From Limnohabitans sp. B9-3 (GTDB lineage Bacteria; Pseudomonadota; Gammaproteobacteria; Burkholderiales; Burkholderiaceae_C): 64,000 bases of DNA. Positions 1 to 64,000 of the stretch are shown piece by piece. Numbering within the stretch: the stretch's first letter is position 1; the number at the start of each line of letters is the position of its first letter. Made by a program: the position numbers and the translations under genes. Location of the stretch: positions 62,001 through 126,000 of the forward strand of contig NZ_NESI01000009.1 in the NCBI RefSeq assembly GCF_002778325.1. Direction: 5' to 3'. The notes under the pieces are model-generated. The model made no database searches. It saw nothing but the letters and a program-made list of their open reading frames with translations, and had not been told where the DNA came from.

Positions 1-2
1 CG

Positions 3-47
3 GCGGAACTGGTTGAAAAAACCAACTCAGCCACAATATCAGGCTAA
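3..47 (+). CDS. Possible 3' end of an upstream gene (partial)
   Basis: One frame stays open from the window edge and ends in TAA, giving a C-terminal tail of 14 residues (AELVEKTNSATISG). The 28 bases before the next start include an AAGG ribosome-binding-like stretch. The fragment is too short to identify, and it could simply be intergenic DNA. Confidence 0.2.
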   Translation, partial: AELVEKTNSATISG

Positions 48-74
48 TTCAGTCACTTCTCACAAGGCTCCCTC

Positions 75-1205
75 ATGTTGATCCCCGCCACCATCCTGAC
101 CGGCTTTTTGGGCTCGGGCAAAACCACCTTGCTCAAGCGCGTGTTGACCGAGGCCCACGGCCAAAAGATTGCCATCATCGAAAACGAGTTTGGCGAAGAA
201 AACATTGACAACGAGATCTTGGTGTCGGACACCAACGAGCAAATCATTCAGATGAACAACGGCTGCGTGTGCTGCTCGATCCGCGAAGACTTGCGCACCA
301 CCCTGCAACTGTTGGCAGCGAAAAAGCGCAAAGGCCTGTTGGACTTTGACCGTGTGGTGATCGAGACCACCGGCTTGGCTGACCCCGGCCCGGTGGCGCA
401 GACTTTCTTCATGGACGACGAGATCGCCGAGAGCTTTTTGCTCGACTCCATCTTGACCTTGGTCGACGCCAAGCACGCCGCGCAGCAATTGAACGACCGC
501 CAAGAGGCGCGCCGCCAAGTGGGCTTTGCCGATCAAATTTTCATCAGCAAGTCGGACCTGGTCTCGCCCGCTGAGTTGGATGCCTTGCAGCATCGCCTGA
601 AGCACATGAACCCGCGCGCGCCGCAAAAAGTGGTGCATTTTGGCGAGGTGTCCTTGGCCCAAGTGTTTGACCTGCGTGGCTTCAACCTGAACGCCAAGCT
701 CGACATTGACCCCGACTTCTTGTCGGACGACGACCACCACCACCACGATGGCGAACATTGCGACCATCCTTCGCACAAGCAGGGTGATTCACATGACCAC
801 GCCCACGATGACCATGCCCACCACGACCATGAACACGGTGAGCATTGCGACCATCCCTCACACGCACATGAGCACGACCATGGCCCCGGCCACCATCACC
901 ACCACGATGACGACGTGAAAAGCTTTGTGTTCAAGTCCAAGCGCCAGTTCGATCCGGCCAAGTTGGAAGATTTCTTAGGCGCCATCGTCAACATTTACGG
1001 TCCCAAGATGCTGCGCTACAAAGGCGTGCTCAATATGAAGGGCACCGAGCGCAAAGTGATTTTCCAAGGTGTGCACCAGCTGATGGGCAGCGATTTGGGA
1101 CCTGAATGGGCCGAAGGCGAAGAGCGTGTCAGCAAAATGGTCTTCATTGGCATTGATTTGCCAAAAGACATCTTGGTGCAAGGTCTTGAGCAGTCTTTAG
1201 TTTGA
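75..1205 (+). CDS. COG0523 (CobW/ZNG1-type) GTPase, metallochaperone with His-rich loop
   Basis: A 376-residue G3E-family P-loop GTPase. Walker A is GFLGSGKTT at about residues 10-18. The family's metal-binding CxCC motif is GCVCC (C64, C66, C67), followed by an ETTGLADP G3-type motif and SKSD as the guanine-specificity loop. A stretch from about 218 to 280 is dominated by His and Asp (HHHH, DHPSH, HAHDDHAHH), as in zinc- or nickel-handling members. The CobW C-terminal domain follows it. Such proteins load or transfer Zn, Co or Ni in the cytoplasm; which metal cannot be read from sequence. ATG at 75 follows AAGG at 64-67. The GTPase assignment is firm, the exact subfamily is not. Confidence 0.9.
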   Translation: MLIPATILTGFLGSGKTTLLKRVLTEAHGQKIAIIENEFGEENIDNEILVSDTNEQIIQMNNGCVCCSIREDLRTTLQLLAAKKRKGLLDFDRVVIETTGLADPGPVAQTFFMDDEIAESFLLDSILTLVDAKHAAQQLNDRQEARRQVGFADQIFISKSDLVSPAELDALQHRLKHMNPRAPQKVVHFGEVSLAQVFDLRGFNLNAKLDIDPDFLSDDDHHHHDGEHCDHPSHKQGDSHDHAHDDHAHHDHEHGEHCDHPSHAHEHDHGPGHHHHHDDDVKSFVFKSKRQFDPAKLEDFLGAIVNIYGPKMLRYKGVLNMKGTERKVIFQGVHQLMGSDLGPEWAEGEERVSKMVFIGIDLPKDILVQGLEQSLV

Positions 1206-1367
1206 TAAATGAAGCGACACTCAAAGTCTTGATAAATGATGCCTGCGTTTGTGGCTACAATCCCGCGCGCCAGACCCAAGCTGTGATGCCGCCGCCTTTT
1301 TGGATGCGTCACAGGGTTAAAACCCTCGCACACACCCGTGCGGTAAAGGCCTGCGAGGAGACACACT

Positions 1368-2726
1368 GTGAACGCTAAAGCCCGAAAACCCGCTTCGAAG
1401 AAGCCTGAAACTGCCAAAAAAGCAGTTAAAAACGGTGCATCGCCCAAAGCGGTTGCGAAAAAAGTAGTGAATAAACCTGTCGCAAAGCCCGCGCCTGCGA
1501 AAGCGGTGAAATCTGTGCCCGCAGCCAAGTCAGCCAAACCCGCTGCAAAACCTGCAGTTGCCGCAAAAAAGGCAGCGCCTGTCAAAGTTGCGGCAAAACC
1601 GGTGGCTAAGAAAGTTGCGGCGAAGGCGGCGCCTGTGGCTAAAAAAGCGGTTGCCAAGCCCGTGGCCAAATCTGCGGCCAAGCCTGTGGCTAAAACGGCG
1701 CCTAAAACGCCGTCAAAAGCAGTTCAAAAAGTCCCTGTTAAATCTGCAGCCAAGGTCGCCGCGAAGCCGGCTGCCAAGCCAGCTGCAAAGGTGGCAGTCA
1801 AAGCTGCAACCAAGCCAGTCGCCAAGCAGATGGTGAAAGCGCCTGTGAAGGCGTCCCCGAAAGCCGCCCCCAAAGTGGTGGCCAAGCCTGCTGCTAAAAA
1901 AGCGGTGAAGGCTCCGGTTGTGAAAGCAGCCAAACCCACAGTTGAGAAAAAGCCGTTGGTGAAAGCTGCAGAGCCTAAAGTGGTGCTGGCCAAGCCAGAG
2001 AAAGCCATCAAACCTCCCAAAGCTGTCAAAGCACCTAAAGCTGCCAAAGAACCCAAAGTCAAAGCCAAGCCTGTTGCGGCACCCATCGTGCATGTGGTGC
2101 CCATCATTCCTGGTTACACCCCTGTTGTGCACAAGAAAAACTCCAGAGCTGCCAAGATGGCGGCTTTGGTTCCTCCCCCGCCAGCTCAAGTGGTGGCGTC
2201 GAACGCCGCCAAATCTAGCTTTATGCCGATCTCGGCTCCTTTTGCCCCAACTATTGTTCCTGTGATACCTACCAAAGACGCCAAACTCGCCAACAACTGG
2301 AAAACCAAAACGGCTGATCAGCTCACCGATGCTGAAATCATCGCCATGCCAGACAGCGAGTACATGAACGACACGCAAATGGCGTTTTTCCGACTCAAGT
2401 TGGTGGTCCTTAAAAATGAAGTGCTGACCAATGCCAGCGAGACCACCGAGCATTTGCGTGAAGACACCGTGGTGGTGCCTGATCCGGCCGACCGAGCCAC
2501 CATCGAAGAAGAGCATGCCTTAGAGCTCCGTACACGGGACCGCGAGCGCAAATTGCTCAAGAAAATCGAGCAGTCCATCCACCGCATCGACAGCGGTGAC
2601 TACGGTTACTGCGACGAGACTGGCGAAGCCATTGGTGTGGGTCGCTTGTTGGCGCGCCCCACAGCGACCTTGTCTTTGGAAGCGCAAGAGCGTCGCGAGA
2701 TCAAGCAACGTATGTTTGGGGATTGA
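1368..2726 (+). CDS. dksA: DksA RNA polymerase-binding transcription factor with histone H1-like N-terminal extension
   Basis: A 452-residue protein; DksA is usually about 150. Residues from about 311 onward form the DksA domain: coiled-coil helices, then ELRTRDRERKLLKKIEQSI, then a zinc-finger-like end reading YGYCDETGE...RPTATLSLEAQERRE. Only the first of the four classical zinc cysteines is kept (C-x2-T...S-x2-A), which is usual for betaproteobacterial DksA. Residues 1 to about 245 are almost entirely Lys, Ala, Pro and Val in KPAAK/AKPVAKK-type repeats, like bacterial histone H1 tails. A Pro-rich linker (about 246-310) joins the two. The start is GTG at 1368, behind a strong GAGGAG at 1353-1358. 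DksA with ppGpp modulates rRNA and amino-acid promoters; the tail probably binds nucleic acid (inference). Confidence 0.9.
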   Translation: MNAKARKPASKKPETAKKAVKNGASPKAVAKKVVNKPVAKPAPAKAVKSVPAAKSAKPAAKPAVAAKKAAPVKVAAKPVAKKVAAKAAPVAKKAVAKPVAKSAAKPVAKTAPKTPSKAVQKVPVKSAAKVAAKPAAKPAAKVAVKAATKPVAKQMVKAPVKASPKAAPKVVAKPAAKKAVKAPVVKAAKPTVEKKPLVKAAEPKVVLAKPEKAIKPPKAVKAPKAAKEPKVKAKPVAAPIVHVVPIIPGYTPVVHKKNSRAAKMAALVPPPPAQVVASNAAKSSFMPISAPFAPTIVPVIPTKDAKLANNWKTKTADQLTDAEIIAMPDSEYMNDTQMAFFRLKLVVLKNEVLTNASETTEHLREDTVVVPDPADRATIEEEHALELRTRDRERKLLKKIEQSIHRIDSGDYGYCDETGEAIGVGRLLARPTATLSLEAQERREIKQRMFGD

Positions 2727-2755
2727 TGAATCGTCAATTTTGATGAATTTCAACC

Positions 2756-2783
2756 AGCAGGCCACCATGGCCTGCTTTTTTTT
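2756..2783 (+). terminator. Rho-independent terminator after dksA
   Basis: A 9-bp perfect stem (AGCAGGCCA / TGGCCTGCT) with a 3-nt loop is followed by an eight-T run. It lies 30 nt after the dksA stop and isolates it from the dcw cluster. Confidence 0.9.
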
Positions 2784-2942
2784 GTCTTTCCGATGTCTTC
2801 ATAAGCCACTTTTACAGACGTGGCTAAGTGCTTCATTTATATAGATTTTTATTCGTGAAGGTAAATCTCAAAATCAACGTAAGTCCTTGATTTCATTGAA
2901 AAAAATCCAAATACTGCCGGTCTTATCAAATTTCCCTGCTAC

Positions 2943-2976
2943 AGTGCAAATAAGTGCAATTAAGTGGTGAAAAGTG
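2943..2976 (+). promoter_or_regulatory. Putative MraZ operator: four AGTG boxes at 10-bp spacing
   Basis: AGTG(C/G) occurs at 2943, 2953, 2963 and 2973, exactly one helical turn apart. MraZ is known to bind tandem TGGGN-type repeats separated by 5 nt (10-bp period) in front of mraZ and to repress the dcw operon. The location, 60-90 bp before mraZ, fits autoregulation. The core differs slightly from the E. coli one. Confidence 0.7.
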
Positions 2977-3036
2977 CGTTTCGCATGTGCTGCTTAAAAG
3001 CTTTGTCTGAGTTTGCCTAGGAAAAAGGTCGTTCAC

Positions 3037-3465
3037 GTGTTTCAGGGTGCTTCATCGCTGAGTCTCGACGCCAAAGGTCGTTTGTCGGTGCCAACGCGGC
3101 ACCGCGACGTCTTGAGCGCGACTGCGGCTGGGCAACTGACCGTCACGCGCCATCCGCACGGCTGTTTGATGGTGTTTCCGCGCCCTGAGTGGGAGAAGTT
3201 TCGCGAACGTGTGGCCGAGCTGCCGATGAGCGCGCAATGGTGGAAACGCATCTTTTTGGGTAACGCCATGGATGTTGAGATGGACGGCACAGGCCGTGTC
3301 TTGATTTCCCCTGAGTTGCGCACCGCTGCAGGCATCAGCAAAGACACCATGCTGCTCGGCATGGGCAACCACTTTGAACTTTGGGACAAGGCGACCTACG
3401 AGGCGCAAGAGGCCCAAGCCATGCAGGGAGAAATGCCTGATGTGTTCAAGGACTTCTCTTTTTAA
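3037..3465 (+). CDS. mraZ: MraZ, transcriptional regulator of the division/cell-wall cluster
   Basis: 142 residues with two AbrB/SpoVT-like swapped-hairpin (MraZ) repeats. The first includes [17 protein letters not shown], the second [14 protein letters not shown]; the D-x-x-G-R-hydrophobic pattern is diagnostic. I take GTG at 3037 (reading M-F-Q-G-A-S, the usual family start) with AAAAAGG at 3023-3029 as ribosome site. An upstream TTG at 3013 would add eight atypical residues. MraZ binds its own promoter and represses the dcw operon. It is the first gene, 9 bp before rsmH. Confidence 0.93.
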
Positions 3466-3474
3466 AGGATAACG

Positions 3475-4404
3475 GTGGAACAGCCCTGGCAGCACACCAC
3501 CGTCCTACTGCACGAAGCGGTCGAGGCACTCGACATTCAGCCGGACGGAACTTATGTAGACGCGACCTTTGGTCGCGGTGGGCACTCCCGTCTGATCTTG
3601 TCCAAGTTGTCGCCTCAAGGTCGACTGATTGCGTTTGACAAAGACCCTGACGCGATTGCCGCTGCAGCGCAAATTCAAGACCCACGTTTTTCAATTCGCC
3701 ACCAAGGCTTCACCGACTTGGGTGAGTTGCCCGCGGGCAGCGTGGACGGCATTTTGATGGATTTAGGGGTGAGCTCCCCGCAAATTGACAACCCTGCACG
3801 TGGGTTTTCATTTCGATTTGAAGGTCCCTTGGACATGCGCATGGACACCACGCGTGGCCAAAGCGTGGCCGAGTGGCTGGCCGAGGCAGAGCTCCAACAC
3901 ATTGCGGAGGTGATACGTGAATATGGCGAAGAACGGTTTGCTCTACAGATTGCAAAGGCGATTGATGCTCGCCGACAAGAAGGGCGCTTGCCTACAAGCA
4001 CCTCTGAATTGGCCCAACTCGTGGCTGACACGGTCAAAACCCGCGAGTCGGGCAAGAACCCTGCAACGCGCACATTTCAGGCTTTTCGGATTTTCATCAA
4101 TGCCGAGCTTGAGGAGTTGCAACAAGCGCTAGAGGGTGCATTGACGGTTTTGCGTCCCAAGGGGCGATTGGCCGTCATTAGTTTCCATTCGTTGGAAGAT
4201 CGCATCGTCAAGCAATTCATCGTGAAGCACTCGAAAGAGGTGTATGACCGCCGTGCGCCGTTTGCGGTGCCCAAGGTGATGGCTTTCAAGCCGGTCGATC
4301 GCATCAAACCCAGTGCCGAAGAGCTCAAAGGCAATCCACGTTCAGGCAGCGCCATCATGCGCGTGGCCGAACGTTTGGCGGACACGCCAGAGGCTCGGTC
4401 ATGA
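3475..4404 (+). CDS. rsmH: 16S rRNA (cytosine(1402)-N4)-methyltransferase
   Basis: 309 residues, normal for RsmH/MraW. It N4-methylates C1402 of 16S rRNA in the decoding centre using S-adenosylmethionine. Visible signatures are the N-terminal [13 protein letters not shown], the SAM loop [35 protein letters not shown] and the C-terminal [15 protein letters not shown] start at 3475 after an AAAGGA site. Its stop overlaps the ftsL start by 4 bp (ATGA), indicating translational coupling in the dcw operon. Confidence 0.97.
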
Positions 4405-4694
4405 GTCGCGTGAGCTTGGTCTTGTTTTTGGCTGTGATGGCGAGCGCCTTTTATTTGGTGCACACGCAGTACGAGTCGCGCTCCTTGACCACCGAGATTG
4501 ACCGTGCCAACAGCGAAGCGCGCCGCTTAGAAATTGAGAACGACCGTTTGGATGTGGAGCGTCGCGCCCAAGCGACGCCTTTGCGCGTTGAAAAGCTGGC
4601 GCGTGAGCAGTTGCGCATGCGCACCATCACACCCGCCATCACGCAATACGCCACTCTGCCCAGCAGCGCTGCCTCCGCACAGGTGAAGCCATGA
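4401..4694 (+). CDS. ftsL: Cell division protein FtsL
   Basis: A 97-residue bitopic membrane protein. Residues about 3-20 ([17 protein letters not shown]) form the single membrane span. A periplasmic coiled coil follows, rich in Glu/Arg with [13 protein letters not shown], and ends near residue 85. FtsL forms a complex with FtsB and FtsQ and activates FtsWI in the septum. Position between rsmH and ftsI and short overlaps with both (4 bp each) are typical. Sequence conservation in this family is low, so placement and topology carry much of the identification. Confidence 0.93.
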
Positions 4695-6433
4695 TCAAGA
4701 GCAGCCGCAGCGTTCAATACAGCTCCAGCCCTTTGCTGGCCAGCAAGACACCGATTTGGCGCAGCCAACTCATCGTCGGATTCATTGCCGCTGGCTTTTT
4801 GGGCTTGGTGGCGCGCGCCGCTTATGTGCAGGTCATTGACAACGCATTTTTCAAACGTCAAGGCACCGTGCGCTTTGTGCGCAATTTGGAGTTGCCCGCC
4901 AACCGCGGTCGTATCTTGGACCGCAATGGCCACATCTTGGCATCCAGTGTGCCCGTGCCCAGCATTTGGGCCAGCCCTGAAGACATTGAGCGTGACCCTG
5001 TGAAACTCAAAAGCTTGTCCAAGCTTTTGGACATGAGCCCTGCGGAGTTGGAGAAGAAGCTCAAAGACGAGGATAAAAATTTCGTCTGGATTAAACGCCA
5101 AGTCGATGAGTCGGTGGCCAAGCAGATTGAGGCGCTGAACATCAAAGGTGTTTACGCGCGCAAAGAGTACAAGCGCATCTACCCTGAGGGTGAGGCGGTG
5201 GCCCATGTGGTGGGTTTCACCAACGTCGAAAATTTGGGGCAAGAAGGTGTGGAGCTCACCTTCAACAAAGACTTGGGAGGCAAGTCCGGCTCACGCCGCG
5301 TCATCAAAGACCGTCTGGGCCGTGTGGTCGAAGACGTGGGCGAGATGGTGCCGCCTTTGGATGGGCGAGATTTGCAGCTCAGCATCGACAGCAAAGTGCA
5401 GTACTTTGCGTACGAAAAAATCAAAGAAACCGTGATCGCCAACAAAGCTGCCGCTGGCAGCGTCGTTGTGTTGGATGTGCAAACCGGTGAGATTTTGGCG
5501 CTCACGAATTACCCCAGCTACGCGCCTGGCAAACGGGGCAGCTTGAGCGGCGCACAACTGCGCAACCGCGCACTGACCGACACCTTCGAGCCCGGTTCGA
5601 CCATGAAGCCACTGGTGATTGGTTTGGCGTTGGAAAAAGGCATTGTCAAGCCCGAGACCATGATCCAAACCGCCCCAGGTCGTCTTCAGATGGGCAGTGC
5701 CACCATCACCGATTCGCACCCGCACGGCATGCTCAGTGTGAACGAGGTGATTCAGAAATCCAGCAACGTCGGCACGGTCAAGATTGCGATGCAAATGCAG
5801 CCGCAAGACATGTGGGAAATATTCACACAAATGGGACTGGGGCAAAAGCCCCAAGTGCCGTTTCCGGGGGCTGTGTCTGGCAAGGTTCGCGCTTACAAAA
5901 CATGGCGTCCGATTGAGCAAGCCACCATGAGCTACGGCTATGGGTTGTCCACCAGTTTGTTTCAGCTGGCGCAGGCCTATAGCGTGTTTGCGCATGATGG
6001 CGAGTTGCTGCCCGTCAGCTTGATCAAGTTGCAGCAGCCTGCTGCGGGCGCGCGCGTGCTGTCCAGTAAAAATGCCGCCGCCGTCCTCAATATGTTGCAC
6101 ATGGTGGCCGGCCCAGGGGGCACGGCGGTCAAGGCGCAGACCATGGGTTACTCCGTGGGAGGCAAAACTGGTACAGCCCACAAGGTTGAAGGCAAGGGCT
6201 ACGCGGGTAAAAAATACCGCGGCTTTTTTGTAGGGATCGCGCCTATTGAAAACCCACGCATCGTGGTGGCCGTGATGGTCGACGAGCCAACCAATGGTTT
6301 GTATTTCGGCGGCGATGTGGCCGCACCTGTGTTTAGCCAAACGGTTCAGCAAACGCTGCGCTTGATGGGCGTGCAGCCCGATATGGCCGTGAAGCCTCAA
6401 GTGTTCACGCAAGTGGAAAAGGAGTCGTTCTGA
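4691..6433 (+). CDS. ftsI: Peptidoglycan D,D-transpeptidase FtsI (PBP3)
   Basis: 580-residue class B penicillin-binding protein. There is an N-terminal anchor at about residues 25-45, then a PBP dimerisation domain beginning near RNLELPANRGRILDRNG, and the transpeptidase domain. Catalytic motifs are S303-T-M-K, the SSN triad (QKSSNVGTVK) and K492-T-G-T. It crosslinks septal peptidoglycan together with FtsW. Its stop shares a base with the murE start (TGATG). All catalytic residues are intact. Confidence 0.97.
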   Translation: MIKSSRSVQYSSSPLLASKTPIWRSQLIVGFIAAGFLGLVARAAYVQVIDNAFFKRQGTVRFVRNLELPANRGRILDRNGHILASSVPVPSIWASPEDIERDPVKLKSLSKLLDMSPAELEKKLKDEDKNFVWIKRQVDESVAKQIEALNIKGVYARKEYKRIYPEGEAVAHVVGFTNVENLGQEGVELTFNKDLGGKSGSRRVIKDRLGRVVEDVGEMVPPLDGRDLQLSIDSKVQYFAYEKIKETVIANKAAAGSVVVLDVQTGEILALTNYPSYAPGKRGSLSGAQLRNRALTDTFEPGSTMKPLVIGLALEKGIVKPETMIQTAPGRLQMGSATITDSHPHGMLSVNEVIQKSSNVGTVKIAMQMQPQDMWEIFTQMGLGQKPQVPFPGAVSGKVRAYKTWRPIEQATMSYGYGLSTSLFQLAQAYSVFAHDGELLPVSLIKLQQPAAGARVLSSKNAAAVLNMLHMVAGPGGTAVKAQTMGYSVGGKTGTAHKVEGKGYAGKKYRGFFVGIAPIENPRIVVAVMVDEPTNGLYFGGDVAAPVFSQTVQQTLRLMGVQPDMAVKPQVFTQVEKESF

Positions 6434-7950
6434 TGAAGCGACTCCACACCCACCAAGAAGCCGCGCAATGGCTGCACAGTCGCGTGAGCGGCGTGTTGCA
6501 CACCGACAGCCGTCGCGTTCAAGTGGGTGATGGCTTTGTGGCGTGGCCCGGCGGTGTGACCGATGGCCGTGCTTACGTGGCGCAAGCTTTGCAGCAAGGT
6601 GCCTCAGCGTGTTTGGTGGAATACCAAGGCGCAGATCAATTTGATTGGTCCACATCGGCTGACAGCGCAATGGCCGCCTACGACGGTTTGAAGGCCGCCA
6701 GCGGCCCGATCGCCGCGGCTTATTACGAACAACCCAGCCGAGCGCTCGACGTGGTGGCCATCACCGGCACCAATGGCAAAACATCGACTGCCTGGTGGTT
6801 AGCGCATGCCTTGGGCCAAGTGGGGCAGCGTTGCGCCATGGTGGGCACTTTGGGGGTGGGCGAGGTGCATGCGCTTGAAGTCACCGGCATGACCACGCCA
6901 GACCCCGTGTTGTTGCAAGCCCGCTTGCGTGACATGGTGGCGGCAGGCGTTGACGCCTGCGCCATTGAGGCCTCGTCCATCGGCCTGGCGGAGCATCGGC
7001 TAGATGGCACCCACGTGCGCGTGGCGATGTTCACCAACTTCACCCAAGATCATCTGGACTACCACGGCAACATGGCCAGTTACTGGCAGGCTAAAGCTGC
7101 GCTGTTCGACTCGGCAGGTTTGCAAGCCGCCGTTGTGAATGTCGACGATGCGCAAGGCGTTTTATTGGCCACGCAACTCCAAGAGGCTGGCTCACTCAGC
7201 GTGTGGACCGTGTCGTGCGATGCGTCCATCGTTTCGAATCTGACTGCATTACCCGCGAAGCATCTGCAAGCCTGCAACATCACACACGGCCACTTGGGTC
7301 TGAGTTTTGATGTGGTGGAAGGCTTGGACTCTCACCATCTCGACACCCGCTTGGTCGGCCACTACAACATCAGCAATGTGCTGGGAGTGTTGGCTTGTTT
7401 GCGCGCCATGGGCCACAGCTTGGCCGATGCCGTTCAGGCCTGCGCCCATTTGCCCGCCGTGCCAGGCCGCATGCAAGCCTTGACAGCCGACGGAGCCCCC
7501 TTGGTCGTTGTTGACTATGCCCACACCCCAGATGCTGTGGCACAAGCCGTGCAAGCCTTGTTGCCGCTGGCGAAGTCTCGCGGTGGCGACGTGACTTGTG
7601 TGCTTGGTTGCGGTGGCGACCGCGATGCGGCCAAGCGTCCCTTGATGGCCGCTGCCGCTGAGCAGTGGGCACAGCATGTGGTGCTGACCAGCGACAACCC
7701 GCGCAGCGAAAACCCACTAACGATTTTGAACAGCATGTTGACGGGCTTGCAGCGCACGCAAAGCGCCACGCTGATCGTTGACCGTGCCCAAGCTATTGCA
7801 CATGCTGTCGCCAACGCCCAGCCTGCTGATGTGGTGCTGATCGCTGGCAAAGGTCACGAAGATTACCAAGAGGTGATGGGTGTCAAACATCCGTTCAGCG
7901 ATGTGGCCCATGCCCAAGTCGCGTTGGCGCAAAGGAGTGTCCATGTCTGA
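6433..7950 (+). CDS. murE: UDP-N-acetylmuramoyl-L-alanyl-D-glutamate--2,6-diaminopimelate ligase
   Basis: 505 residues. It is an ATP-dependent cytoplasmic amide ligase adding meso-diaminopimelate to UDP-MurNAc-L-Ala-D-Glu. Mur ligase order is visible: N-terminal UDP-binding domain (HTDSRRVQVGDGFVAW), ATP loop [14 protein letters not shown] and C-terminal domain. The DNPR motif (TSDNPRSENP) marks meso-DAP rather than lysine specificity. The last 8 bp overlap murF, whose ribosome site lies inside murE. Confidence 0.97.
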   Translation: MKRLHTHQEAAQWLHSRVSGVLHTDSRRVQVGDGFVAWPGGVTDGRAYVAQALQQGASACLVEYQGADQFDWSTSADSAMAAYDGLKAASGPIAAAYYEQPSRALDVVAITGTNGKTSTAWWLAHALGQVGQRCAMVGTLGVGEVHALEVTGMTTPDPVLLQARLRDMVAAGVDACAIEASSIGLAEHRLDGTHVRVAMFTNFTQDHLDYHGNMASYWQAKAALFDSAGLQAAVVNVDDAQGVLLATQLQEAGSLSVWTVSCDASIVSNLTALPAKHLQACNITHGHLGLSFDVVEGLDSHHLDTRLVGHYNISNVLGVLACLRAMGHSLADAVQACAHLPAVPGRMQALTADGAPLVVVDYAHTPDAVAQAVQALLPLAKSRGGDVTCVLGCGGDRDAAKRPLMAAAAEQWAQHVVLTSDNPRSENPLTILNSMLTGLQRTQSATLIVDRAQAIAHAVANAQPADVVLIAGKGHEDYQEVMGVKHPFSDVAHAQVALAQRSVHV

Positions 7951-9367
7951 CATGAACCTCAGCTTGCAACGCATTCAATCGTGGCTGTCTGATGCCCAAT
8001 TGGTGGGCGATGCGCAGCAAATGTTCAAGCGCGTGCACACCGACAGCCGCAGCGTGCAACCCGGCGATTTGTTTGTGGCCCTCAAGGGCGAGCGCTTTGA
8101 TGCCAATGATTTTTTGGTCGATGTCGCTGCTGAAGGTGCCAGTGCCGCGTTGGCGCACCACGGTTTAGCCGCCGCTCAGCTGGCAGGCTTTGAAGTGCCT
8201 GACACGCGCATGGCCTTGGGTCAGTTGGCCGCAGGCTGGCGTGCTCAGTTTGCGCTGCCTGTGATTGCCGTGACGGGCAGCAATGGCAAAACCACCGTCA
8301 CCCAAATGATCGCCAGCATCTTGCGTGCGGATGTGGGTGACGACGCCTTGGCCACGCAAGGCAACTTGAACAACGACATCGGCGTGCCCCAAACGCTGTT
8401 GCGTTTGCGCGCCCATCACCGCCGTGCGGTGGTGGAGTTGGGCATGAACCACCCAGGCGAAATTGCTGGTTTGGCTGCCATGACCCAAGCCACCGTCGCT
8501 TTGGTGAACAACGCACAACGCGAGCACCAAGAGTTCATGGCCACGGTCGAGGCCGTGGCGCAAGAAAACGGCGAGGTGCTCAAAGCCTTGCCCGCAGATG
8601 GTGTGGCAGTTTTTCCGGCCAACGACACCTATTCCGAGCTGTGGCAAACCTTGGCGGGCGAGCGTCGCTGCTTGCGTTTTTCAAACCAAGTGTTGGCAGC
8701 AGGCCAAACCATGGCAGAGGTTCAGTTGTTGCAAGCCGATTGGCACCAAGGCCACTGGGCGGTGCGTGCTCAGACGCCAGCAGGCGAGTTGGCCATCCAG
8801 CTTCACATTGCTGGTCGTCATAACGTGGGCAATGCCTTGGCTGCAACAGCTTGTGCCCTGGCTGCGGGCGTGCCGCTGGCCCAAGTGGTCATAGGCTTGA
8901 ACAGCTTTGAGCCCGTCAAAGGCCGTTCGCGTGCCTTTGAAGTTCAGTGCCAAGGCCGTTCTATCACCGTGGTGGACGACACCTACAACGCCAACCCAGA
9001 CTCGGTGCGCGCCGCGATTGACGTGTTGGCCGAGTTGCCCCAACCCCGTTTGTTGGTGCTGGGTGACATGGGCGAAGTGGGCGATCAAGGCCCCGAGTTT
9101 CACCAAGAAGTGGGCGTGCATGCCTTGCAATGCGGCATCGAGCACGTTCTGTGTTTGGGCGACTTGGCCGCACACAGCGCACAAGCAGGCGGCCCACAAG
9201 CACAACACTTTGCTGACATTGACAGCCTCAAGGCGTGCGTACAGACGCTGCTGCCTCGCATGGGCAGCGTACTGGTTAAAGGCTCACGATTCATGAAGAT
9301 GGAGCGGGTGGTCGAAGCCATCACCGCTGCACAAGACCCCAAAAAGGAACACACGCCATGCTGCTGA
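7943..9367 (+). CDS. murF: UDP-N-acetylmuramoyl-tripeptide--D-alanyl-D-alanine ligase
   Basis: 474 residues. It adds the D-Ala-D-Ala dipeptide to UDP-MurNAc-tripeptide. Motifs are [22 protein letters not shown] (N-terminal), ATP loop [13 protein letters not shown] and [16 protein letters not shown] (C-terminal, typical for MurF). ATG at 7943 is chosen because AAAGGAG at 7931-7937 lies at ideal distance. An in-frame ATG at 7880 would add 21 residues translated from within murE and lacks a site. The gene overlaps mraY by 10 bp. Confidence 0.96.
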
Positions 9368-10536
9368 TGTTGGCCCAATGGCTGCAAACCCTCTCGCCCG
9401 ATTTCGGGTATTTCCGCGTTTTCCAATACCTCACCTTCCGTGCGGTGATGGCCGCACTGACGGCGTTGTTGATTGGCCTGATCGCCGGGCCCGCTGTGAT
9501 TCGCCGTTTGGCGGCGCTCAAGATTGGCCAGCCAATTCGCGAGTACGCCATGCAAACGCATTTGGCCAAGAGCGGCACGCCCACCATGGGCGGTGTGTTG
9601 ATCTTGATCTGCATCGCGCTGTCCACGTTGTTGTGGGCCGACTTGTCGAACCGCTTTGTCTGGATCGTGATGATCGTGACCTTCGGCTTTGGCGCCGTGG
9701 GCTGGGCCGACGATTGGCGCAAAGTGGTCAACAAAGACCCCGAAGGCATGCCCTCGCGTGAGAAGTATTTGTGGCAATCGGCGATTGGTTTGGTGGCCGC
9801 CTTGTATTTGGTGTTCAGCATTTCCGAGAGCAGCAACTTGCGCGTGTTGGAGTTGTTCTACTCGTGGGTGAAGTCCGGCTTTGATGTGAACTTGCCACCC
9901 AAGGCCGGTCTGCTCTTGCCCTTCATCAAAGAGGTGAGCTACCCGCTGGGCGTGTTTGGCTTTGTCATCATGACTTACTTGGTCATCGTGGGCTCGAGCA
10001 ACGCGGTGAACTTGACCGACGGCTTGGATGGTTTGGCCATCATGCCCGTGGTGATGGTGGGCTCTGCTTTGGGCGTGTTTGCCTATGTGACCGGCAGCTC
10101 GGTGTACTCCAAATATTTGCTGTTTCCCTACATCCCCGGCTCTGGCGAGTTGATGGTGTTTTGTGCCGCCATGGCCGGTGCAGGTTTGGCCTTTTTGTGG
10201 TTCAACACCCACCCGGCCCAAGTCTTTATGGGCGATGTGGGCGCTTTGGCACTGGGTGGTGCCTTGGGCACGGTGGCGGTGATCGTGCGTCAAGAAATTG
10301 TGCTGGCCATCATGGGCGGCATCTTTGTAGTGGAAGCCCTGTCGGTCATGCTGCAAGTCACGTACTTCAAATACACCAAGAAAAAATATGGCGAAGGCCG
10401 TCGCATTTTGAAAATGGCGCCCTTGCACCACCACTTTGAGAAAAGCGGCTGGAAAGAAACCCAAGTCACCGTGCGTTTTTGGATCATCACCATGCTGCTG
10501 TGCTTGGTGGGTTTGTCGACCTTGAAGCTGAGATAA
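9358..10536 (+). CDS. mraY: Phospho-N-acetylmuramoyl-pentapeptide-transferase
   Basis: 392-residue polytopic inner-membrane enzyme (about ten spans) that transfers phospho-MurNAc-pentapeptide to undecaprenyl phosphate, producing lipid I. Signature segments are KSGTPTMGG, the aspartate-bearing [19 protein letters not shown] and the [11 protein letters not shown] loop near the end. The start overlaps the murF end and a ribosome site (AAAAAGGA) lies just inside murF. Length and motifs are complete. Confidence 0.97.
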
Positions 10537-10540
10537 GACG

Positions 10541-12442
10541 ATGCAGCAACTCCTCAACCAATCGGTGCTGATTCTGGGCTTGGGTGATTCCGGCCTGGCG
10601 ATGGCGCGTTGGTGCGTGCGTTGCGGGGCGCAAGTGCAAGTGGTCGACACGCGTGCGGAGCCGCCGCACCTGGCAGCCTTGCGCAGCGAGTTGCCACAGG
10701 TGACGTTCGTGCATGGTGCATTTGATGCCGCGTTGTTGCAGGGTTCCGACGACGGTCATGGCATTCGCGCCGTGTTCAAGAGCCCAGGGTTGAGCCCAGA
10801 GTCGGTGGCCTCTGTTTGGCAAGCGGCTCAGGCAGCTGGCTTGTGGATTGGCACAGAACTCACCTTGTTTGCGCAAGCCCTCAGCGATTTGCAAACAACA
10901 GCGGCTTATCACCCCAAGGTGTTGGCCATCACGGGCACCAACGGCAAAACCACGGTCACGTCCTTGACGGGCCAGTTGTTAGAGCGTGCGGGTTTGCGCG
11001 TGGCCATCGCAGGCAACATTGGTCCCACCTTGCTCGACACCTTGACGCAAGCGCTCGATGCCGCGGCCATTCAAGAGGCCGAGGCTGCTGAAAAAGCCAA
11101 GGCCGAACAAGACGAACTGGAAGCCGCACAGGCCGAAGAAGCCAAAGTGCAAGAGTCATTGGCAGCTGCGCAAGCGGCCAGCGTGTTGGCCGAGGCCAAA
11201 CTCCAAGCCAGCGTGGATGCTGCCTTGGCCGCTGCCGATCATGCACAACTCAGCATGACGCTGACGCAGCAAACTGAATCCTCTGAGGTGGAAGTTGTTG
11301 CCAGCCCTGACAGCGCAGAAACAACCGACAGCGAAATCGCGGTTGAAGAAGCCGCTGCAGATACGCCCTTCGATGTCGAGTTGCCCCAACTCGTGCCGCC
11401 ACCTCCACCGCCAGTGGATCATCCCTACTTGCCGCAAGTCTGGGTTCTGGAGTTGTCTAGCTTCCAGTTGGACGGCGTGACCAACTTCGAGCCCACCGCA
11501 GGTGCGGTGCTCAACCTCACACAAGACCATCTAGATTGGCATGGCGACATGCGTGCCTATGGCGCTGCCAAAGCCCGCATTTTTGGCCAGCACGGTGTGC
11601 TGGTGCTCAACCGCGACGATTTGGGCGTGATGAACATGCTGCCCGAACCCGTGCGCGTGAAGTTGCAAAAACCGCAAGTGCGTGCACACATCACCTTTGG
11701 CGGCGACTTGCCCCAACGCCCTGGCGACTACGGCATGGAGACGGTCAACGGCATGACCTGGCTGGTGCGGGCCTTGGAAGCCGACGAAACACGTCGCCGT
11801 CGCAAAGACGATGCAGAAGAAATTCACATTCAACGCTTGATGCCCGCCGATGCCTTGCGCATTCGCGGCCGCCATAACGCGCTGAACGCGTTGGCTGCAC
11901 TCGCTTTGGCGGGAAGCACACAGGCTACTTTGGCCCCGATGTTGTTTGGCTTGCGTGAATATCGCGGCGAGCCACACCGTGTTGAATCGGTCACGGTATT
12001 GAACGACGTCGAATACTTTGACGACAGCAAAGGCACCAATGTGGGTGCCACCGTGGCTGCGCTGCAAGGCTTGGGTGTGGAGCGCCGTTTGGTGGTGATC
12101 TTGGGTGGTGATGGCAAGGGGCAAGACTTCGCGCCCCTGCAAACCCCCATCACCCGCTATGCGCGCGGGGTGGTGCTGATCGGACGTGATGCGCCCTTAT
12201 TGCGAGAGGTGTTGCAAGACTGTGGCGTTCCCTTGGTTGACGCGACGAACTTGCCTGACGCTGTGGTGCAAGCCAGTCGCATGGCCCAAGCGCGTGATGC
12301 TGTGTTGTTGTCGCCGGCATGCGCAAGCCTCGACATGTTTCGCAACTACGCCCATAGAGCCGAGGTATTTGTGAGCGCCGTTCAAGCCTTGGCCGACGAA
12401 GCCGGACAGGTGTTGGACGTGACGCAAGGGGCAGGTGTATGA
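10541..12442 (+). CDS. murD: UDP-N-acetylmuramoylalanine--D-glutamate ligase with a large internal insertion
   Basis: 633 residues against the usual 440-510. It adds D-glutamate to UDP-MurNAc-L-Ala. Intact parts are the N-terminal nucleotide fold ([16 protein letters not shown]), ATP loop [17 protein letters not shown] at 158-162, [10 protein letters not shown] from 302, [14 protein letters not shown], the HN motif of [12 protein letters not shown] and [15 protein letters not shown] and LELSSFQ are normally separated by about 15-25 residues; here the gap is about 140. The extra block is Ala/Glu/Lys-rich and likely helical, then acidic Ser/Thr-rich, and ends in a run of seven prolines. The frame is open throughout, so this is an insertion and not a frameshift. 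It sits 4 bp after mraY and overlaps ftsW by 4 bp. Confidence 0.95.
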
Positions 12443-13740
12443 CCGCACTGCGACAACCTAGCTTTGTGCCGAATTTTTTGCGTGCCATTGGACAGCGCGT
12501 CAGCCGCCTATGGGACGCCGACCAACCCGAAGCGGGCATCGATGTGTTGCCCGTCCGTGTGCAAGGCACCGAGTTCACCCACACCACAGCCTCCCCTGTG
12601 CATGTGAAAGGATTCGACCAGCCTTTGGTGTGGGTCACCTTCGCCTTGTTGATGTTTGGCTTGGTGATGGTCTATTCCGCATCGATTGCCATTCCGGATA
12701 ACCCACGCATGGGTGCGAACTACTCACCGACGCACTTTTTGACGCGCCACGCCATGTCCTTGTTTGTGGCATTTGTGGCGGCGCTGTTTGCCTTTCAAGT
12801 CCCGCTCAATACCTGGGAGCGCGTGGCGCCTTGGGTGTTTGTGGTCTCTATCGTGTTGTTGATTGCCGTGTTGATACCTTTCATCGGCAAGTCGGTGAAT
12901 GGCGCACGACGTTGGATCAGTTTGGGTTTTATGAACTTTCAGCCCTCTGAGTTGGCCAAATGGGGCGTGTTGCTCTACGCCGCCAACTACATGGTGCGCA
13001 AGATGGACGTGAAAGAAAAGTTCTTTGCCGCTGTGATGCCCATGGGCGCTGCGGTGTCCATTGTGGGTTTGTTGTTGTTGTCCGAACCCGACATGGGCGC
13101 GTTCATGGTGATCGCTGTGATCGCCATGGGCATCTTGTTTTTGGGTGGTGTCAATGCCCGCATGTTCTTCTTGATTGCGACGGCTTTGATTGGGGTGTTC
13201 GCTTTGATCATCGCGTCCTCGCCCTGGCGTCGCGAGCGCATTTTTGCCTACCTCGACCCTTGGAGCATGGAACATGCGTTGGGCAAGGGTTACCAGTTGT
13301 CGCATTCTTTGATTGCCATTGGTCGTGGAGAGATATTTGGCGTGGGTTTAGGCGGCAGTATTGAAAAACTGCATTGGTTACCCGAGGCGCACACCGACTT
13401 TTTGCTGGCGGTGATTGGCGAAGAGTTTGGTTTTGTCGGCGTGGTGTTGGTGATTGGCATGTTCATGTGGCTGACGCGCCGCATCATGTACATCGGCCGC
13501 CAAGCCATCGCCATGGACCGTGTGTTTGCCGGTTTGGTGGCGCAGGGCGTGGGCATTTGGATTGGCTTTCAATCGTTCATCAACATGGGTGTGAACCTCG
13601 GCGCTTTGCCCACCAAAGGACTGACCTTGCCATTGATGAGCTACGGCGGCTCTGCCATCTTGCTCAACCTCATTGCGATTGCGGTCGTGCTGCGCGTGGA
13701 TTATGAAAACCGTGTGGTCATGCATGGAGGGCGGCTATGA
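12439..13740 (+). CDS. ftsW: Septal peptidoglycan glycosyltransferase FtsW
   Basis: 433-residue SEDS-family polytopic membrane protein. It starts with about 60 cytoplasmic residues. SEDS hallmarks are [55 protein letters not shown] and [12 protein letters not shown]. With FtsI it polymerises lipid II at the septum. It overlaps murD (4 bp) and murG (4 bp). The second SEDS protein of the window (26755-27909) fits RodA better, because this one lies in the dcw cluster. Confidence 0.96.
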
Positions 13741-14837
13741 CCATGCGCACCTCCAAGCTCACTCGCACCGCGTTGATCATGGCGGGCGGTACAGGTGGTC
13801 ACATCTTTCCAGGCTTAGCCGTGGCTGCGCTGATGCGCGAACGCGGTTGGCATGTGCATTGGGTAGGCGCACCAGCGCCCAGCATGGAAAGCCGCTTGGT
13901 GCCTGCGCAAGGCATTGCCTTGGAAACCGTGCAGTTTGGTGGTGTGCGCGGCAAAGGCTTCAAGACTTTGGCGTTGTTGCCTTTCAAGCTCTTGCGTGCG
14001 TTCTGGCAAAGCTTGCAAGTGGTGCGTCGCGTGAAACCCGATGCCGTGGTGGGCTTGGGTGGCTACATCAGTTTCCCTGCGGGTTTGATGGCCGTGTTGC
14101 TGGGTAAGCCCTTGGTGCTCCACGAACAAAATTCCGTGGCAGGCATGGCTAACAAAGTGTTGGCCAAAGTTGCCGACCGCGTGTTCACCGCCTTCCCGAG
14201 CGTGATGCCCAAAGCCGAGTGGGTGGGCAACCCTTTGCGTGAGGGTTTTGTCACACAAGCCACACCGGCTGAGCGCTTTGCCAACCGCAGCGGCCCCTTG
14301 CGCGTGTTGGTGGTCGGCGGCAGTTTGGGTGCGCAAGCCTTGAACACTCTCGTGCCGCAGGCCTTGGCCTTGATTCCTGTAGCCCAGCGTCCCACGGTCT
14401 TGCATCAAAGTGGTGCCAAACAAATTGACGCCTTGCAGGCTGCGTATGCGCAAGCAGGCGTGCAAGCCGAACTCACCCCCTTCATTGACGACACCGCCCA
14501 AGCCTTTGCCATGGCTGACATCGTCATTGCCCGTGCGGGGGCCAGCACCGTCACCGAGTTGGCCGCGGTGGGCGTGGCAGCGATTTATGTGCCATTCCCC
14601 CATGCGGTGGACGACCACCAAACCACCAACGCCCGTTTCTTGGTAGAAGCTGGCGGGGGTTGGTTGATTCCACAAGCCGAGTTGAACGCCCAAGACTTGG
14701 CCAACCGATTGCAATTCATGACACGACGCACGCTGCAAGCCTGCGCAGAGAAAGCCTACGCGATGAGAAAAATTGACGCCGCTCAAGCGGTGGTCGCTGC
14801 CTGCGAAACCTTGGCAGCCAAAGGGGATAAGGCATGA
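13737..14837 (+). CDS. murG: UDP-N-acetylglucosamine--MurNAc-(pentapeptide) pyrophosphoryl-undecaprenol GlcNAc transferase
   Basis: 366-residue GT28 glycosyltransferase that converts lipid I to lipid II on the inner face of the membrane. The N-terminal glycine loop [40 protein letters not shown], the second glycine loop [12 protein letters not shown] and the donor-site [14 protein letters not shown] are present. ATG at 13737 overlaps the ftsW stop (ATGA); an ATG two codons later is equally possible. Coupled to murC by a 4-bp overlap. Confidence 0.97.
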
Positions 14838-16255
14838 AGCACGCCATTCGTCACATCCATTTCGTCGGCATCGGTGGTGCAGGCATGAGCGGCATCGCTG
14901 AGGTGCTGCTGAATTTGGGCTATGTCATTTCAGGTTCCGACTTGTCAGACAGCGCCGCCTTGAAGCGCTTGAAAAGCTTGGGTATTCAAACCTACGTGGG
15001 CCACGATGCCGCTCACATTGTGGGTGCCGATGCGGTGGTTACCTCGACGGCTGTGCAAGCCAGCAACCCCGAAGTGGTGGCGGCACACGCCAAACTCATT
15101 CCTGTGGTGCCACGCGCTGTCATGTTGGCCGAGTTGATGCGCCTCAAAACCGGCGTGGCCATTGCGGGCACACACGGCAAAACCACCACCACCAGCTTGG
15201 TCGCCAGTGTGTTGGCCGAAGCAGGCCTAGACCCCACGTTTGTGATTGGTGGCAAGCTGACCAGCGCGGGCGCGAATGCCAAATTGGGTTCAGGCGACTA
15301 CATCGTGGTCGAAGCTGACGAGTCGGATGCCTCGTTCTTGAACCTGCTGCCTGTGATGGCCGTGGTGACCAACATCGACGCCGACCACATGGACACGTAT
15401 GGCCATGACTTCAACCGGTTGAAGGCCGCGTTTGTGGAGTTTTTGCACCGCATGCCGTTTTATGGCGCTGCTATTTTGTGCACCGACGATGCGGCTGTGC
15501 GCAGCATCTTGTCGGATGTGTCGCGCCCCATCACCAGCTACGGCTTCAACGAGCAAGCACAAGTGCGCGGTGTGAATGTGCGTGCCGACAACGGTCGCAT
15601 GTGCTTCACCGTGCAACGCCGCAATGGCATCACGCTGCCTGACTTGGACATCACTCTGAACTTGGCAGGCGAGCACAACGTGCTCAATGCCTTGGCCGCC
15701 ATTGCGATTGCCGTGGAGCTCAACGTGCCAGACGAAGCGGTGCAAAAAGCTTTGGCCGAATTCAAAGGCGTGGGTCGTCGGTTCCAGCGTCACGGCGAAG
15801 TCGCGGCGAAGGCGGGGGGTGAGTTCACGCTCATCGAAGACTACGGCCACCATCCCGTGGAAGTGGCCGCAACGTTGGCTGCGGCACGCGGTGCCTTTCC
15901 GGGCCGTCGTTTGGTGTTGGCATTTCAGCCGCACCGCTACACACGAACCCGTGACTGCTTTGAAGACTTCGTGCAAGTCATGGGCCGCGCCGATGTGCTG
16001 TGGCTGTCCGAGATTTACGCTGCCGGCGAAACCCCAATTGCCGCCGCCGATGGCCGCGCCCTGTCGCGTGCCATGCGTGTAGCGGGACACGAAGCTTTGG
16101 TCTTTGTGGATGACATTCAAAACATGGCCCAAGTCATTGCCGACCACGCCCGAGCGGGCGATGTGGTGATGTGCATGGGCGCAGGCTCCATTGGCCAAGT
16201 GCCCGCCCAAGTGCTGGCGCTGGTCGCGCAACACAACACTTCTGTGAAAAGTTAA
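14834..16255 (+). CDS. murC: UDP-N-acetylmuramate--L-alanine ligase
   Basis: 473 residues. It attaches L-alanine to UDP-MurNAc, the first peptide-stem step. [16 protein letters not shown] is the nucleotide-fold glycine motif, [12 protein letters not shown] the ATP loop, EADESDASF and [10 protein letters not shown] central-domain motifs, and EDYGHHPVE and [11 protein letters not shown] mark the C-terminal domain as MurC. Compare mpl at 31679-33118, a paralogue used in recycling. Ends 3 bp before ddlB. Confidence 0.97.
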
Positions 16256-16258
16256 GTC

Positions 16259-17242
16259 ATGAGTGACACCTCTACATTCAATATCGAGAACGCCAAGGTC
16301 GCGGTGCTGATGGGCGGCATGTCGGCCGAGCGCGATGTGTCGATCATGTCGGGCACGGGCGTGCTCAAGGCGCTGCAGTCCAAAGGCGTGAACGCGTTGG
16401 CGTTTGATCCGGCTGAACGCAGCTTGGACGATCTCAAGCGCGAGGGGTTCACCCACGCCTTCATCGCTTTGCATGGCCGTTACGGCGAAGACGGTTCGGT
16501 GCAAGGCGCGCTGGAGTTGTTGGGCATTCCCTACACCGGCTCTGGCGTGATGGCCTCGGCCATGGCCATGGACAAGGTGATGACCAAGCGTGTGTGGTCG
16601 GCAGTCGGCTTGTCGACACCGGGCTATGTGTGGCTCGCCCCTGAAGACCAAACGGCCGAGAATATTCAAGCCATTCCAGCCAAATTGGGATTGCCTTTGA
16701 TCGTGAAGCCACCTCGCGAAGGCTCGTCGATTGGCATGAGTAAGGTCACTGAGGCCTCGCAAATTCAAGCGGCCACCGCGTTGGCGACGCGTTACGACCC
16801 TGATTTGTTGTGCGAAGAATTCATCACGGGCGAAGAATTGACGTGTCCGATTTTGGGCAATGGACCCACTGCACGCGCTTTGCCTGTGGTGCGCATCGCC
16901 GCTCCCGATGGTGCCTACGATTATCAAAATAAGTATTTCACCGACGATGTGAAATACCACTGCCCAAGCGATTTGCCTGAAGCCGAAGAGACCGAAATTC
17001 AACGCTTGGTCGTGGCGGCCTACCGTGCCTTGGGTTGCCGTGGTTGGGGACGCGCCGACATCATGTTGCGTGCCAGTGATCGCAAACCCTTTTTGCTGGA
17101 GATGAACACCTCCCCAGGCATGACCAGCCATTCGTTGGTGCCCATGTCGGCGCGCGCCGCAGGCATCAGCTACGAAGATTTGTGCTTGACGCTGCTGGCC
17201 AGCGCCACGCTGGATCACCCACAAGGACCTGCGCACGCATGA
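16259..17242 (+). CDS. ddlB: D-alanine--D-alanine ligase
   Basis: 327-residue ATP-grasp enzyme making D-Ala-D-Ala for Mur[18 protein letters not shown] is the N-terminal signature, [27 protein letters not shown] the substrate region, and [20 protein letters not shown] the C-terminal metal/ATP site. Its stop overlaps the ftsQ start (ATGA). Named ddlB by dcw position. Confidence 0.96.
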
Positions 17243-18078
17243 CCTCGCGCTACACCACCCACCTGCGTCCGCGCCCTGAGGTCAACACCTCGGTGGCCTT
17301 GCCGCTGGATGTTCGTCTCATGCACATGGCGGCGTCGCTCATGTTTGTGGCGGTGATCGTGGGTGTGCTGTGTGCCGGTGTATGGGCCTTGGTCCGCTTG
17401 CCTGTGTTTGCCTTGACGGGTATCACGGTGTTGGGTGAGGTCGATCACAACAACGCGGTGACTTTGCGTGCCAATGTGACGTCCAAGATGACGGGCAACT
17501 TCTTCACCGCCGATTTAGACCGCGTGCGAAGCACGTTTGAGAACGTGCCTTGGGTGCGTTTGGCGACCGTGCAGCGTGAGTTCCCCAACCGCTTGCGCGT
17601 GACCTTGCAAGAGCACAAGCCTGTGGCGTTTTGGGGCGATGACAGCGAGTCTCGTTTTGTCAACTCTTACGGCGAAGTGTTTGAAGCCAACGTCGGTGAC
17701 TTAGACGACGAAAAATTGCCACGTTTGAGTGGCCCAGACAGCCAGTCAGAGCAAGTCTTGGCCATGTATTTGGCCTTGGCGCCACAGTTCAAAAACATGA
17801 CGTTGGTGCTCGACAGCTTGGAACTCACGGGGCGCGGCAGTTGGCGCGCGCATGTGGGCCGCAATGCGGTGATTGAGTTGGGTCGTGGCAACACGCAAGA
17901 AGTGATAGCGCGCATGCAAGTGATGAACCAGACCTTGGTGCAAGTCACCCAGAAATTAGGCCGCAAGGTCAGCGCCATTGAGTCAGCGGACTTGCGACAC
18001 GACAACGGTTATGCGCTTCGATTGCGCGGCGTCAGCACCCAAGATGTGTTGGCGCCACGCGCACGAACTGGGCAATAG
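17239..18078 (+). CDS. ftsQ: Cell division protein FtsQ
   Basis: 279-residue bitopic protein. About 30 cytoplasmic residues precede a membrane span ([20 protein letters not shown]), followed by the periplasmic POTRA domain ([24 protein letters not shown]) and the beta domain ([30 protein letters not shown]). It recruits FtsB/FtsL and later division proteins. I use ATG at 17239, the ATGA overlap with ddlB; an in-frame ATG at 17182 would put 19 extra residues inside ddlB and is unlikely. Confidence 0.94.
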
Positions 18079-18099
18079 AAGAGAAAGAACGAGGCTGTT

Positions 18100-19329
18100 A
18101 TGGCAAAAGAGTACAAAGATTTGGTGGTCGGCTTAGACATTGGCACAGCCAAGGTCATGGTCGTGGTCGCCGAAGTTCTGCCAGGCGGCGAGCTCAAGCT
18201 CGCTGGTTTGGGCGTATCGCCCAGCAGCGGTTTGAAACGCGGTGTGGTGGTCAACATCGACGCCACCGTGCAAAGCATTCAACAGGCCTTGAAAGAAGCC
18301 GAGTTGATGGCCGACTGCAAGATCACGCGGGTCTACACGGGCATCACGGGCAGCCACATTCGCGGCATCAACTCGACGGGTATGGTGGCGGTGAAAGACA
18401 AAGAAGTCACAGCGCCTGATGTCGCGCGTGTGGTGGAAACAGCCAAAGCCATCAACATTTCAACCGACCAACGTTTGTTGTTGGTGCAGCCGCAAGAATT
18501 TGTGATCGACGGTCAAGATGTGCGTGAACCGATTGGCATGAGCGGTATTCGTTTGGAAGCCAAGGTGCACATCGTCACAGGGGCGCAAAGTGCGGCAGAA
18601 AACATCATCAAATGCGTGCGTCGCTGCGGTTTGGATGTGGACCAGTTGATGCTCAACCCCTTGGCGTCGAGTTTGTCGGTGTTGACCGATGACGAGCGCG
18701 AATTGGGTGTGGCTTTGGTCGACATTGGTGCGGGCACCACCGACGTGGCGATCTTCACCAACGGTGCGATCCGTCACACCGCCGTGATTCCCATCGCGGG
18801 TGACTTGATCACCAGTGACATTGCGATGGCTTTGCGCACGCCCACCAAAGATGCGGAAGAGATCAAGATTGAATCGGGCTATGCCAAGCAAATGTTGGCT
18901 GACCCGGAGGTGCAAGTGGAAGTGCCAGGCCTGGGTGACCGCGCACCGCGCATGCTCAGTCGCCAAGCGTTGGCTGGTGTGATTGAGCCGCGTGTGGAGG
19001 AGATCTTTTCGTTGGTGCAACAAGTCATCCGCGAGTCCGGTTACGAAGAAGTGCTGTCGTCAGGCATTGTGCTGACGGGCGGCAGCGCGGTGATGCCAGG
19101 CATGGTCGAGTTGGGCGAAGACATTTTCTTGAAGCCCGTGCGTCGCGGTGTGCCGCACTACAAGAGCGCCTTGGCCGACATGGTCTCGCAACCGCGTTCT
19201 GCCACGGTGATGGGCTTGCTCGAAGAAGCCCGCATGGCACGTTTGCGCGGTTTCAAAGTGTCGCAAAAGGGTGGTTCGGTGAAGTCTGCGATGGACCGAA
19301 TCAAAGACTGGTTCGTGGGGAACTTTTGA
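18100..19329 (+). CDS. ftsA: Cell division protein FtsA
   Basis: 409-residue actin-fold ATPase that tethers FtsZ filaments to the membrane. VVGLDIGTAKVMVVVAEV is the phosphate-1 loop, VDIGAGTTDVAIF phosphate-2 and VLTGGSAVMPGMVELGE the adenosine motif. The 1C subdomain follows the first motif. The C-terminus SAMDRIKDWFVGNF is the amphipathic membrane-targeting helix. It lies 21 bp after ftsQ and 180 bp before ftsZ. Confidence 0.97.
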   Translation: MAKEYKDLVVGLDIGTAKVMVVVAEVLPGGELKLAGLGVSPSSGLKRGVVVNIDATVQSIQQALKEAELMADCKITRVYTGITGSHIRGINSTGMVAVKDKEVTAPDVARVVETAKAINISTDQRLLLVQPQEFVIDGQDVREPIGMSGIRLEAKVHIVTGAQSAAENIIKCVRRCGLDVDQLMLNPLASSLSVLTDDERELGVALVDIGAGTTDVAIFTNGAIRHTAVIPIAGDLITSDIAMALRTPTKDAEEIKIESGYAKQMLADPEVQVEVPGLGDRAPRMLSRQALAGVIEPRVEEIFSLVQQVIRESGYEEVLSSGIVLTGGSAVMPGMVELGEDIFLKPVRRGVPHYKSALADMVSQPRSATVMGLLEEARMARLRGFKVSQKGGSVKSAMDRIKDWFVGNF

Positions 19330-19509
19330 CCATGATCCCTTTTCACACCCATTATTTTGCGCGTGGCGGTCCACCCCCGAGGCGGCTCAGTGGTCGACGA
19401 TGGCGACCCTGCGCTGCAACCGCCCCGCCATCCTGAGGCGCGGTATGAACAGACAAGAATTTTTGAAATCAAGGCAACTGCAAATTTTTAGATCGATAGG
19501 AGAAAAATC
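19330..19509. other. ftsA-ftsZ intergenic region
   Basis: This is the only long gap (180 bp) inside the dcw cluster, GC-rich in its first half and AT-rich near ftsZ, with AGGAG at 19499-19503 as the ftsZ ribosome site. Extra ftsZ promoters are common at this spot in proteobacteria, but I see no convincing -35/-10 pair. No coding potential. Confidence 0.4.
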
Positions 19510-20772
19510 ATGAGCATCGAAATGATCGAAGTTGAAGCATTCAACTCAGGCACCCAAATCAAAGTCATTGGCGTGGGCGGCGGCGGCGGCAACGCGGTCG
19601 AGCACATGATTCGCTCGGGCGTGCAAGGCGTGGAGTTCGTCACCGCGAACACCGACGCACAAGCCTTGCGCGTGAGCAATGCGCACAAAGTGATTCAACT
19701 GGGCTCGAGCGGCCTAGGCGCTGGCAGCAAGCCAGAGCGCGGCCGTGAAGCGGCTGAAGCGGCGATCGATGAAATCCGTATCGCACTGGAAGGCACCAAC
19801 ATGCTGTTCGTGACGGCCGGTATGGGCGGCGGCACCGGCACGGGCGCTGCGCCTGTGGTGGCACGCGTAGCACGCGAAATGGGCATCTTGACCGTGGGCG
19901 TGGTGACCAAGCCGTTTGAGTTTGAAGGCAACCGCCGCATGGGCAATGCCGAAGCAGGCTTGGCCGAGCTCGAAGCCAATGTGGACTCCTTGATCGTGGT
20001 GTTGAACGACAAGTTGATGGACGTGTTGGGCGACGACGCCAGCCAAGACGAAGCCTTCGCTTTTGCCAACGACGTGTTGAAAAACTCGGTCGGCGGTATT
20101 GCCGAGATCATCAACGTGGAAGCCTTGGTGAACGTCGACTTTGAAGACGTGCGCACCGTGATGAGCGAGACTGGCAAAGCCATGATGGGCACGGCGGTGG
20201 CCAATGGCCCAGACCGTGCACGCATCGCGGCTGAGCAAGCCGTGGCTTGCCCGCTGCTCGAAGGCGTGGACATGTCGGGTGCCAAGGGCGTGTTGGTGTT
20301 GATCACTGCTGCCAAGGGTGGCTTGAAGATGTCTGAGTCGCGCGAAGCCATGAACACGATTCGCAAGTTCGCTTCACCAGACGCACATGTCATTTACGGT
20401 ACGGCTTATGACGAAGATCTGGGCGACCAAATTCGCGTCACGGTGGTCGCCACAGGTTTGGCCGGTGGCCGTCGCGCAGCGCCTCAGTTGCAAGTGTTGC
20501 GCACAGGCACGGACGGCATGAGCTTTCCCACCACGCAAGCGCCTAACGCATCGCCCGCAGGTTTAATGGCCGCAGCGTCGGCTGGCTTGTCTGGCTTGGC
20601 CTCTGGTTTGGGCGTGGGGACTACCCGCGCACAGCCTGACTACAACAGCATGGCCGTGCCTAGCGTGTGGCGTACCAACCGTACCCAAGCCGCTGCCAAG
20701 GTCGATGCTTTGTCATCGGGTGGTATGGACGATTACGAAATTCCAGCCTTCTTGCGCAAGCAAGCTGACTAA
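19510..20772 (+). CDS. ftsZ: Cell division protein FtsZ (tubulin-like GTPase)
   Basis: 420 residues. It polymerises into the Z ring at midcell. IKVIGVGGGGGNAVEHM is the nucleotide-binding N-terminus, TAGMGGGTGTGAAPVVA the tubulin signature (GTP loop), and VLNDKLMDVLGDDASQDEAF contains the T7-adjacent region. A variable linker of about 60 residues precedes the conserved tail DDYEIPAFLRKQAD, which binds FtsA and ZipA-type partners. Confidence 0.98.
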   Translation: MSIEMIEVEAFNSGTQIKVIGVGGGGGNAVEHMIRSGVQGVEFVTANTDAQALRVSNAHKVIQLGSSGLGAGSKPERGREAAEAAIDEIRIALEGTNMLFVTAGMGGGTGTGAAPVVARVAREMGILTVGVVTKPFEFEGNRRMGNAEAGLAELEANVDSLIVVLNDKLMDVLGDDASQDEAFAFANDVLKNSVGGIAEIINVEALVNVDFEDVRTVMSETGKAMMGTAVANGPDRARIAAEQAVACPLLEGVDMSGAKGVLVLITAAKGGLKMSESREAMNTIRKFASPDAHVIYGTAYDEDLGDQIRVTVVATGLAGGRRAAPQLQVLRTGTDGMSFPTTQAPNASPAGLMAAASAGLSGLASGLGVGTTRAQPDYNSMAVPSVWRTNRTQAAAKVDALSSGGMDDYEIPAFLRKQAD

Positions 20773-20826
20773 GAATTTCGATCGCAACGATTGAACCGAT
20801 CAATCCCTCTGCAAAGGGGGACTGAT

Positions 20827-20832
20827 TAAAAT
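20827..20832 (+). promoter_or_regulatory. Candidate -10 box placed 6 nt before the lpxC start
   Basis: TAAAAT ends 6 nt before GTG 20839. No Shine-Dalgarno lies at normal distance; the nearest purine run, GGGGGA, is about 17 nt away. With transcription starting 6-8 nt after a -10 box, the mRNA would begin at or next to the start codon. No clear -35 found. Confidence 0.4.
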
Positions 20833-20838
20833 TCATCC

Positions 20839-21762
20839 GTGCTTAAACAACGAACCCTTCAATCCCTCACCAAAGCGGTGGGTGTCGGCTTACACAGCGG
20901 TCAACGCGTGGAGCTGACCCTGCGGCCTGCGCCGCCCGACACGGGCATCGTGTTCCGTCGGGTGGATTTGCCGCAGCCGATCGACATCCCGATCACCGCG
21001 ACTGCTGTGACCGACACGCGCTTGGCCTCGACCATTTCTAACGGCGGCGCCAAGGTGTTCACCGTTGAGCACTTGATGTCGGCGTGTGCAGGCTTGGGGA
21101 TTGATAACCTCATCATCGACATCACCGCTGAAGAAGTGCCCATCTTGGATGGCTCAGCGTCGTCGTTTGTGTTTTTGTTGCAAAGCGCGGGCATCGTTGA
21201 GCAAAACGCACCCAAGCGTTTCATTCGCGTATTAAAAACCGTGGAAGTGCGTGAAGGCGAGGGCGATAACGTCAAGTGGGCCCGCTTAGAGCCACACCAC
21301 GGCTACAAGCTCAGTTTCGAGATCGACTTTCACCACCCCGCCGTCGACTCCACAGGGCAAAGCGTGGTGTTTGATACCGACACCCATGATTACACCCGCG
21401 ACATTGCGCGTGCCCGCACCTTTGGCTTCACACGTGATGTGGAGATGCTGCGTGCCAACGGCTTGGCCTTAGGCGGAGGCTTGGACAACGCCATCGTGAT
21501 GGATGACTACAAGGTCTTGAACAGCGACGGTTTGCGCTACGACGATGAGTTTGTGAAACACAAAATTCTCGACGCCATGGGCGACTTGTTCTTGATCGGC
21601 AAACCTTTGCTCGCGTCGTATGTGGCGTTTCGCTCTGGCCACGGCATGAACAACAAGTTGTTGCGGGAGTTGCTGAGTCGCCCAGACGCTTACGACTTGG
21701 TGACCTTTGCCGATGCACGCAAGGCGCCTAAAGGTTTGGCGCATTTAGCGCCTGCTTGGTAA
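20839..21762 (+). CDS. lpxC: UDP-3-O-acyl-N-acetylglucosamine deacetylase
   Basis: 307-residue zinc enzyme catalysing the committed step of lipid A synthesis. [20 protein letters not shown] is the N-terminal signature. Zinc ligands are the His in TVEHLMSA and the His and Asp in [10 protein letters not shown]; the catalytic His lies in [11 protein letters not shown] start at 20839 gives the usual family N-terminus (MLKQRTLQ). Last gene of the dcw block, convergent with ruvC, with only 17 bp between stops. Confidence 0.97.
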
Positions 21763-21779
21763 TTCAAGTTCGAGAAAAT

Positions 21780-22328
21780 TCAGCGGCTGCGACCGGCCCG
21801 GTACATGCCGCTGGTTTTGCGATCCAAAGGGGTGGCAGCTGCCAACCGTGCCATCGCCTGTCCAGCGTGCGCATGGGTGATGGCTAGGCCCAAAGCGTCG
21901 GCCGCATCGGGCCCGGGCAAGCCGGGCAAGTTCAGCAAGCGTTTGACCATTTCCTGCACCTGCTCTTTTTTGGCCATGCCGTGTCCGGCCACGGCTTGTT
22001 TCATTTGCAGCGCGGTGTACTCAGCCACGGTCAGATTGCAGGTCACCAAGGCGGTCACGCAAGCGCCGCGTGCTTGACCCAGAAGCAAGGTGGCTTGCGG
22101 GTTGACGTTGACAAACACAATTTCGACCGCCGAACAATCGGGCTTGTAGCGCTCCACCACTTCGTGAATGCCGTCAAACAGCACCTTCAAACGCTCAGGC
22201 AAATTGCCTTGGGCTTCTTTGTTGGTGCGAATGGTGCCACTGGCCACGTACAGGAGTTGGCTGCCGTGTTTCTCCACCACACCAAAGCCTGTGGTGCGAA
22301 GTCCAGGGTCGATGCCAAGGATGCGCAT
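21780..22328 (-). CDS. ruvC: Crossover junction endodeoxyribonuclease RuvC
   Basis: 182-residue Holliday-junction resolvase. [18 protein letters not shown] holds the first catalytic Asp, SAVEIVFVN the Glu, and [16 protein letters not shown] the last Asp/His group. I start at ATG 22328; an open extension upstream to 22538 runs into mtgA and lacks family similarity. RuvC works with RuvAB, which are not in this window. Its start lies 5 bp after the mtgA stop, so both are probably co-transcribed. Confidence 0.95.
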
Positions 22329-22333
22329 GGCGG

Positions 22334-23071
22334 TTAGGGCAACTGTGCGCTGTTCATGCGCGCCACGATGATGTCGGTGCGACCTGCCAAGTAGGCAGAT
22401 TGCGGAAATTTTTGATAGTGCTTGGGGCGAGGCAACATCACGGCCAAGCGCCCGGCTTCCCAGGGTGCGAGTTGCGCGGCTGATTTGCCAAAGTAATGCT
22501 GAGCAGCAGCTTCTGCGCCAAAAATGCCTTCGCCCCATTCCACATGGTTGAGGTAAATCTCCAAAATGCGTTGCTTGGACAGCAGGGCTTCGAGCATCAG
22601 GGTCAGCACAAATTCTTGGCCCTTTCGCAGAAAGGTACGTTCGCCGGACAAAAACAAATTTTTAGCCAACTGCTGCGTGATGGTCGAGCCGCCCACGACT
22701 TTGGGCGGACGCGATTGGCTCGCGCGGCTGGCTTGCAGCTCAGCCTTGGCATTTTTAGCCCACGCTTTTTCAATCGCCTCCCATTGCACGCCGTCGTGCT
22801 GCGCAAAGATGTCGTCTTCAGAGGCAATCACAGCGCGCTTTAAGTGGTTTGAGATGGCGTTGTAGGGTACCCAGTCTTGCCGCCAGCGAAGGGCGTCTTG
22901 GGTGGTCGCGATGCGCCATGCTTCCGATCGTTCAAACGCGGTGGACTCCGGTGCCACCCGCGCCATCACTGCGATGCGTGCGAGGAAGAAAAATTGCAAA
23001 CTAATCCAAGCCACCACCACGAGCAGCAGCCAGCGAAGCCAGGGGCGTTGGCTTGCAGTGATAGCAATCAT
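22334..23071 (-). CDS. mtgA: Monofunctional biosynthetic peptidoglycan transglycosylase
   Basis: 245-residue GT51 glycosyltransferase without a transpeptidase domain. An N-terminal anchor (about residues 10-32, [21 protein letters not shown]) leads into the catalytic domain. The motifs are [17 protein letters not shown] (catalytic Glu), [42 protein letters not shown] and [21 protein letters not shown]. It polymerises glycan strands from lipid II in the periplasm. Start 14 nt after the TonB-like gene's stop. Confidence 0.95.
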
Positions 23072-23084
23072 GGTGCGTCAGCCT

Positions 23085-23945
23085 TCATGGCGTAGTGCCC
23101 TCAGCACGGGTGAGCAGCGTGTTGTCTTTGCCAAATACAAAACGGGAAACGACACCCAGCTGGTCGGCCTTTTGTCGCATCTCATCCGTGAAATTGCCGA
23201 AAGGGCCGGCGCTGGTGACGATGGCTTGTGCGCGACGGTCCAAGTCTGTCTGGCCCGAGCTCTGGAGGATGTCAGTTTTCAGCACATGACCATCAGGCGC
23301 AATGGTGATGACCATGGTGAGTTCTCCGTAGAGTTTTTGCCCATCGCGCTCGGGAAAGTTACGTGTGCCACGGTCTTCGATCTTGCGTTTGAGCGCGTCG
23401 TAGTAAGCGGCATAGGCCACTTCGCGCGTCGCGGGACTGACGTAATGCTTGGTCGGGCGGGCGTTTTGCTGCTCGATGCGTTGCTCAATTTCGGCCAAAA
23501 GCTTGAGCATTTGCCGCCGCTTTTGCTCCAGCTCTTCGCGCTCAAGCTGGCTCGTGTTGGGTTGTGGTGGGGGCAGTTGCGCCAGCATGGTTTTGACTTG
23601 AGCCAGCAGCAAGGACTGCTCTTTTTTCAAGTTCGCCACTTGGCGTTGCACGGTGCTCACGCCGTCACCTTGGGTGGTTTGGGCAGACATGGCGAGTGGC
23701 GATGCAGCACGGCCTGCTTGGAGCGCACCACCGCCAGCCAATTGGGTTTGCGCCAAGGCTTGCGCTTTCTCAGGCGGCGCTTGAGATTTGGCGCTGGTGT
23801 TGACCAAAATGACCTCGAGCGTGGTGTTGTCGAACATCCGCTCAAAACGTTCTGGGGAGGCGATGCGCAGCGATAAGACAGCGATGTGCAAAGTCAAGGA
23901 AAGTGCCAAGGCCACCTGTAAGGTGGTCCAACGTGACACATTCAT
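23085..23945 (-). CDS. TonB-like energy transducer / cell envelope protein
   Basis: 286 residues. A membrane segment (about 8-27) is followed by a Pro/Ala/Gln-rich periplasmic region, a coiled-coil-like Lys/Glu/Gln stretch containing LEREELEQKRRQMLKLLAEIEQ, and a C-terminal TonB-type beta-alpha-beta domain (YYDALKRKIEDRGTRNFP...GELTMVITIAPDGHVLKTDILQSSG). ATG 23945 is chosen because it gives a membrane anchor; the open frame upstream covers the RNB gene. It may link the proton-motive force to outer-membrane transport or act as a structural envelope protein. No TonB-dependent receptor or ExbBD is nearby. Confidence 0.75.
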   Translation of the reverse strand: MNVSRWTTLQVALALSLTLHIAVLSLRIASPERFERMFDNTTLEVILVNTSAKSQAPPEKAQALAQTQLAGGGALQAGRAASPLAMSAQTTQGDGVSTVQRQVANLKKEQSLLLAQVKTMLAQLPPPQPNTSQLEREELEQKRRQMLKLLAEIEQRIEQQNARPTKHYVSPATREVAYAAYYDALKRKIEDRGTRNFPERDGQKLYGELTMVITIAPDGHVLKTDILQSSGQTDLDRRAQAIVTSAGPFGNFTDEMRQKADQLGVVSRFVFGKDNTLLTRAEGTTP

Positions 23946-23962
23946 TGACAAAGCTGCGTGGT

Positions 23963-26029
23963 TCACGAGCCCGATGCTTCCGTGCTGGGGGCCTCGTTGA
24001 CGTCGACAGCAATGGCGATGGGGCCGGCGGCGTTGTCGTCGTCCTCTTCGGGGACTTCGCTGGCATCGGTGCCCATGGGGTCGTCTGCTTCGAGCACGTT
24101 CAAGAGATGACCGGTGATGTCGAGCGTGATGTCGTCCATGTCGCTCAAGCGCACTTGTAGGCGCGCGCCGCGGGGTGCGTCGCCCGCGCTCATGACGGGG
24201 AACACCAAGGGCAGGGTGTCGGCACGCGCCATGGGCGGGTGACCTGGGAAGGTCTTGAACACCGTGGCGGTGAGCTCGGTGATGTTGTTTTGCTTCAAGT
24301 ACTGCAAGGTCCAAAAGCGTTCCATGCCACTTTGGTAGCCGTTGTTGGCGCTGTAAGCGCCATCAAACGCCGAGATGATGGAGAACAACTCCGCATCTTT
24401 GGGTTTGAACGGTGCTGCCAAAGCCGCGGTGCTGCCGTGTTTGGCGCAGGCAATGATTTGCCATTGGTTGACCAAGTCGGTGTAGCGGCGCAGGGGCGAG
24501 GTGCTCCATGCGTAGCTGGGCACACCAATGCCGGCGTGCGGCAACGCTTTGGTGCCCATGCGCACTTTGACGCCGGGCAGCAAACTGGCTTGGCTGCGGT
24601 AAATGCCGGGCACGCCGAGCTCGGCCATCCAGTTGCCCCACGTGCTGTTGGCCAAAATCATGGCCTCGGCCACCATCAGGTCTAGGGGCGCGCCGCGTTG
24701 GCGTGTGGAAATTTGCACGTGCTCGAAACCTTGGGGCTCTGCGCCTTCGTTGCCGACCAAACGGAAGTTGTAGTCGGGACGGTTGAAGGTTTCGGGCTTG
24801 CCGCGCACCACTTCGCGTTGCGCTTTGAGGTGTTGGGCCAAGCGGAACAAGAAGGCGAGTTGTGCGCGTGGCATGGCGGGCTCTTGCACATCCACGCTGT
24901 GGCTGAAGCCGCTGTCTTTGAGCCAAGTTTCGGTGACGATGGCATCCAGCTGGTCGTGGCGCAAATTGGCGGCAATGGCCACGCGCTCCACACGGGTCGT
25001 CGTGCTTTGCTGGGCCAGTGTGGCTTCGTCAAAGGTGACGTACAGCGACACGGCGGGGCAGTCACGCCCTTCTTGCAGCGTGTAGGTTTGCACCACCTCG
25101 TCGGGCAGCATGGTGATTTTGTAGCCCGGCATGTAGACGGTGGACAAGCGGTTGCGGCCCAGTTGGTCGATGGGGCTGCCAGGCTTCAAGGCCAAGGCCG
25201 GTGCGGCAATGTGGATGCCCAGCGTGACGGTGCCTGTGCCCAGACCTTGGACTGACAAGGCATCGTCGATCTCGGTGGTCTGCGAGTCGTCGATGGAGTA
25301 CGCCTGCGCCGTGGACAGCGGCAACTCGTCCGCAATGGCGGGCGCTTGCAGGGCGGGAAAGCCTGTGCCTTTGGGGAAGTTGTCAAACAAGAACCGCTGC
25401 CAATGAAACTGGTAGGCCGAGGTGATCGCGCCTGCACGTTGCAGCAAGGCCAAAGGCGCAGTTTGGGTGGCGCGGGCCGCGTCGACCACGGCCTTGTATT
25501 CGGGCGCGTTCTTGTCAGGCCGGAACAAAATTTTGTAGAGCTGCGTTTGAATGGGCGCTGGGCAAGTGCCTTGCGCCAATTCAGCGGCCCAGGCTTCAAT
25601 TTGCGCCTGAAGTTGTTTCTTCTTTTCGATGCCGGCCAAGGCTTGCTGAATCACGTCAGCCGAAGCCTTTTTGAAACGGCCTTTGCCTGCGCGGCGGAAA
25701 TAGTGGGGGGCGTCGAACAAGCGCAGCAAGGCGGCGGTTTGCTCGGTCAGCGTAGCTTGTGCGCTGAAGTACTCGCGGGCCAAGTCGGCAAAGCCAAACT
25801 CGTCTTCGGGGGCGAATTCCCAAGCGAGGTCCAGCTCAATGGTGGCGCTCACGGCTTGGGCCTCGCGCATCAAGTCGGCGGGGGAGGGCTTGTCAAACTT
25901 GATCAGGATATGGGCGGCTTTGACCTTGACCCGTTTGCCGGATTCCAGCTCGATTTGGGCCGAGCTTTCAGCTTCGGAGAGGATGCGGCCCGTCTGGAAT
26001 TTACCAGCGTCTTCAAACAATGCGTACAT
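23963..26029 (-). CDS. RNB-domain exoribonuclease (RNase II/R family)
   Basis: 688 residues. The N-terminus (MYALFEDAGKFQTGRILSE) resembles a small OB-like domain; the catalytic RNB domain has YSIDDSQTTEIDDALSV with the metal-binding aspartates, and PSYAWSTSPLRRYTDLVNQWQ, the conserved RNB C-terminal signature. A short S1-like tail ends in an acidic segment (EVPEEDDDNAAG). Family members degrade RNA 3' to 5'. Its start is preceded by GACAAT at 7 nt and has no ribosome site. I cannot say whether RNase II or R is the closer match; 688 residues suits the betaproteobacterial RNase II-like type. Confidence 0.9.
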   Translation of the reverse strand: MYALFEDAGKFQTGRILSEAESSAQIELESGKRVKVKAAHILIKFDKPSPADLMREAQAVSATIELDLAWEFAPEDEFGFADLAREYFSAQATLTEQTAALLRLFDAPHYFRRAGKGRFKKASADVIQQALAGIEKKKQLQAQIEAWAAELAQGTCPAPIQTQLYKILFRPDKNAPEYKAVVDAARATQTAPLALLQRAGAITSAYQFHWQRFLFDNFPKGTGFPALQAPAIADELPLSTAQAYSIDDSQTTEIDDALSVQGLGTGTVTLGIHIAAPALALKPGSPIDQLGRNRLSTVYMPGYKITMLPDEVVQTYTLQEGRDCPAVSLYVTFDEATLAQQSTTTRVERVAIAANLRHDQLDAIVTETWLKDSGFSHSVDVQEPAMPRAQLAFLFRLAQHLKAQREVVRGKPETFNRPDYNFRLVGNEGAEPQGFEHVQISTRQRGAPLDLMVAEAMILANSTWGNWMAELGVPGIYRSQASLLPGVKVRMGTKALPHAGIGVPSYAWSTSPLRRYTDLVNQWQIIACAKHGSTAALAAPFKPKDAELFSIISAFDGAYSANNGYQSGMERFWTLQYLKQNNITELTATVFKTFPGHPPMARADTLPLVFPVMSAGDAPRGARLQVRLSDMDDITLDITGHLLNVLEADDPMGTDASEVPEEDDDNAAGPIAIAVDVNEAPSTEASGS

Positions 26030-26036
26030 GGGTGCA

Positions 26037-26042
26037 ATTGTC
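26037..26042 (-). promoter_or_regulatory. Candidate -10 box 7 nt before the RNB gene
   Basis: GACAAT (minus strand) ends 7 nt before ATG 26029, with no Shine-Dalgarno between. It belongs to a recurring arrangement in this window. Confidence 0.35.
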
Positions 26043-26082
26043 CCATGATCGCCTTGGCGGTTCTTGGCTGATTCTTTGTCAG

Positions 26083-26709
26083 TTAAGCCAAATCTAAAAA
26101 CGCCAGCACCCGGGGAAGGTGCGTTTCGAAGTCGCTCAGGGCGTGGTCGCTGTCCTCTATCAGTTCGTGTTGGGCGTGCGGGTAGCGCGCAACCATTTCG
26201 CGCCAATCCAATACTTCATCGCCTTTGGCGATCAAGGCCAGCAGTTGGTCTGGGCCAGGCTGGAAGGCAGGGCTTTCGAGCGCCCGCAACTCGTCCACAA
26301 ACTCGGGGGCAAAGTAAAACCGTTCGTCGGGGTTATGCCAAGCGGTTTGCTCGCCGATGTACTTGGCCAAATCGCGGGCGGGAAAGACGGCGGGATTGAT
26401 CAACACCGCTTTGCAGCCGCGCTGTGCGGCCGCCCACGTGGCGTAAAAACCGCCCAAGGACGAGCCCATCACCGCCATGGTTTGCGCGGGCCAGTTGGCG
26501 GTGCCCTGTGCGATCAAGGCTGCGGCGGCTTGGGGTGAGGGTGGCAGTTGCGGGCACAACCAAACAACCGACGGATACCGCTCGGCCATCAGCGCCGCCA
26601 TCTGGCGCGCCTTGGTGGACTGTGGCGAAGAGCGAAAGCCGTGCAAATACAGCAGATGGGTCACGGCGGTGGATGGCTTGGTGCTGAGGGGCGAAGAATC
26701 TTGGGGCAT
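26083..26709 (-). CDS. yqiA: YqiA-like alpha/beta hydrolase (esterase)
   Basis: 208 residues of the UPF0227/YqiA alpha/beta-hydrolase family. Signatures are LLYLHGFRSSPQSTKARQM at the N-terminus and the nucleophile elbow GSSLGGFYATW. The catalytic Asp is probably in KGDEVLDWREM and the His in EDSDHALSDFE. Esterase activity on short acyl chains is known for E. coli YqiA; the natural substrate is not. ATG 26709 is chosen as the family start; upstream codons to 26790 overlap rodA and are ignored. Confidence 0.88.
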   Translation of the reverse strand: MPQDSSPLSTKPSTAVTHLLYLHGFRSSPQSTKARQMAALMAERYPSVVWLCPQLPPSPQAAAALIAQGTANWPAQTMAVMGSSLGGFYATWAAAQRGCKAVLINPAVFPARDLAKYIGEQTAWHNPDERFYFAPEFVDELRALESPAFQPGPDQLLALIAKGDEVLDWREMVARYPHAQHELIEDSDHALSDFETHLPRVLAFLDLA

Positions 26710-26716
26710 GGCTGAA

Positions 26717-26747
26717 ATATTAGCAGTCGCTGTGTAAAAGGGATAAT
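26717..26747. promoter_or_regulatory. Back-to-back candidate promoters of yqiA and rodA
   Basis: On the minus strand TAATAT (26722-26717) ends 7 nt before the yqiA ATG. On the plus strand GATAAT (26742-26747) ends 7 nt before the rodA ATG, with TTAGCA (26720-26725) 16 nt upstream as a possible -35. That -35 overlaps the yqiA -10, so the two promoters cannot easily be occupied together. Confidence 0.4.
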
Positions 26748-26754
26748 CCAGCTC

Positions 26755-27909
26755 ATGCCCACCGTGATTCATAAACCCAGTCCGTTTCAACGTTTGATGC
26801 CCCTGCTGCGGGGTTTTGACGGTCCTCTGGCGTTTGGCGTGTTTTTGTTGGCCTGTGCGGGCATGTTGACCATGTATTCGTCAGGCTTTGCCAACGGCTC
26901 GCGTTTTTTTGACCACGGTCGCAACATGTTGATCGCAGGTTTCATCATGTTTGTTGTGGCGCAAATTCCGCCGCAACGTTTGATGGCGTTTGCGGTGCCG
27001 CTCTATACCGTGGGCGTGGCTTTGTTGGTGGCCGTGGCCTTGTTTGGCTTGACCAAAAAAGGGGCACGTCGCTGGCTGAATGTGGGGGTGGTGATCCAGC
27101 CCAGTGAAATCATGAAAATCGCCATGCCTTTGATGTTGGCGTGGTGGTTCCAAAAGCGCGAGGGCCAGTTGCGGCCACTTGACTTTTTGGCAGCGGGCCT
27201 TTTGCTGCTGGTGCCGGTGGGGCTGATCGTGCGTCAGCCCGATTTGGGCACCGCTATTTTGGTGCTCTCGGCAGGTTTGGCAGTGATCTTCTTTGCAGGT
27301 TTGAGTTGGTTTTTGATCGTGCCACCCATCGTGTTGGGTTTGATTGGCGTTGCCATGGTGGTGATTTTTGAGCCTACCTTGTGTGCTGATGGTTTTCGCT
27401 GGCCCATCCTGCACGACTACCAGCAGCAGCGCATCTGTACCTTGCTGGATCCGTCGCGAGACCCGTTGGGCAAAGGTTTTCACATCATCCAAGGCATGAT
27501 TGCCATTGGCTCGGGTGGCTTTTGGGGCAAGGGCTTCATGCAAGGCACACAAACCCACCTCGACTTCATCCCCGAACGCACCACCGACTTTGTGTTTGCA
27601 GCGTTTGGCGAAGAGTTTGGTTTGTTGGGCAATTTGCTGCTGATCTCGGGCTTTATCTTCTTGGTGTTTCGAGGTCTGGCGATTGCCGTGGAAGGCCCCA
27701 CGCTGTTCACGCGCCTTTTGGCGGGCAGCATTACCTTGAGTTTTTTCATTTACGCCTTTGTCAACATGGGCATGGTCAGTGGCATCTTGCCCGTGGTCGG
27801 TGTGCCTTTGCCCTTTATCAGCTACGGCGGTACCGCGATGGTCACGCTTGGTCTGGGGCTGGGCATATTGATGTCCGTGGCCAAAGCCAAACAGTTGGTG
27901 CAGTCTTGA
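26755..27909 (+). CDS. rodA: Rod-shape-determining peptidoglycan glycosyltransferase RodA
   Basis: 384-residue SEDS membrane protein. GARRWLNVGVVIQPSEIMKIAMPLMLAWWF, VRQPDLGTAILVLSAGL, LDFIPERTTDFVFAAFGEEFG and LPFISYGGTAMV are SEDS hallmarks; QPSEIMKIAMPLM and ERTTDFVFA resemble RodA rather than FtsW. It polymerises lateral-wall glycan with PBP2. mreBCD and mrdA are not in the window. It is followed after 1 bp by the dehydrogenase gene, so they are co-transcribed. Confidence 0.93.
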   Translation: MPTVIHKPSPFQRLMPLLRGFDGPLAFGVFLLACAGMLTMYSSGFANGSRFFDHGRNMLIAGFIMFVVAQIPPQRLMAFAVPLYTVGVALLVAVALFGLTKKGARRWLNVGVVIQPSEIMKIAMPLMLAWWFQKREGQLRPLDFLAAGLLLLVPVGLIVRQPDLGTAILVLSAGLAVIFFAGLSWFLIVPPIVLGLIGVAMVVIFEPTLCADGFRWPILHDYQQQRICTLLDPSRDPLGKGFHIIQGMIAIGSGGFWGKGFMQGTQTHLDFIPERTTDFVFAAFGEEFGLLGNLLLISGFIFLVFRGLAIAVEGPTLFTRLLAGSITLSFFIYAFVNMGMVSGILPVVGVPLPFISYGGTAMVTLGLGLGILMSVAKAKQLVQS

Positions 27910-27910
27910 T

Positions 27911-28777
27911 ATGACACACGTTGTTGGTGTGATCGGTGTTGGCAATATGGGGGCTGGGATGGCCCGAAATTTGTTAGTGCATGGCTACAGCGTGCATGTG
28001 CATGACATCGATCCCACACAGACACAACAGATGCGCGATGCGGGGGGTGTGGTGCACGACAGCCCCTATGCCCTGGCGCATGCGGCGACGTTGATCATCA
28101 TTGCCGTGGTCGATTCGGATCAAGTCCTTCAAGTGATGTTGAGCTTGAGCGAAGCCTTGACCTCAGAGCACACCGTCATGTTGTGCCCCACCATTTCACC
28201 CCATGACGTGGTGCAATTTGCGCAACGTATTCAAGCTACGGGGGCATCTGTCATTGATGCGCCTATGTCAGGCGGCCCAGCGAGGGCGCAAGCTGGCACG
28301 ATGAGTTTGATGGTGGCTTGCGAGGCCGCCGTTTTTGCCAAGCACGCCCAAGTATTGAATGTCTTGTCGAACAAGATTTTCCGTATCAGCGAAATCCCCG
28401 GGGATGGCGCAAAAACCAAATTGGTCAACAACCTATTAGCGGGCATCAATTTGGTAGGTGCGGCTGAGGTGTTGGTGTTGGCCGAGCGCATGGGTTTGTC
28501 CGCCCACACAACCTTGGACGTGATGGCGCAATCGAGCGCGCAAAGCTGGATTGGCAGTGACCGCATGGCCCGCGCTTTGGTGGATGACTTGGCACCACGC
28601 GCTCACATGACGCTGTTGACCAAAGACACACGGTTGGCATGCGACGCAGCCGCCACGGTGAATTGCGAGGCGCCTTTGGGTCAACTGGCCGCGCAGGTTT
28701 TTGCCAAAGCGTGTGAGGCGGGATTGGCTGATTTGGACGATGCGGCCTTGCTGCAGTTCCTGAGACGCATGAATTAG
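27911..28777 (+). CDS. NAD(P)-dependent beta-hydroxyacid dehydrogenase (3-hydroxyisobutyrate dehydrogenase family)
   Basis: 288 residues. GVIGVGNMGAGMARNLL is the Rossmann loop, DAPMSGGPARAQAGTMSLMV the substrate-binding signature and GAKTKLVNNLLAGINLVGAAEVLVLAERMG carries the catalytic Lys. Family members oxidise or reduce 3-hydroxyisobutyrate, tartronate semialdehyde, L-threonate and similar acids. The substrate cannot be told from sequence. Directly downstream of rodA with a 1-bp gap, an unusual partner that gives no functional hint. Confidence 0.88.
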   Translation: MTHVVGVIGVGNMGAGMARNLLVHGYSVHVHDIDPTQTQQMRDAGGVVHDSPYALAHAATLIIIAVVDSDQVLQVMLSLSEALTSEHTVMLCPTISPHDVVQFAQRIQATGASVIDAPMSGGPARAQAGTMSLMVACEAAVFAKHAQVLNVLSNKIFRISEIPGDGAKTKLVNNLLAGINLVGAAEVLVLAERMGLSAHTTLDVMAQSSAQSWIGSDRMARALVDDLAPRAHMTLLTKDTRLACDAAATVNCEAPLGQLAAQVFAKACEAGLADLDDAALLQFLRRMN

Positions 28778-28783
28778 GTCAAT

Positions 28784-28801
28784 TCCTGCATCACTGCAGG
28801 A
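28784..28801 (+). repeat. Perfect hairpin between the dehydrogenase gene and tldD
   Basis: TCCTGCA and TGCAGGA form a 7-bp stem with a TCAC loop, 6 bp after the dehydrogenase stop. There is no T-run, so it is at best a weak terminator or an RNA 3'-end stabiliser. Confidence 0.5.
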
Positions 28802-28817
28802 TGTATTGGTGCGCTCC

Positions 28818-28823
28818 TACAAT
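28818..28823 (+). promoter_or_regulatory. Candidate -10 box 7 nt before tldD
   Basis: TACAAT ends 7 nt before ATG 28831; the spacer CACACCC contains no Shine-Dalgarno. A leaderless-type start is implied. No clear -35. Confidence 0.45.
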
Positions 28824-28830
28824 CACACCC

Positions 28831-30291
28831 ATGATTTCACGCGAACCCACCCTTGAGCGATTGGCCATTGCCCGTCAACTGTTGTTAGAGCCTTTTGGTT
28901 TGGACGAGACGCACTTGGCCCGTACTTTGGCCGAAATCAAGGCCCACCAAGTGGACGAAGCCGATTTGTACTTTCAATACACGCGTTCCGAAGGTTGGAG
29001 TCTGGAAGAGGGCATTGTGAAAACCGGCTCGTTCAGCATTGACCAAGGTGTGGGTGTTCGTGCCGTGAGTGGCGAAAAAACCGCGTTTGCTTATTCAGAC
29101 GACATCTCAGAAGCCTCGTTGCTCGACGCGGCCCGCACAGTGCGCACCATCGGCGCTGCCTCGAAAGGCGGACGCGTCAAAGTGCCTTCGCGCAAAGTGG
29201 CAGCTAGCCGTTCTTTGTACCGTGACCTCGACCCAATTGCCTCACTCGACAGCACCGAAAAAGTGGCCTTGCTCGGCCGTGTGGAGCAAATGGCACGCGC
29301 CAAAGACCCGCGCATCATTCAAGTGATGGCCGGTTTGGCCAGTGAGTATGACGTGGTGATGGTGGTGCGCGCTGACGGCACGCTGGCTGCCGATGTGCGA
29401 CCTTTGGTGCGTCTCAGTGTGTCTGTGATTGCTGAACAAAACGGCCGTCGCGAGTCGGGTTCAGGTGGCGGTGGCGGGCGTTTTGGCTTGACACATTTTG
29501 ATGATGCGCTGGTGCAAAGCTATGTGGACGAAGCTGTGAAATGTGCGTTGACCAACTTGGAAGCACGCCCCGCACCGGCCGGTGAAATGAGCGTGGTGTT
29601 GGGCCCTGGCTGGCCGGGCATCTTGTTGCACGAAGCGATTGGCCACGGTTTGGAAGGTGACTTCAACCGCAAAGGCTCCAGCGCCTTCAGTGGGCGCATT
29701 GGCCAACGCGTCGCCGCCAAAGGCGTGACCGTGCTCGACGATGGCACCTTGCCAGACCGCCGTGGTTCGCTCAACGTGGACGACGAAGGCAACGCCAGCC
29801 AACGCAATGTGCTGATCGAAGACGGCATCTTGAAGGGTTACATCCAAGACAGCATGAATGCGCGCTTGATGGGGGTAAAACCCACGGGCAACGGCCGTCG
29901 CGAGAGCTACGCCCATGTGCCGATGCCACGCATGACCAACACCTACATGCTCGGTGGCGATAAGTCACCCGAAGAAATTGTGTCGAGCTTGAAGAAGGGC
30001 TTGTACGCGGTGAACTTTGGTGGCGGTCAAGTCGATATCACCTCAGGCAAGTTTGTGTTTTCGACCTCCCAAGCCTTTTGGGTCGAGAACGGCAAGATTC
30101 AATACCCCGTCAAAGGCGCCACCTTGGTGGGCAACGGCCCCGATGCCTTGACGCGTGTGAGCTTGATTGGTAACGACATGTCGCTGGACACAGGCGTTGG
30201 CACTTGCGGCAAAGAGGGTCAAAGCGTGCCTGTGGGCGTGGGTCAACCCACCTTGCGCATTGATGGCTTGACGGTAGGTGGCACGGCATAA
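28831..30291 (+). CDS. tldD: Metalloprotease TldD
   Basis: 486-residue zinc protease subunit of the TldD/PmbA family, which in E. coli forms a heterodimer with TldE (PmbA) that processes peptides such as microcin B17 and the CcdA antitoxin. The zinc motif HEAIGHGLEGD is present; other family landmarks are GVGVRAVSGEKTAFAYSDDI, RRESYAHVPMPRMTNTYML and the C-terminal DTGVGTCGKEGQSVPVGVGQPTLRI. I choose ATG 28831 over an in-frame ATG at 28801, which lies before the -10-like box. pmbA is not in this window. Confidence 0.95.
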   Translation: MISREPTLERLAIARQLLLEPFGLDETHLARTLAEIKAHQVDEADLYFQYTRSEGWSLEEGIVKTGSFSIDQGVGVRAVSGEKTAFAYSDDISEASLLDAARTVRTIGAASKGGRVKVPSRKVAASRSLYRDLDPIASLDSTEKVALLGRVEQMARAKDPRIIQVMAGLASEYDVVMVVRADGTLAADVRPLVRLSVSVIAEQNGRRESGSGGGGGRFGLTHFDDALVQSYVDEAVKCALTNLEARPAPAGEMSVVLGPGWPGILLHEAIGHGLEGDFNRKGSSAFSGRIGQRVAAKGVTVLDDGTLPDRRGSLNVDDEGNASQRNVLIEDGILKGYIQDSMNARLMGVKPTGNGRRESYAHVPMPRMTNTYMLGGDKSPEEIVSSLKKGLYAVNFGGGQVDITSGKFVFSTSQAFWVENGKIQYPVKGATLVGNGPDALTRVSLIGNDMSLDTGVGTCGKEGQSVPVGVGQPTLRIDGLTVGGTA

Positions 30292-30364
30292 AGCGGTGCC
30301 AGTCATGCCTCTGCTTGCGAGTAAACCCCAGTGATTTGTCATCAAACTGCCAGATTCCCTGTGC

Positions 30365-30370
30365 TACATT
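30365..30370 (+). promoter_or_regulatory. Candidate extended -10 box of the aroG leader
   Basis: TGCTACATT is an extended -10 (TG-N-TACATT), ending 7 nt before the leader-peptide ATG at 30378. The leader transcript would then start close to its first codon. Confidence 0.45.
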
Positions 30371-30377
30371 TCAATTT

Positions 30378-30446
30378 ATGAGTTCAGCCCGTTTTTATTT
30401 TGCTTACTTTTTTATCTCACGCCCCCACGGCGGTCGAGAGATCTGA
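30378..30446 (+). CDS. Phe/Tyr leader peptide of the aroG attenuator
   Basis: A 22-codon reading frame whose residues 6-12 are F-Y-F-A-Y-F-F: six aromatic codons out of seven (four Phe, two Tyr). It ends with TGA 30 nt before the terminator stem. The codons for H17-G18-G19 contain the antiterminator segment CGGCGGT (30428-30434). This is the standard design of a regulatory leader (as in pheL), where stalling at the scarce codons decides the RNA fold. Evidence is structural only; no ribosome site is seen, in line with a leaderless start. Confidence 0.75.
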   Translation: MSSARFYFAYFFISRPHGGREI

Positions 30447-30508
30447 ACGTAGCCCAAACGCTCTGAACTCCAAAACCAACCGCCGGACCACCCGGCGGTT
30501 TTTTTTTG
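30428..30508 (+). terminator. Attenuator: antiterminator segment and rho-independent terminator before aroG
   Basis: The terminator stem AACCGCCGG (30478-30486) pairs perfectly over 9 bp with CCGGCGGTT (30492-30500), with a 5-nt loop and nine consecutive T from 30499. The upstream segment CGGCGGT (30428-30434) is exactly complementary to ACCGCCG (30479-30485), so the two folds exclude each other. A ribosome stalled at codons 6-12 leaves the upstream segment free (antitermination). A ribosome at the stop codon covers it (termination). Predicted sensor: charged tRNA-Phe and/or tRNA-Tyr. Confidence 0.8.
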
Positions 30509-30550
30509 CCAAATTTCTAGATCACTTTTTTCAAACTTCAGGACGAGACC

Positions 30551-31660
30551 ATGAAAACGAACACCAGCTATCCAAGCCACGTTGAAAACACCAGTCAAAC
30601 CGACGACCAACGTATCAAGGACATCACCGTGCTGCCTCCTCCCGAACATTTGATTCGCTTCTTCCCGATCCAAGACACACCGGTCGAGAAGCTCATCACG
30701 CAGACCCGCAAGACCATCCACCACATCATGAACGGCAAAGACGATCGCCTGTTGGTGGTGATTGGCCCCTGTTCCATCCACGACCCCGCTGCCGCGATTG
30801 ACTACGCGCGTCGCTTGCAACCGCTGCGCGAAAAGTACGCCGACACCTTAGAAATCGTGATGCGCGTGTACTTCGAAAAGCCACGCACAACCGTGGGCTG
30901 GAAGGGTTTGATCAACGACCCGTACTTGGACGAGAGCTTTCGCATTGACGAAGGCTTGCGCATTGCACGCCAGTTGCTGATCGAGATCAACCGCCTTGGC
31001 CTGCCCGCAGGCAGCGAGTTCTTGGATGCCATCAGCCCCCAATACATTGGCGACCTGATTGCGTGGGGCGCGATTGGTGCGCGCACGACCGAGAGCCAAG
31101 TGCACCGCGAGTTGGCCTCTGGCATTTCAGCGCCCATCGGTTTCAAGAACGGCACGGACGGCAACATCAAAATCGCGACCGACGCCATCCAAGCTGCTGC
31201 TGGCGCGCACCATTTCTTGTCGATTCATAAAAACGGCCAAGTGGCGATTGTGCAAACCAAGGGCAACAAGGATTGCCACGTGATCTTGCGCGGCGGCAAA
31301 GCGCCTAACTATGACGCCGCCAGCGTGACGGCTGCTTGCGAAGAGTTGGCCAAAGCCAAATTGCCTGCTTCGTTGATGGTGGATTGCAGCCACGCCAACA
31401 GCAGCAAGCAGCACGAACGTCAACTGGTGGTGGCCAAAGACATTGCCGAACAAATCAGCGGTGGCTCACACCAAGTGTTTGGCGTGATGATTGAAAGCCA
31501 CATTTTGGGTGGCGCTCAAAAGTTCACGCCTGGTAAAGACGATGTGTCGAAGCTGGAATACGGCAAGAGCATCACCGATGCGTGTTTGGATTGGGACGAT
31601 TCGGTCGCTTCGTTGGACGTTTTATCTGAAGCTGTGGCGGCGCGTCGCCAGCGTTCTTAA
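30551..31660 (+). CDS. aroG: 3-deoxy-7-phosphoheptulonate synthase (DAHP synthase, class I)
   Basis: 369 residues. It condenses phosphoenolpyruvate and erythrose 4-phosphate, the first step of aromatic amino acid synthesis. LLVVIGPCSIHDPAAAIDYA, MRVYFEKPRTTVGWKGLINDP, LDAISPQYIGDLIAWGAIGARTTESQ, GFKNGTDG and MVDCSHANSSKQ are class I (AroF/G/H) signatures. ATG 30551 follows AGGACGAG. Expression is likely controlled by the Phe/Tyr attenuator directly upstream. The allosteric specificity (Phe versus Tyr) is not readable with certainty; AroG is used as the general name. Confidence 0.94.
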   Translation: MKTNTSYPSHVENTSQTDDQRIKDITVLPPPEHLIRFFPIQDTPVEKLITQTRKTIHHIMNGKDDRLLVVIGPCSIHDPAAAIDYARRLQPLREKYADTLEIVMRVYFEKPRTTVGWKGLINDPYLDESFRIDEGLRIARQLLIEINRLGLPAGSEFLDAISPQYIGDLIAWGAIGARTTESQVHRELASGISAPIGFKNGTDGNIKIATDAIQAAAGAHHFLSIHKNGQVAIVQTKGNKDCHVILRGGKAPNYDAASVTAACEELAKAKLPASLMVDCSHANSSKQHERQLVVAKDIAEQISGGSHQVFGVMIESHILGGAQKFTPGKDDVSKLEYGKSITDACLDWDDSVASLDVLSEAVAARRQRS

Positions 31661-31678
31661 CGCGACGCGCGTGTGGGA

Positions 31679-33118
31679 TCACGCCAAGGCTGCAAGCAGC
31701 TTGGCGTGAATGCCACCAAACCCCCCATTGCTCATGCACAACACATGGTCGCCTGCTTGCGCTGCTGCTACGAGCTGTGTAATGACTTGTTCCACCGATC
31801 CAGCCACCGACGCTCGCGCACCCATGGGCGACAAAGCGTCGACCGCATCCCAGTCCAAACCACCTGAGTGACAAAACGCGAGGTCTGCGTCTTCCAAACT
31901 CCACGGCAGTTGCGACTTCATCGTGCCCAGTTTCATGGTGTTGCTGCGTGGCTCAAATACGGCCAAGATGCGCGCATTCGGGCCCACTTTGCGACGCAGG
32001 CCGTCGACGGTGGTGCGAATGGCGGTGGGGTGATGGGCGAAGTCGTCGTACACCGTGATGGCGCCGCCGGCACGCGCCACCGTGCCACGCACTTCCATGC
32101 GGCGACGCACATTTTGAAATTCGCTCAACGAGGCCGAGGCTTGCGCAGGCGACACACCTAAATGTTCTGCGGCGGCAATGGCCGCTAAGGCATTGAGTTG
32201 GTTGTGCACGCCGGTGATGTCCCATTGCACGCGGCCTACTTCTAGGCCTTGGTGCAGCACAGCAAAGTTGTCGGGCTCGCCTTGTATAGACCAGCCGTCG
32301 GGACCCGAGGCGTTGGCGCTTACGCCAAATTTGGCCACGCCGCTCCAGCAGCCTTGGTCCAGCACGCGTTGCAGACTGTCTTCATCCGCGTTCACCACCA
32401 CGCGGCCACTGCCGGGCACGGTGCGCACCAAGTGGTGGAACTGGCGCTCGATGGCGGCGAGGTTATCAAAGATATCGGCATGGTCGAACTCGAGGTTGTT
32501 CAAAATCGCCGTGCGGGGGTGGTAGTGCACAAACTTGCTGCGTTTGTCAAAGAAGGCGGTGTCGTATTCGTCGGCTTCAATCACGAAGGGAGTGCGTTTG
32601 TGGGCGGATACGTCGGCTTCTGAGCTCAAACGGCCCAAACGTGCTGACACGCCAAAGTTCATGGGCACACCGCCCACCAAGAAGCCTGGCTCTAACCCCG
32701 CGGCTTGCAAGATCCAAGCGAGCATGGACGTGGTGGTGGTTTTGCCATGTGTACCCGCTACGGCCAGTACATGGCGCGGTTGGCTGGGGTGGTGCAGCAC
32801 ATGTTCAGCCAGCCACTGCGGGCCGCTGGTGTAGGTGGCACCGCTTTCCAAAATGGCTTCCATCAGCGGAAATTTGGGGCTTCCATCGGCCAAGCGGGCA
32901 CGCGAGACCACGTTGCCGACGACGTACACATCGGGATTCAGGCGCATTTGGTCAGCGTCAAAGCCTTCGATCAGCTCAATGCCGAGGCTGCGCAGCTGGT
33001 CGCTCATGGGCGGATAGACGCCCGCGTCGCAACCTGTCACCTTGTGGCCTGCTTCACGCGCCAACGCTGCCAGTCCACCCATGAACGTGCCGCAAATTCC
33101 CAGAATATGTATGTGCAT
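31679..33118 (-). CDS. mpl: UDP-N-acetylmuramate:L-alanyl-gamma-D-glutamyl-meso-diaminopimelate ligase
   Basis: 479-residue Mur-ligase family member that reattaches recycled tripeptide to UDP-MurNAc. It begins MHIHILGICGTFMGGLAALAREAGHKVTG, the Mpl version of the glycine motif. ATP loop [32 protein letters not shown] and VYDDFAHHPTAI follow. It differs from murC of the same window in GICGTFMGG and the DEYDTAFFDKRSKF segment. Together with ampD it indicates muropeptide recycling. Its start has TAAAAT 6 nt upstream and no normal ribosome site. Confidence 0.95.
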   Translation of the reverse strand: MHIHILGICGTFMGGLAALAREAGHKVTGCDAGVYPPMSDQLRSLGIELIEGFDADQMRLNPDVYVVGNVVSRARLADGSPKFPLMEAILESGATYTSGPQWLAEHVLHHPSQPRHVLAVAGTHGKTTTTSMLAWILQAAGLEPGFLVGGVPMNFGVSARLGRLSSEADVSAHKRTPFVIEADEYDTAFFDKRSKFVHYHPRTAILNNLEFDHADIFDNLAAIERQFHHLVRTVPGSGRVVVNADEDSLQRVLDQGCWSGVAKFGVSANASGPDGWSIQGEPDNFAVLHQGLEVGRVQWDITGVHNQLNALAAIAAAEHLGVSPAQASASLSEFQNVRRRMEVRGTVARAGGAITVYDDFAHHPTAIRTTVDGLRRKVGPNARILAVFEPRSNTMKLGTMKSQLPWSLEDADLAFCHSGGLDWDAVDALSPMGARASVAGSVEQVITQLVAAAQAGDHVLCMSNGGFGGIHAKLLAALA

Positions 33119-33124
33119 GCCCTG

Positions 33125-33183
33125 ATTTTAGGTGGGTGTTCCTATCGATTTCGAGACCGTTCGTCGGGGCTTGGCGCGACAAT
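33125..33183. promoter_or_regulatory. Divergent candidate promoters of mpl and the 33191 gene
   Basis: Minus-strand TAAAAT (33130-33125) ends 6 nt before the mpl ATG. Plus-strand GACAAT (33178-33183) ends 7 nt before ATG 33191. Neither gene has a Shine-Dalgarno at normal distance. The 72-bp gap contains nothing else. Confidence 0.4.
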
Positions 33184-33190
33184 GTGGCCT

Positions 33191-33781
33191 ATGAATACGG
33201 TTCAAGAAGAAATTGCGGCCACAGCGGCGAGCATGGTGGTGGAAGAAGGCTTGGAGTACGGCGCTGCCAAGCGTCGTGCTGTGAAGCAGCTGGGCCTGAA
33301 TGGTCGTGCGCCGTTGCCGAATAACGACCAAGTGGAAGACGCTGTGCGTGAGTACATCGACTTGTTTTGCGCGGATACGCAACCTGCGCAGCTGTTGGCA
33401 CTTCGTCAGTTGGCGGTGGTGTGGATGAACCGTTTGACTGAATTTCGCCCGCATTTGGGCGGTGCGGTGTGGCGTGGTACCGCCACGGACTTGTCGGACA
33501 TTTACCTGCAGTTGTTTTGTGATGACCCCAAATCAGCCGAAATCAAGCTGATTGACCACCAAGTGCGCTATGAAGTGAGCACGGTGCAGGGCTTTCAAGG
33601 TGAGGCAGTGGACGCCTTGAGCTTGGTGTGTGTGTGCCCGGGCCTGACCCAAAAAGTGTTGGTTCACTTGATGATTTATGACCATGACGATCTGCGAGGT
33701 GCCTTGAAGCCCGATGCCCAAGGTCGGACTCAGCGTGGCAATTTAGCGGCATTAGAACGATTGATGAAGGAAGAACTATGA
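33191..33781 (+). CDS. Conserved-looking protein of unknown function
   Basis: 196 residues, acidic and helix-rich at the N-terminus (MNTVQEEIAATAASMVVEEGLEYGAAKRRAVKQLGL). The middle EFRPHLGGAVWRGTATDLSDIYLQLFCDDP has the look of a nucleotidyltransferase-like fold (a guess). No signal peptide or membrane segment. Good codon use and a 4-bp ATGA overlap with the downstream thioredoxin-like gene support a real gene. An upstream ATG at 33182 would add three residues but overlaps the candidate -10. I do not recognise a named family. Confidence 0.8.
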   Translation: MNTVQEEIAATAASMVVEEGLEYGAAKRRAVKQLGLNGRAPLPNNDQVEDAVREYIDLFCADTQPAQLLALRQLAVVWMNRLTEFRPHLGGAVWRGTATDLSDIYLQLFCDDPKSAEIKLIDHQVRYEVSTVQGFQGEAVDALSLVCVCPGLTQKVLVHLMIYDHDDLRGALKPDAQGRTQRGNLAALERLMKEEL

Positions 33782-34305
33782 CGATATCAACATCGCGTCG
33801 CAATTGGCTGTATGCCGGTGTGGCTGCTTTGGCAGGTTTGGCTGGTGCCGGCTTTGCCTGGCGGCGTCATGCGGTGACGGATATCCCGAATGAGGCTTTG
33901 GCGGCCCTTTGGGCCTCCGAATTTGAGTCGCCCAGCGGAGAGGTTTTGCGATTGGCTGATTTAAAGGGTAAACCCTTGGTGTTGAATTTCTGGGCTACAT
34001 GGTGTCCACCTTGTGTCGGAGAAATGCCGTTAATCGATGCCTTTTACCGTCAAAACTCGGTAAAAGGCTGGCAAGTGATAGGGTTGGCCATTGACCAGCC
34101 CAGCCGCGTGAGGCAGTTTTTGTCACAACATCCAGTGTCATACCCCATTGGTCTGGCCGGGTTGAATGGCACCGAGCTGGGTAAATTGCTTGGAAATACC
34201 CAAGGCGGCCTCCCATTCACGGTGGTTTTGAATGCGCAGGGTCAGCTCAAACAGCAGAAATTGGGGAAATTGTCTGAAGATGATGTGAAGCTTTGGGCGT
34301 CGTGA
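33778..34305 (+). CDS. TlpA-like thiol:disulfide oxidoreductase with Tat-type signal
   Basis: 175 residues. The N-terminus has SRRNWL followed by a hydrophobic stretch (YAGVAALAGLAGAGFAW), matching a twin-arginine signal or signal anchor. The thioredoxin-fold domain carries the redox-active WCPPC in NFWATWCPPCVGEMP, typical of TlpA/ResA proteins that reduce periplasmic disulfides such as those of apocytochrome c or Cu-A sites. The cis-Pro region is GGLPFTVVL. Overlaps the preceding gene by 4 bp; the partner is unknown. Confidence 0.88.
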   Translation: MTISTSRRNWLYAGVAALAGLAGAGFAWRRHAVTDIPNEALAALWASEFESPSGEVLRLADLKGKPLVLNFWATWCPPCVGEMPLIDAFYRQNSVKGWQVIGLAIDQPSRVRQFLSQHPVSYPIGLAGLNGTELGKLLGNTQGGLPFTVVLNAQGQLKQQKLGKLSEDDVKLWAS

Positions 34306-34350
34306 CGGGAATTCCTGAGAATGGATTTGCAATTTGGTGTAAATTAGGCA

Positions 34351-34369
34351 CTTATTTACAACAAATAAG
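34351..34369 (+). repeat. Inverted repeat in the accB leader
   Basis: CTTATTT and AAATAAG form a 7-bp stem around ACAAC, ending 9 bp before the accB start and overlapping its ribosome site (TAAGG). It could be an operator or an mRNA hairpin affecting accB translation. The function is inferred only from position. Confidence 0.4.
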
Positions 34370-34377
34370 GTGTAGTT

Positions 34378-34836
34378 ATGGATTTGCGAAAACTCAAGAC
34401 GTTGATTGACCTGGTCTCCGACTCCAATGTGTCTGAACTCGAAATTACAGAGGCAGAAGGCAAGGTTCGCATCGTCAAGAGTGCGCCAGCGCCGATGGCG
34501 ATGGTCACGCAAACGATGAACGCACCCGTCGCCGCAGCGCCTGCCCCTGTCGCTGCACCTGTCGCCGCACCTGCTGTTGCTGTGGTTGAAGCGGTTCCTG
34601 CAGGTCACACCGTGAAGTCACCCATGGTGGGCACGTTCTACCGTTCTTCTAGTCCAGGTGCCAAGTCCTTTGTTGAAATTGGCAGCCAAGTCAAAGAAGG
34701 CGACACCATCTGCATCATTGAAGCGATGAAGATCTTGAATGAGATCGAAGCTGACAAGTCCGGCACCATCACCCAAATCTTGGCCGAGAACGGTCAAGCA
34801 GTTGAATACGGCGCGCCCTTGTTCATCATTGAATAA
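34378..34836 (+). CDS. accB: Acetyl-CoA carboxylase biotin carboxyl carrier protein
   Basis: 152 residues. The N-terminus ([32 protein letters not shown]) is the BCCP dimer segment, then a mobile Ala/Pro/Val linker, and the biotinyl domain with the biotin-attachment motif EAMKILNEI. It carries carboxybiotin between AccC and the AccAD transferase in fatty-acid synthesis. 12 bp before accC, forming accBC as in most proteobacteria. Confidence 0.96.
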
Positions 34837-34848
34837 GGGGTTCACGCC

Positions 34849-36198
34849 ATGTTCAAGAAAATTCTGATCGCCAATCGCGGCGAGATTGCCCTTCGCATTC
34901 AGCGCGCGTGTCGCGAGCTGGGTGTGAAAGCGGTGATGGTGTATTCCGAGGCCGATCGTGACGCGAAATACGTCAAATTAGCCGACGAAGCGGTGTGTAT
35001 TGGCCCTGCGGCATCCGCTCAGAGCTACCTCAACATGCCGGCCATCATTGCGGCGGCTGAGGTGACCGACTCTGAGGCCATCCATCCAGGTTACGGTTTT
35101 TTGAGTGAAAACGCCGACTTCGCCGAACGTGTCGAGAAAAGTGGCTTCCAATTCATTGGTCCGACCGCTGAATCGATCCGCATCATGGGCGACAAAGTGT
35201 CGGCCAAGCAAGCCATGATTCGTGCGGGCGTGCCTTGTGTGCCAGGCTCGGAAGGCGAGTTGCCAGACGATCCTGCGCAAATCCGCCGCATTGCCAAAAG
35301 CGTGGGCTATCCCGTGATCATCAAAGCCGCTGGCGGCGGCGGCGGTCGCGGCATGCGCGTGGTGCACACCGAAGCTGCGTTGGTCAACGCGGTGGCCATG
35401 ACCAAGGCTGAAGCGGGCACCGCCTTTGGCAACCCCGCGGTGTACATGGAGAAGTTCCTCCAGAACCCACGCCACATTGAAATTCAAATCTTGGCCGACA
35501 AGTTCAAGAATGCTGTCTATTTGGGTGAGCGTGATTGCTCGATGCAGCGCCGTCACCAAAAAGTGATCGAGGAAGCGCCTGCACCTGGTATTCCCCGCAA
35601 ATTGATTGAGAAGATCGGCGAGCGTTGCGCAGCGGCATGTAAAAAGATTGGCTATCGCGGCGCAGGCACGTTCGAGTTCTTGTTTGAAAACGGCGAGTTT
35701 TATTTCATTGAAATGAACACCCGTGTGCAAGTGGAGCACCCGGTGACCGAGTACATCACGGGCGTGGACATCGTGAAAACGCAAATCATGGTGGCTGCAG
35801 GCTTGAAGTTGCCGTTCACGCAGCGTGATATTCACGTGCGTGGCCACTCGATTGAGTGCCGTATCAACGCAGAAGACCCATTCAAGTTTATTCCCTCACC
35901 TGGCCGTATCACCATGTGGCATGCGCCCGGTGGTCCCGGTGTTCGCGTGGACACGCACATCTACACCAACTACTTTGTGCCACCGAACTACGACTCGATG
36001 ATTGGCAAGATCATTGTGCACGGCGATACCCGTGACGAGGCTTTGGCACGCATGCGCACGGCGCTGAATGAAACTTTGGTCGAAGGCATCAACACCAACA
36101 TCCCGTTGCACCGCGAGTTGATGGTGGATGCCAAGTTCATGGCGGGCGGTACCAACATCCACTACTTGGAAGAGTGGCTTGCCGCTCACAAGCGCTGA
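34849..36198 (+). CDS. accC: Biotin carboxylase subunit of acetyl-CoA carboxylase
   Basis: 449-residue ATP-grasp enzyme carboxylating the biotin of Acc[25 protein letters not shown] is the N-terminal signature; [13 protein letters not shown] is the glycine-rich ATP loop, [15 protein letters not shown] and [22 protein letters not shown] are further hallmarks. Its stop overlaps the prmA start (TGATG). Confidence 0.97.
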
Positions 36199-37079
36199 TG
36201 TTTGAGTTGCGACTGATGTGCCCTGAAGAGGGCGTGGAAGCCGTCAGCGATGCGCTGGACGCCTTGGACGCGTTGAGTGTGTCGGTGGAAGACGCCGATG
36301 CACAAACCGATGCTGAGCAAGCCTTGTTTGGCGAGCCCGGGATGCCACCGCCCAAAGGCGGTTGGAAGCGTTCGCGTATCGTGGCCTTGTTTACCGAGCA
36401 AACAGCGGCGCAAGACGCTGCGCGTTTGCTGGCCTTGCAAGACTTCTTTGAGGGCTCTGAGGTGTTGGGCATCCAAGCAGTGGCGGATCAAGATTGGGTG
36501 CGTTTGACGCAGTCGCAATTCGCCCCCGTTGAGATCACGCCTGAGTTTTGGATTGTCCCGACATGGCATGAGCCACCTGCACAAGCCCAGAGAGTGATTC
36601 GCCTTGACCCCGGTTTGGCGTTTGGCACCGGTACCCACCCCACCACGCGCATGTGTTTGCGCTGGATTGCCACCCACGATGTGGCCCAGCAACGCGTGCT
36701 TGACTACGGCTGTGGCTCAGGCATCTTGGCGATTGGCGCAGCCTTGCATGGCGCGACATCGGTCGATGCGGTGGACATTGACGATGCCGCCGTGACCGCG
36801 ACCACCTTGAATGCAGACGCGAACAACGTGCGCTTGAATGCGGGATTGCCTGATCAAGCGTCGGGTATGTATCAAACTGTGTTGGCCAACATCTTGGCTA
36901 CGCCATTGAAAGTGCTGGCGCCGCTGCTGTGCAAGCACGTGGCTGCTGATGGTCATTTGGTGCTGGCTGGCATTTTGGAGCGTCAAGCGCAAGAGCTGAA
37001 AGATGCTTATGCACCTTACTGCGTGTTGCAAGTGAGCGATCAAGAAGACGGTTGGATTTTGATGACCGCCAAACTCTGA
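36198..37079 (+). CDS. prmA: Ribosomal protein L11 methyltransferase
   Basis: 293 residues. It trimethylates L11 lysines and the N-terminus using SAM. The N-terminal substrate domain starts [20 protein letters not shown]. The SAM domain has LDPGLAFGTGTHPTTRMCL, VLDYGCGSGILAIGA and VLANILATPL. ATG 36198 overlaps the accC stop; an ATG at 36174 would extend into accC. accBC-prmA is a common proteobacterial arrangement. Confidence 0.95.
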   Translation: MFELRLMCPEEGVEAVSDALDALDALSVSVEDADAQTDAEQALFGEPGMPPPKGGWKRSRIVALFTEQTAAQDAARLLALQDFFEGSEVLGIQAVADQDWVRLTQSQFAPVEITPEFWIVPTWHEPPAQAQRVIRLDPGLAFGTGTHPTTRMCLRWIATHDVAQQRVLDYGCGSGILAIGAALHGATSVDAVDIDDAAVTATTLNADANNVRLNAGLPDQASGMYQTVLANILATPLKVLAPLLCKHVAADGHLVLAGILERQAQELKDAYAPYCVLQVSDQEDGWILMTAKL

Positions 37080-37087
37080 CGTTTGCA

Positions 37088-37828
37088 ATGCAAATCACGC
37101 ACTGCCCCACATGTGCCACTTCTTTTCAAGTCACGCCCGATCAGCTCAGGCAGGCTGACGGGTGGGTGCGGTGTGGGCGTTGCGAGTACGTGTTTGAAGC
37201 CTTACTCCATCTGACACCGCCTGCTGCTATCAGCGACGCGAGCTCACTTGCCGCCTTGTTTGCAGAGTTGGATTTGCCATTGCCCACGCCTGAGGCCAAG
37301 ACAACAGCCCTGCCGGAGATGGCGCCCGCACCCGAACCTGCGCCCGCATCAGCGCCTTTGCCTCGCTGGCGAGGACTGTGGCTGTTTGCATGTGTCAGTT
37401 TGCTGCTGCTGTTGATGGCTCAATTTGCATGGGTGGGGCGACATGTGTTGTTCGCGCAAGTTCCCGCGTTGCGACCCGCTTTGCTGGCAGCCTGTGAATC
37501 ATTCCAGTGTGAAGTCACTTGGCCGCGAGCGCCCGATGCGGTGTTGATTGAAAGCAGCCAATTCAGTGAGGCGCCGGGAGGTGGTTATGCCGTGGACTTG
37601 CACTTGAAAAACACAGAGAGCTATCCCGTGGCCACGCCTGCATTGGAGCTCACTTTGTTGGATTTGCAAGACCAAGTGGTGGTGCGGCGTGTGTTCAAGC
37701 AAGATGAGCTGGGTTTGGAAGATCACATGTTGGCGCTGCGAGAGGTTCGTGTCCACCTTCATTTTGATTTAGAAGCCGGCGCCAGTCAGCGCACCGTGGG
37801 CTTTCGCGCCTTGGTTTTTTATCCGTAA
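37088..37828 (+). CDS. Zinc-ribbon membrane protein, DUF3426 type
   Basis: 246 residues. The N-terminal MJ0042-type zinc ribbon reads CPTC...CGRC within residues 6-37. A Pro/Ala-rich linker and a membrane span (LWLFACVSLLLLLMAQFAWV) follow. The periplasmic C-terminal domain (DUF3426) is beta-rich (GGYAVDLHLKNTESYPVATPALELTLLDLQD). Start ATG 37088, 8 bp after prmA. Genes of this type regularly follow prmA in betaproteobacteria; their role is unknown. Confidence 0.85.
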   Translation: MQITHCPTCATSFQVTPDQLRQADGWVRCGRCEYVFEALLHLTPPAAISDASSLAALFAELDLPLPTPEAKTTALPEMAPAPEPAPASAPLPRWRGLWLFACVSLLLLLMAQFAWVGRHVLFAQVPALRPALLAACESFQCEVTWPRAPDAVLIESSQFSEAPGGGYAVDLHLKNTESYPVATPALELTLLDLQDQVVVRRVFKQDELGLEDHMLALREVRVHLHFDLEAGASQRTVGFRALVFYP

Positions 37829-37838
37829 GAAGGTCAGC

Positions 37839-38732
37839 ATGGCTTCTTTGATTTGTGGCTCTTTGGCATTTGACTCCATCATGACCTTTGAAGGTCGATT
37901 TGCTGAACAAATCTTGCCCGATCAGCTGCACATCTTGAATGTGTCTTTTTTGGTACCCGCTTTGCGTCGCGACTTTGGGGGTTGCGCTGGCAATATTGCC
38001 TACAGCCTGAAGATGCTGGGTGGTCATCCCCTGCCTATGGCGACGCTGGGATCTGACGGTGCCGATTACTTGAAACGTTTGATGAGCTTGGGCATTTCGA
38101 CCGAGTTTGTGCGTCAAGTGGAAGACACGTACACCGCACAAGCCATGATCATGACCGATCGGGACAACAACCAAATCACGGCATTTCACCCGGGCGCCAT
38201 GATGCAAGCGGACGCTCTGCGCATTGAAAAGCGCGCCGACATCAAGTTGGGCATCATTTCTCCAGACGGTCGTGATGCCATGTTGCTACACGCGGACCAG
38301 TTCAAGGCCGCAGACATCCCATTTGTCTTTGATCCCGGCCAAGGTTTGCCGATGTTTGATGGGTCTGAGCTCGCACGTTTCATCGACCAAGCGACATGGG
38401 TCACCGTGAATGACTACGAGGGCAAGATGCTCAGCGACCGCACAGGTTTAACCCATGCCGAGATTTCTCGCCGTGTCGATGGTTTGATCGTGACCCTAGG
38501 CGCGCAGGGTTGCGAGGTTTGGGTGAATGGGGAGAAAACGGTTGTGCCACCCGTTAAGGCACTGGCGGTGGTCGATCCGACGGGTTGTGGTGATGCTTGG
38601 CGTGGCGCTTTGTTGTTTGGCTTGGAGCAAGGCTGGTCTTTGGCTCGGTGCGCAGCGTTGGGCAACCACGTTGGCGCCTTGAAAATTGCGCAACGCGGCC
38701 CACAAAATTACAGCGTAGAAGTTTTGAGTTGA
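37839..38732 (+). CDS. PfkB-family carbohydrate/nucleoside kinase
   Basis: 297 residues. GGCAGNIAYSLKMLGGHP is the N-terminal sugar-binding signature and DPTGCGDAWRGALLFGL the C-terminal PfkB signature with the catalytic Asp and anion hole. This subset resembles adenosine kinase-like proteins of betaproteobacteria (SLICGSLAFDSIMTFEGRF start), but substrate calls within PfkB are unreliable. Located 10 bp after the zinc-ribbon gene. Confidence 0.88.
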   Translation: MASLICGSLAFDSIMTFEGRFAEQILPDQLHILNVSFLVPALRRDFGGCAGNIAYSLKMLGGHPLPMATLGSDGADYLKRLMSLGISTEFVRQVEDTYTAQAMIMTDRDNNQITAFHPGAMMQADALRIEKRADIKLGIISPDGRDAMLLHADQFKAADIPFVFDPGQGLPMFDGSELARFIDQATWVTVNDYEGKMLSDRTGLTHAEISRRVDGLIVTLGAQGCEVWVNGEKTVVPPVKALAVVDPTGCGDAWRGALLFGLEQGWSLARCAALGNHVGALKIAQRGPQNYSVEVLS

Positions 38733-38774
38733 GAAACATCAGGCATAAGCACCTGCCACATACGCCATAAGAAA

Positions 38775-38802
38775 AAGCCCGAGACCTTGCGGTGTCGGGC
38801 TT
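38775..38802 (-). terminator. Bidirectional terminator between the PfkB kinase and H1-like genes
   Basis: A 12-bp stem with a single G/G mismatch (AAGCCCGAGACC / GGTGTCGGGCTT) encloses the loop TTGC. On the minus strand it is followed by a T-run (AAAAA at 38772-38776 on the plus strand), so it mainly serves the H1-like gene. It probably also stops readthrough from the kinase. Confidence 0.85.
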
Positions 38803-38838
38803 GAGATGACGGTCAAACCGTCCCAGAGATCTGAATGA

Positions 38839-39402
38839 TCAGGGCTTGCTGGCTGTTGGAAAAGGCCAAGCAGCTTGCGGGTTCAGCGTGGTCTGCGCAG
38901 GGGCAGCTTTCGCAGCTTTCTTAGGGGCAGGCTTTTTAGCAGCTTTCTTCGCGGCTGGTTTTTTAGCAGCAGGCTTTTTAGCGACAGCAGCCTTGGCTAC
39001 TTTTTTCGCGGCAGGCTTGGCAGCTGGTTTAGCAGCAGGCTTGGCCGAAGCTTTTTTGGCGACTGGCTTAGCAGCAGCTTTTTTAGCAACGGGCTTTTTA
39101 GCGACAGCAGCCTTGGCTACTTTTTTCGCGGCAGGCTTGGCAGCTGGTTTAGCAGCAGGCTTGGCCGCAGCCTTTTTGGCGACGGGTTTAGCAGCAGCTT
39201 TTTTAGCAACTGGCTTAGCAGCAACAGCTTTTTTAGCGGCTGGTTTAGCAGCAGCAACTTTCTTGGCCGCTGGTTTTTTTGCAGCGACAGCTTTTTTAGC
39301 AGCTGGTTTAGCAGCGGCTACTTTCTTAGCGACGGGCTTGGAAGCCGCGACAGCTTTCTTTGCGGGGGCCTTTTTAGCGGCCGGTTTTTTTGCAGTTGCC
39401 AT
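38839..39402 (-). CDS. Histone H1-like (Lys/Ala/Pro-rich) nucleoid protein
   Basis: 187 residues made almost wholly of KKPAAKK, AAKPVAKK and AKKVAAAK repeats with hardly any acidic residue, as in bacterial histone H1 homologues of betaproteobacteria (BpH1/AlgP-like). Expected to bind DNA non-specifically. A strong AGGAGA ribosome site precedes ATG 39402. Two 40-residue blocks are tandem duplicates. The repetitive sequence leaves a long antisense open frame that is an artefact. The composition parallels the N-terminal tail of DksA at 1368. Confidence 0.88.
   Translation of the reverse strand: MATAKKPAAKKAPAKKAVAASKPVAKKVAAAKPAAKKAVAAKKPAAKKVAAAKPAAKKAVAAKPVAKKAAAKPVAKKAAAKPAAKPAAKPAAKKVAKAAVAKKPVAKKAAAKPVAKKASAKPAAKPAAKPAAKKVAKAAVAKKPAAKKPAAKKAAKKPAPKKAAKAAPAQTTLNPQAAWPFPTASKP
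38972..39211 (-). repeat. Two tandem 120-bp repeats inside the H1-like gene
   Basis: Bases 38972-39047 recur without change at 39092-39167, and the remaining part of the 120-bp unit differs by only a few bases. In protein this is a 40-residue duplication in frame. Recombination between the copies would change tail length by 40 residues. Confidence 0.85.
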
Positions 39403-39591
39403 TTATGTTCTCCTAGATCGGATTTAGATCATTGGGTGAAAACACTTCGCACTTGTTTTGTGTGCAAAGCGATTCATGGCGCTGGACCCGGGTCCAACCC
39501 CATGAACACGGTGTGTCCACCACAACGTCACGATCACGGACGTTTTGAACTGTGGCAGACAAATTAGGTGACATGTGTATCGTGAATCAAC
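39403..39591. other. Intergenic region between the H1-like gene and nrdB
   Basis: 189 bp without a gene. It should contain the H1-like promoter (minus strand). I noticed a perfect 12-bp palindrome GGACCCGGGTCC at 39488-39499 (approximate), with no T-run and no known function. Confidence 0.35.
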
Positions 39592-40797
39592 TCAGTCCCA
39601 AGACAAAGCACCACCCGTTTGGTACTCGATCACGCGGGTTTCGAAGAAGTTGCGTTCTTTTTTCAGGTCGATCATTTCGCTCATCCAAGGGAAAGGGTTT
39701 TCCTCATTGGGGAAAAGCGCTTCCAAACCGATTTGCGTGGCGCGGCGGTTGGCGATGTAGCGCAGATAACCTTTGAACATCGATGCATTCAAGCCCAGCA
39801 CGCCACGGGGCATGGTGTCTTCTGCATAGCGGTATTCGAGCTCAACAGCTTGCATGAACAAAGCGTTGATTTCGGCTTTGAACTCGGCTGTCCACAAATG
39901 TGGGTTTTCCAGTTTGATCTGGTTGATCAAATCGATGCCAAAGTTGCAGTGCATGGACTCGTCACGCAAGATGTATTGGTATTGCTCTGCAGCACCGGTC
40001 ATCTTGTTTTGGCGACCTAAGGCCAAGATTTGAGTGAAGCCCACATAGAAGAACAAACCTTCCATCAAGCATGCAAACACGATCAAGGACTTCAAGAGTG
40101 TCTGATCGGTTTCGGGTGTGCCGGTGTGGAAGTTGGGGTCCATGATCGCGTCGATGAACGGGATCAAGAACTCGTCTTTGTCGCGGATGGATTTGACTTC
40201 GTGGTATGCGTTGAAGATCTCGCCATCGTCTAAGCCCAAAGACTCGACGATGTATTGGTAAGCGTGTGTGTGGATCGCTTCTTCAAACGCTTGACGCAAC
40301 AAAAACTGACGGCACTCAGGTGCGGTGATGTGGCGGTAGGTGCCCAACACGATGTTGTTGGCGGCCAATGAATCGGCGGTCACGAAGAAGCCGAGGTTGC
40401 GCATGATCAAGCGACGCTCATCATCGGTCAAACCATTCGGGTCTTTCCACAAGGCGATGTCACGTGTCATGTTCACTTCTTGCGGCATCCAGTGGTTAGC
40501 GCAAGTCGCGAGGTATTTTTCCCATGCCCATTTGTATTTGAAAGGCACCAGCTGATTGACGTCGGTTTGGCCGTTGATGATGCGCTTGTCTGCAGCAGTC
40601 ACACGGCGTGTGCTGGGCTTAGCTGCGGCAGTTGAGGGAGTTGGCGCTGGTGCACCATCGTTCAATGTGCGTGCCGCTGCTACAGGCTGAGCATCAGGTG
40701 TCGCAGAAAGAGGTGGGAATTCCATCGAGCGGTTGGGTAAACCGCTGGCAAGAGGTGATGGCGATGAGGGCTTGATTTCTTCGTCCCAGGTCAACAT
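39592..40797 (-). CDS. nrdB: Class Ia ribonucleotide reductase, beta subunit
   Basis: 401-residue ferritin-like diiron protein providing the tyrosyl radical for NrdA. Metal ligands lie in [29 protein letters not shown] and [11 protein letters not shown]. The C-terminus ([17 protein letters not shown]) is the NrdA-docking tail. The first 65 residues are a Pro/Ala-rich extension not seen in E. coli NrdB. Transcribed after nrdA with a 93-bp gap. Confidence 0.96.
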
Positions 40798-40890
40798 AAA
40801 AATTTTTCCAATGCTTGAATTATGGATGCAAGAAAGTGAATCGCAAAGCGATCACGAACTTCCTTGCAAATATTGTTGTGCAATTACAAA

Positions 40891-43806
40891 TTACTGACAG
40901 GACTCGCAGGTGGGATCGTCCACGCCGCAGAACGCGATGTCAGTGGCGGGGATGGCATTCATCTGCGCTTGCGCTGCAGCGGCAGCGGCTTCAAGCGCTG
41001 TCATGCCGCTTGATGCAGGACCTGACGAAACCGAGTTGTGAGAGCCTGCTTGCACGGTTGATTTTTCGACTTGTTGTGCGCTGGACGTGCGGAGGTAGTA
41101 GGTGGTTTTTAAGCCACGCAACCAAGCGAGTTTGTAAGTCTCATCGAGCTTCTTACCGGACGCACCTGCCATGTAGATGTTGAGCGACTGCGCTTGGTCA
41201 ATCCACTTTTGACGACGCGATGCGGCTTCAACCAACCAAGTAGGTTCCACTTCGAACGCCGTGGCATACAAGGCTTTGATTTCTTGCGGCACGCGGTCGA
41301 TAGGGCGCAGTGAGCCGTCGAAGTGTTTCAGGTCCATGACCATCACGTCGTCCCACAAACCTAAACGCTTCAAGTCGCGCACCAAGTAGTTGTTGATGAC
41401 CGTGAATTCACCAGACAAATTGGACTTGACCGACAAGTTGCCAAAGCAAGGCTCGATGGAGGCGTCCACGCCAATGATGTTGGAAATGGTAGCGGTGGGT
41501 GCGATGGCCACACAGTTGGAGTTACGCATGCCATCTTTGGCAATCTTGGCACGCAGTGCGTCCCAATCCATGGTCTTGGAGCGATCCATTTCTAAGTAGC
41601 CACCACGCGCTTCGGTCAGCAAGTCGATCGAGTCCAGAGGCAAGATGCCTTTGTCCCACAACGAGCCTTTGTAGCTGGCGTATTTGCCGCGCTCTTTGGC
41701 CAATTCGCTGGACGCCCAGTAGGCGTAATAACAAACGGCTTCCATTGAACGGTCTGCAAACTCCACCGCTTCTTGCGAGGCGTAAGGCACACGCATGGCG
41801 TACAAGCTGTCTTGGAAAGACATGATGCCCATGCCCACAGGACGGTGGCGCAGGTTGGAGTCGCGTGCCTTCTTGACGGCGTAGTAGTTGATGTCGATCA
41901 CGTTGTCGAGCATGCGCATGGCCACATTGATGGTGCGCTTGAGTTTGTCGTGATCGAGCTCTTTACCGTTGGGGCCGTCTTTCAAGTGTTGAGACAAGTT
42001 GACGGAGCCCAAATTACATACCGCAGTTTCGGTGTCGCTGGTGTTGAGCGTGATCTCGGTACAGAGGTTGGATGAATGCACCACGCCCACGTGTTGTTGG
42101 GGTGAACGCACGTTGCATGGGTCTTTGAAGGTGATCCATGGGTGGCCGGTTTCAAACAACATCGTCAACATCTTGCGCCACATGTCGGTGGCTTGCACGG
42201 TTTTGCTGGGTTTGATTTCGCCGCGCTTGGCTTTTTCTTCGTAGGCCACGTAAGCTTTTTCGAAGGGGGCGCCGAACAGGTCGTGCAAATCAGGCACATC
42301 AGAAGGTGAGAACAAGGTCCACTCACCTTTCTCCATCACACGACGCATGAACAAGTCAGGGATCCAGTTGGCGGTGTTCATGTCGTGGGTACGACGGCGG
42401 TCGTCGCCGGTGTTTTTGCGCAACTCGAGGAACTCTTCGATGTCCAAGTGCCAGGTTTCGAGGTAGGTACACACCGCGCCTTTGCGCTTGCCGCCTTGGT
42501 TCACCGCCACAGCTGTGTCGTTGACCACTTTCAAGAAAGGCACCACGCCTTGTGATTCGCCATTGGTGCCCTTAATGTGGCTGCCCAAAGCGCGCACGCG
42601 GGTCCAGTCGTTGCCCAAGCCGCCAGCAAATTTAGACAGCAAGGCGTTTTCTTTGATCAACTCGTAGATTCCGTCCAAATGGTCAGGCACAGTGGACAAG
42701 TAGCAGCTGGAGAGTTGCGAACGCAACGTGCCACTGTTGAACAGGGTGGGCGTGCTGGACATGAAGTCGAACGAGGACAGCACTTCGTAGAACTCAATCG
42801 CACGGGCTTCGCGGTCGATTTCGTTCAGCGACAGGCCCATGGCCACGCGCATGAAGAAGGCTTGTGGCAGCTCGATGCGTGTTTTGCGCACATGCAAGAA
42901 GTAGCGGTCATAGAGCGTTTGCAGGCCGAGGTAGTCAAATTGCAAATCGCGGTCTGCTTTGAGGGCCTGGCCCAAGCGCTCCAAGTCGAACTGAAGCATC
43001 TTGTCGTCGAGCAAGTCGTTCTCGACGCCTTTTTTGATGAACTGAGGGAAGTATTCGGCGTAATGCTGACCCATGTCGGCGTGCAGTACTTCTTTGCCAA
43101 GCACTTCTTTGGCGATGGTGTGCATCAACAAGCGTGCAGTGGCGTAGGTGTAGTCAGGGTCTTTTTCGATCAGGGTACGGGTGGCCAAGATGGCCGCTTT
43201 GTACACCTCGTCCATGGGCACACCGTCGTACAGGTTGCGCATGGTTTCGGCCAAGATCGGCGCGGGTTTGACGTCAGCACCCAAGCCAGCGCAGGCGTCG
43301 TTGATCAGACGTTGCAGGTGTGGCACATCCAATGGCACACGCTGACCGTCATCGATCACATGCAGCTCAGGTGCTGCAGGCGCTGCTTGTTCTTTGGTGT
43401 GCGCACGTTCTTGGGTGCGACGTTCACGGTAGAGCACGTAAGCACGGGCAATTTCGTGGTGGCCACCGCGCATCAAGCCCAATTCTGCTTGGTCTTGCAC
43501 ATCTTCAATGTGGAAGGTGCCGCCGCCTGGACGTGAGCGCATCAAGGCGCGCACCACGTTTTGAGTCAACACATCGACGGTTTCGCGCACGCTGGCAGAG
43601 GCGGCGCCTTGTGTGCCGTGTACCGCCAAAAAGGCTTTCATCATGGCCACGGCAATCTTGGCCGGCTCAAAAGGCACCACGGCGCCGTTGCGACGGATGA
43701 TTTGGTAGTGGGCCAAGCTGTTGTGGGTGTCCATCACGGCGCGGTCTTGCGCGACGGGCGCGTGTTGAGCGGTGATGGCGGAATGGGTTTGTGCTGCGGT
43801 TTGCAT
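40891..43806 (-). CDS. nrdA: Class Ia ribonucleotide reductase, alpha subunit
   Basis: 971 residues, of the longer type as in Pseudomonas. An ATP-cone ([26 protein letters not shown]) opens the protein, followed by the catalytic barrel with [39 protein letters not shown] and [19 protein letters not shown]. The C-terminal CESCQ delivers electrons from thioredoxin. I choose ATG 43806, preceded by AAGGAAGA; in-frame ATGs at 43848 and 43950 have no site, and 43950 lies inside the operator. Controlled by two NrdR boxes. Confidence 0.96.
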
Positions 43807-43918
43807 ATCGTTGTTCTTCCTTGCTTCGGGGTCAGTGGCGTGGGTCATGGGGCGCGCTGTTGCGCATTCAAAACCTGCTGCGCGGCGTCTTTGGATGAGA
43901 CAACTGCGCCAACACCAC

Positions 43919-43934
43919 ACACTATATCTGGTGT
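43919..43934 (-). promoter_or_regulatory. NrdR box 1 overlapping the nrdA -10
   Basis: ACACTATATCTGGTGT matches the NrdR consensus (ACAC-TATAT-GTGT pattern, 16 bp) and covers the nrdA -10 TATAGT (43926-43921 on the minus strand). Confidence 0.85.
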
Positions 43935-43950
43935 TCGAGGGTGTGTCCAA
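43921..43950 (-). promoter_or_regulatory. nrdA promoter
   Basis: Minus strand TTGGAC (43950-43945) and TATAGT (43926-43921) with 18 bp between. Transcription would begin near 43914, giving a leader of about 108 nt. The promoter is enclosed by NrdR boxes. Confidence 0.65.
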
Positions 43951-43966
43951 ACACTACCGGTAGTGT
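43951..43966 (-). promoter_or_regulatory. NrdR box 2 upstream of the nrdA -35
   Basis: ACACTACCGGTAGTGT is a perfect 16-bp palindrome of NrdR type, 32 bp (three helical turns) from box 1, the spacing NrdR tandem sites normally show. Confidence 0.85.
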
Positions 43967-44197
43967 TTGTGTGTCAATTCGTATTCAATTTTATTTTGTG
44001 AAAATCGCAGGCGGACTACAGGGCGTTTGACGATGCAGCGTGGGCCCTATGTGGGTGGGGAATTGATGGATAAGACCTTGATTTCAAGCGCTCTTCGGCA
44101 TGATTTGGGCTGCAAAAGCCCATGCCTTCTCACCTTGATTTTTTGATGCACAAACTCTGTGCAGCATCAAGCGTGTGTATATTTTTTTCGCGCTTGG
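43967..44197. other. Intergenic region between nrdA promoter and ampD
   Basis: 231 bp with no gene, RNA or repeat that I can support. Confidence 0.5.
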
Positions 44198-44782
44198 CTA
44201 AAGAAAACTATTTTTCGGGAAATAACGTGCGTCCCAGCCCAAGCTTCGGCGCAAAAGTGGCCAATCAAAGCCTGCACCTGGGTCCTGCTTGCGTCCCGCT
44301 GCCACATGTTCGTGGCCCGCGATATGTTGCGCTGGGTAGTGTTGGGCAATGGCTGCACACACGCTGCTGAGCGTGTCGTATTGCTCAGGCTCAAAGGTTT
44401 GACCTTCCAAACCTTCCAGCTCTAGGCCAATGGAATGGTCGTTGCAGTTGTCACGTCCTAAATAGTGCGACTTGCCCGCATGCCAAGCGCGGTCGTCACA
44501 ACTGACAAACTGAATCAGGGCGCCGTCACGGCGAATGAAAAAGTGCGCGGACACTTCCATGCCACGAATTTTTTCAAAATAAGGGTGCACATCCCAATCT
44601 AAGGTGTTGGTGAAAAGTGAGGCCACTTCTGGCCCGCCGTATTGGCCGGGTGGCAGGCTGATGGAATGGATCACCATCAAGTCCGCACGAACGCCTGATG
44701 GACGCGGTCCAAAGTTGGGGGAGGGCGTGTGTTGCGCAAAGTTGTACCAGCCGGCGCGCCACAAGGGGGTGTCAGCAGACAT
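44198..44782 (-). CDS. ampD: 1,6-anhydro-N-acetylmuramyl-L-alanine amidase AmpD
   Basis: 194-residue cytoplasmic zinc amidase of the PGRP/amidase_2 family; it removes peptides from anhydro-muropeptides during recycling. The N-terminus SPNFGPRP-SGVRADLMVIHSISLPPGQYGG, HFFIRRDGALIQFVSCDDRAWHAG and the C-terminal AAGRKQDPGAGFDW (zinc and catalytic residues) fit AmpD. Precursor of the Mpl step. Overlaps or abuts the PP0621-like gene upstream (3-bp gap). Confidence 0.95.
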   Translation of the reverse strand: MSADTPLWRAGWYNFAQHTPSPNFGPRPSGVRADLMVIHSISLPPGQYGGPEVASLFTNTLDWDVHPYFEKIRGMEVSAHFFIRRDGALIQFVSCDDRAWHAGKSHYLGRDNCNDHSIGLELEGLEGQTFEPEQYDTLSSVCAAIAQHYPAQHIAGHEHVAAGRKQDPGAGFDWPLLRRSLGWDARYFPKNSFL

Positions 44783-44785
44783 GCA

Positions 44786-45028
44786 TCAGCCTTCTTGGCG
44801 CTGTCGATGCGCCTCGCTGCAATACACGCCTTGTGCGCCTTGTATGGCCTCTGATTCAGGCAAATGCACGCCGCAATGCGCACAGGGCGTCATCACTTGT
44901 GGGCCTGACTCGGAGCTACGCCCAGTTGCGTCTGTTTTTTGACGTGTTTGATGGGCAGGCGCTTTGCGTTGTTGGCGAATCCACCAAATGCCTGCGACTA
45001 TGACGACCAGCCAGATCAGGTACTTCAT
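44786..45028 (-). CDS. Small membrane-anchored PP0621-family protein
   Basis: 80 residues. One N-terminal membrane helix (MKYLIWLVVIVAGIWWI), a basic linker and a CxxC...C zinc-ribbon-like end (PCAHCGVHLPESEA...YCSEAHR). Start ATG 45028 overlaps the stop of ccsA by 4 bp; a longer frame reaching 45181 lies within ccsA. The ccsA-PP0621-ampD order recurs in betaproteobacteria; the function is unknown. Confidence 0.8.
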   Translation of the reverse strand: MKYLIWLVVIVAGIWWIRQQRKAPAHQTRQKTDATGRSSESGPQVMTPCAHCGVHLPESEAIQGAQGVYCSEAHRQRQEG

Positions 45029-45840
45029 GCCACGCGGCCCAACACCACTTCCACCACAAACCGCGAGCCCGCATAGCCCAGCAGCAGCAAGCCCGCTCCC
45101 GCATACAACACCCGCACAGCCTTGCGACCCCGCCAGCCAAAGCGGCTGCGCCCTACCAGCAACACGGCAAACGTGAACCACGAGAGCAGAGAAAACACAG
45201 TTTTATGGTCCCAGCGCCACGCCGCTTTGGCACCGTACAAGCTGTCGCCAAACAGCCAGCCCGCGGCCAGTGTGGCGGTGAGCAAGATAAATCCAGCTTT
45301 GACAAAACGGAAAGTGAGTCGCTCCAGGGTCAACAACGGCAAGCCCACCGCCGTGTCAGCGCTGGCCATGCGCATGCTCTTCTCTGCCCGGGTCATCAAC
45401 CATGCATGTACCACGGCAGCGGCAAACAAACCATAAGACGCCACGCCCAAGGCCAAGTGCATGGGCAACCAAGGTGATGCCGCCGTGTGCAGCGGTGAAC
45501 CAGGGAAAAAAGCGGCGAGCAACACAACGGCCGCCCCCAAGCCCGTCATGGTCCAACGTGTGCGTAGTTGCGGAAACCAGTGTTGCTCCAGCACATAAAA
45601 GGTCAGCATCAACCAAGTGGTGACCGACAGCGCGGGTGCAAAGCCGAAGCGCATCCCCTCGGGTTGAGGCGCAAACAGTGCAAAAACCAAACCCAAGCCG
45701 TGCAGCGTCAATGGGCCCCACATCAGTCGATGGCCACGGCCGACAGACAAACGTGGGCCGATCAACGCTGTCAACGCGTAGGCCGTGGCAGTCAAGAGGC
45801 TGAGCCACAGAGTGACGGAGAAGTCGCTGGCTAAAATCAT
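45025..45840 (-). CDS. CcsA/YpjD-like cytochrome c assembly-type inner-membrane protein
   Basis: 271 residues with about eight hydrophobic spans. The CcsA/CcmC-type heme-handling region includes PWLPMHLALGVASYGLFAAAVVHAWLMTRAEK, and the second conserved His lies in WRWDHKTVFSLLSWFTFAVLLVGR. Such YpjD proteins sit divergent to ffh across proteobacteria. Their role in cytochrome maturation is plausible, not shown. TAAACT lies 6 nt before the ATG and there is no Shine-Dalgarno. Confidence 0.85.
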   Translation of the reverse strand: MILASDFSVTLWLSLLTATAYALTALIGPRLSVGRGHRLMWGPLTLHGLGLVFALFAPQPEGMRFGFAPALSVTTWLMLTFYVLEQHWFPQLRTRWTMTGLGAAVVLLAAFFPGSPLHTAASPWLPMHLALGVASYGLFAAAVVHAWLMTRAEKSMRMASADTAVGLPLLTLERLTFRFVKAGFILLTATLAAGWLFGDSLYGAKAAWRWDHKTVFSLLSWFTFAVLLVGRSRFGWRGRKAVRVLYAGAGLLLLGYAGSRFVVEVVLGRVA

Positions 45841-45846
45841 GCGACA

Positions 45847-45852
45847 AGTTTA
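45847..45852 (-). promoter_or_regulatory. Candidate -10 box 6 nt before ccsA
   Basis: Minus-strand TAAACT (45852-45847) ends 6 nt before ATG 45840. The fit to the consensus is only moderate (4/6). Confidence 0.3.
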
Positions 45853-45897
45853 GCGTTTTGCTTGGACTCCCTCACTTTGCCCAAACAAGGGTTCTAT

Positions 45898-47292
45898 ATG
45901 GCCTCAGCTCTCACCGACAAACTCTCGCGCCTCGTCAAACAGATCAGCGGACAGGCCCGCATCACCGAGAGCAACGTGGCCGACATGTTGCGCGAGGTCC
46001 GCATGGCCTTGCTCGAAGCCGACGTGGCCTTGCCCGTGGTGCGCGACTTCATTGCACGCGTCAAAGAAAAAGCGCTGGGCCAAGAAGTCATTGGCTCTTT
46101 GCAGCCCGGTCAGGCCTTGGTGGCCATCGTCAACAAAGAGTTGACGGCCACCATGGGCGAAGGCGTCAGCGACTTGAACCTCGCCGCCCAACCCCCCGCC
46201 GTCATTTTGATGGCCGGTTTGCAAGGTGCCGGTAAAACCACCACCACCGCCAAGCTGGCACGTTGGCTCATCAACCAGCGCAAAAAGAAAGTGCTGACCG
46301 TTTCTGGCGACGTGTACCGCCCTGCGGCCATTGAGCAGCTCAAAACCGTGACCGCTCAAGCCGGTGCTGAATGGTTCCCAAGCTCTCCCGATCAAAAGCC
46401 CGAAGACATTGCCCGCGCCGCCCTCGACTACGCCCGCAAGCACTACTTCGATGTGTTGCTGGTCGACACCGCCGGTCGCTTGGCCATTGACGAAGCCTTG
46501 ATGGCCGAGATCAAAACCCTGCACCGCGTGTTGAACCCCGTTGAAACCTTGTTCGTGGTGGACGCCATGCAAGGTCAAGATGCCATCAACACCGCCAAGG
46601 CCTTCAGTGAAGCCTTGCCTTTGACGGGCATCGTGCTCACCAAACTCGACGGCGACTCACGGGGTGGTGCCGCACTGTCGGTGCGACAAATCACCGGTGC
46701 GCCCATCAAGTTTGCGGGTACCAGTGAGAAGCTGGATGGCTTGGAGCTGTTCGATGCTGCACGTCACGCCGGTCGCGTGCTGGGCATGGGCGACATCTTG
46801 GCCTTGGTCGAGCAAGTCACCGCGGGTGTGGACATGCAAGCCGCGCAAAAGTTGGCCGACAAGGTCAAGCGCGGTGATGCGTTTGACCTCAACGACTTTT
46901 TGTCTCAAATTCAGCAGATGCGCCAAATGGGTGGTTTGTCCAGCCTGATGGACAAATTGCCCACACAAATGGCTGCCAAAGCCGGTCAAGTTGACATGGA
47001 CAAGGCCGAAAAAGACATTGGCCGCAAGCAAGGCATCATCCACAGCATGACGCCGCAAGAACGCAGCAAACCCGACCTCATCAAAGCCACCCGCAAACGC
47101 CGCATTGCCGCTGGCGCAGGCGTTCAGGTGCAAGACGTGAACCGCATGCTCAAAGAGTTTGAGCAAATGCAAGACATGATGAAGAAGATGAGCGGCGGCG
47201 GCCTGATGAAGATGATGAAAAAACTGGGTGGCATGAAGGGGATGAAGGGCATGCCTGGCATGGGCGGTGGCGGCTTTCCTGGCATGCGCTAA
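45898..47292 (+). CDS. ffh: Signal recognition particle protein Ffh
   Basis: 464 residues. N domain, then the G domain with GLQGAGKTTTTAKLA, DTAGRLAIDEALM and TKLDGDSRGGAALS. The C-terminal Met-rich M domain (MRQMGGLSSLMDKL...MMKKMSGGGLMKMMKKLGG) binds 4.5S RNA and signal sequences. It targets membrane proteins to FtsY and SecYEG. ATG 45898 after CAAGGG is the family start; an ATG at 45862 would add 12 unlikely residues. Confidence 0.97.
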   Translation: MASALTDKLSRLVKQISGQARITESNVADMLREVRMALLEADVALPVVRDFIARVKEKALGQEVIGSLQPGQALVAIVNKELTATMGEGVSDLNLAAQPPAVILMAGLQGAGKTTTTAKLARWLINQRKKKVLTVSGDVYRPAAIEQLKTVTAQAGAEWFPSSPDQKPEDIARAALDYARKHYFDVLLVDTAGRLAIDEALMAEIKTLHRVLNPVETLFVVDAMQGQDAINTAKAFSEALPLTGIVLTKLDGDSRGGAALSVRQITGAPIKFAGTSEKLDGLELFDAARHAGRVLGMGDILALVEQVTAGVDMQAAQKLADKVKRGDAFDLNDFLSQIQQMRQMGGLSSLMDKLPTQMAAKAGQVDMDKAEKDIGRKQGIIHSMTPQERSKPDLIKATRKRRIAAGAGVQVQDVNRMLKEFEQMQDMMKKMSGGGLMKMMKKLGGMKGMKGMPGMGGGGFPGMR

Positions 47293-47310
47293 ACCTTCAA
47301 ACTAAGCCTC

Positions 47311-47341
47311 CACACGGCTCGGCCCTGACCTAGGCCGTGTG
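47311..47341 (+). terminator. Hairpin between ffh and the ferredoxin gene
   Basis: CACACGGC (47311-47318) pairs with GCCGTGTG (47334-47341) over 8 bp, with a GC-rich inner part that can extend the stem. It lacks a proper T-run, so its strength as terminator is uncertain; it lies between converging genes. Confidence 0.5.
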
Positions 47342-47349
47342 ACGCGTCT

Positions 47350-47679
47350 TCAATATTGGCTGGCCGGCAAATCGATCTGCATGCCATTCATGCCTTCGGT
47401 CAGTTTGATCTGACACGACAAGCGGCTGTTGGCTTGGCGCGCACAGGCCGCAAAGTCGAGCATGCCGTCCTCGTCGTCGGTGATGGCCGGCAATTGACTC
47501 AACCACGGCTCACGCACCATCACATGGCAGGTGGCGCAGGTCAGGGTACCCCCGCAATCGGCGGCCACGCCTTCAATGTCGGCGGCCAAGGCGGCTTTCA
47601 TCAAAGTTTGGCCGGGTTTGGCAGTGATGGTTGTGCCTTGGGTGTCGGCGGCGTTTTCAAAAATAACAAGTTCAATCAT
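47350..47679 (-). CDS. [2Fe-2S] ferredoxin, adrenodoxin/putidaredoxin type
   Basis: 109 residues. Cluster cysteines are C-x5-C-x2-C in ADCGGTLTCATCH and a fourth in LSCQIKLTEGMNGMQIDLP, which resembles ferredoxins serving monooxygenases and Rieske oxygenases. ATG 47679 gives MIELVIFENA, the normal N-terminus. It is 89 bp downstream of the glutamine-synthetase-like gene on the same strand, so it is a likely electron donor for the Rieske oxygenase of the same operon (inference). No reductase gene is present nearby. Confidence 0.9.
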   Translation of the reverse strand: MIELVIFENAADTQGTTITAKPGQTLMKAALAADIEGVAADCGGTLTCATCHVMVREPWLSQLPAITDDEDGMLDFAACARQANSRLSCQIKLTEGMNGMQIDLPASQY

Positions 47680-47768
47680 GGGGGTCTCGCGGGGTCTTAA
47701 GGCGTCTGTTGAAAGCTGTTTGTTGATGGCGGTCTGCTGCGCCATTGTCGTGGCGGTGTTGGGGTGGC

Positions 47769-49235
47769 TTAAATGCGCCCGAAGTACTCGCGGCGTTGAA
47801 ACTCTAACGCGTCTTCAGCCGCGTCCATGCGCGCTTGCTCTGCCGCTTTGATGCGGCTGTAGTAACGCACAAAGTCGGTCCCAAAACCTTGGCACATGGC
47901 AGCATCTTCTTGCAATGCCGCTAACGCATCGCCCAAGGTGTTGGGAATGCGTGTGTGGCTGTCTTCGCCCAGTTCGGCATACGGCGCTTCGGAGGCCACG
48001 GGCGGCACCAGTTGCTGGCGCAGGCCAGACAGGCCGGCATGAATTTGCGAGGCCATGTACAAATAGGGGTTGGCGGCTGGCTCGCCCAAGCGGTTTTCAA
48101 TGCGCGTCGCACCATCGCCCGCTTGACCCACCACGCGAAGCATGGCACCTCGGTTGTCGCGTCCCCACACGATGGACTGCGGCGCCAAAGCGTTGGGCCG
48201 GAACCGTCCAAAGCCATTGGCGGTGGGTGTGCACATCACCGTCATGCCGCGTGCGTGTTGCAGCAGGCCCGCCAAATAGTGAGCGCCCAAGTCCGACAAC
48301 GTGTGGCGTGCGTCTGTGGCTTGGGTGTGCGGTGCGGGCGTGTCGCGCATGAAGGCGTTGCGGCCTGTGTCCAGCGCCACCAGCGACTGGTGCAAATGCC
48401 AACCGCTGGACATGATGTGCGCAAACGGCGGGCGGCACATGAAGGTGGCGTGGTAGCCCGCGCGGCGCAGCGCTTGTTTGACGGCGCTGCGAAACAGCAC
48501 CATGTTGTCGGCGGCGGTCAGCGCGTCGGTCGCGTCAAACACGGCTTCGACTTGGCTGGGGCCCAGTTCAATCTCTAGCGACTGCAGTGGCAAACCCAGC
48601 GCTTGCGCCGTGTGTTGCACGATGCGCAGCGGCTCTTCGCTCATGTCAAAACAATGCTCGGACAACAAGTTGTAGCCCGGGTGAATCAAGCTCACCTCTG
48701 GGCTGGGGCCTGGCCATGCGGCGGTGTACGGGTCTAGGTCGTGGCCGTGGGTGGGGTCTTTCAAGCGGTAGATGTGAAACTCCACCTCCAAGCCGCAGAC
48801 CATCCCCAAGCCCTGTTGCGCGAGCAAGCCGAGGGCGTGTTGCAGTTGACGGCGCGTGTCAAACGGTACGGGCGTGCCGTCTTGAAACACGGGCTGGCAT
48901 TGCACCCAACCGGTTTTGTCGGCCCAAGGCAGGATATGAAAGCTCTCGGGGTTGGCCATCAACAGCAAGTTGCTGGCGAACTCAAAGCCCGGCAACTCAT
49001 CGGCAATGCCCGCTTCAAACACCTTGAACGCCGTGCGGTCCGAGGTGTCTTTGAGCATCAAGGTGCTCACCATGCCCACGCCGCTGCGCAAGGCTTTGAC
49101 AGCGGCGCTGGCCGTCAGCGTTTTGCCGCGCACCATGCCGTGCGTGTCGCACCACGCAAAACGCACCAGTTCTAGGCCGCTTGTTTCAATCAGACGCGCG
49201 GTGCGTGCGAGGGCGTCGTGTTTGGCCTCGCTCAC
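47769..49235 (-). CDS. Glutamine-synthetase-family ligase (gamma-glutamyl-amine synthetase-like)
   Basis: 488 residues. GS-type active-site motifs: GLEVEFHIYRL (Glu-x-Glu metal site), CRPPFAHIMSSGWHLHQSL (equivalent of the GSGMHVHQS loop) and NGFGRFRPNALAPQSIVWG. It lacks a GlnA-type adenylylation site and fits the PuuA/IpuC/GlnT-like group, which couples glutamate to amines instead of ammonia. The start is GTG 49235, with AGAAGG 8 nt upstream, overlapping the oxygenase stop (GTGA). Which amine is used is unknown; the adjacent Rieske oxygenase suggests an aromatic or alkyl amine. Confidence 0.88.
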   Translation of the reverse strand: MSEAKHDALARTARLIETSGLELVRFAWCDTHGMVRGKTLTASAAVKALRSGVGMVSTLMLKDTSDRTAFKVFEAGIADELPGFEFASNLLLMANPESFHILPWADKTGWVQCQPVFQDGTPVPFDTRRQLQHALGLLAQQGLGMVCGLEVEFHIYRLKDPTHGHDLDPYTAAWPGPSPEVSLIHPGYNLLSEHCFDMSEEPLRIVQHTAQALGLPLQSLEIELGPSQVEAVFDATDALTAADNMVLFRSAVKQALRRAGYHATFMCRPPFAHIMSSGWHLHQSLVALDTGRNAFMRDTPAPHTQATDARHTLSDLGAHYLAGLLQHARGMTVMCTPTANGFGRFRPNALAPQSIVWGRDNRGAMLRVVGQAGDGATRIENRLGEPAANPYLYMASQIHAGLSGLRQQLVPPVASEAPYAELGEDSHTRIPNTLGDALAALQEDAAMCQGFGTDFVRYYSRIKAAEQARMDAAEDALEFQRREYFGRI

Positions 49236-50599
49236 GATTGACCTTCTGGCAAGGCAGCATCCCACGGGGCGTTGGTGCGTTTGCTGGCTACGGCGTGCTG
49301 CCACCAGTTTTCCCAATCTTGCGCGGGGGCGATGCCGTCCACCGTGTCGGGGCCCATGCGTTGGGCGGCAATGTCGGGCTGCGCCAAGCCCATGGGTAGC
49401 TTGCCCGCTTCTACATCGTCAATCGCTTTGAGCAGGTTGCGGCGGTTGGCCATGATGGCCACATCGCTGGTGCCCAAGTGTTCGCGCGTGCGGTCTTGGA
49501 TGGGGCCCATGCTTTCGCACGCCCATTGGTCGTGCACGTTGATGTCGTGCTCGCCCATGCCTAAGTAAGTGCGGGTGTTTTGCTCTTCGGCGTCAAAACC
49601 CCAGTTGTTGTGGCGGCCTGATTTGGGGATGTAGTCGGGCAAGTTGATGGCGCTCAGCCGCTGGTTGCGCATGGCCTCTTTGTCGACGGGGCCTGCAAAG
49701 CTGGTGAACACCGAGTACCAGTACGTGTGTGTGTCGTCCACGGGCACATGCATTTGCGTGATGGTCATGGTCTCGGACAGCGGAATCACAAAGGTGTGCG
49801 GAAAGATGGCGTTGGTCACCCGCACATGGGTGAGGGCCTCGTTCATCGGGCGCAAGGCCGTCAGGCGCATGCCAAACGGCATGGGCTGGGTGGTGATTTT
49901 GGGTTGGTCAAACTCGCGCATGACTTTGGTCATGGGCCAGCGCTCGCCGTTGATGTCGCCTGCACTTGCGCCGCGGAACTGTTTGCCGTAGGTGTCGTCC
50001 AGCGACTCGTCGGAGAAAAATCGGTGCAAGAACGAGGCATGCGCGGGGTCCACCCCCACCTCAAACGCTTGCAGCCAATTGCATTGCCACAGGCCTTTGA
50101 ACGCAAAGGTGTGGGTGCTGTGCGCGGTGAAGCAGTCCAGCGCAGGAAAGGGCGGTGGCGTGCTGTCTTCGGGGCCGAACCAGCCAAACAAAATGCCACT
50201 GCGCTCTACCAGCGGGTAGTTGCGTTGCTTGACGTGTTGGCACAACTTGCTGCCCGTGGGCTCGGCGGGGGTTTCTAAACACTGGCCCGACACATCAAAC
50301 TTCCAGCCATGAAACGGGCAACGCAGCCCATCGCCTTCGTTGCGACCAAACGACAAATCGGCACCTCGGTGCGGACAGTCGCGGTCCAGCAACCCAAACT
50401 CGCCTTGCGCGTTTTTGAACAGCACCAAGTCTTGGCCCAAAACGCGCACCGCCTTGACGGGGCGAATGCCCATGCGCGGGTCCAGCGCGGGGTTGAACTC
50501 ATCCACCAAGGCCACAGGTTGCCAATAGTGGCGCATCAAATTGCCGCAAGGGGTGTTGGGGCCAATGCGCGTGACGCGCTCGTTGTGTTCGGCTTTCAT
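49232..50599 (-). CDS. Rieske [2Fe-2S] aromatic ring-hydroxylating oxygenase, alpha subunit (phthalate/LigXa-type)
   Basis: 455 residues. The Rieske cluster reads CPHRGADLSFGRNEGDGLRCPFHGW (C-x-H...C-x2-H). The mononuclear iron site lies in VGVDPAHASFLHRFF (two His and an upstream Asp). The overall type is the single-subunit phthalate 4,5-dioxygenase/LigXa group, whose members hydroxylate or O-/N-demethylate aromatics with separate electron carriers. First gene of a three-gene operon. The substrate is unknown. Confidence 0.9.
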   Translation of the reverse strand: MKAEHNERVTRIGPNTPCGNLMRHYWQPVALVDEFNPALDPRMGIRPVKAVRVLGQDLVLFKNAQGEFGLLDRDCPHRGADLSFGRNEGDGLRCPFHGWKFDVSGQCLETPAEPTGSKLCQHVKQRNYPLVERSGILFGWFGPEDSTPPPFPALDCFTAHSTHTFAFKGLWQCNWLQAFEVGVDPAHASFLHRFFSDESLDDTYGKQFRGASAGDINGERWPMTKVMREFDQPKITTQPMPFGMRLTALRPMNEALTHVRVTNAIFPHTFVIPLSETMTITQMHVPVDDTHTYWYSVFTSFAGPVDKEAMRNQRLSAINLPDYIPKSGRHNNWGFDAEEQNTRTYLGMGEHDINVHDQWACESMGPIQDRTREHLGTSDVAIMANRRNLLKAIDDVEAGKLPMGLAQPDIAAQRMGPDTVDGIAPAQDWENWWQHAVASKRTNAPWDAALPEGQS

Positions 50600-50611
50600 G
50601 GGCTGGTCTCT

Positions 50612-50634
50612 TTGTACAGGCTCACTTTATACAA
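50612..50634 (-). promoter_or_regulatory. Putative operator/promoter of the Rieske operon
   Basis: An inverted repeat TTGTA-N13-TACAA (50612-50616 and 50630-50634) lies 13-35 bp before the oxygenase start. The minus-strand TATAAA at 50631-50626 is a plausible -10 within it. Such repeats are typical of small-molecule-responsive repressors (GntR/TetR-like), but no regulator gene is adjacent. Confidence 0.4.
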
Positions 50635-50645
50635 GCCCAAAGGAG

Positions 50646-50673
50646 AACGAGTCGCACAAAGGCGACTCGTTGG
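50646..50673 (+). repeat. 28-bp palindromic direct repeat, left copy
   Basis: A 10-bp perfect stem (AACGAGTCGC / GCGACTCGTT) with loop ACAAAG, plus GG. The same 28 bases recur at 51766-51793 in the same orientation. No T-run. Confidence 0.9.
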
Positions 50674-50776
50674 AAACAGCGTGGGCAATGTCATGTCCTT
50701 TTCAGGTAGTGACGCGTTGCAGCGTTACTATTTCTTATGCGTTTAACTTGGGTGTCAATTTCATGGGTGTCTTGGT

Positions 50777-51739
50777 ATGAAAAATAAATTCTTCGTTCTT
50801 CTAGCCTCTTTGTGCGTTCTAAGTTCTGCGGTTGCTCAAGAGAACAAGACGGTTGATTATTCAAATATGGTGATTGCTGATGTCCACCGGCATGTTCAAC
50901 GCTGGATCACGCCCGACGGTTTGTTGGCTGAAATGGACGAGCTGAAGATTGGCTGGGCTGGCGCAGTGAGTGCCCCATATGGACCATGGAACATCCAGCC
51001 GTATACCCAGCTCTTGGGTCAGCGTTACATCGCAACCACAGGTCAAATGACCATCACGGACATTCACCGTTCCAAGGGTGTTCGAGGGATAGAAGACGCT
51101 CAAACACAGGAGTACAAGCTGCTTGTAGATGAGGCCAATCGTTTTTTTGAAGCGGGTGAAATCAAAGGACTTGGCGAGTTGATTCTGAATAATGAAAACA
51201 CCAACCCAAATCCTGCAGTCAGGCGCAAGGCACGGATTGATTCACCTGGCATCACCCAGTTGATGGACATTGCCAAGCGCTGGAATGGGTTTGTTCAAAT
51301 TCATGCTGAAGACGATGCCATCTCAGTTAAGGAACTGGAACACATCGCGACCCAATATTCAACCGTACCAATCATTTTGTCGCATTGCCTCTTCACAGCA
51401 GATACGAAGCTCATGGATGGACTCTTGAGCAAATACGCCAATCTGTACTGCGAAATGTCCGCGCGAAACGAATCTATGTATAGCAACTACTTTGCCAAGG
51501 AAAAGGCAGAAAGGTATGGTTGGATTATTTTTGATGCACAGAGTCTGAAGGCAAATTGGAAGGCACTGATCGAAAAACACCCGACTCGGTTCATGGTGGG
51601 CACAGATAACTTCAACGCCAGTGTAGATACAAGACAGGTCGTTCGTCAGATTCGTCACGGGTTGCTGAGGAACTTACCTCATGATGTGGCCATGATGGTG
51701 GCGTCAGAAAATGCGATACGTGTCATGCGATTAAAGTGA
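50777..51739 (+). CDS. Secreted metal-dependent hydrolase, amidohydrolase_2-like
   Basis: 320 residues. A Sec signal peptide (MKNKFFVLLASLCVLSSAVAQ, cleavage about 21) precedes a TIM-barrel-like hydrolase. Metal-site candidates are DVHRH near the start, the His of FVQIHAEDD, LSHCLF and the Asp of MVGTDNF. The substrate is unknown. Composition is clearly more AT-rich than neighbouring genes (AAT, ATT and AAA codons are frequent), and the gene lies between two identical 28-bp palindromes, so I suspect acquisition by transfer. The ribosome site is poor. Confidence 0.8.
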   Translation: MKNKFFVLLASLCVLSSAVAQENKTVDYSNMVIADVHRHVQRWITPDGLLAEMDELKIGWAGAVSAPYGPWNIQPYTQLLGQRYIATTGQMTITDIHRSKGVRGIEDAQTQEYKLLVDEANRFFEAGEIKGLGELILNNENTNPNPAVRRKARIDSPGITQLMDIAKRWNGFVQIHAEDDAISVKELEHIATQYSTVPIILSHCLFTADTKLMDGLLSKYANLYCEMSARNESMYSNYFAKEKAERYGWIIFDAQSLKANWKALIEKHPTRFMVGTDNFNASVDTRQVVRQIRHGLLRNLPHDVAMMVASENAIRVMRLK

Positions 51740-51765
51740 GTTTTGCAGGTACCCCCCTAAAACGC

Positions 51766-51793
51766 AACGAGTCGCACAAAGGCGACTCGTTGG
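51766..51793 (+). repeat. 28-bp palindromic direct repeat, right copy
   Basis: Identical to 50646-50673 and exactly 1,120 bp from it. It lies between the amidohydrolase and the 3' end of miaB, where it could also act as a hairpin for either transcript. Confidence 0.9.
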
Positions 51794-51818
51794 CTGGGGT
51801 TGATCGCAAGCTTGTCGC

Positions 51819-53153
51819 TTACTTCACCACCACCTCACCCCGTAATGAATGCGGGTTAGCTTCCGTCACTTTCACATCAATCAACTGATGCATCAAACGC
51901 TCAGGGTGTGGCCCTGCGGGGAAGTTGACGATGCGGTGGCACTCGGTGCGGCCGCGCAACTCGTTGGCGTCTTTCTTGGAGTAGCCGTCCACCATCACGC
52001 GTTGCACGGTGCCGACGCGTTGCACGTTGATGGCGTGCATGTTGTCGTTGATCACCTTTTGAACTTCTTGCAAGCGGCGCAGTTTCACCGCATGCGGTGT
52101 GTCGTCGTGCAAGTTGGCGGCGGGGGTGCCAGGGCGGGGGCTGAAGATGAAGCTGAACGAGTTGTCAAAGTACACATCGTCCATGAGCTTCATCAGCTTT
52201 TGGTGGTCTTCTTCGGTCTCACCCGGAAAGCCCACAATGAAGTCCGAGCTCATGGCCATGTCGGGGCGAATGGCGCGCAGTTTGCGCACCGTGCTCTTGT
52301 ATTCCATGGCGGTGTAGCCGCGCTTCATCGCCATCAAAATGCGATCGCTGCCGTGCTGCACGGGCAGGTGCAAATGGCTCACCAGTTGCGGCACTTTGGC
52401 GTAGGCGTCGATCAAACGCTGGGTGAACTCGTTGGGGTGGCTGGTGGTGTAGCGGATGCGTTCAATGCCCGGGATTTCAGCCACGTACTCGATCAGCAAC
52501 GCAAAGTCAGCAATCTCGGCAGTGTTGCCCATCACGCCACGGTAGGCGTTCACGTTTTGGCCCAAGAGTGTGACTTCTTTCACGCCTTGCGCGGCCAAAC
52601 CGGCCACTTCCACCAACACGTCGTCAAATGGACGGCTCACTTCTTCGCCACGGGTGTAGGGCACCACGCAGTAGCTGCAATATTTGCTGCAGCCTTCCAT
52701 GATGCTCACATAGGCGGTGCCGCCTTCGACGCGCGCAGGGGGCAGGTGGTCGAACTTTTCGATCTCGGGAAAGCTGATGTCCACTTGCGGGCGCATGAGC
52801 GACTCGCGTTGATTCAGCAAATCGGGCAAGCGGTGCAGGGTTTGGGGGCCAAACACCACGTCCACATAGGGCGCGCGGGCGATGATGGCGTCGCCTTCTT
52901 GGCTGGCCACGCAACCGCCGACGGCAATTTTGACGCCCTTGGCTTTCAAGTGCTGAATGCGACCGAGGTCCGAGAACACCTTTTCTTGCGCTTTTTCACG
53001 CACCGAGCAGGTGTTGAAGACGATCAAGTCGGCTTGTTCGACGTCGTTGGTTTTTTCGTAGCCTTGGGTCGCGCCCAAGACATCGACCATCTTGTCCGAG
53101 TCGTACTCGTTCATTTGGCAACCGAAGGTTTTGATGAAGACTTTGGGGCTCAT
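51819..53153 (-). CDS. miaB: tRNA-2-methylthio-N6-dimethylallyladenosine synthase
   Basis: 444 residues. [22 protein letters not shown] opens the MTTase N-terminal domain, the radical-SAM cluster is CSKYCSYC, and a TRAM domain ([24 protein letters not shown]) ends the protein. It adds a methylthio group at A37 of tRNAs reading UNN codons. ATG 53153 follows GGGGAGG; the open frame upstream to 53339 has no support. Confidence 0.96.
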
Positions 53154-53382
53154 GCGTGAGCCTCCCCGTGGGGCAAAGTGCAGCGGTTCATGGTGTTGAT
53201 CCAGAGGCTGTTGATAAGACCGCCATTGTAATTCGCGGCCCCTGGCTGGCCCAGCGGCCATAATTTGCCGGCTCAGCCGTGCATTAAAGCTTTGTGACTC
53301 TGGAGCCGATATGCATGCACCTGCCTTGAGAGAAGCCACGCGCTTGTTTCAAGGACATCGATCAATGTTCCCCTTGAAGTGA
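53154..53382. other. Divergent intergenic region miaB / carbonic anhydrase
   Basis: 229 bp. Minus-strand TACAAT at 53230-53225 is a possible miaB -10, about 70 nt before its start. Nothing else recognisable. Confidence 0.35.
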
Positions 53383-54591
53383 ATGGCCATGAAAAAATAC
53401 CTACGTCTGGTTCTCGAAATTGTCCTAGGCCTGTTGCTCGCAGGCGCTGCGGCGTTTGCTTATGTGAGCTACAGCGCCAAAGCCCATGTGGTCCAAGAGC
53501 TAAGCGAGGCCAGCGAAGGCATGGGCGAGGCGAAAGAAGAACTCGAAAAACTTACCAAAGAGCTGGAAGAAGCCAAAGAGCACCTGAAAGAGATGGAGCC
53601 GCCCCTCGCCGAATTCGCATCCGTCAAAGATGCGTTCAGCAACGGTGTGGTCTTGGAAGAGTACGACGCGTACATCAAGGCCCAAAAAGGCCCGATGACC
53701 AGCGAGCGTCAATTGGGCTTGGCTGCCTTGCGCCTGCTGACCAACGGCGTGAAAGACCCAGACACCATTTCAGCGTTTGAAAAATCGCTTGAAATGGCCG
53801 AAGTGGCCTCACGCCTCAAAACCATTTGCGCCGCACAAAACGCCTTGGTGGCCGCGGGTAAAAACGTCAAAGTGTTGGCCGATTGCGCAGTGTCCAAAGC
53901 GCCTGCACATGGCAAAAAAGACAGTCACCATGCCGTGCATTGGGCTTACGACGGCGAGATGGGGCCAGAGAAATGGGGCGATGAGTTCCCAACCTGTGCC
54001 AAAGGCAGCAAGCAATCGCCGTTGAACATCACCGGCCCGTTTGAAAAGTCCAAAGATGTGTTGACCGTGGCCTACAAAGAAGGTCCGCTGAAAATTTTGA
54101 ACAACGGCCACACCATCCAAGTGAACGTGGAGCCAGGCAGCACGCTGAAGATCAACAAAGACGTTTACAACCTGTTGCAATTCCACTTCCACCGCCCCAG
54201 CGAAGAGCAAATTGACGGCAAGCCCATGGCCATGGTCGCGCACTTTGTGCACAAGAGCGCCGAAGGTAAATTGGCGGTGTTGGGCGTGTTGCTGAACGAA
54301 GGCAAAGACAACGCGGCAATCCAAACTTTGTGGAACAACGCACCTATGTCGGAAGGCCCCGAAGTCAAGCCTGAAAAAGCCACGTTTGACCCTGCCAAAC
54401 TGGTGCCTGCTGCGTTGACCCACTACAGCTACGAAGGCTCGTTGACGACACCACCCTGTACCGAAGGTGTGAACTTTTACATCCTGAAGACGCCAGTGGA
54501 CATCGGTAAAAAGCAAGTCATCGACTTCCCATTCAAGCGCAATGCACGCCCCGTGCAGCCTCTGAACGGTCGCAAGATCAACGCGAACTGA
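53383..54591 (+). CDS. Membrane-anchored alpha-carbonic anhydrase with coiled-coil stalk
   Basis: 402 residues, against about 230-250 for bacterial alpha-CAs. Residues 5-30 form a membrane anchor, residues about 35-75 a Glu/Lys-rich coiled coil (EAKEELEKLTKELEEAKEHLKEM), then a helical spacer to about 175. The CA domain begins HWAYDGEMGPEKWGDEF. Zinc ligands are H268 and H270 (QFHFHRP) and H287 (VAHFVH); the proton shuttle is the His of NNGHTI, and TTPPCTEGV is the Thr199-type region. It should hydrate CO2 in the periplasm, held to the inner membrane. Start ATG 53383; ATG 53389 is an alternative. Confidence 0.92.
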   Translation: MAMKKYLRLVLEIVLGLLLAGAAAFAYVSYSAKAHVVQELSEASEGMGEAKEELEKLTKELEEAKEHLKEMEPPLAEFASVKDAFSNGVVLEEYDAYIKAQKGPMTSERQLGLAALRLLTNGVKDPDTISAFEKSLEMAEVASRLKTICAAQNALVAAGKNVKVLADCAVSKAPAHGKKDSHHAVHWAYDGEMGPEKWGDEFPTCAKGSKQSPLNITGPFEKSKDVLTVAYKEGPLKILNNGHTIQVNVEPGSTLKINKDVYNLLQFHFHRPSEEQIDGKPMAMVAHFVHKSAEGKLAVLGVLLNEGKDNAAIQTLWNNAPMSEGPEVKPEKATFDPAKLVPAALTHYSYEGSLTTPPCTEGVNFYILKTPVDIGKKQVIDFPFKRNARPVQPLNGRKINAN

Positions 54592-54612
54592 TCACGGTTT
54601 CTAACCCCCAAG

Positions 54613-54642
54613 AAAAATGCCTGCAATTGCAGGCATTTTTTT
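54613..54642. terminator. Bidirectional terminator between carbonic anhydrase and fliN
   Basis: A 20-bp perfect palindrome (ATGCCTGCAA / TTGCAGGCAT) is flanked by five A on one side and seven T on the other. It can end both the carbonic anhydrase transcript and the fliK-fliN transcript. Confidence 0.9.
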
Positions 54643-54709
54643 GGTCGCTTGAAGCGGAGGGAACCCAGTGAAACCTCGAACAAAATCCGAGGCTTCAAGG
54701 TCGGATGAA

Positions 54710-55078
54710 TTAAATCAGCTTCAGACGCTCGGAAGACGGCACCACGCGGGTCAAGCGCACGCCGTAGCGGTCGTTGACCAACACGATTTCACCTTGGGCC
54801 ACCACCGAGTTGTTGACCAACAGATCGAGCGGTTCGCCAGCGATGCGGTCGAGTTCGACCACGCTGCCTTGTGTCAGACGCATCAGGTCTTTGATTTTGA
54901 TCTGCGCGCGGCCCACCTCGATGGACAAGGTGACCGAGATGTTTTGCAAGATCTCGGGGTTGATGTTGCCGGGCATGCTCGGCTTGAAGTCTTCCAAGCT
55001 CGGTTCCGCATTGCCAGCCAGCATTTGGGCCAGTCCGGCTTGTGCGTCGTCGTCGAGATCGTCAGTGTGATCGGTCAT
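54710..55078 (-). CDS. fliN: Flagellar motor switch protein FliN
   Basis: 122 residues. After an acidic N-terminus comes the SpoA/FliN domain (ILQNISVTLSIEVGRAQIKIKDLMRLTQGSVVELDRIAGEPLDLLVNN). It is a cytoplasmic C-ring component with FliM and FliG. Last gene of the minus-strand flagellar operon, 14 bp after fliM. fliOPQR do not follow, as a terminator and the convergent carbonic anhydrase gene close the operon. Confidence 0.95.
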   Translation of the reverse strand: MTDHTDDLDDDAQAGLAQMLAGNAEPSLEDFKPSMPGNINPEILQNISVTLSIEVGRAQIKIKDLMRLTQGSVVELDRIAGEPLDLLVNNSVVAQGEIVLVNDRYGVRLTRVVPSSERLKLI

Positions 55079-55092
55079 GGGGTAGTCCTCTC

Positions 55093-56085
55093 TTAGATTT
55101 TGCCGTGTACATGTTCGTGGTCAATTTGCACGGCGACTTGTGAGCCGCGTGTGCCGACATTGACATGAAAGGTGGGGACGCCGCTGGTGCTCATCAGTGC
55201 CGTCTCGTCTTTCTTAAAGAAGAGCAAATCGCCTTCTTGCAAGTTGTTCAAGTGGTGCAACGTGGTTTTGACTTCACCCATGTTGACCACCAATTCCAGT
55301 TTGGCATCACCCACAGCAGCCGCCAATTCGCGACGCCAAATTTTGTCGGACTCTTCGTTGCCCTCGCCACTTTGCACGCGGCTGCTGAGCAGTTCGCGCA
55401 CGGGCTTGAGCGACGAGTAGGGGTAGACCAAATCGATGAAGCCTTTGCCGCCGCTCGCCGTCGCATCGGCCTCAAAGCGGCTCAACACGACCAGGTCGTT
55501 TTCGTCGGCAATTTGCGCAAACTGGGGGTTGATCTCAGAGCTCACATGTTCGCACTCGATGGGCAACAACGGCCCCCAAGCTTCGGTGAGTGAGCGAAAG
55601 AACACTTCCAAAATGATCTTGATGATGCGGCTCTCAGTCGGCGTGAACAAACGGCCCGAGGGCAGCTCACCCACACCTTTGCCAAAGCCACCAAAGAAGC
55701 TGTCCAGCGAGCTGAACACCACGTTGGGGTCGATGATGATCACCGAGTTACCGCGCAGCGGGTTCATGCGCACCATGTTGACCGAGAGCGGTGGCTTCAG
55801 CCCTTTGAGGTAATCGCCAAACTTCAAGATCTGCACGCGGGTCGGGTTCACACGCGGGCTGGTACGCAGCACTTCGAGCAAGCCCAGACGGAACAAGCGG
55901 ATGAAGCGCTCGTTGATCATGTCGACCGACGAGACGTTCACACCGAGGCTGCTGTCCTCGCTGGCGAGGTCGTGCTTGCGAACCCGCACGCGGGTGTTAA
56001 AGCCGGTGTCGGTCTCGATCGAACCGTCGCGCACACCCTCAGACAGGGCGGCCAGTTCTTCTTGCGAGAGCAGGTTGGATTTCAT
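55093..56085 (-). CDS. fliM: Flagellar motor switch protein FliM
   Basis: 330 residues. The N-terminal CheY-P-binding segment contains LLSQEELAAL. The middle CheC-like domain has NMVRMNPLRGNSVIIIDPNVVFSSLDSFFGG, with the GG(F/Y)G motif region. A SpoA domain closes the protein. Located 11 bp after fliL. Switches rotation direction in response to CheY-P. Confidence 0.96.
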   Translation of the reverse strand: MKSNLLSQEELAALSEGVRDGSIETDTGFNTRVRVRKHDLASEDSSLGVNVSSVDMINERFIRLFRLGLLEVLRTSPRVNPTRVQILKFGDYLKGLKPPLSVNMVRMNPLRGNSVIIIDPNVVFSSLDSFFGGFGKGVGELPSGRLFTPTESRIIKIILEVFFRSLTEAWGPLLPIECEHVSSEINPQFAQIADENDLVVLSRFEADATASGGKGFIDLVYPYSSLKPVRELLSSRVQSGEGNEESDKIWRRELAAAVGDAKLELVVNMGEVKTTLHHLNNLQEGDLLFFKKDETALMSTSGVPTFHVNVGTRGSQVAVQIDHEHVHGKI

Positions 56086-56096
56086 GGGCGGGTGCG

Positions 56097-56693
56097 TTAC
56101 TGCATCACAAACGAGGTGAAGAACACGTCTTCGATGCCGCCGAAGTCTTCGTACTTCATCAGCATGGCGTTCATCACGGTTTTGATTTTGGCGGCCAACT
56201 CAGTGCGGAATTCAGGCTTGGCAATGTCGGCTTCGGTGCTTTGACGCATCACGTCCAAAACAGCCGAGCGCACGGCAAACTCGTGCTTTTTGACGTTGTC
56301 AAACACACGGCTGTCGTAATGTGTCATGACGGCGATTTGCACCACCATCACCTTTTTGCTGCCAGTGATGTTGGTCATGAACTCTTTGTCGATTTGCAAA
56401 TAGGTATTTTCAAAACGCGTGGTTTCCGATGACTCTTTCTTCATTTTGGAAGGGCTGGCCGCTGCGCTTTGGGCGCTTTCGGCTGCTTTTTCGAGTTCGT
56501 CCACTTTGTCGTGGGCAGCGGCTTCGCTCTTGCGGTCAAAGTAGCCCGACATGAACAAGGTGCCAAACACACTGCCGCCGATCAGGATGATGAGCGACAA
56601 CACGACCACCAAAATCAACAAGATGGGTTTTTTCTTCTTCGGCTTGGCTTCGCCTGCTTCGGTGGTGGCTTCTGCTGCGGGTGCGCTGGACAT
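56097..56693 (-). CDS. fliL: Flagellar basal body-associated protein FliL
   Basis: 198 residues. Pro/Ala/Glu-rich cytoplasmic tip, KKKK cluster, membrane span (PILLILVVVLSLIILIGGSVFGTLF), then periplasmic domain with ETTRFENTYLQIDKEFMTNI and the conserved end VFFTSFVMQ. It stabilises stators around the rotor. 35 bp after fliK. Confidence 0.93.
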   Translation of the reverse strand: MSSAPAAEATTEAGEAKPKKKKPILLILVVVLSLIILIGGSVFGTLFMSGYFDRKSEAAAHDKVDELEKAAESAQSAAASPSKMKKESSETTRFENTYLQIDKEFMTNITGSKKVMVVQIAVMTHYDSRVFDNVKKHEFAVRSAVLDVMRQSTEADIAKPEFRTELAAKIKTVMNAMLMKYEDFGGIEDVFFTSFVMQ

Positions 56694-56728
56694 GGGGCTT
56701 ACTCCTGTTATTAGATAGTCATGCGTGT

Positions 56729-58573
56729 TTAGGCGTACAGGTCAAGCAAGGACGCATTGGCCTTGTTGCGAGATTCGGTGGCGCTGGCCACCGTGTCGCT
56801 GTCTTTGACTTGCATGGGTGAATTGTCACCAACTTGCGACGGTTTTGCAGAACCGCGCGAGGGGTTTTGTTGGGCGTGGCCGCTGTCTTGGCCGATGTGC
56901 ATTTGTCCGGCTTGAATGCCAAAGTTTTCAAGTGCATCGCGCAAGCGTTGGCTGCTGTTTTGCAGCAGGTCGCGTGTGAGTGGGTTTTCGGCTTGGAACA
57001 TGGCATTGAGCTTGCCGTCTTTCATTTCCAGCTGAATTTCCACGCCACCCAAATGGGCGGGGCGCAGACCGAACTTCATTTTCCATTCGCCATCGCTCAG
57101 TTGCTTGTGCATGCGCGCGGCCATTTCGGTGGCCATTTTGTCGCTCAGCTGGTCGTACACCTCGCTCATGGGCGTTGTGGTCGCTACGGACGAGGGGGCG
57201 TTGGCGTTGGCTGTCTGTGCGGGTGCGTTGGTTTGTGCCAGCGCTTGGGCAAAACCTTGACCACTGCTGTTGCCAGAGGACGGTTGTTGCTGCGCATCGT
57301 CACCGCCGGCGGCGTTCTGTGAGAACTGCGCCACCAACTCGCTGATGCTTTGCTCGGTAACGTCGCCGCCCAGCAAGGACAGGGCGTCCAGTGTGCTGGA
57401 TGACTTGCCGAACGTGTTGGGAAGGCCTGCGCTGTTGCTCGAGGCGGCCACGGTTGCAGCGGGTGCTGCGAGCGTGATTTCAACGTGTTGGATCGAGGCC
57501 ATCTCTGCGGCGCTCAAACCCAGTGGAGCAGGGGCTTGTGACGCGGCAGTTGGTACGTTTGCGTTTGTTGCCAGCACGGCTGTTGCCGCTGTCATAACGG
57601 GAACGTGGCTGGGCAAGTCGGTCCCGGTGGCGGCTGCGTGGGTGTCAGGCAAGAGCCCCAATGCGGCCAATTGTGTGGCGGCCGAGGAACTGGGTGTTGC
57701 TGAAGTGAGGGCAGTCGTCAAGCCGCTTGCGTTGTGGGTTGATGATGTGGGCGTGCCGGCGACAGCCGCATTCAAGACCTGCATCAATGCATTTGATTCG
57801 TTCGCCGAAGCTGCGCCAGGTGCGCCACCTGAAAGGGGCAAGCCTTGGGCTGACAAGACAACGCCGCTTGTCGCGCTCAGGGCTGCGTTTGTCACAGGGC
57901 TGGCTGTGCCAAGCAGCGCCGAAGGGGAGGACGCGCCTTCACCCAACAGTTTTTGTATGGCGGCTTCGTCCAAGCCCATCGATTGGGCAAACGCGGTCAA
58001 GCTCTCAGCGTTGGGTGAGGCGCTGGGGGCGGTGATGATGTGCATTTGCGGACTGAGCGCGATGGCACGCAACGACAGCGCAGCCTCAGAGGCCGTTGCC
58101 GCTGCGTCTTGAGACGGCGTGGCGGAAGGCATGGCCATCATGGCAACTTGCGCGAGCAGGGTGGCATCGGCCTCATTCAAGGCTTGGGCGCTGGCCGCGT
58201 CGCGCAGCTGTTGTGCGCGTTGCTCGGCGCGCTTCTCGTCGCTGCTTTTTTCGGCCTCATAACTGTCCGTGTCGCTCTGAAGCGCATCGTCGGCTCGGGA
58301 GGTGCGCGCTTGGTTTTGCGCTGAGTCTTGGTGAGATTTGGTGCTGATTTTGGCGCTGTGGTCGGGTCTGGGCGTCGACTCAGCGGCAAAACTTGGCCGC
58401 TCAGAGACGGACAGCCGCTGGAACTGGCGGGCCATGATGTTGGCGAAGTCTTTGCCTGCGTTGGACCCCGCGTCGGCGCGCAATCCTGCCGCCAGCCCTT
58501 GTGTGGCGCTGGTCGAAAGGCTCTGAGGCACGGCGGGTGCCGGTGGCATTTGTAGGTAGCTGGACAGGTTCAT
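56729..58573 (-). CDS. fliK: Flagellar hook-length control protein FliK
   Basis: 614 residues, Ala/Ser/Thr/Gln-rich over most of its length as is usual for the molecular-ruler part. The C-terminal hook-length domain contains WKMKFGLRPAHLGGVEIQLEMKDGKLNAMFQAENPLTRDLLQNSSQRLRDALENFGI. I start at ATG 58573 (MNLSSYLQM); an open extension to 58678 would cross the sigma-54 promoter. Low complexity makes only the C-terminus diagnostic. Confidence 0.92.
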   Translation of the reverse strand: MNLSSYLQMPPAPAVPQSLSTSATQGLAAGLRADAGSNAGKDFANIMARQFQRLSVSERPSFAAESTPRPDHSAKISTKSHQDSAQNQARTSRADDALQSDTDSYEAEKSSDEKRAEQRAQQLRDAASAQALNEADATLLAQVAMMAMPSATPSQDAAATASEAALSLRAIALSPQMHIITAPSASPNAESLTAFAQSMGLDEAAIQKLLGEGASSPSALLGTASPVTNAALSATSGVVLSAQGLPLSGGAPGAASANESNALMQVLNAAVAGTPTSSTHNASGLTTALTSATPSSSAATQLAALGLLPDTHAAATGTDLPSHVPVMTAATAVLATNANVPTAASQAPAPLGLSAAEMASIQHVEITLAAPAATVAASSNSAGLPNTFGKSSSTLDALSLLGGDVTEQSISELVAQFSQNAAGGDDAQQQPSSGNSSGQGFAQALAQTNAPAQTANANAPSSVATTTPMSEVYDQLSDKMATEMAARMHKQLSDGEWKMKFGLRPAHLGGVEIQLEMKDGKLNAMFQAENPLTRDLLQNSSQRLRDALENFGIQAGQMHIGQDSGHAQQNPSRGSAKPSQVGDNSPMQVKDSDTVASATESRNKANASLLDLYA

Positions 58574-58606
58574 GTGTGCTTTAAAACGAGTTGGCTCAGC
58601 AGTTAA

Positions 58607-58621
58607 GCAAAAACCGTGACA
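58607..58621 (-). promoter_or_regulatory. Sigma-54 promoter of fliK-fliL-fliM-fliN
   Basis: Minus-strand TGTCAC-N5-TTGC(TT), one mismatch to TGGCAC-N5-TTGC, with the invariant GC at -12. Expected start about 58595, 22 nt before the fliK ATG. The -24 half overlaps a small palindrome GTGAC-AG-GTCAC (58616-58627). Confidence 0.7.
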
Positions 58622-58672
58622 GGTCACATCTTGCCGCTGTGGCCAAGCCAGCGCGTCGGTGTCGGATTGAGC

Positions 58673-58687
58673 TGGCACATCGATTGC
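58673..58687 (+). promoter_or_regulatory. Sigma-54 promoter of flhA-flhF-flhG-fliA
   Basis: TGGCAC-N5-TTGC(TTA) matches the RpoN consensus in every conserved position. Expected start near 58699, about 64 nt before flhA. It faces away from the fliK promoter, leaving about 50 bp between them. Confidence 0.85.
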
Positions 58688-58762
58688 TTAGTGAACATGT
58701 CCCCGACGTTATGTCAGGGTCGAAAAGACAACTAAACGTTCCAAATCAACTGGATTTCATCG

Positions 58763-60859
58763 ATGAGCACTCTCACTCTGTCAACGATTCGACAGAACCT
58801 GTCGAAATTTGACCTCTCCGGACTCAGTATTCCGGTGGTGGTGCTCGTCATCATGGCCATGTTGATCTTGCCTTTGCCGGCGCTGTTGCTGGACTTTTTG
58901 TTCACCTTCAACATTTTGATCAGCTTGGTGGTCATCATGATCGCCATCGGCACCCGCAAACCCCTCGAATTTTCTTCATTCCCCACCGTGCTGTTGTTTG
59001 CCACCATGTTGCGCTTGGCCTTGAACGTGGCCTCGACCCGTGCTGTGTTAGTTCATGGCCACGAAGGTGGTCATGCGGCTGGCAAAGTGGTGCAAGCCTT
59101 TGGCGAGTTCGTGATTGCTGGTAACTACGTGGTGGGCTTCATCATCTTTTCGATTTTGATGATCATCAACTTCATCGTGGTGACCAAAGGTGCCGGCCGT
59201 GTGTCTGAAGTGAACGCCCGTTTCACCTTGGACGCGATGCCTGGTAAACAAATGTCCATCGACGCTGACTTGAACGCCGGCGTGATCGACCAAGACACCG
59301 CCAAAAAGCGCCGCGCTGAGTTGGCCCAAGAATCTGACTTCTTCGGCTCCATGGACGGTGCTTCCAAGTTCGTGAGCGGTGACGCCATCGCCGGCTTGTT
59401 GATTTTGATCATCAACTTGGTCGGCGGCTTGATCATCGGTGTGGCCCAGCACGACCTGCCTGTGGCTGAAGCCGGCAAGATTTACACCCTGTTGACCATT
59501 GGTGACGGCTTGGTGTCGCAAATTCCATCGCTGTTGCTGTCCTTGGCCACTGCCATCATCGTGACCCGCGTCACGACCGCTGAGTCGATCTCTGAGCAGG
59601 CGTCTGACCAGTTGTCTAACCCCAGCGCTTTGTTCATTTCCTCCGTCATTTTGTTGATCTTGGGCATGGTGCCCGGCATGCCTCACCTGATGTTCATCGC
59701 TTTGGCCGCCGCCGCTGCCGGTTTGGGCTTGATGATCATCACCCGCGATGTGCAAGAAGAGCAGGCCGAACAAGCCGTCAAAGACGCTGTTGCGCCTGAA
59801 GCCCCCAAAGAACTCGACTGGGACGATGTGGACCAAGTCGATTTGATTGGTTTGGAAATTGGCTACGGCTTGATTCCCCTGGTCAACGTCGAGACCGGTG
59901 GCGAATTGATGACACGCGTCAAAGGCGTGCGCAAGAAGCTGTCGGCTGAACTCGGTTTCTTGGTGCAGCCTGTGCGCATCCGTGATGACTTGAACATCGA
60001 CCCTGACGCTTACAACATCGTGCTCAAAGGCGTGGTGCGTGGCAAAGGCGAAGTCAAAGTGGGCCGCGAATTGGCCATCAACCCCGGTCACGTGTACGGT
60101 CAGCTCGAAGGCATCGCCACCCGCGAACCCGCGTTTGGTTTAGAAGCCGTTTGGATTGAGCCCTCACAACGCGACCAAGCCCGCACCTTGGGCTACACCG
60201 TGGTCGACGCGGCCACCGCCATTTCCACCCACTTGAACAAAGTGCTGCGCGAAAACGCCTCTGACTTGTTGAGCCACGACGAAACCCAGCAACTGTTGGA
60301 TAAATTGGCAGCCAAGTCGCCCAAGATCGTCGAAGACTTGGTGCCTGGCAAGTTATCGCTCGGAATCTTGACACGCACCTTGCAGAATTTGTTGTCCGAA
60401 TCCGTGTCGATTCGTGACATGCGCACCATCGCCGAAGCCTTGACCGAAGCCAGCACCCGCACCCAAGACCCTGAGCAACTCACCGCCATGGTTCGCCCCA
60501 AGCTGGGTCGCATGATCATGCAAAGCTTGGTTGATGCCGACAGTGGCTTGCAAGTGATGACCTTGGAGCCATCCCTGGAACAGTTATTGCATAACGTCTT
60601 GCAACAAAGCCAACCTGGACAAGCCGTGGTGATGGAGCCAGGGTTGTCTGAGAACTTGTTTGCCAGCTTGCGCGAAGGCGCACGCACGGTAGAAGAAATG
60701 GGCCACCCCGCTGTGTTGGTGGTGTCCCCTGTGATTCGTGGCTGGCTGTCCAAAGCTGCCCGTTTCCGCGTGAACGATTTGACTGTGCTGTCTTACAGCG
60801 AAATTCCGGACGATCAGGCCGTCAAAGTGATCCACACCGTGGACGCCAAAAGCCGATAA
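58763..60859 (+). CDS. flhA: Flagellar biosynthesis protein FlhA
   Basis: 698-residue core of the flagellar type III export gate. Eight hydrophobic spans in the first 340 residues. The FHIPEP signature region is GRVSEVNARFTLDAMPGKQMSIDADLNAG, with the conserved Asp. The cytoplasmic domain (FlhA-C) begins after about residue 350 and contains LGYTVVDAATAISTHL. flhB is not in this window. Starts an operon continuing into flhF, with a 36-bp gap. Confidence 0.97.
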   Translation: MSTLTLSTIRQNLSKFDLSGLSIPVVVLVIMAMLILPLPALLLDFLFTFNILISLVVIMIAIGTRKPLEFSSFPTVLLFATMLRLALNVASTRAVLVHGHEGGHAAGKVVQAFGEFVIAGNYVVGFIIFSILMIINFIVVTKGAGRVSEVNARFTLDAMPGKQMSIDADLNAGVIDQDTAKKRRAELAQESDFFGSMDGASKFVSGDAIAGLLILIINLVGGLIIGVAQHDLPVAEAGKIYTLLTIGDGLVSQIPSLLLSLATAIIVTRVTTAESISEQASDQLSNPSALFISSVILLILGMVPGMPHLMFIALAAAAAGLGLMIITRDVQEEQAEQAVKDAVAPEAPKELDWDDVDQVDLIGLEIGYGLIPLVNVETGGELMTRVKGVRKKLSAELGFLVQPVRIRDDLNIDPDAYNIVLKGVVRGKGEVKVGRELAINPGHVYGQLEGIATREPAFGLEAVWIEPSQRDQARTLGYTVVDAATAISTHLNKVLRENASDLLSHDETQQLLDKLAAKSPKIVEDLVPGKLSLGILTRTLQNLLSESVSIRDMRTIAEALTEASTRTQDPEQLTAMVRPKLGRMIMQSLVDADSGLQVMTLEPSLEQLLHNVLQQSQPGQAVVMEPGLSENLFASLREGARTVEEMGHPAVLVVSPVIRGWLSKAARFRVNDLTVLSYSEIPDDQAVKVIHTVDAKSR

Positions 60860-60895
60860 CCCGACAACAACAAATAAGACAGAGTGAGCTGACCT

Positions 60896-62281
60896 ATGGA
60901 ACTGAAACGAATCCTCGCCCGCGATACACGCGCAGCCAACGAAAAGGCTGTGGCTCAGTATGGGCCCGATGTGCTGATCATCTCCAGCAGCCAAGTCAAT
61001 GGCTTGACCGAGTTGATCGTGGCTGTGGACTTGTCCCCGTTGACGCCCGAGGAGGCCGAGCCGTTCATCAAGAGCGAATTTACCCAGTCCAAAGCGCCTG
61101 CTGGTAAGTTTGATGTGCTGTTGGGTCAAACAATTGACCAAAACAAGCGCCAATCCCGCGAGCGTCAAGCCACCCAAGTGGCTCAGCCTTTGATTGAAGT
61201 GAAGCCTCAAGTGGCGGCCAAGCCCATTGCCAAAATTTCGGCCCCGCAAGTGGCGAGCCCTGTCAAAGAATCCACACAACAGGCCGAAGACGCGCACGAC
61301 GCCTTGCGCGGCCGCGAAATCGTCGCCTTGGTGCGTGAAGAACTGGCTTCTTTGCGCCGCGAATTCAAACTCGGCCAACAAATGGCCGCTTGGCAAGGCA
61401 GCGTGCCTCTGCCTGCCGCCTTGTCGCCTTTGCGTGATGCCTTGAACGACGCCCCCATTCCTGTCGCGTTGCGCGCCTTGTTGATGGACTGCATCAAAGA
61501 CCACGACAACCTATCCGACGCCATGGGCGCTTTGCAACGCCAACTCAGCCACGCCGTGGGCCAAGCCTCTGCGGCCACGCCGCTGTCTGGTGTGCATGCT
61601 TTGGCGGGTCCTTCGGGTGCTGGCAAGTCTTTGATGATTGCGCGTTTGGCCCAAAACGCCGCGCTCGCGCACGGCAGCGAACAAGTGGTGGTGATCAGTT
61701 TTCACGACCAACGTGCTGGCGCTTGGAGCCAAACGCAGTTGCTCAGTGCCCAGTCGGGTGTGGACAGTTTCCGCGCCACCAACGCCGCCACCTTGAAGTT
61801 GCTGCTCGAAGAGCACAGCAACCGCCAATTGATTTTGATCGACACCCCCGGCGTGCAAATGAACGAGCGTTTGGCCGACCTGCGCAGCATGAATTTGCAG
61901 GTCCAATGCCACGCCGTGGTGCCCGCCGATGCCTCCGCCGCCAACTTGCGCCGCGTGTTTGAAAATACCGACAACACCTGGGCGTCGTTGATGCTCAGCA
62001 AGCTCGACGAGTCCAACCAACCTTGGGCCTTGTTGCAGTTCTTGACCGAACAAACCGTGGCTGTGTCCGCGGCCAGCACCGGCGACCGCACTGCAGATTT
62101 GGTGCAAGACTTCGGCCTGACCGATTTGGTCAAGCGCGCCTTGGACAACCTGCCGCTGCCAAAGGTGGAAGACCACCCCCACGCTGCGCGCAACGCCGCT
62201 TTGAACGACTTGGCCAGCTCTAAATTGGCGCAAATCGCCGCCCGCTTTCAACCCGAAACCACAGGCCTGACCCATGAGTAA
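60896..62281 (+). CDS. flhF: Flagellar biosynthesis regulator FlhF (SRP-type GTPase)
   Basis: 461 residues: an N-terminal basic/variable domain beginning MELKRILARDTRAANEKAVAQYGPDVLIISS, a helical N domain and an SRP-like G domain. The G motifs are altered from the canonical ones: GPSGAGKSLM (G1), HDQRAGAWSQ (G2 region), DTPG (G3) and SKLDE (G4). FlhF places the flagellum at the pole. Context (between flhA and flhG) secures the identity. Overlaps flhG by 8 bp. Confidence 0.9.
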   Translation: MELKRILARDTRAANEKAVAQYGPDVLIISSSQVNGLTELIVAVDLSPLTPEEAEPFIKSEFTQSKAPAGKFDVLLGQTIDQNKRQSRERQATQVAQPLIEVKPQVAAKPIAKISAPQVASPVKESTQQAEDAHDALRGREIVALVREELASLRREFKLGQQMAAWQGSVPLPAALSPLRDALNDAPIPVALRALLMDCIKDHDNLSDAMGALQRQLSHAVGQASAATPLSGVHALAGPSGAGKSLMIARLAQNAALAHGSEQVVVISFHDQRAGAWSQTQLLSAQSGVDSFRATNAATLKLLLEEHSNRQLILIDTPGVQMNERLADLRSMNLQVQCHAVVPADASAANLRRVFENTDNTWASLMLSKLDESNQPWALLQFLTEQTVAVSAASTGDRTADLVQDFGLTDLVKRALDNLPLPKVEDHPHAARNAALNDLASSKLAQIAARFQPETTGLTHE

Positions 62282-63101
62282 GCACCATAAAACTGAAATC
62301 ATCGGCATCGCCAGCGGCAAGGGCGGGGTGGGTAAAACCACCACCTCCATCAACTTGGCCGTGGCCTTGCGCCAAATGGGCTTCAGCGTCATGTTGTTTG
62401 ACGCCGACTTGGGCTTGGCCAACGCGCAAATCGCACTCGGTGCGCGCGCCGAGTACAACTTGGGCCACTTTTTGGCAGGCCAAAAGACCTTGCCAGAAAT
62501 CATGGTCACCACACGCCAAGGCATCAAACTGATTCCGGGTGCGTCGGGCATGCAAGAGTTGGCGGGCTTGAGCCAAGTGCAAGCGGCCAGCATCGTGCAG
62601 TCGTTTGGCGCTTTGACTGACGATGTGGATTACTTGATCGTCGACGTGGCCGCCGGCATCTCGCCCTCGGTGCTGTCGTTCTTGGCAGCGTGTCAGCGTC
62701 GTTTCATTGTGGTCAAAGACGACCCCTCGTCGATTGCTGATGCCTACGGCACCATCAAAATTTTGACCAAAGAAATGGGTCTGGATGAGATCTATTTGTT
62801 GCCCAACATGGTCAACACCCAAAGCGAAGGCTGGAAGCTTTATAAGAAGCTGAACGACGTGTGTGTGCGTTTCTTGGGCGAGTCGGTGCACTACCTCACC
62901 TCCATCGAGAGCGATGAAATGGTCTTGCGTGCCCTGAAAAAATACCAATCGGTGCTCGAGCTCGCTCCCGGCTCTGCCGCTTCGCGTGACTACATGCGTT
63001 TGGCCGAGGCCTGCACCCATTTGCGACCTATTGACCACCCGTCGGGCGGCATGCAATTTTTCATGGAGCGACTGATGCAAAACAGTTCGTCGGAATCATG
63101 A
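62274..63101 (+). CDS. flhG: MinD-like ATPase FlhG (FleN), flagellar number regulator
   Basis: 275 residues. The deviant Walker A is IASGKGGVGKTTTSINLA, followed by FDADLGLANAQIALGA (switch I) and IVDVAAGISPSVLSFL (switch II, where a Gly-type D-x-A-G-A is usual). It limits flagella number with FlhF and antagonises FleQ-type activators. Overlaps flhF (8 bp) and fliA (4 bp). Confidence 0.94.
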   Translation: MSKHHKTEIIGIASGKGGVGKTTTSINLAVALRQMGFSVMLFDADLGLANAQIALGARAEYNLGHFLAGQKTLPEIMVTTRQGIKLIPGASGMQELAGLSQVQAASIVQSFGALTDDVDYLIVDVAAGISPSVLSFLAACQRRFIVVKDDPSSIADAYGTIKILTKEMGLDEIYLLPNMVNTQSEGWKLYKKLNDVCVRFLGESVHYLTSIESDEMVLRALKKYQSVLELAPGSAASRDYMRLAEACTHLRPIDHPSGGMQFFMERLMQNSSSES

Positions 63102-63853
63102 GCCCACGTTCCTCTGTCAACATGTACAAAGCCTGCGCCCCCAAAGGCGAGGACTTGGTGTTGGCCCACCTTGGCTTGGTCAAGCGTGTGGCGCTGCACC
63201 TCAAGGCGCGCATTCCGGCCTTCATGGAGCTCGATGAGCTGATCCAAGTTGGCATGATCGGCTTGCTCGAAGCTTCGCGTGCCTTTGACCCTGTCAAAGG
63301 CATCGAGTTTGAGAACTTCGCCCATAGCCGAGTGCGCGGCGCCATGCTGGACGAGGTGCGACGTTTATCGTTTTTGCCACGCTCTGCGGTGGCCTTCAAC
63401 AAAGAACACAACACCACGGTGCACGCTTTGGCTGCCGAGCTGGGTCGTGCGCCCAGCCAAGCGGAAATTGCCGATTACATGGGCAAAGACCTCGAAGAGT
63501 TTCACAAAGAACGCGGCAAAGCCAAGCGGTTTGAGACCTATTCGATGGAAGTCGTCACCGAAGAGGTGATGAGCATTGCCGACGACGCATCGCAGCAGCC
63601 CGATGTGATCGTGGAAGAAGCGCAGTTCATGGACGCGGTGACCGATGCGATTGCCCAGTTGCCCGAACGCGAACAGTTGGTCATGCAGTTGTATTACGTG
63701 GAAGAGTTCAACCTGAAGGAAATTGGTGAGACCTTAGGGGTCAGCGAATCTCGGGTCAGTCAAATTTTGTCATCCGTGGTCAAAAAGCTGCGTGGCACCT
63801 TGAAAGTGGAAGGGTCGGAGGCCGATCAACCCGCTGCGAGGAGACGCGCATGA
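63098..63853 (+). CDS. fliA: RNA polymerase sigma factor FliA (sigma-28)
   Basis: 251 residues. Region 2 has HLGLVKRVALHLKARIPAFMELDELIQVGMIGLLEA and FENFAHSRVRGAMLDEVRR. Region 3 follows. Region 4 has LPEREQLVMQLYYVEEFNLKEIGETLGVSESRVSQILSSVVKKL. It drives late flagellar genes and is held by FlgM until the hook is finished. As last known gene of a sigma-54 operon it links the RpoN level to the class of late genes. Confidence 0.96.
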   Translation: MSPRSSVNMYKACAPKGEDLVLAHLGLVKRVALHLKARIPAFMELDELIQVGMIGLLEASRAFDPVKGIEFENFAHSRVRGAMLDEVRRLSFLPRSAVAFNKEHNTTVHALAAELGRAPSQAEIADYMGKDLEEFHKERGKAKRFETYSMEVVTEEVMSIADDASQQPDVIVEEAQFMDAVTDAIAQLPEREQLVMQLYYVEEFNLKEIGETLGVSESRVSQILSSVVKKLRGTLKVEGSEADQPAARRRA

Positions 63854-64000
63854 GCAACTTCATGATGAACGTGGTGTCGTGGGTGCTGCTGTTGCTGGTC
63901 ATCCTCACGCTGTATTTGATCGACAAGGTCAATCAATTGACCAAAATGCATGAAAACGCCGCCAACGCCAACGCTAAAACTGAGACAGAGGCACCGGTTG
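63850..64000 (+). CDS. Small membrane protein downstream of fliA (cut by window end)
   Basis: Starts with ATG overlapping the fliA stop (ATGA), with GAGGAG just upstream. The first 50 residues show one membrane helix (VVSWVLLLLVILTLYLIDKV) and an Ala/Asn-rich hydrophilic part. No recognisable motif. It belongs to the flagellar operon by position; its 3' end lies outside the window. Confidence 0.65.
   Translation, partial: MSNFMMNVVSWVLLLLVILTLYLIDKVNQLTKMHENAANANAKTETEAPV

Follow-up and report, generated by a model that had tools for sequence, protein, structure and literature searches.

The aroG gene of Limnohabitans sp. B9-3, which encodes a type I 3-deoxy-7-phosphoheptulonate (DAHP) synthase, is preceded by an element that, judging from its sequence and from its relatives, is very probably a ribosome-mediated transcription attenuator. 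The element is real, conserved and widespread, and represents a new family of a known kind, that is, a new example of the classical mechanism, not a new mechanism. It combines clustered codons for the end products of the pathway, an intrinsic terminator located between the leader ORF and aroG, and a downstream gene whose product serves the synthesis of the amino acids that the leader encodes (Table 1). All coordinates refer to the window, the whole 64,000-nucleotide stretch of DNA that was analysed. Ribosome-mediated attenuation had been proposed in a first-pass annotation of this DNA, and the conserved codons, antiterminator and terminator, together with covariation, support that reading.

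Table 1. Predicted parts of the aroG leader and their positions in the window
Feature	Position	Strand	Remarks
Extended -10 promoter element TGTGCTACATT (predicted)	30360..30370	+	hexamer TACATT, 30365-30370
Leader peptide ORF MSSARFYFAYFFISRPHGGREI*	30378..30446	+	22 codons, without Shine-Dalgarno sequence; start ATG 30378-30380, stop 30444-30446
Stall codons F Y F A Y F F	30393..30413	+	codons 6-12; aromatic run kept in 65 of 80 relatives
Segment 1, AUCUC	30414..30418	+	5' arm of the 1:2 hairpin predicted in the MFE fold; comparative support moderate only
Segment 1 partner, GAGAU	30438-30442		3' arm; the predicted 1:2 hairpin closes around segment 2
Segment 2, antiterminator CGGCGGU	30428..30434	+	perfect 7-nt complement of 30479-30485; conserved, covarying
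Segment 3, terminator 5' arm AACCGCCGG	30478..30486	+	
Segment 4, terminator 3' arm CCGGCGGTT and T run	30492..30507	+	arm 30492-30500, T run 30499-30507
aroG, type I DAHP synthase	30551..31660	+	TIGR00034, E 7.5e-162

Six of the seven codons in the stall region of the window leader are aromatic. The terminator, 43 nt upstream of aroG, consists of a 9-bp stem with the loop ACCAC and nine T residues, two of which lie inside the stem, and the complementarity between CGGCGGT and ACCGCCG is exact over 7 nt. The first-pass annotation had described the 22-codon frame with its aromatic run, the terminator and the perfect complementarity, and all three were found where it placed them; the position it gave for the antiterminator is likewise correct, but the segment overlaps codons 17-19 rather than codons 16-19. 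Folding, one of the checks proposed there, favours the leader-terminator region over shuffled sequences (z = -5.3, with none of the 200 shuffles as good). The MFE fold of the window also contains a perfect 8-bp pairing of the start of the leader ORF (30380-30387) with the spacer before the terminator (30463-30470; GAGTTCAG/CTGAACTC). This pairing has one mismatch in the nearest relative and is not kept in the others in alignment A1, and we regard it as incidental, not as a part of the device.

A joint search for ORFs of at most 40 codons that contain at least six aromatic residues in 8 codons and have an 8-bp terminator with T6 no more than 110 nt downstream returned a single place on both strands of the 64-kb window, the aroG leader; when the window was resampled 20 times under a Markov-1 model, no match was obtained. 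Of the 80 best-matching aroG relatives, 65 have upstream of aroG a leader ORF rich in Phe, Tyr and often Trp codons (at least five aromatic residues in 8 codons), and nearly all of these 65 possess both the GGCGG segment and a CCGCC...GGCGG terminator. A covariance model built from 38 leaders (R1) and searched in 300 Burkholderiales genomes produced full-length matches in many families; all 69 fetched matches, from about 14 families, are located at aroG, and 68 of them include a readable aromatic leader. A second model (R2), built from 52 diverse sequences, matched a single place in each of 81 of these 300 genomes at E<=2e-7; the matches that come next are much weaker and mostly terminator-only. 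The genera that carry the element include Variovorax, Polaromonas, Acidovorax, Hydrogenophaga, Burkholderia, Janthinobacterium and Xanthomonas. The conservation check set by the first-pass annotation thus came out in its favour: many families keep the leader codons, antiterminator and terminator ahead of aroG, and the paired segments covary.

The combination in question could, in principle, arise from a terminator that merely ends the upstream gene (28801-30291, presumably TldD-like) and an aromatic ORF that is a chance reading frame. An intergenic terminator is ordinary, and the upstream gene ends 86 nt before the leader ORF; however, the absence of the combination from resampled sequence and the joint retention of the aromatic ORF, antiterminator and terminator upstream of aroG across many families make this explanation exceedingly improbable.

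Searches with the RNA models covered the order and the class of the window organism. Among 281 genomes drawn at the class level, strong matches outside Burkholderiales occurred in four genomes, three from one family and one from another, all at aroG; the leaders of these non-Burkholderiales genomes resemble that of a Xanthomonas locus (L075) that bears the element. No such leader was seen in 45 of the 47 aroG upstream regions of the class that were inspected outside Burkholderiales (L161-L207, except L162 and L165), and none of the strong model matches examined lies at a gene other than aroG. Several aroG copies have no recognisable aromatic leader, namely, those in Polynucleobacter (L030, L031, L034), Cupriavidus (L039, L040), Thauera (L057) and Rhodocyclus (L078); such copies may represent losses or paralogues. 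At one Comamonadaceae locus (L018), the promoter element and terminator are kept ~130-290 nt upstream of aroG, but the leader is poorer in aromatic codons and includes several for His (VRYHFWHFHIQ).

The GGCGG motif encodes Gly-Gly in Comamonadaceae (frame 0), while leaders of the Rubrivivax, Burkholderia and Xanthomonas types read it in frame 2, where it contributes to an Ala codon; in several lineages, the stop codon directly follows it. Because the motif is read in different frames among clades, it is the RNA, not the peptide, that is kept. The antiterminator duplex formed with the cognate segment 3 is more stable than that formed with segment 3 of other species (mean -15.9 vs -14.5 kcal/mol, p about 1e-9, a value inflated by shared ancestry), and a shuffled leader yields -10.3 kcal/mol. 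Antiterminator runs of 8 Watson-Crick pairs are found in 32% of the cognate pairs vs 11% of the swapped ones, and 200 permutations never exceeded 18%. In an alignment of 52 sequences, 96.8% of the terminator pairs are standard, the terminator shows 30 double-sided changes and the antiterminator 18, in each case more than in any of the 500 shuffles or any slide, and one position covaries three ways (U-A-U in 16 of 52, C-G-C in 14 of 52), although these figures are inflated inasmuch as the sequences share ancestry and their independence is overstated. Both the comparison of own with swapped segments and the pair counts point to an antiterminator that would exclude the terminator.

The comparative tests of the 1:2 protector stem are mixed. 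The MFE fold of the window includes a stem of the UCUC/GAGA type, and 4-bp Watson-Crick pairing is seen in 67% of the own pairs vs 39% of the swapped ones; the swap test on duplex energy gave no difference between own and swapped pairs, and local folds of the 1:2 region are no better than shuffles. A protector hairpin is plausible, with moderate support.

That the GGCGG/CCGCC core of the terminator and antiterminator is the most conserved part of the element would also be compatible with a riboswitch or an RNA-binding protein that senses an aromatic metabolite, the leader ORF being secondary. We consider this very improbable: beyond the short stems, no aptamer-like structure is conserved, and the features that are kept are the identity of the codons and an uninterrupted frame between ATG and stop. 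In addition, the window contains no Rfam match at the gathering score, and a relaxed Rfam search of the window gave nothing more than sRNA matches at chance level and a weak match to Phe_leader (RF01859; 15.5 bits, under the gathering cut-off of 55).

Across 127 distinct leaders, Phe codons are present in all, Tyr codons in 123 and Trp codons in 79. The first-pass description of a Phe/Tyr attenuator is accurate with respect to the Phe and Tyr codons of the window leader but does not extend to the family, which is not confined to these two amino acids; the W-containing leaders may sense Trp as well. The closest relative (L002, with an AroG 94% identical) has FGYFWFS where the window reads FAYFFIS, so the window leader probably lost a Trp codon. 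The Phe codons of the leaders are biased towards TTT (66%, compared with 16% in aroG, over 62 loci in the range L001-L081), which may help to leave the stall region unstructured or to slow decoding.

In 39 leaders, including that of the window, the leader ATG follows the end of a -10 hexamer by 6-8 nt, and the hexamer is usually part of TGTGCTACATT; in the window, the extended -10 element ends 7 nt before the ATG. Over all 127 leaders, a -10 hexamer is found 5-9 nt before the ATG in 79, whereas other intervals of the same width contain one in 4-21 leaders; a Shine-Dalgarno-like sequence is hardly ever seen. This spacing and the missing Shine-Dalgarno sequence suggest transcription start at, or within 1-2 bases of, the AUG; the aroG leader transcript is predicted to be leaderless, starting at about 30377-30379, at the leader ATG, a feature that the first-pass annotation did not mention. 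Burkholderia- and Oxalobacteraceae-type leaders have no close -10 hexamer and seem to possess a short 5' UTR.

The 3.4-Mb genome contains three occurrences of the strict promoter-plus-ATG pattern: at the aroG leader, at a phage-integrase-like gene, and at a leucine-rich leader, MQNFSLTLLLLSPNGRSW*, which is followed by a terminator upstream of leuA. When a narrower promoter pattern was searched in 40 genomes of the same family, 40 matches were obtained, compared with 8 for the reversed control; the 28 readable loci that were fetched include 11 aroG leaders and 12 leuA leaders. Thus, two unrelated attenuators share this arrangement, which strengthens the case for a leaderless start. The leucine attenuator of leuA in the same genome (G000:C19:181455-181580, minus strand; locus L085/L209) has a terminator of the form GGCCCG...CGGGCC-T and the same type of promoter element, TGTGCTAAATT, 6 nt before the ATG. 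Its arrangement is repeated in many relatives (among L224-L246), at both kinds of LeuA.

From the anatomy of the element and the covariation, the following sequence of events can be proposed. RNA polymerase would begin at or beside the leader AUG, yielding a predicted leaderless message, and the 22-codon leader would be translated by a ribosome. When Phe- or Tyr-tRNA is scarce, the ribosome would stall in codons 6-12 and cover segment 1, leaving segment 2 free to pair with ACCGCCG of segment 3; this 2:3 pairing would block the 3:4 terminator, and aroG would be transcribed. When charged tRNA is plentiful, the ribosome would reach the stop codon and cover segment 2, so that the 3:4 hairpin would form and transcription would end at about 30505-30508. 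The median distance from the last aromatic codon to the core of segment 2 is 14 nt. The window stop codon lies 10 nt past this core, which fits coverage by the ribosome, as the first-pass annotation had argued from the geometry of stalling and stopping. In many relatives, the stop codon is 16-33 nt beyond the core, a distance at which a ribosome that has reached the stop would give segment 2 poor coverage.

The predicted product of termination, a short leaderless message of about 130 nt, resembles rnTrpL of Sinorhizobium meliloti, for which, as for the peptide peTrpL, action in trans has been reported (PMC7298713). An attenuator whose leader peptide or terminated RNA also acts in trans appears unlikely at aroG, given that the peptide shifts frame between clades after the aromatic run and little of its sequence is kept.

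Several known systems share individual features with the aroG element. Phe leaders regulate pheA and pheST in Escherichia coli; these enteric leaders (RF01859) likewise combine a Phe-rich leader peptide with alternative antiterminator and terminator hairpins but serve other target genes, whereas the aroG family mixes Phe, Tyr and, mostly, Trp codons. Multivalent attenuators are also found in E. coli, at thrA (Thr and Ile) and ilvGMEDA (Ile, Val and Leu), where, as in the aroG leaders, a single leader combines the codons of several amino acids that arise from one branched pathway; the set in the aroG leader is different, namely, Phe and Tyr, with Trp in most relatives. Leaderless leader peptides with measured starts are known for trpL of S. 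meliloti (PMC7298713) and for several attenuators of Streptomyces lividans (PMC8079986). In both, the message starts at the AUG of the leader peptide, as predicted for the aroG leader from promoter spacing, but other amino acids and other bacterial groups are involved.

A close precedent comes from Corynebacterium glutamicum. In the passages of PMC11802643 and PMC4046766 that report Neshat et al. 2014, the aroR leader (Phe-Tyr-Phe) controls the DAHP synthase gene aroF, with a response to Phe, not Tyr, and stalling that raises transcription under Phe limitation. By this description, the two systems share a leader peptide with Phe and Tyr codons upstream of a DAHP synthase gene, and they differ in that C. 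glutamicum is an actinobacterium with two DAHP synthases, a short F-Y-F run and no effect of Tyr. The expectation of novelty in the first-pass annotation accordingly holds in part: our search of the open literature turned up no account of such an attenuator at aroG in either Betaproteobacteria or Xanthomonas, but attenuation of a DAHP synthase gene, as described for aroR-aroF, has a precedent. Panina 2001 and Vitreschak 2004 reportedly cover gamma- and alphaproteobacteria.

In the genome of the window organism, aroG is the only DAHP synthase gene found; the second PF00793 protein is KDO-8-P synthase, and a search for type II DAHP synthase produced no PF01474 match in the genome. AroG thus appears to be the sole enzyme through which this bacterium enters the synthesis of Phe, Tyr and Trp, whereas a second AroG is present in some relatives.

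A broader proposition, to which we assign even chances, is that Burkholderiales and Xanthomonas-like bacteria share a family of leaderless attenuators in which one peptide reads the supply of Phe, Tyr and Trp to set the level of the DAHP synthase, often the only one, and that, with the leuA leader included, leaderless attenuators would be the rule in Comamonadaceae. Two traits of the family are of note: a single leader can encode all three aromatic amino acids, and initiation is predicted to be leaderless. The element would merit an Rfam family of its own, as none covers the aroG leader. The leaderless arrangement at both aroG and leuA directly raises the question of how translation of attenuator peptides begins in systems other than the enteric model, and many cultured genera bear the element, which makes it testable in existing RNA-seq data. 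The DAHP synthase isozymes of E. coli are controlled by the TyrR and TrpR repressors; as a model for Burkholderiales, entry into the shikimate pathway could be tuned by charged tRNA directly, in place of repressors of the TyrR/TrpR type.
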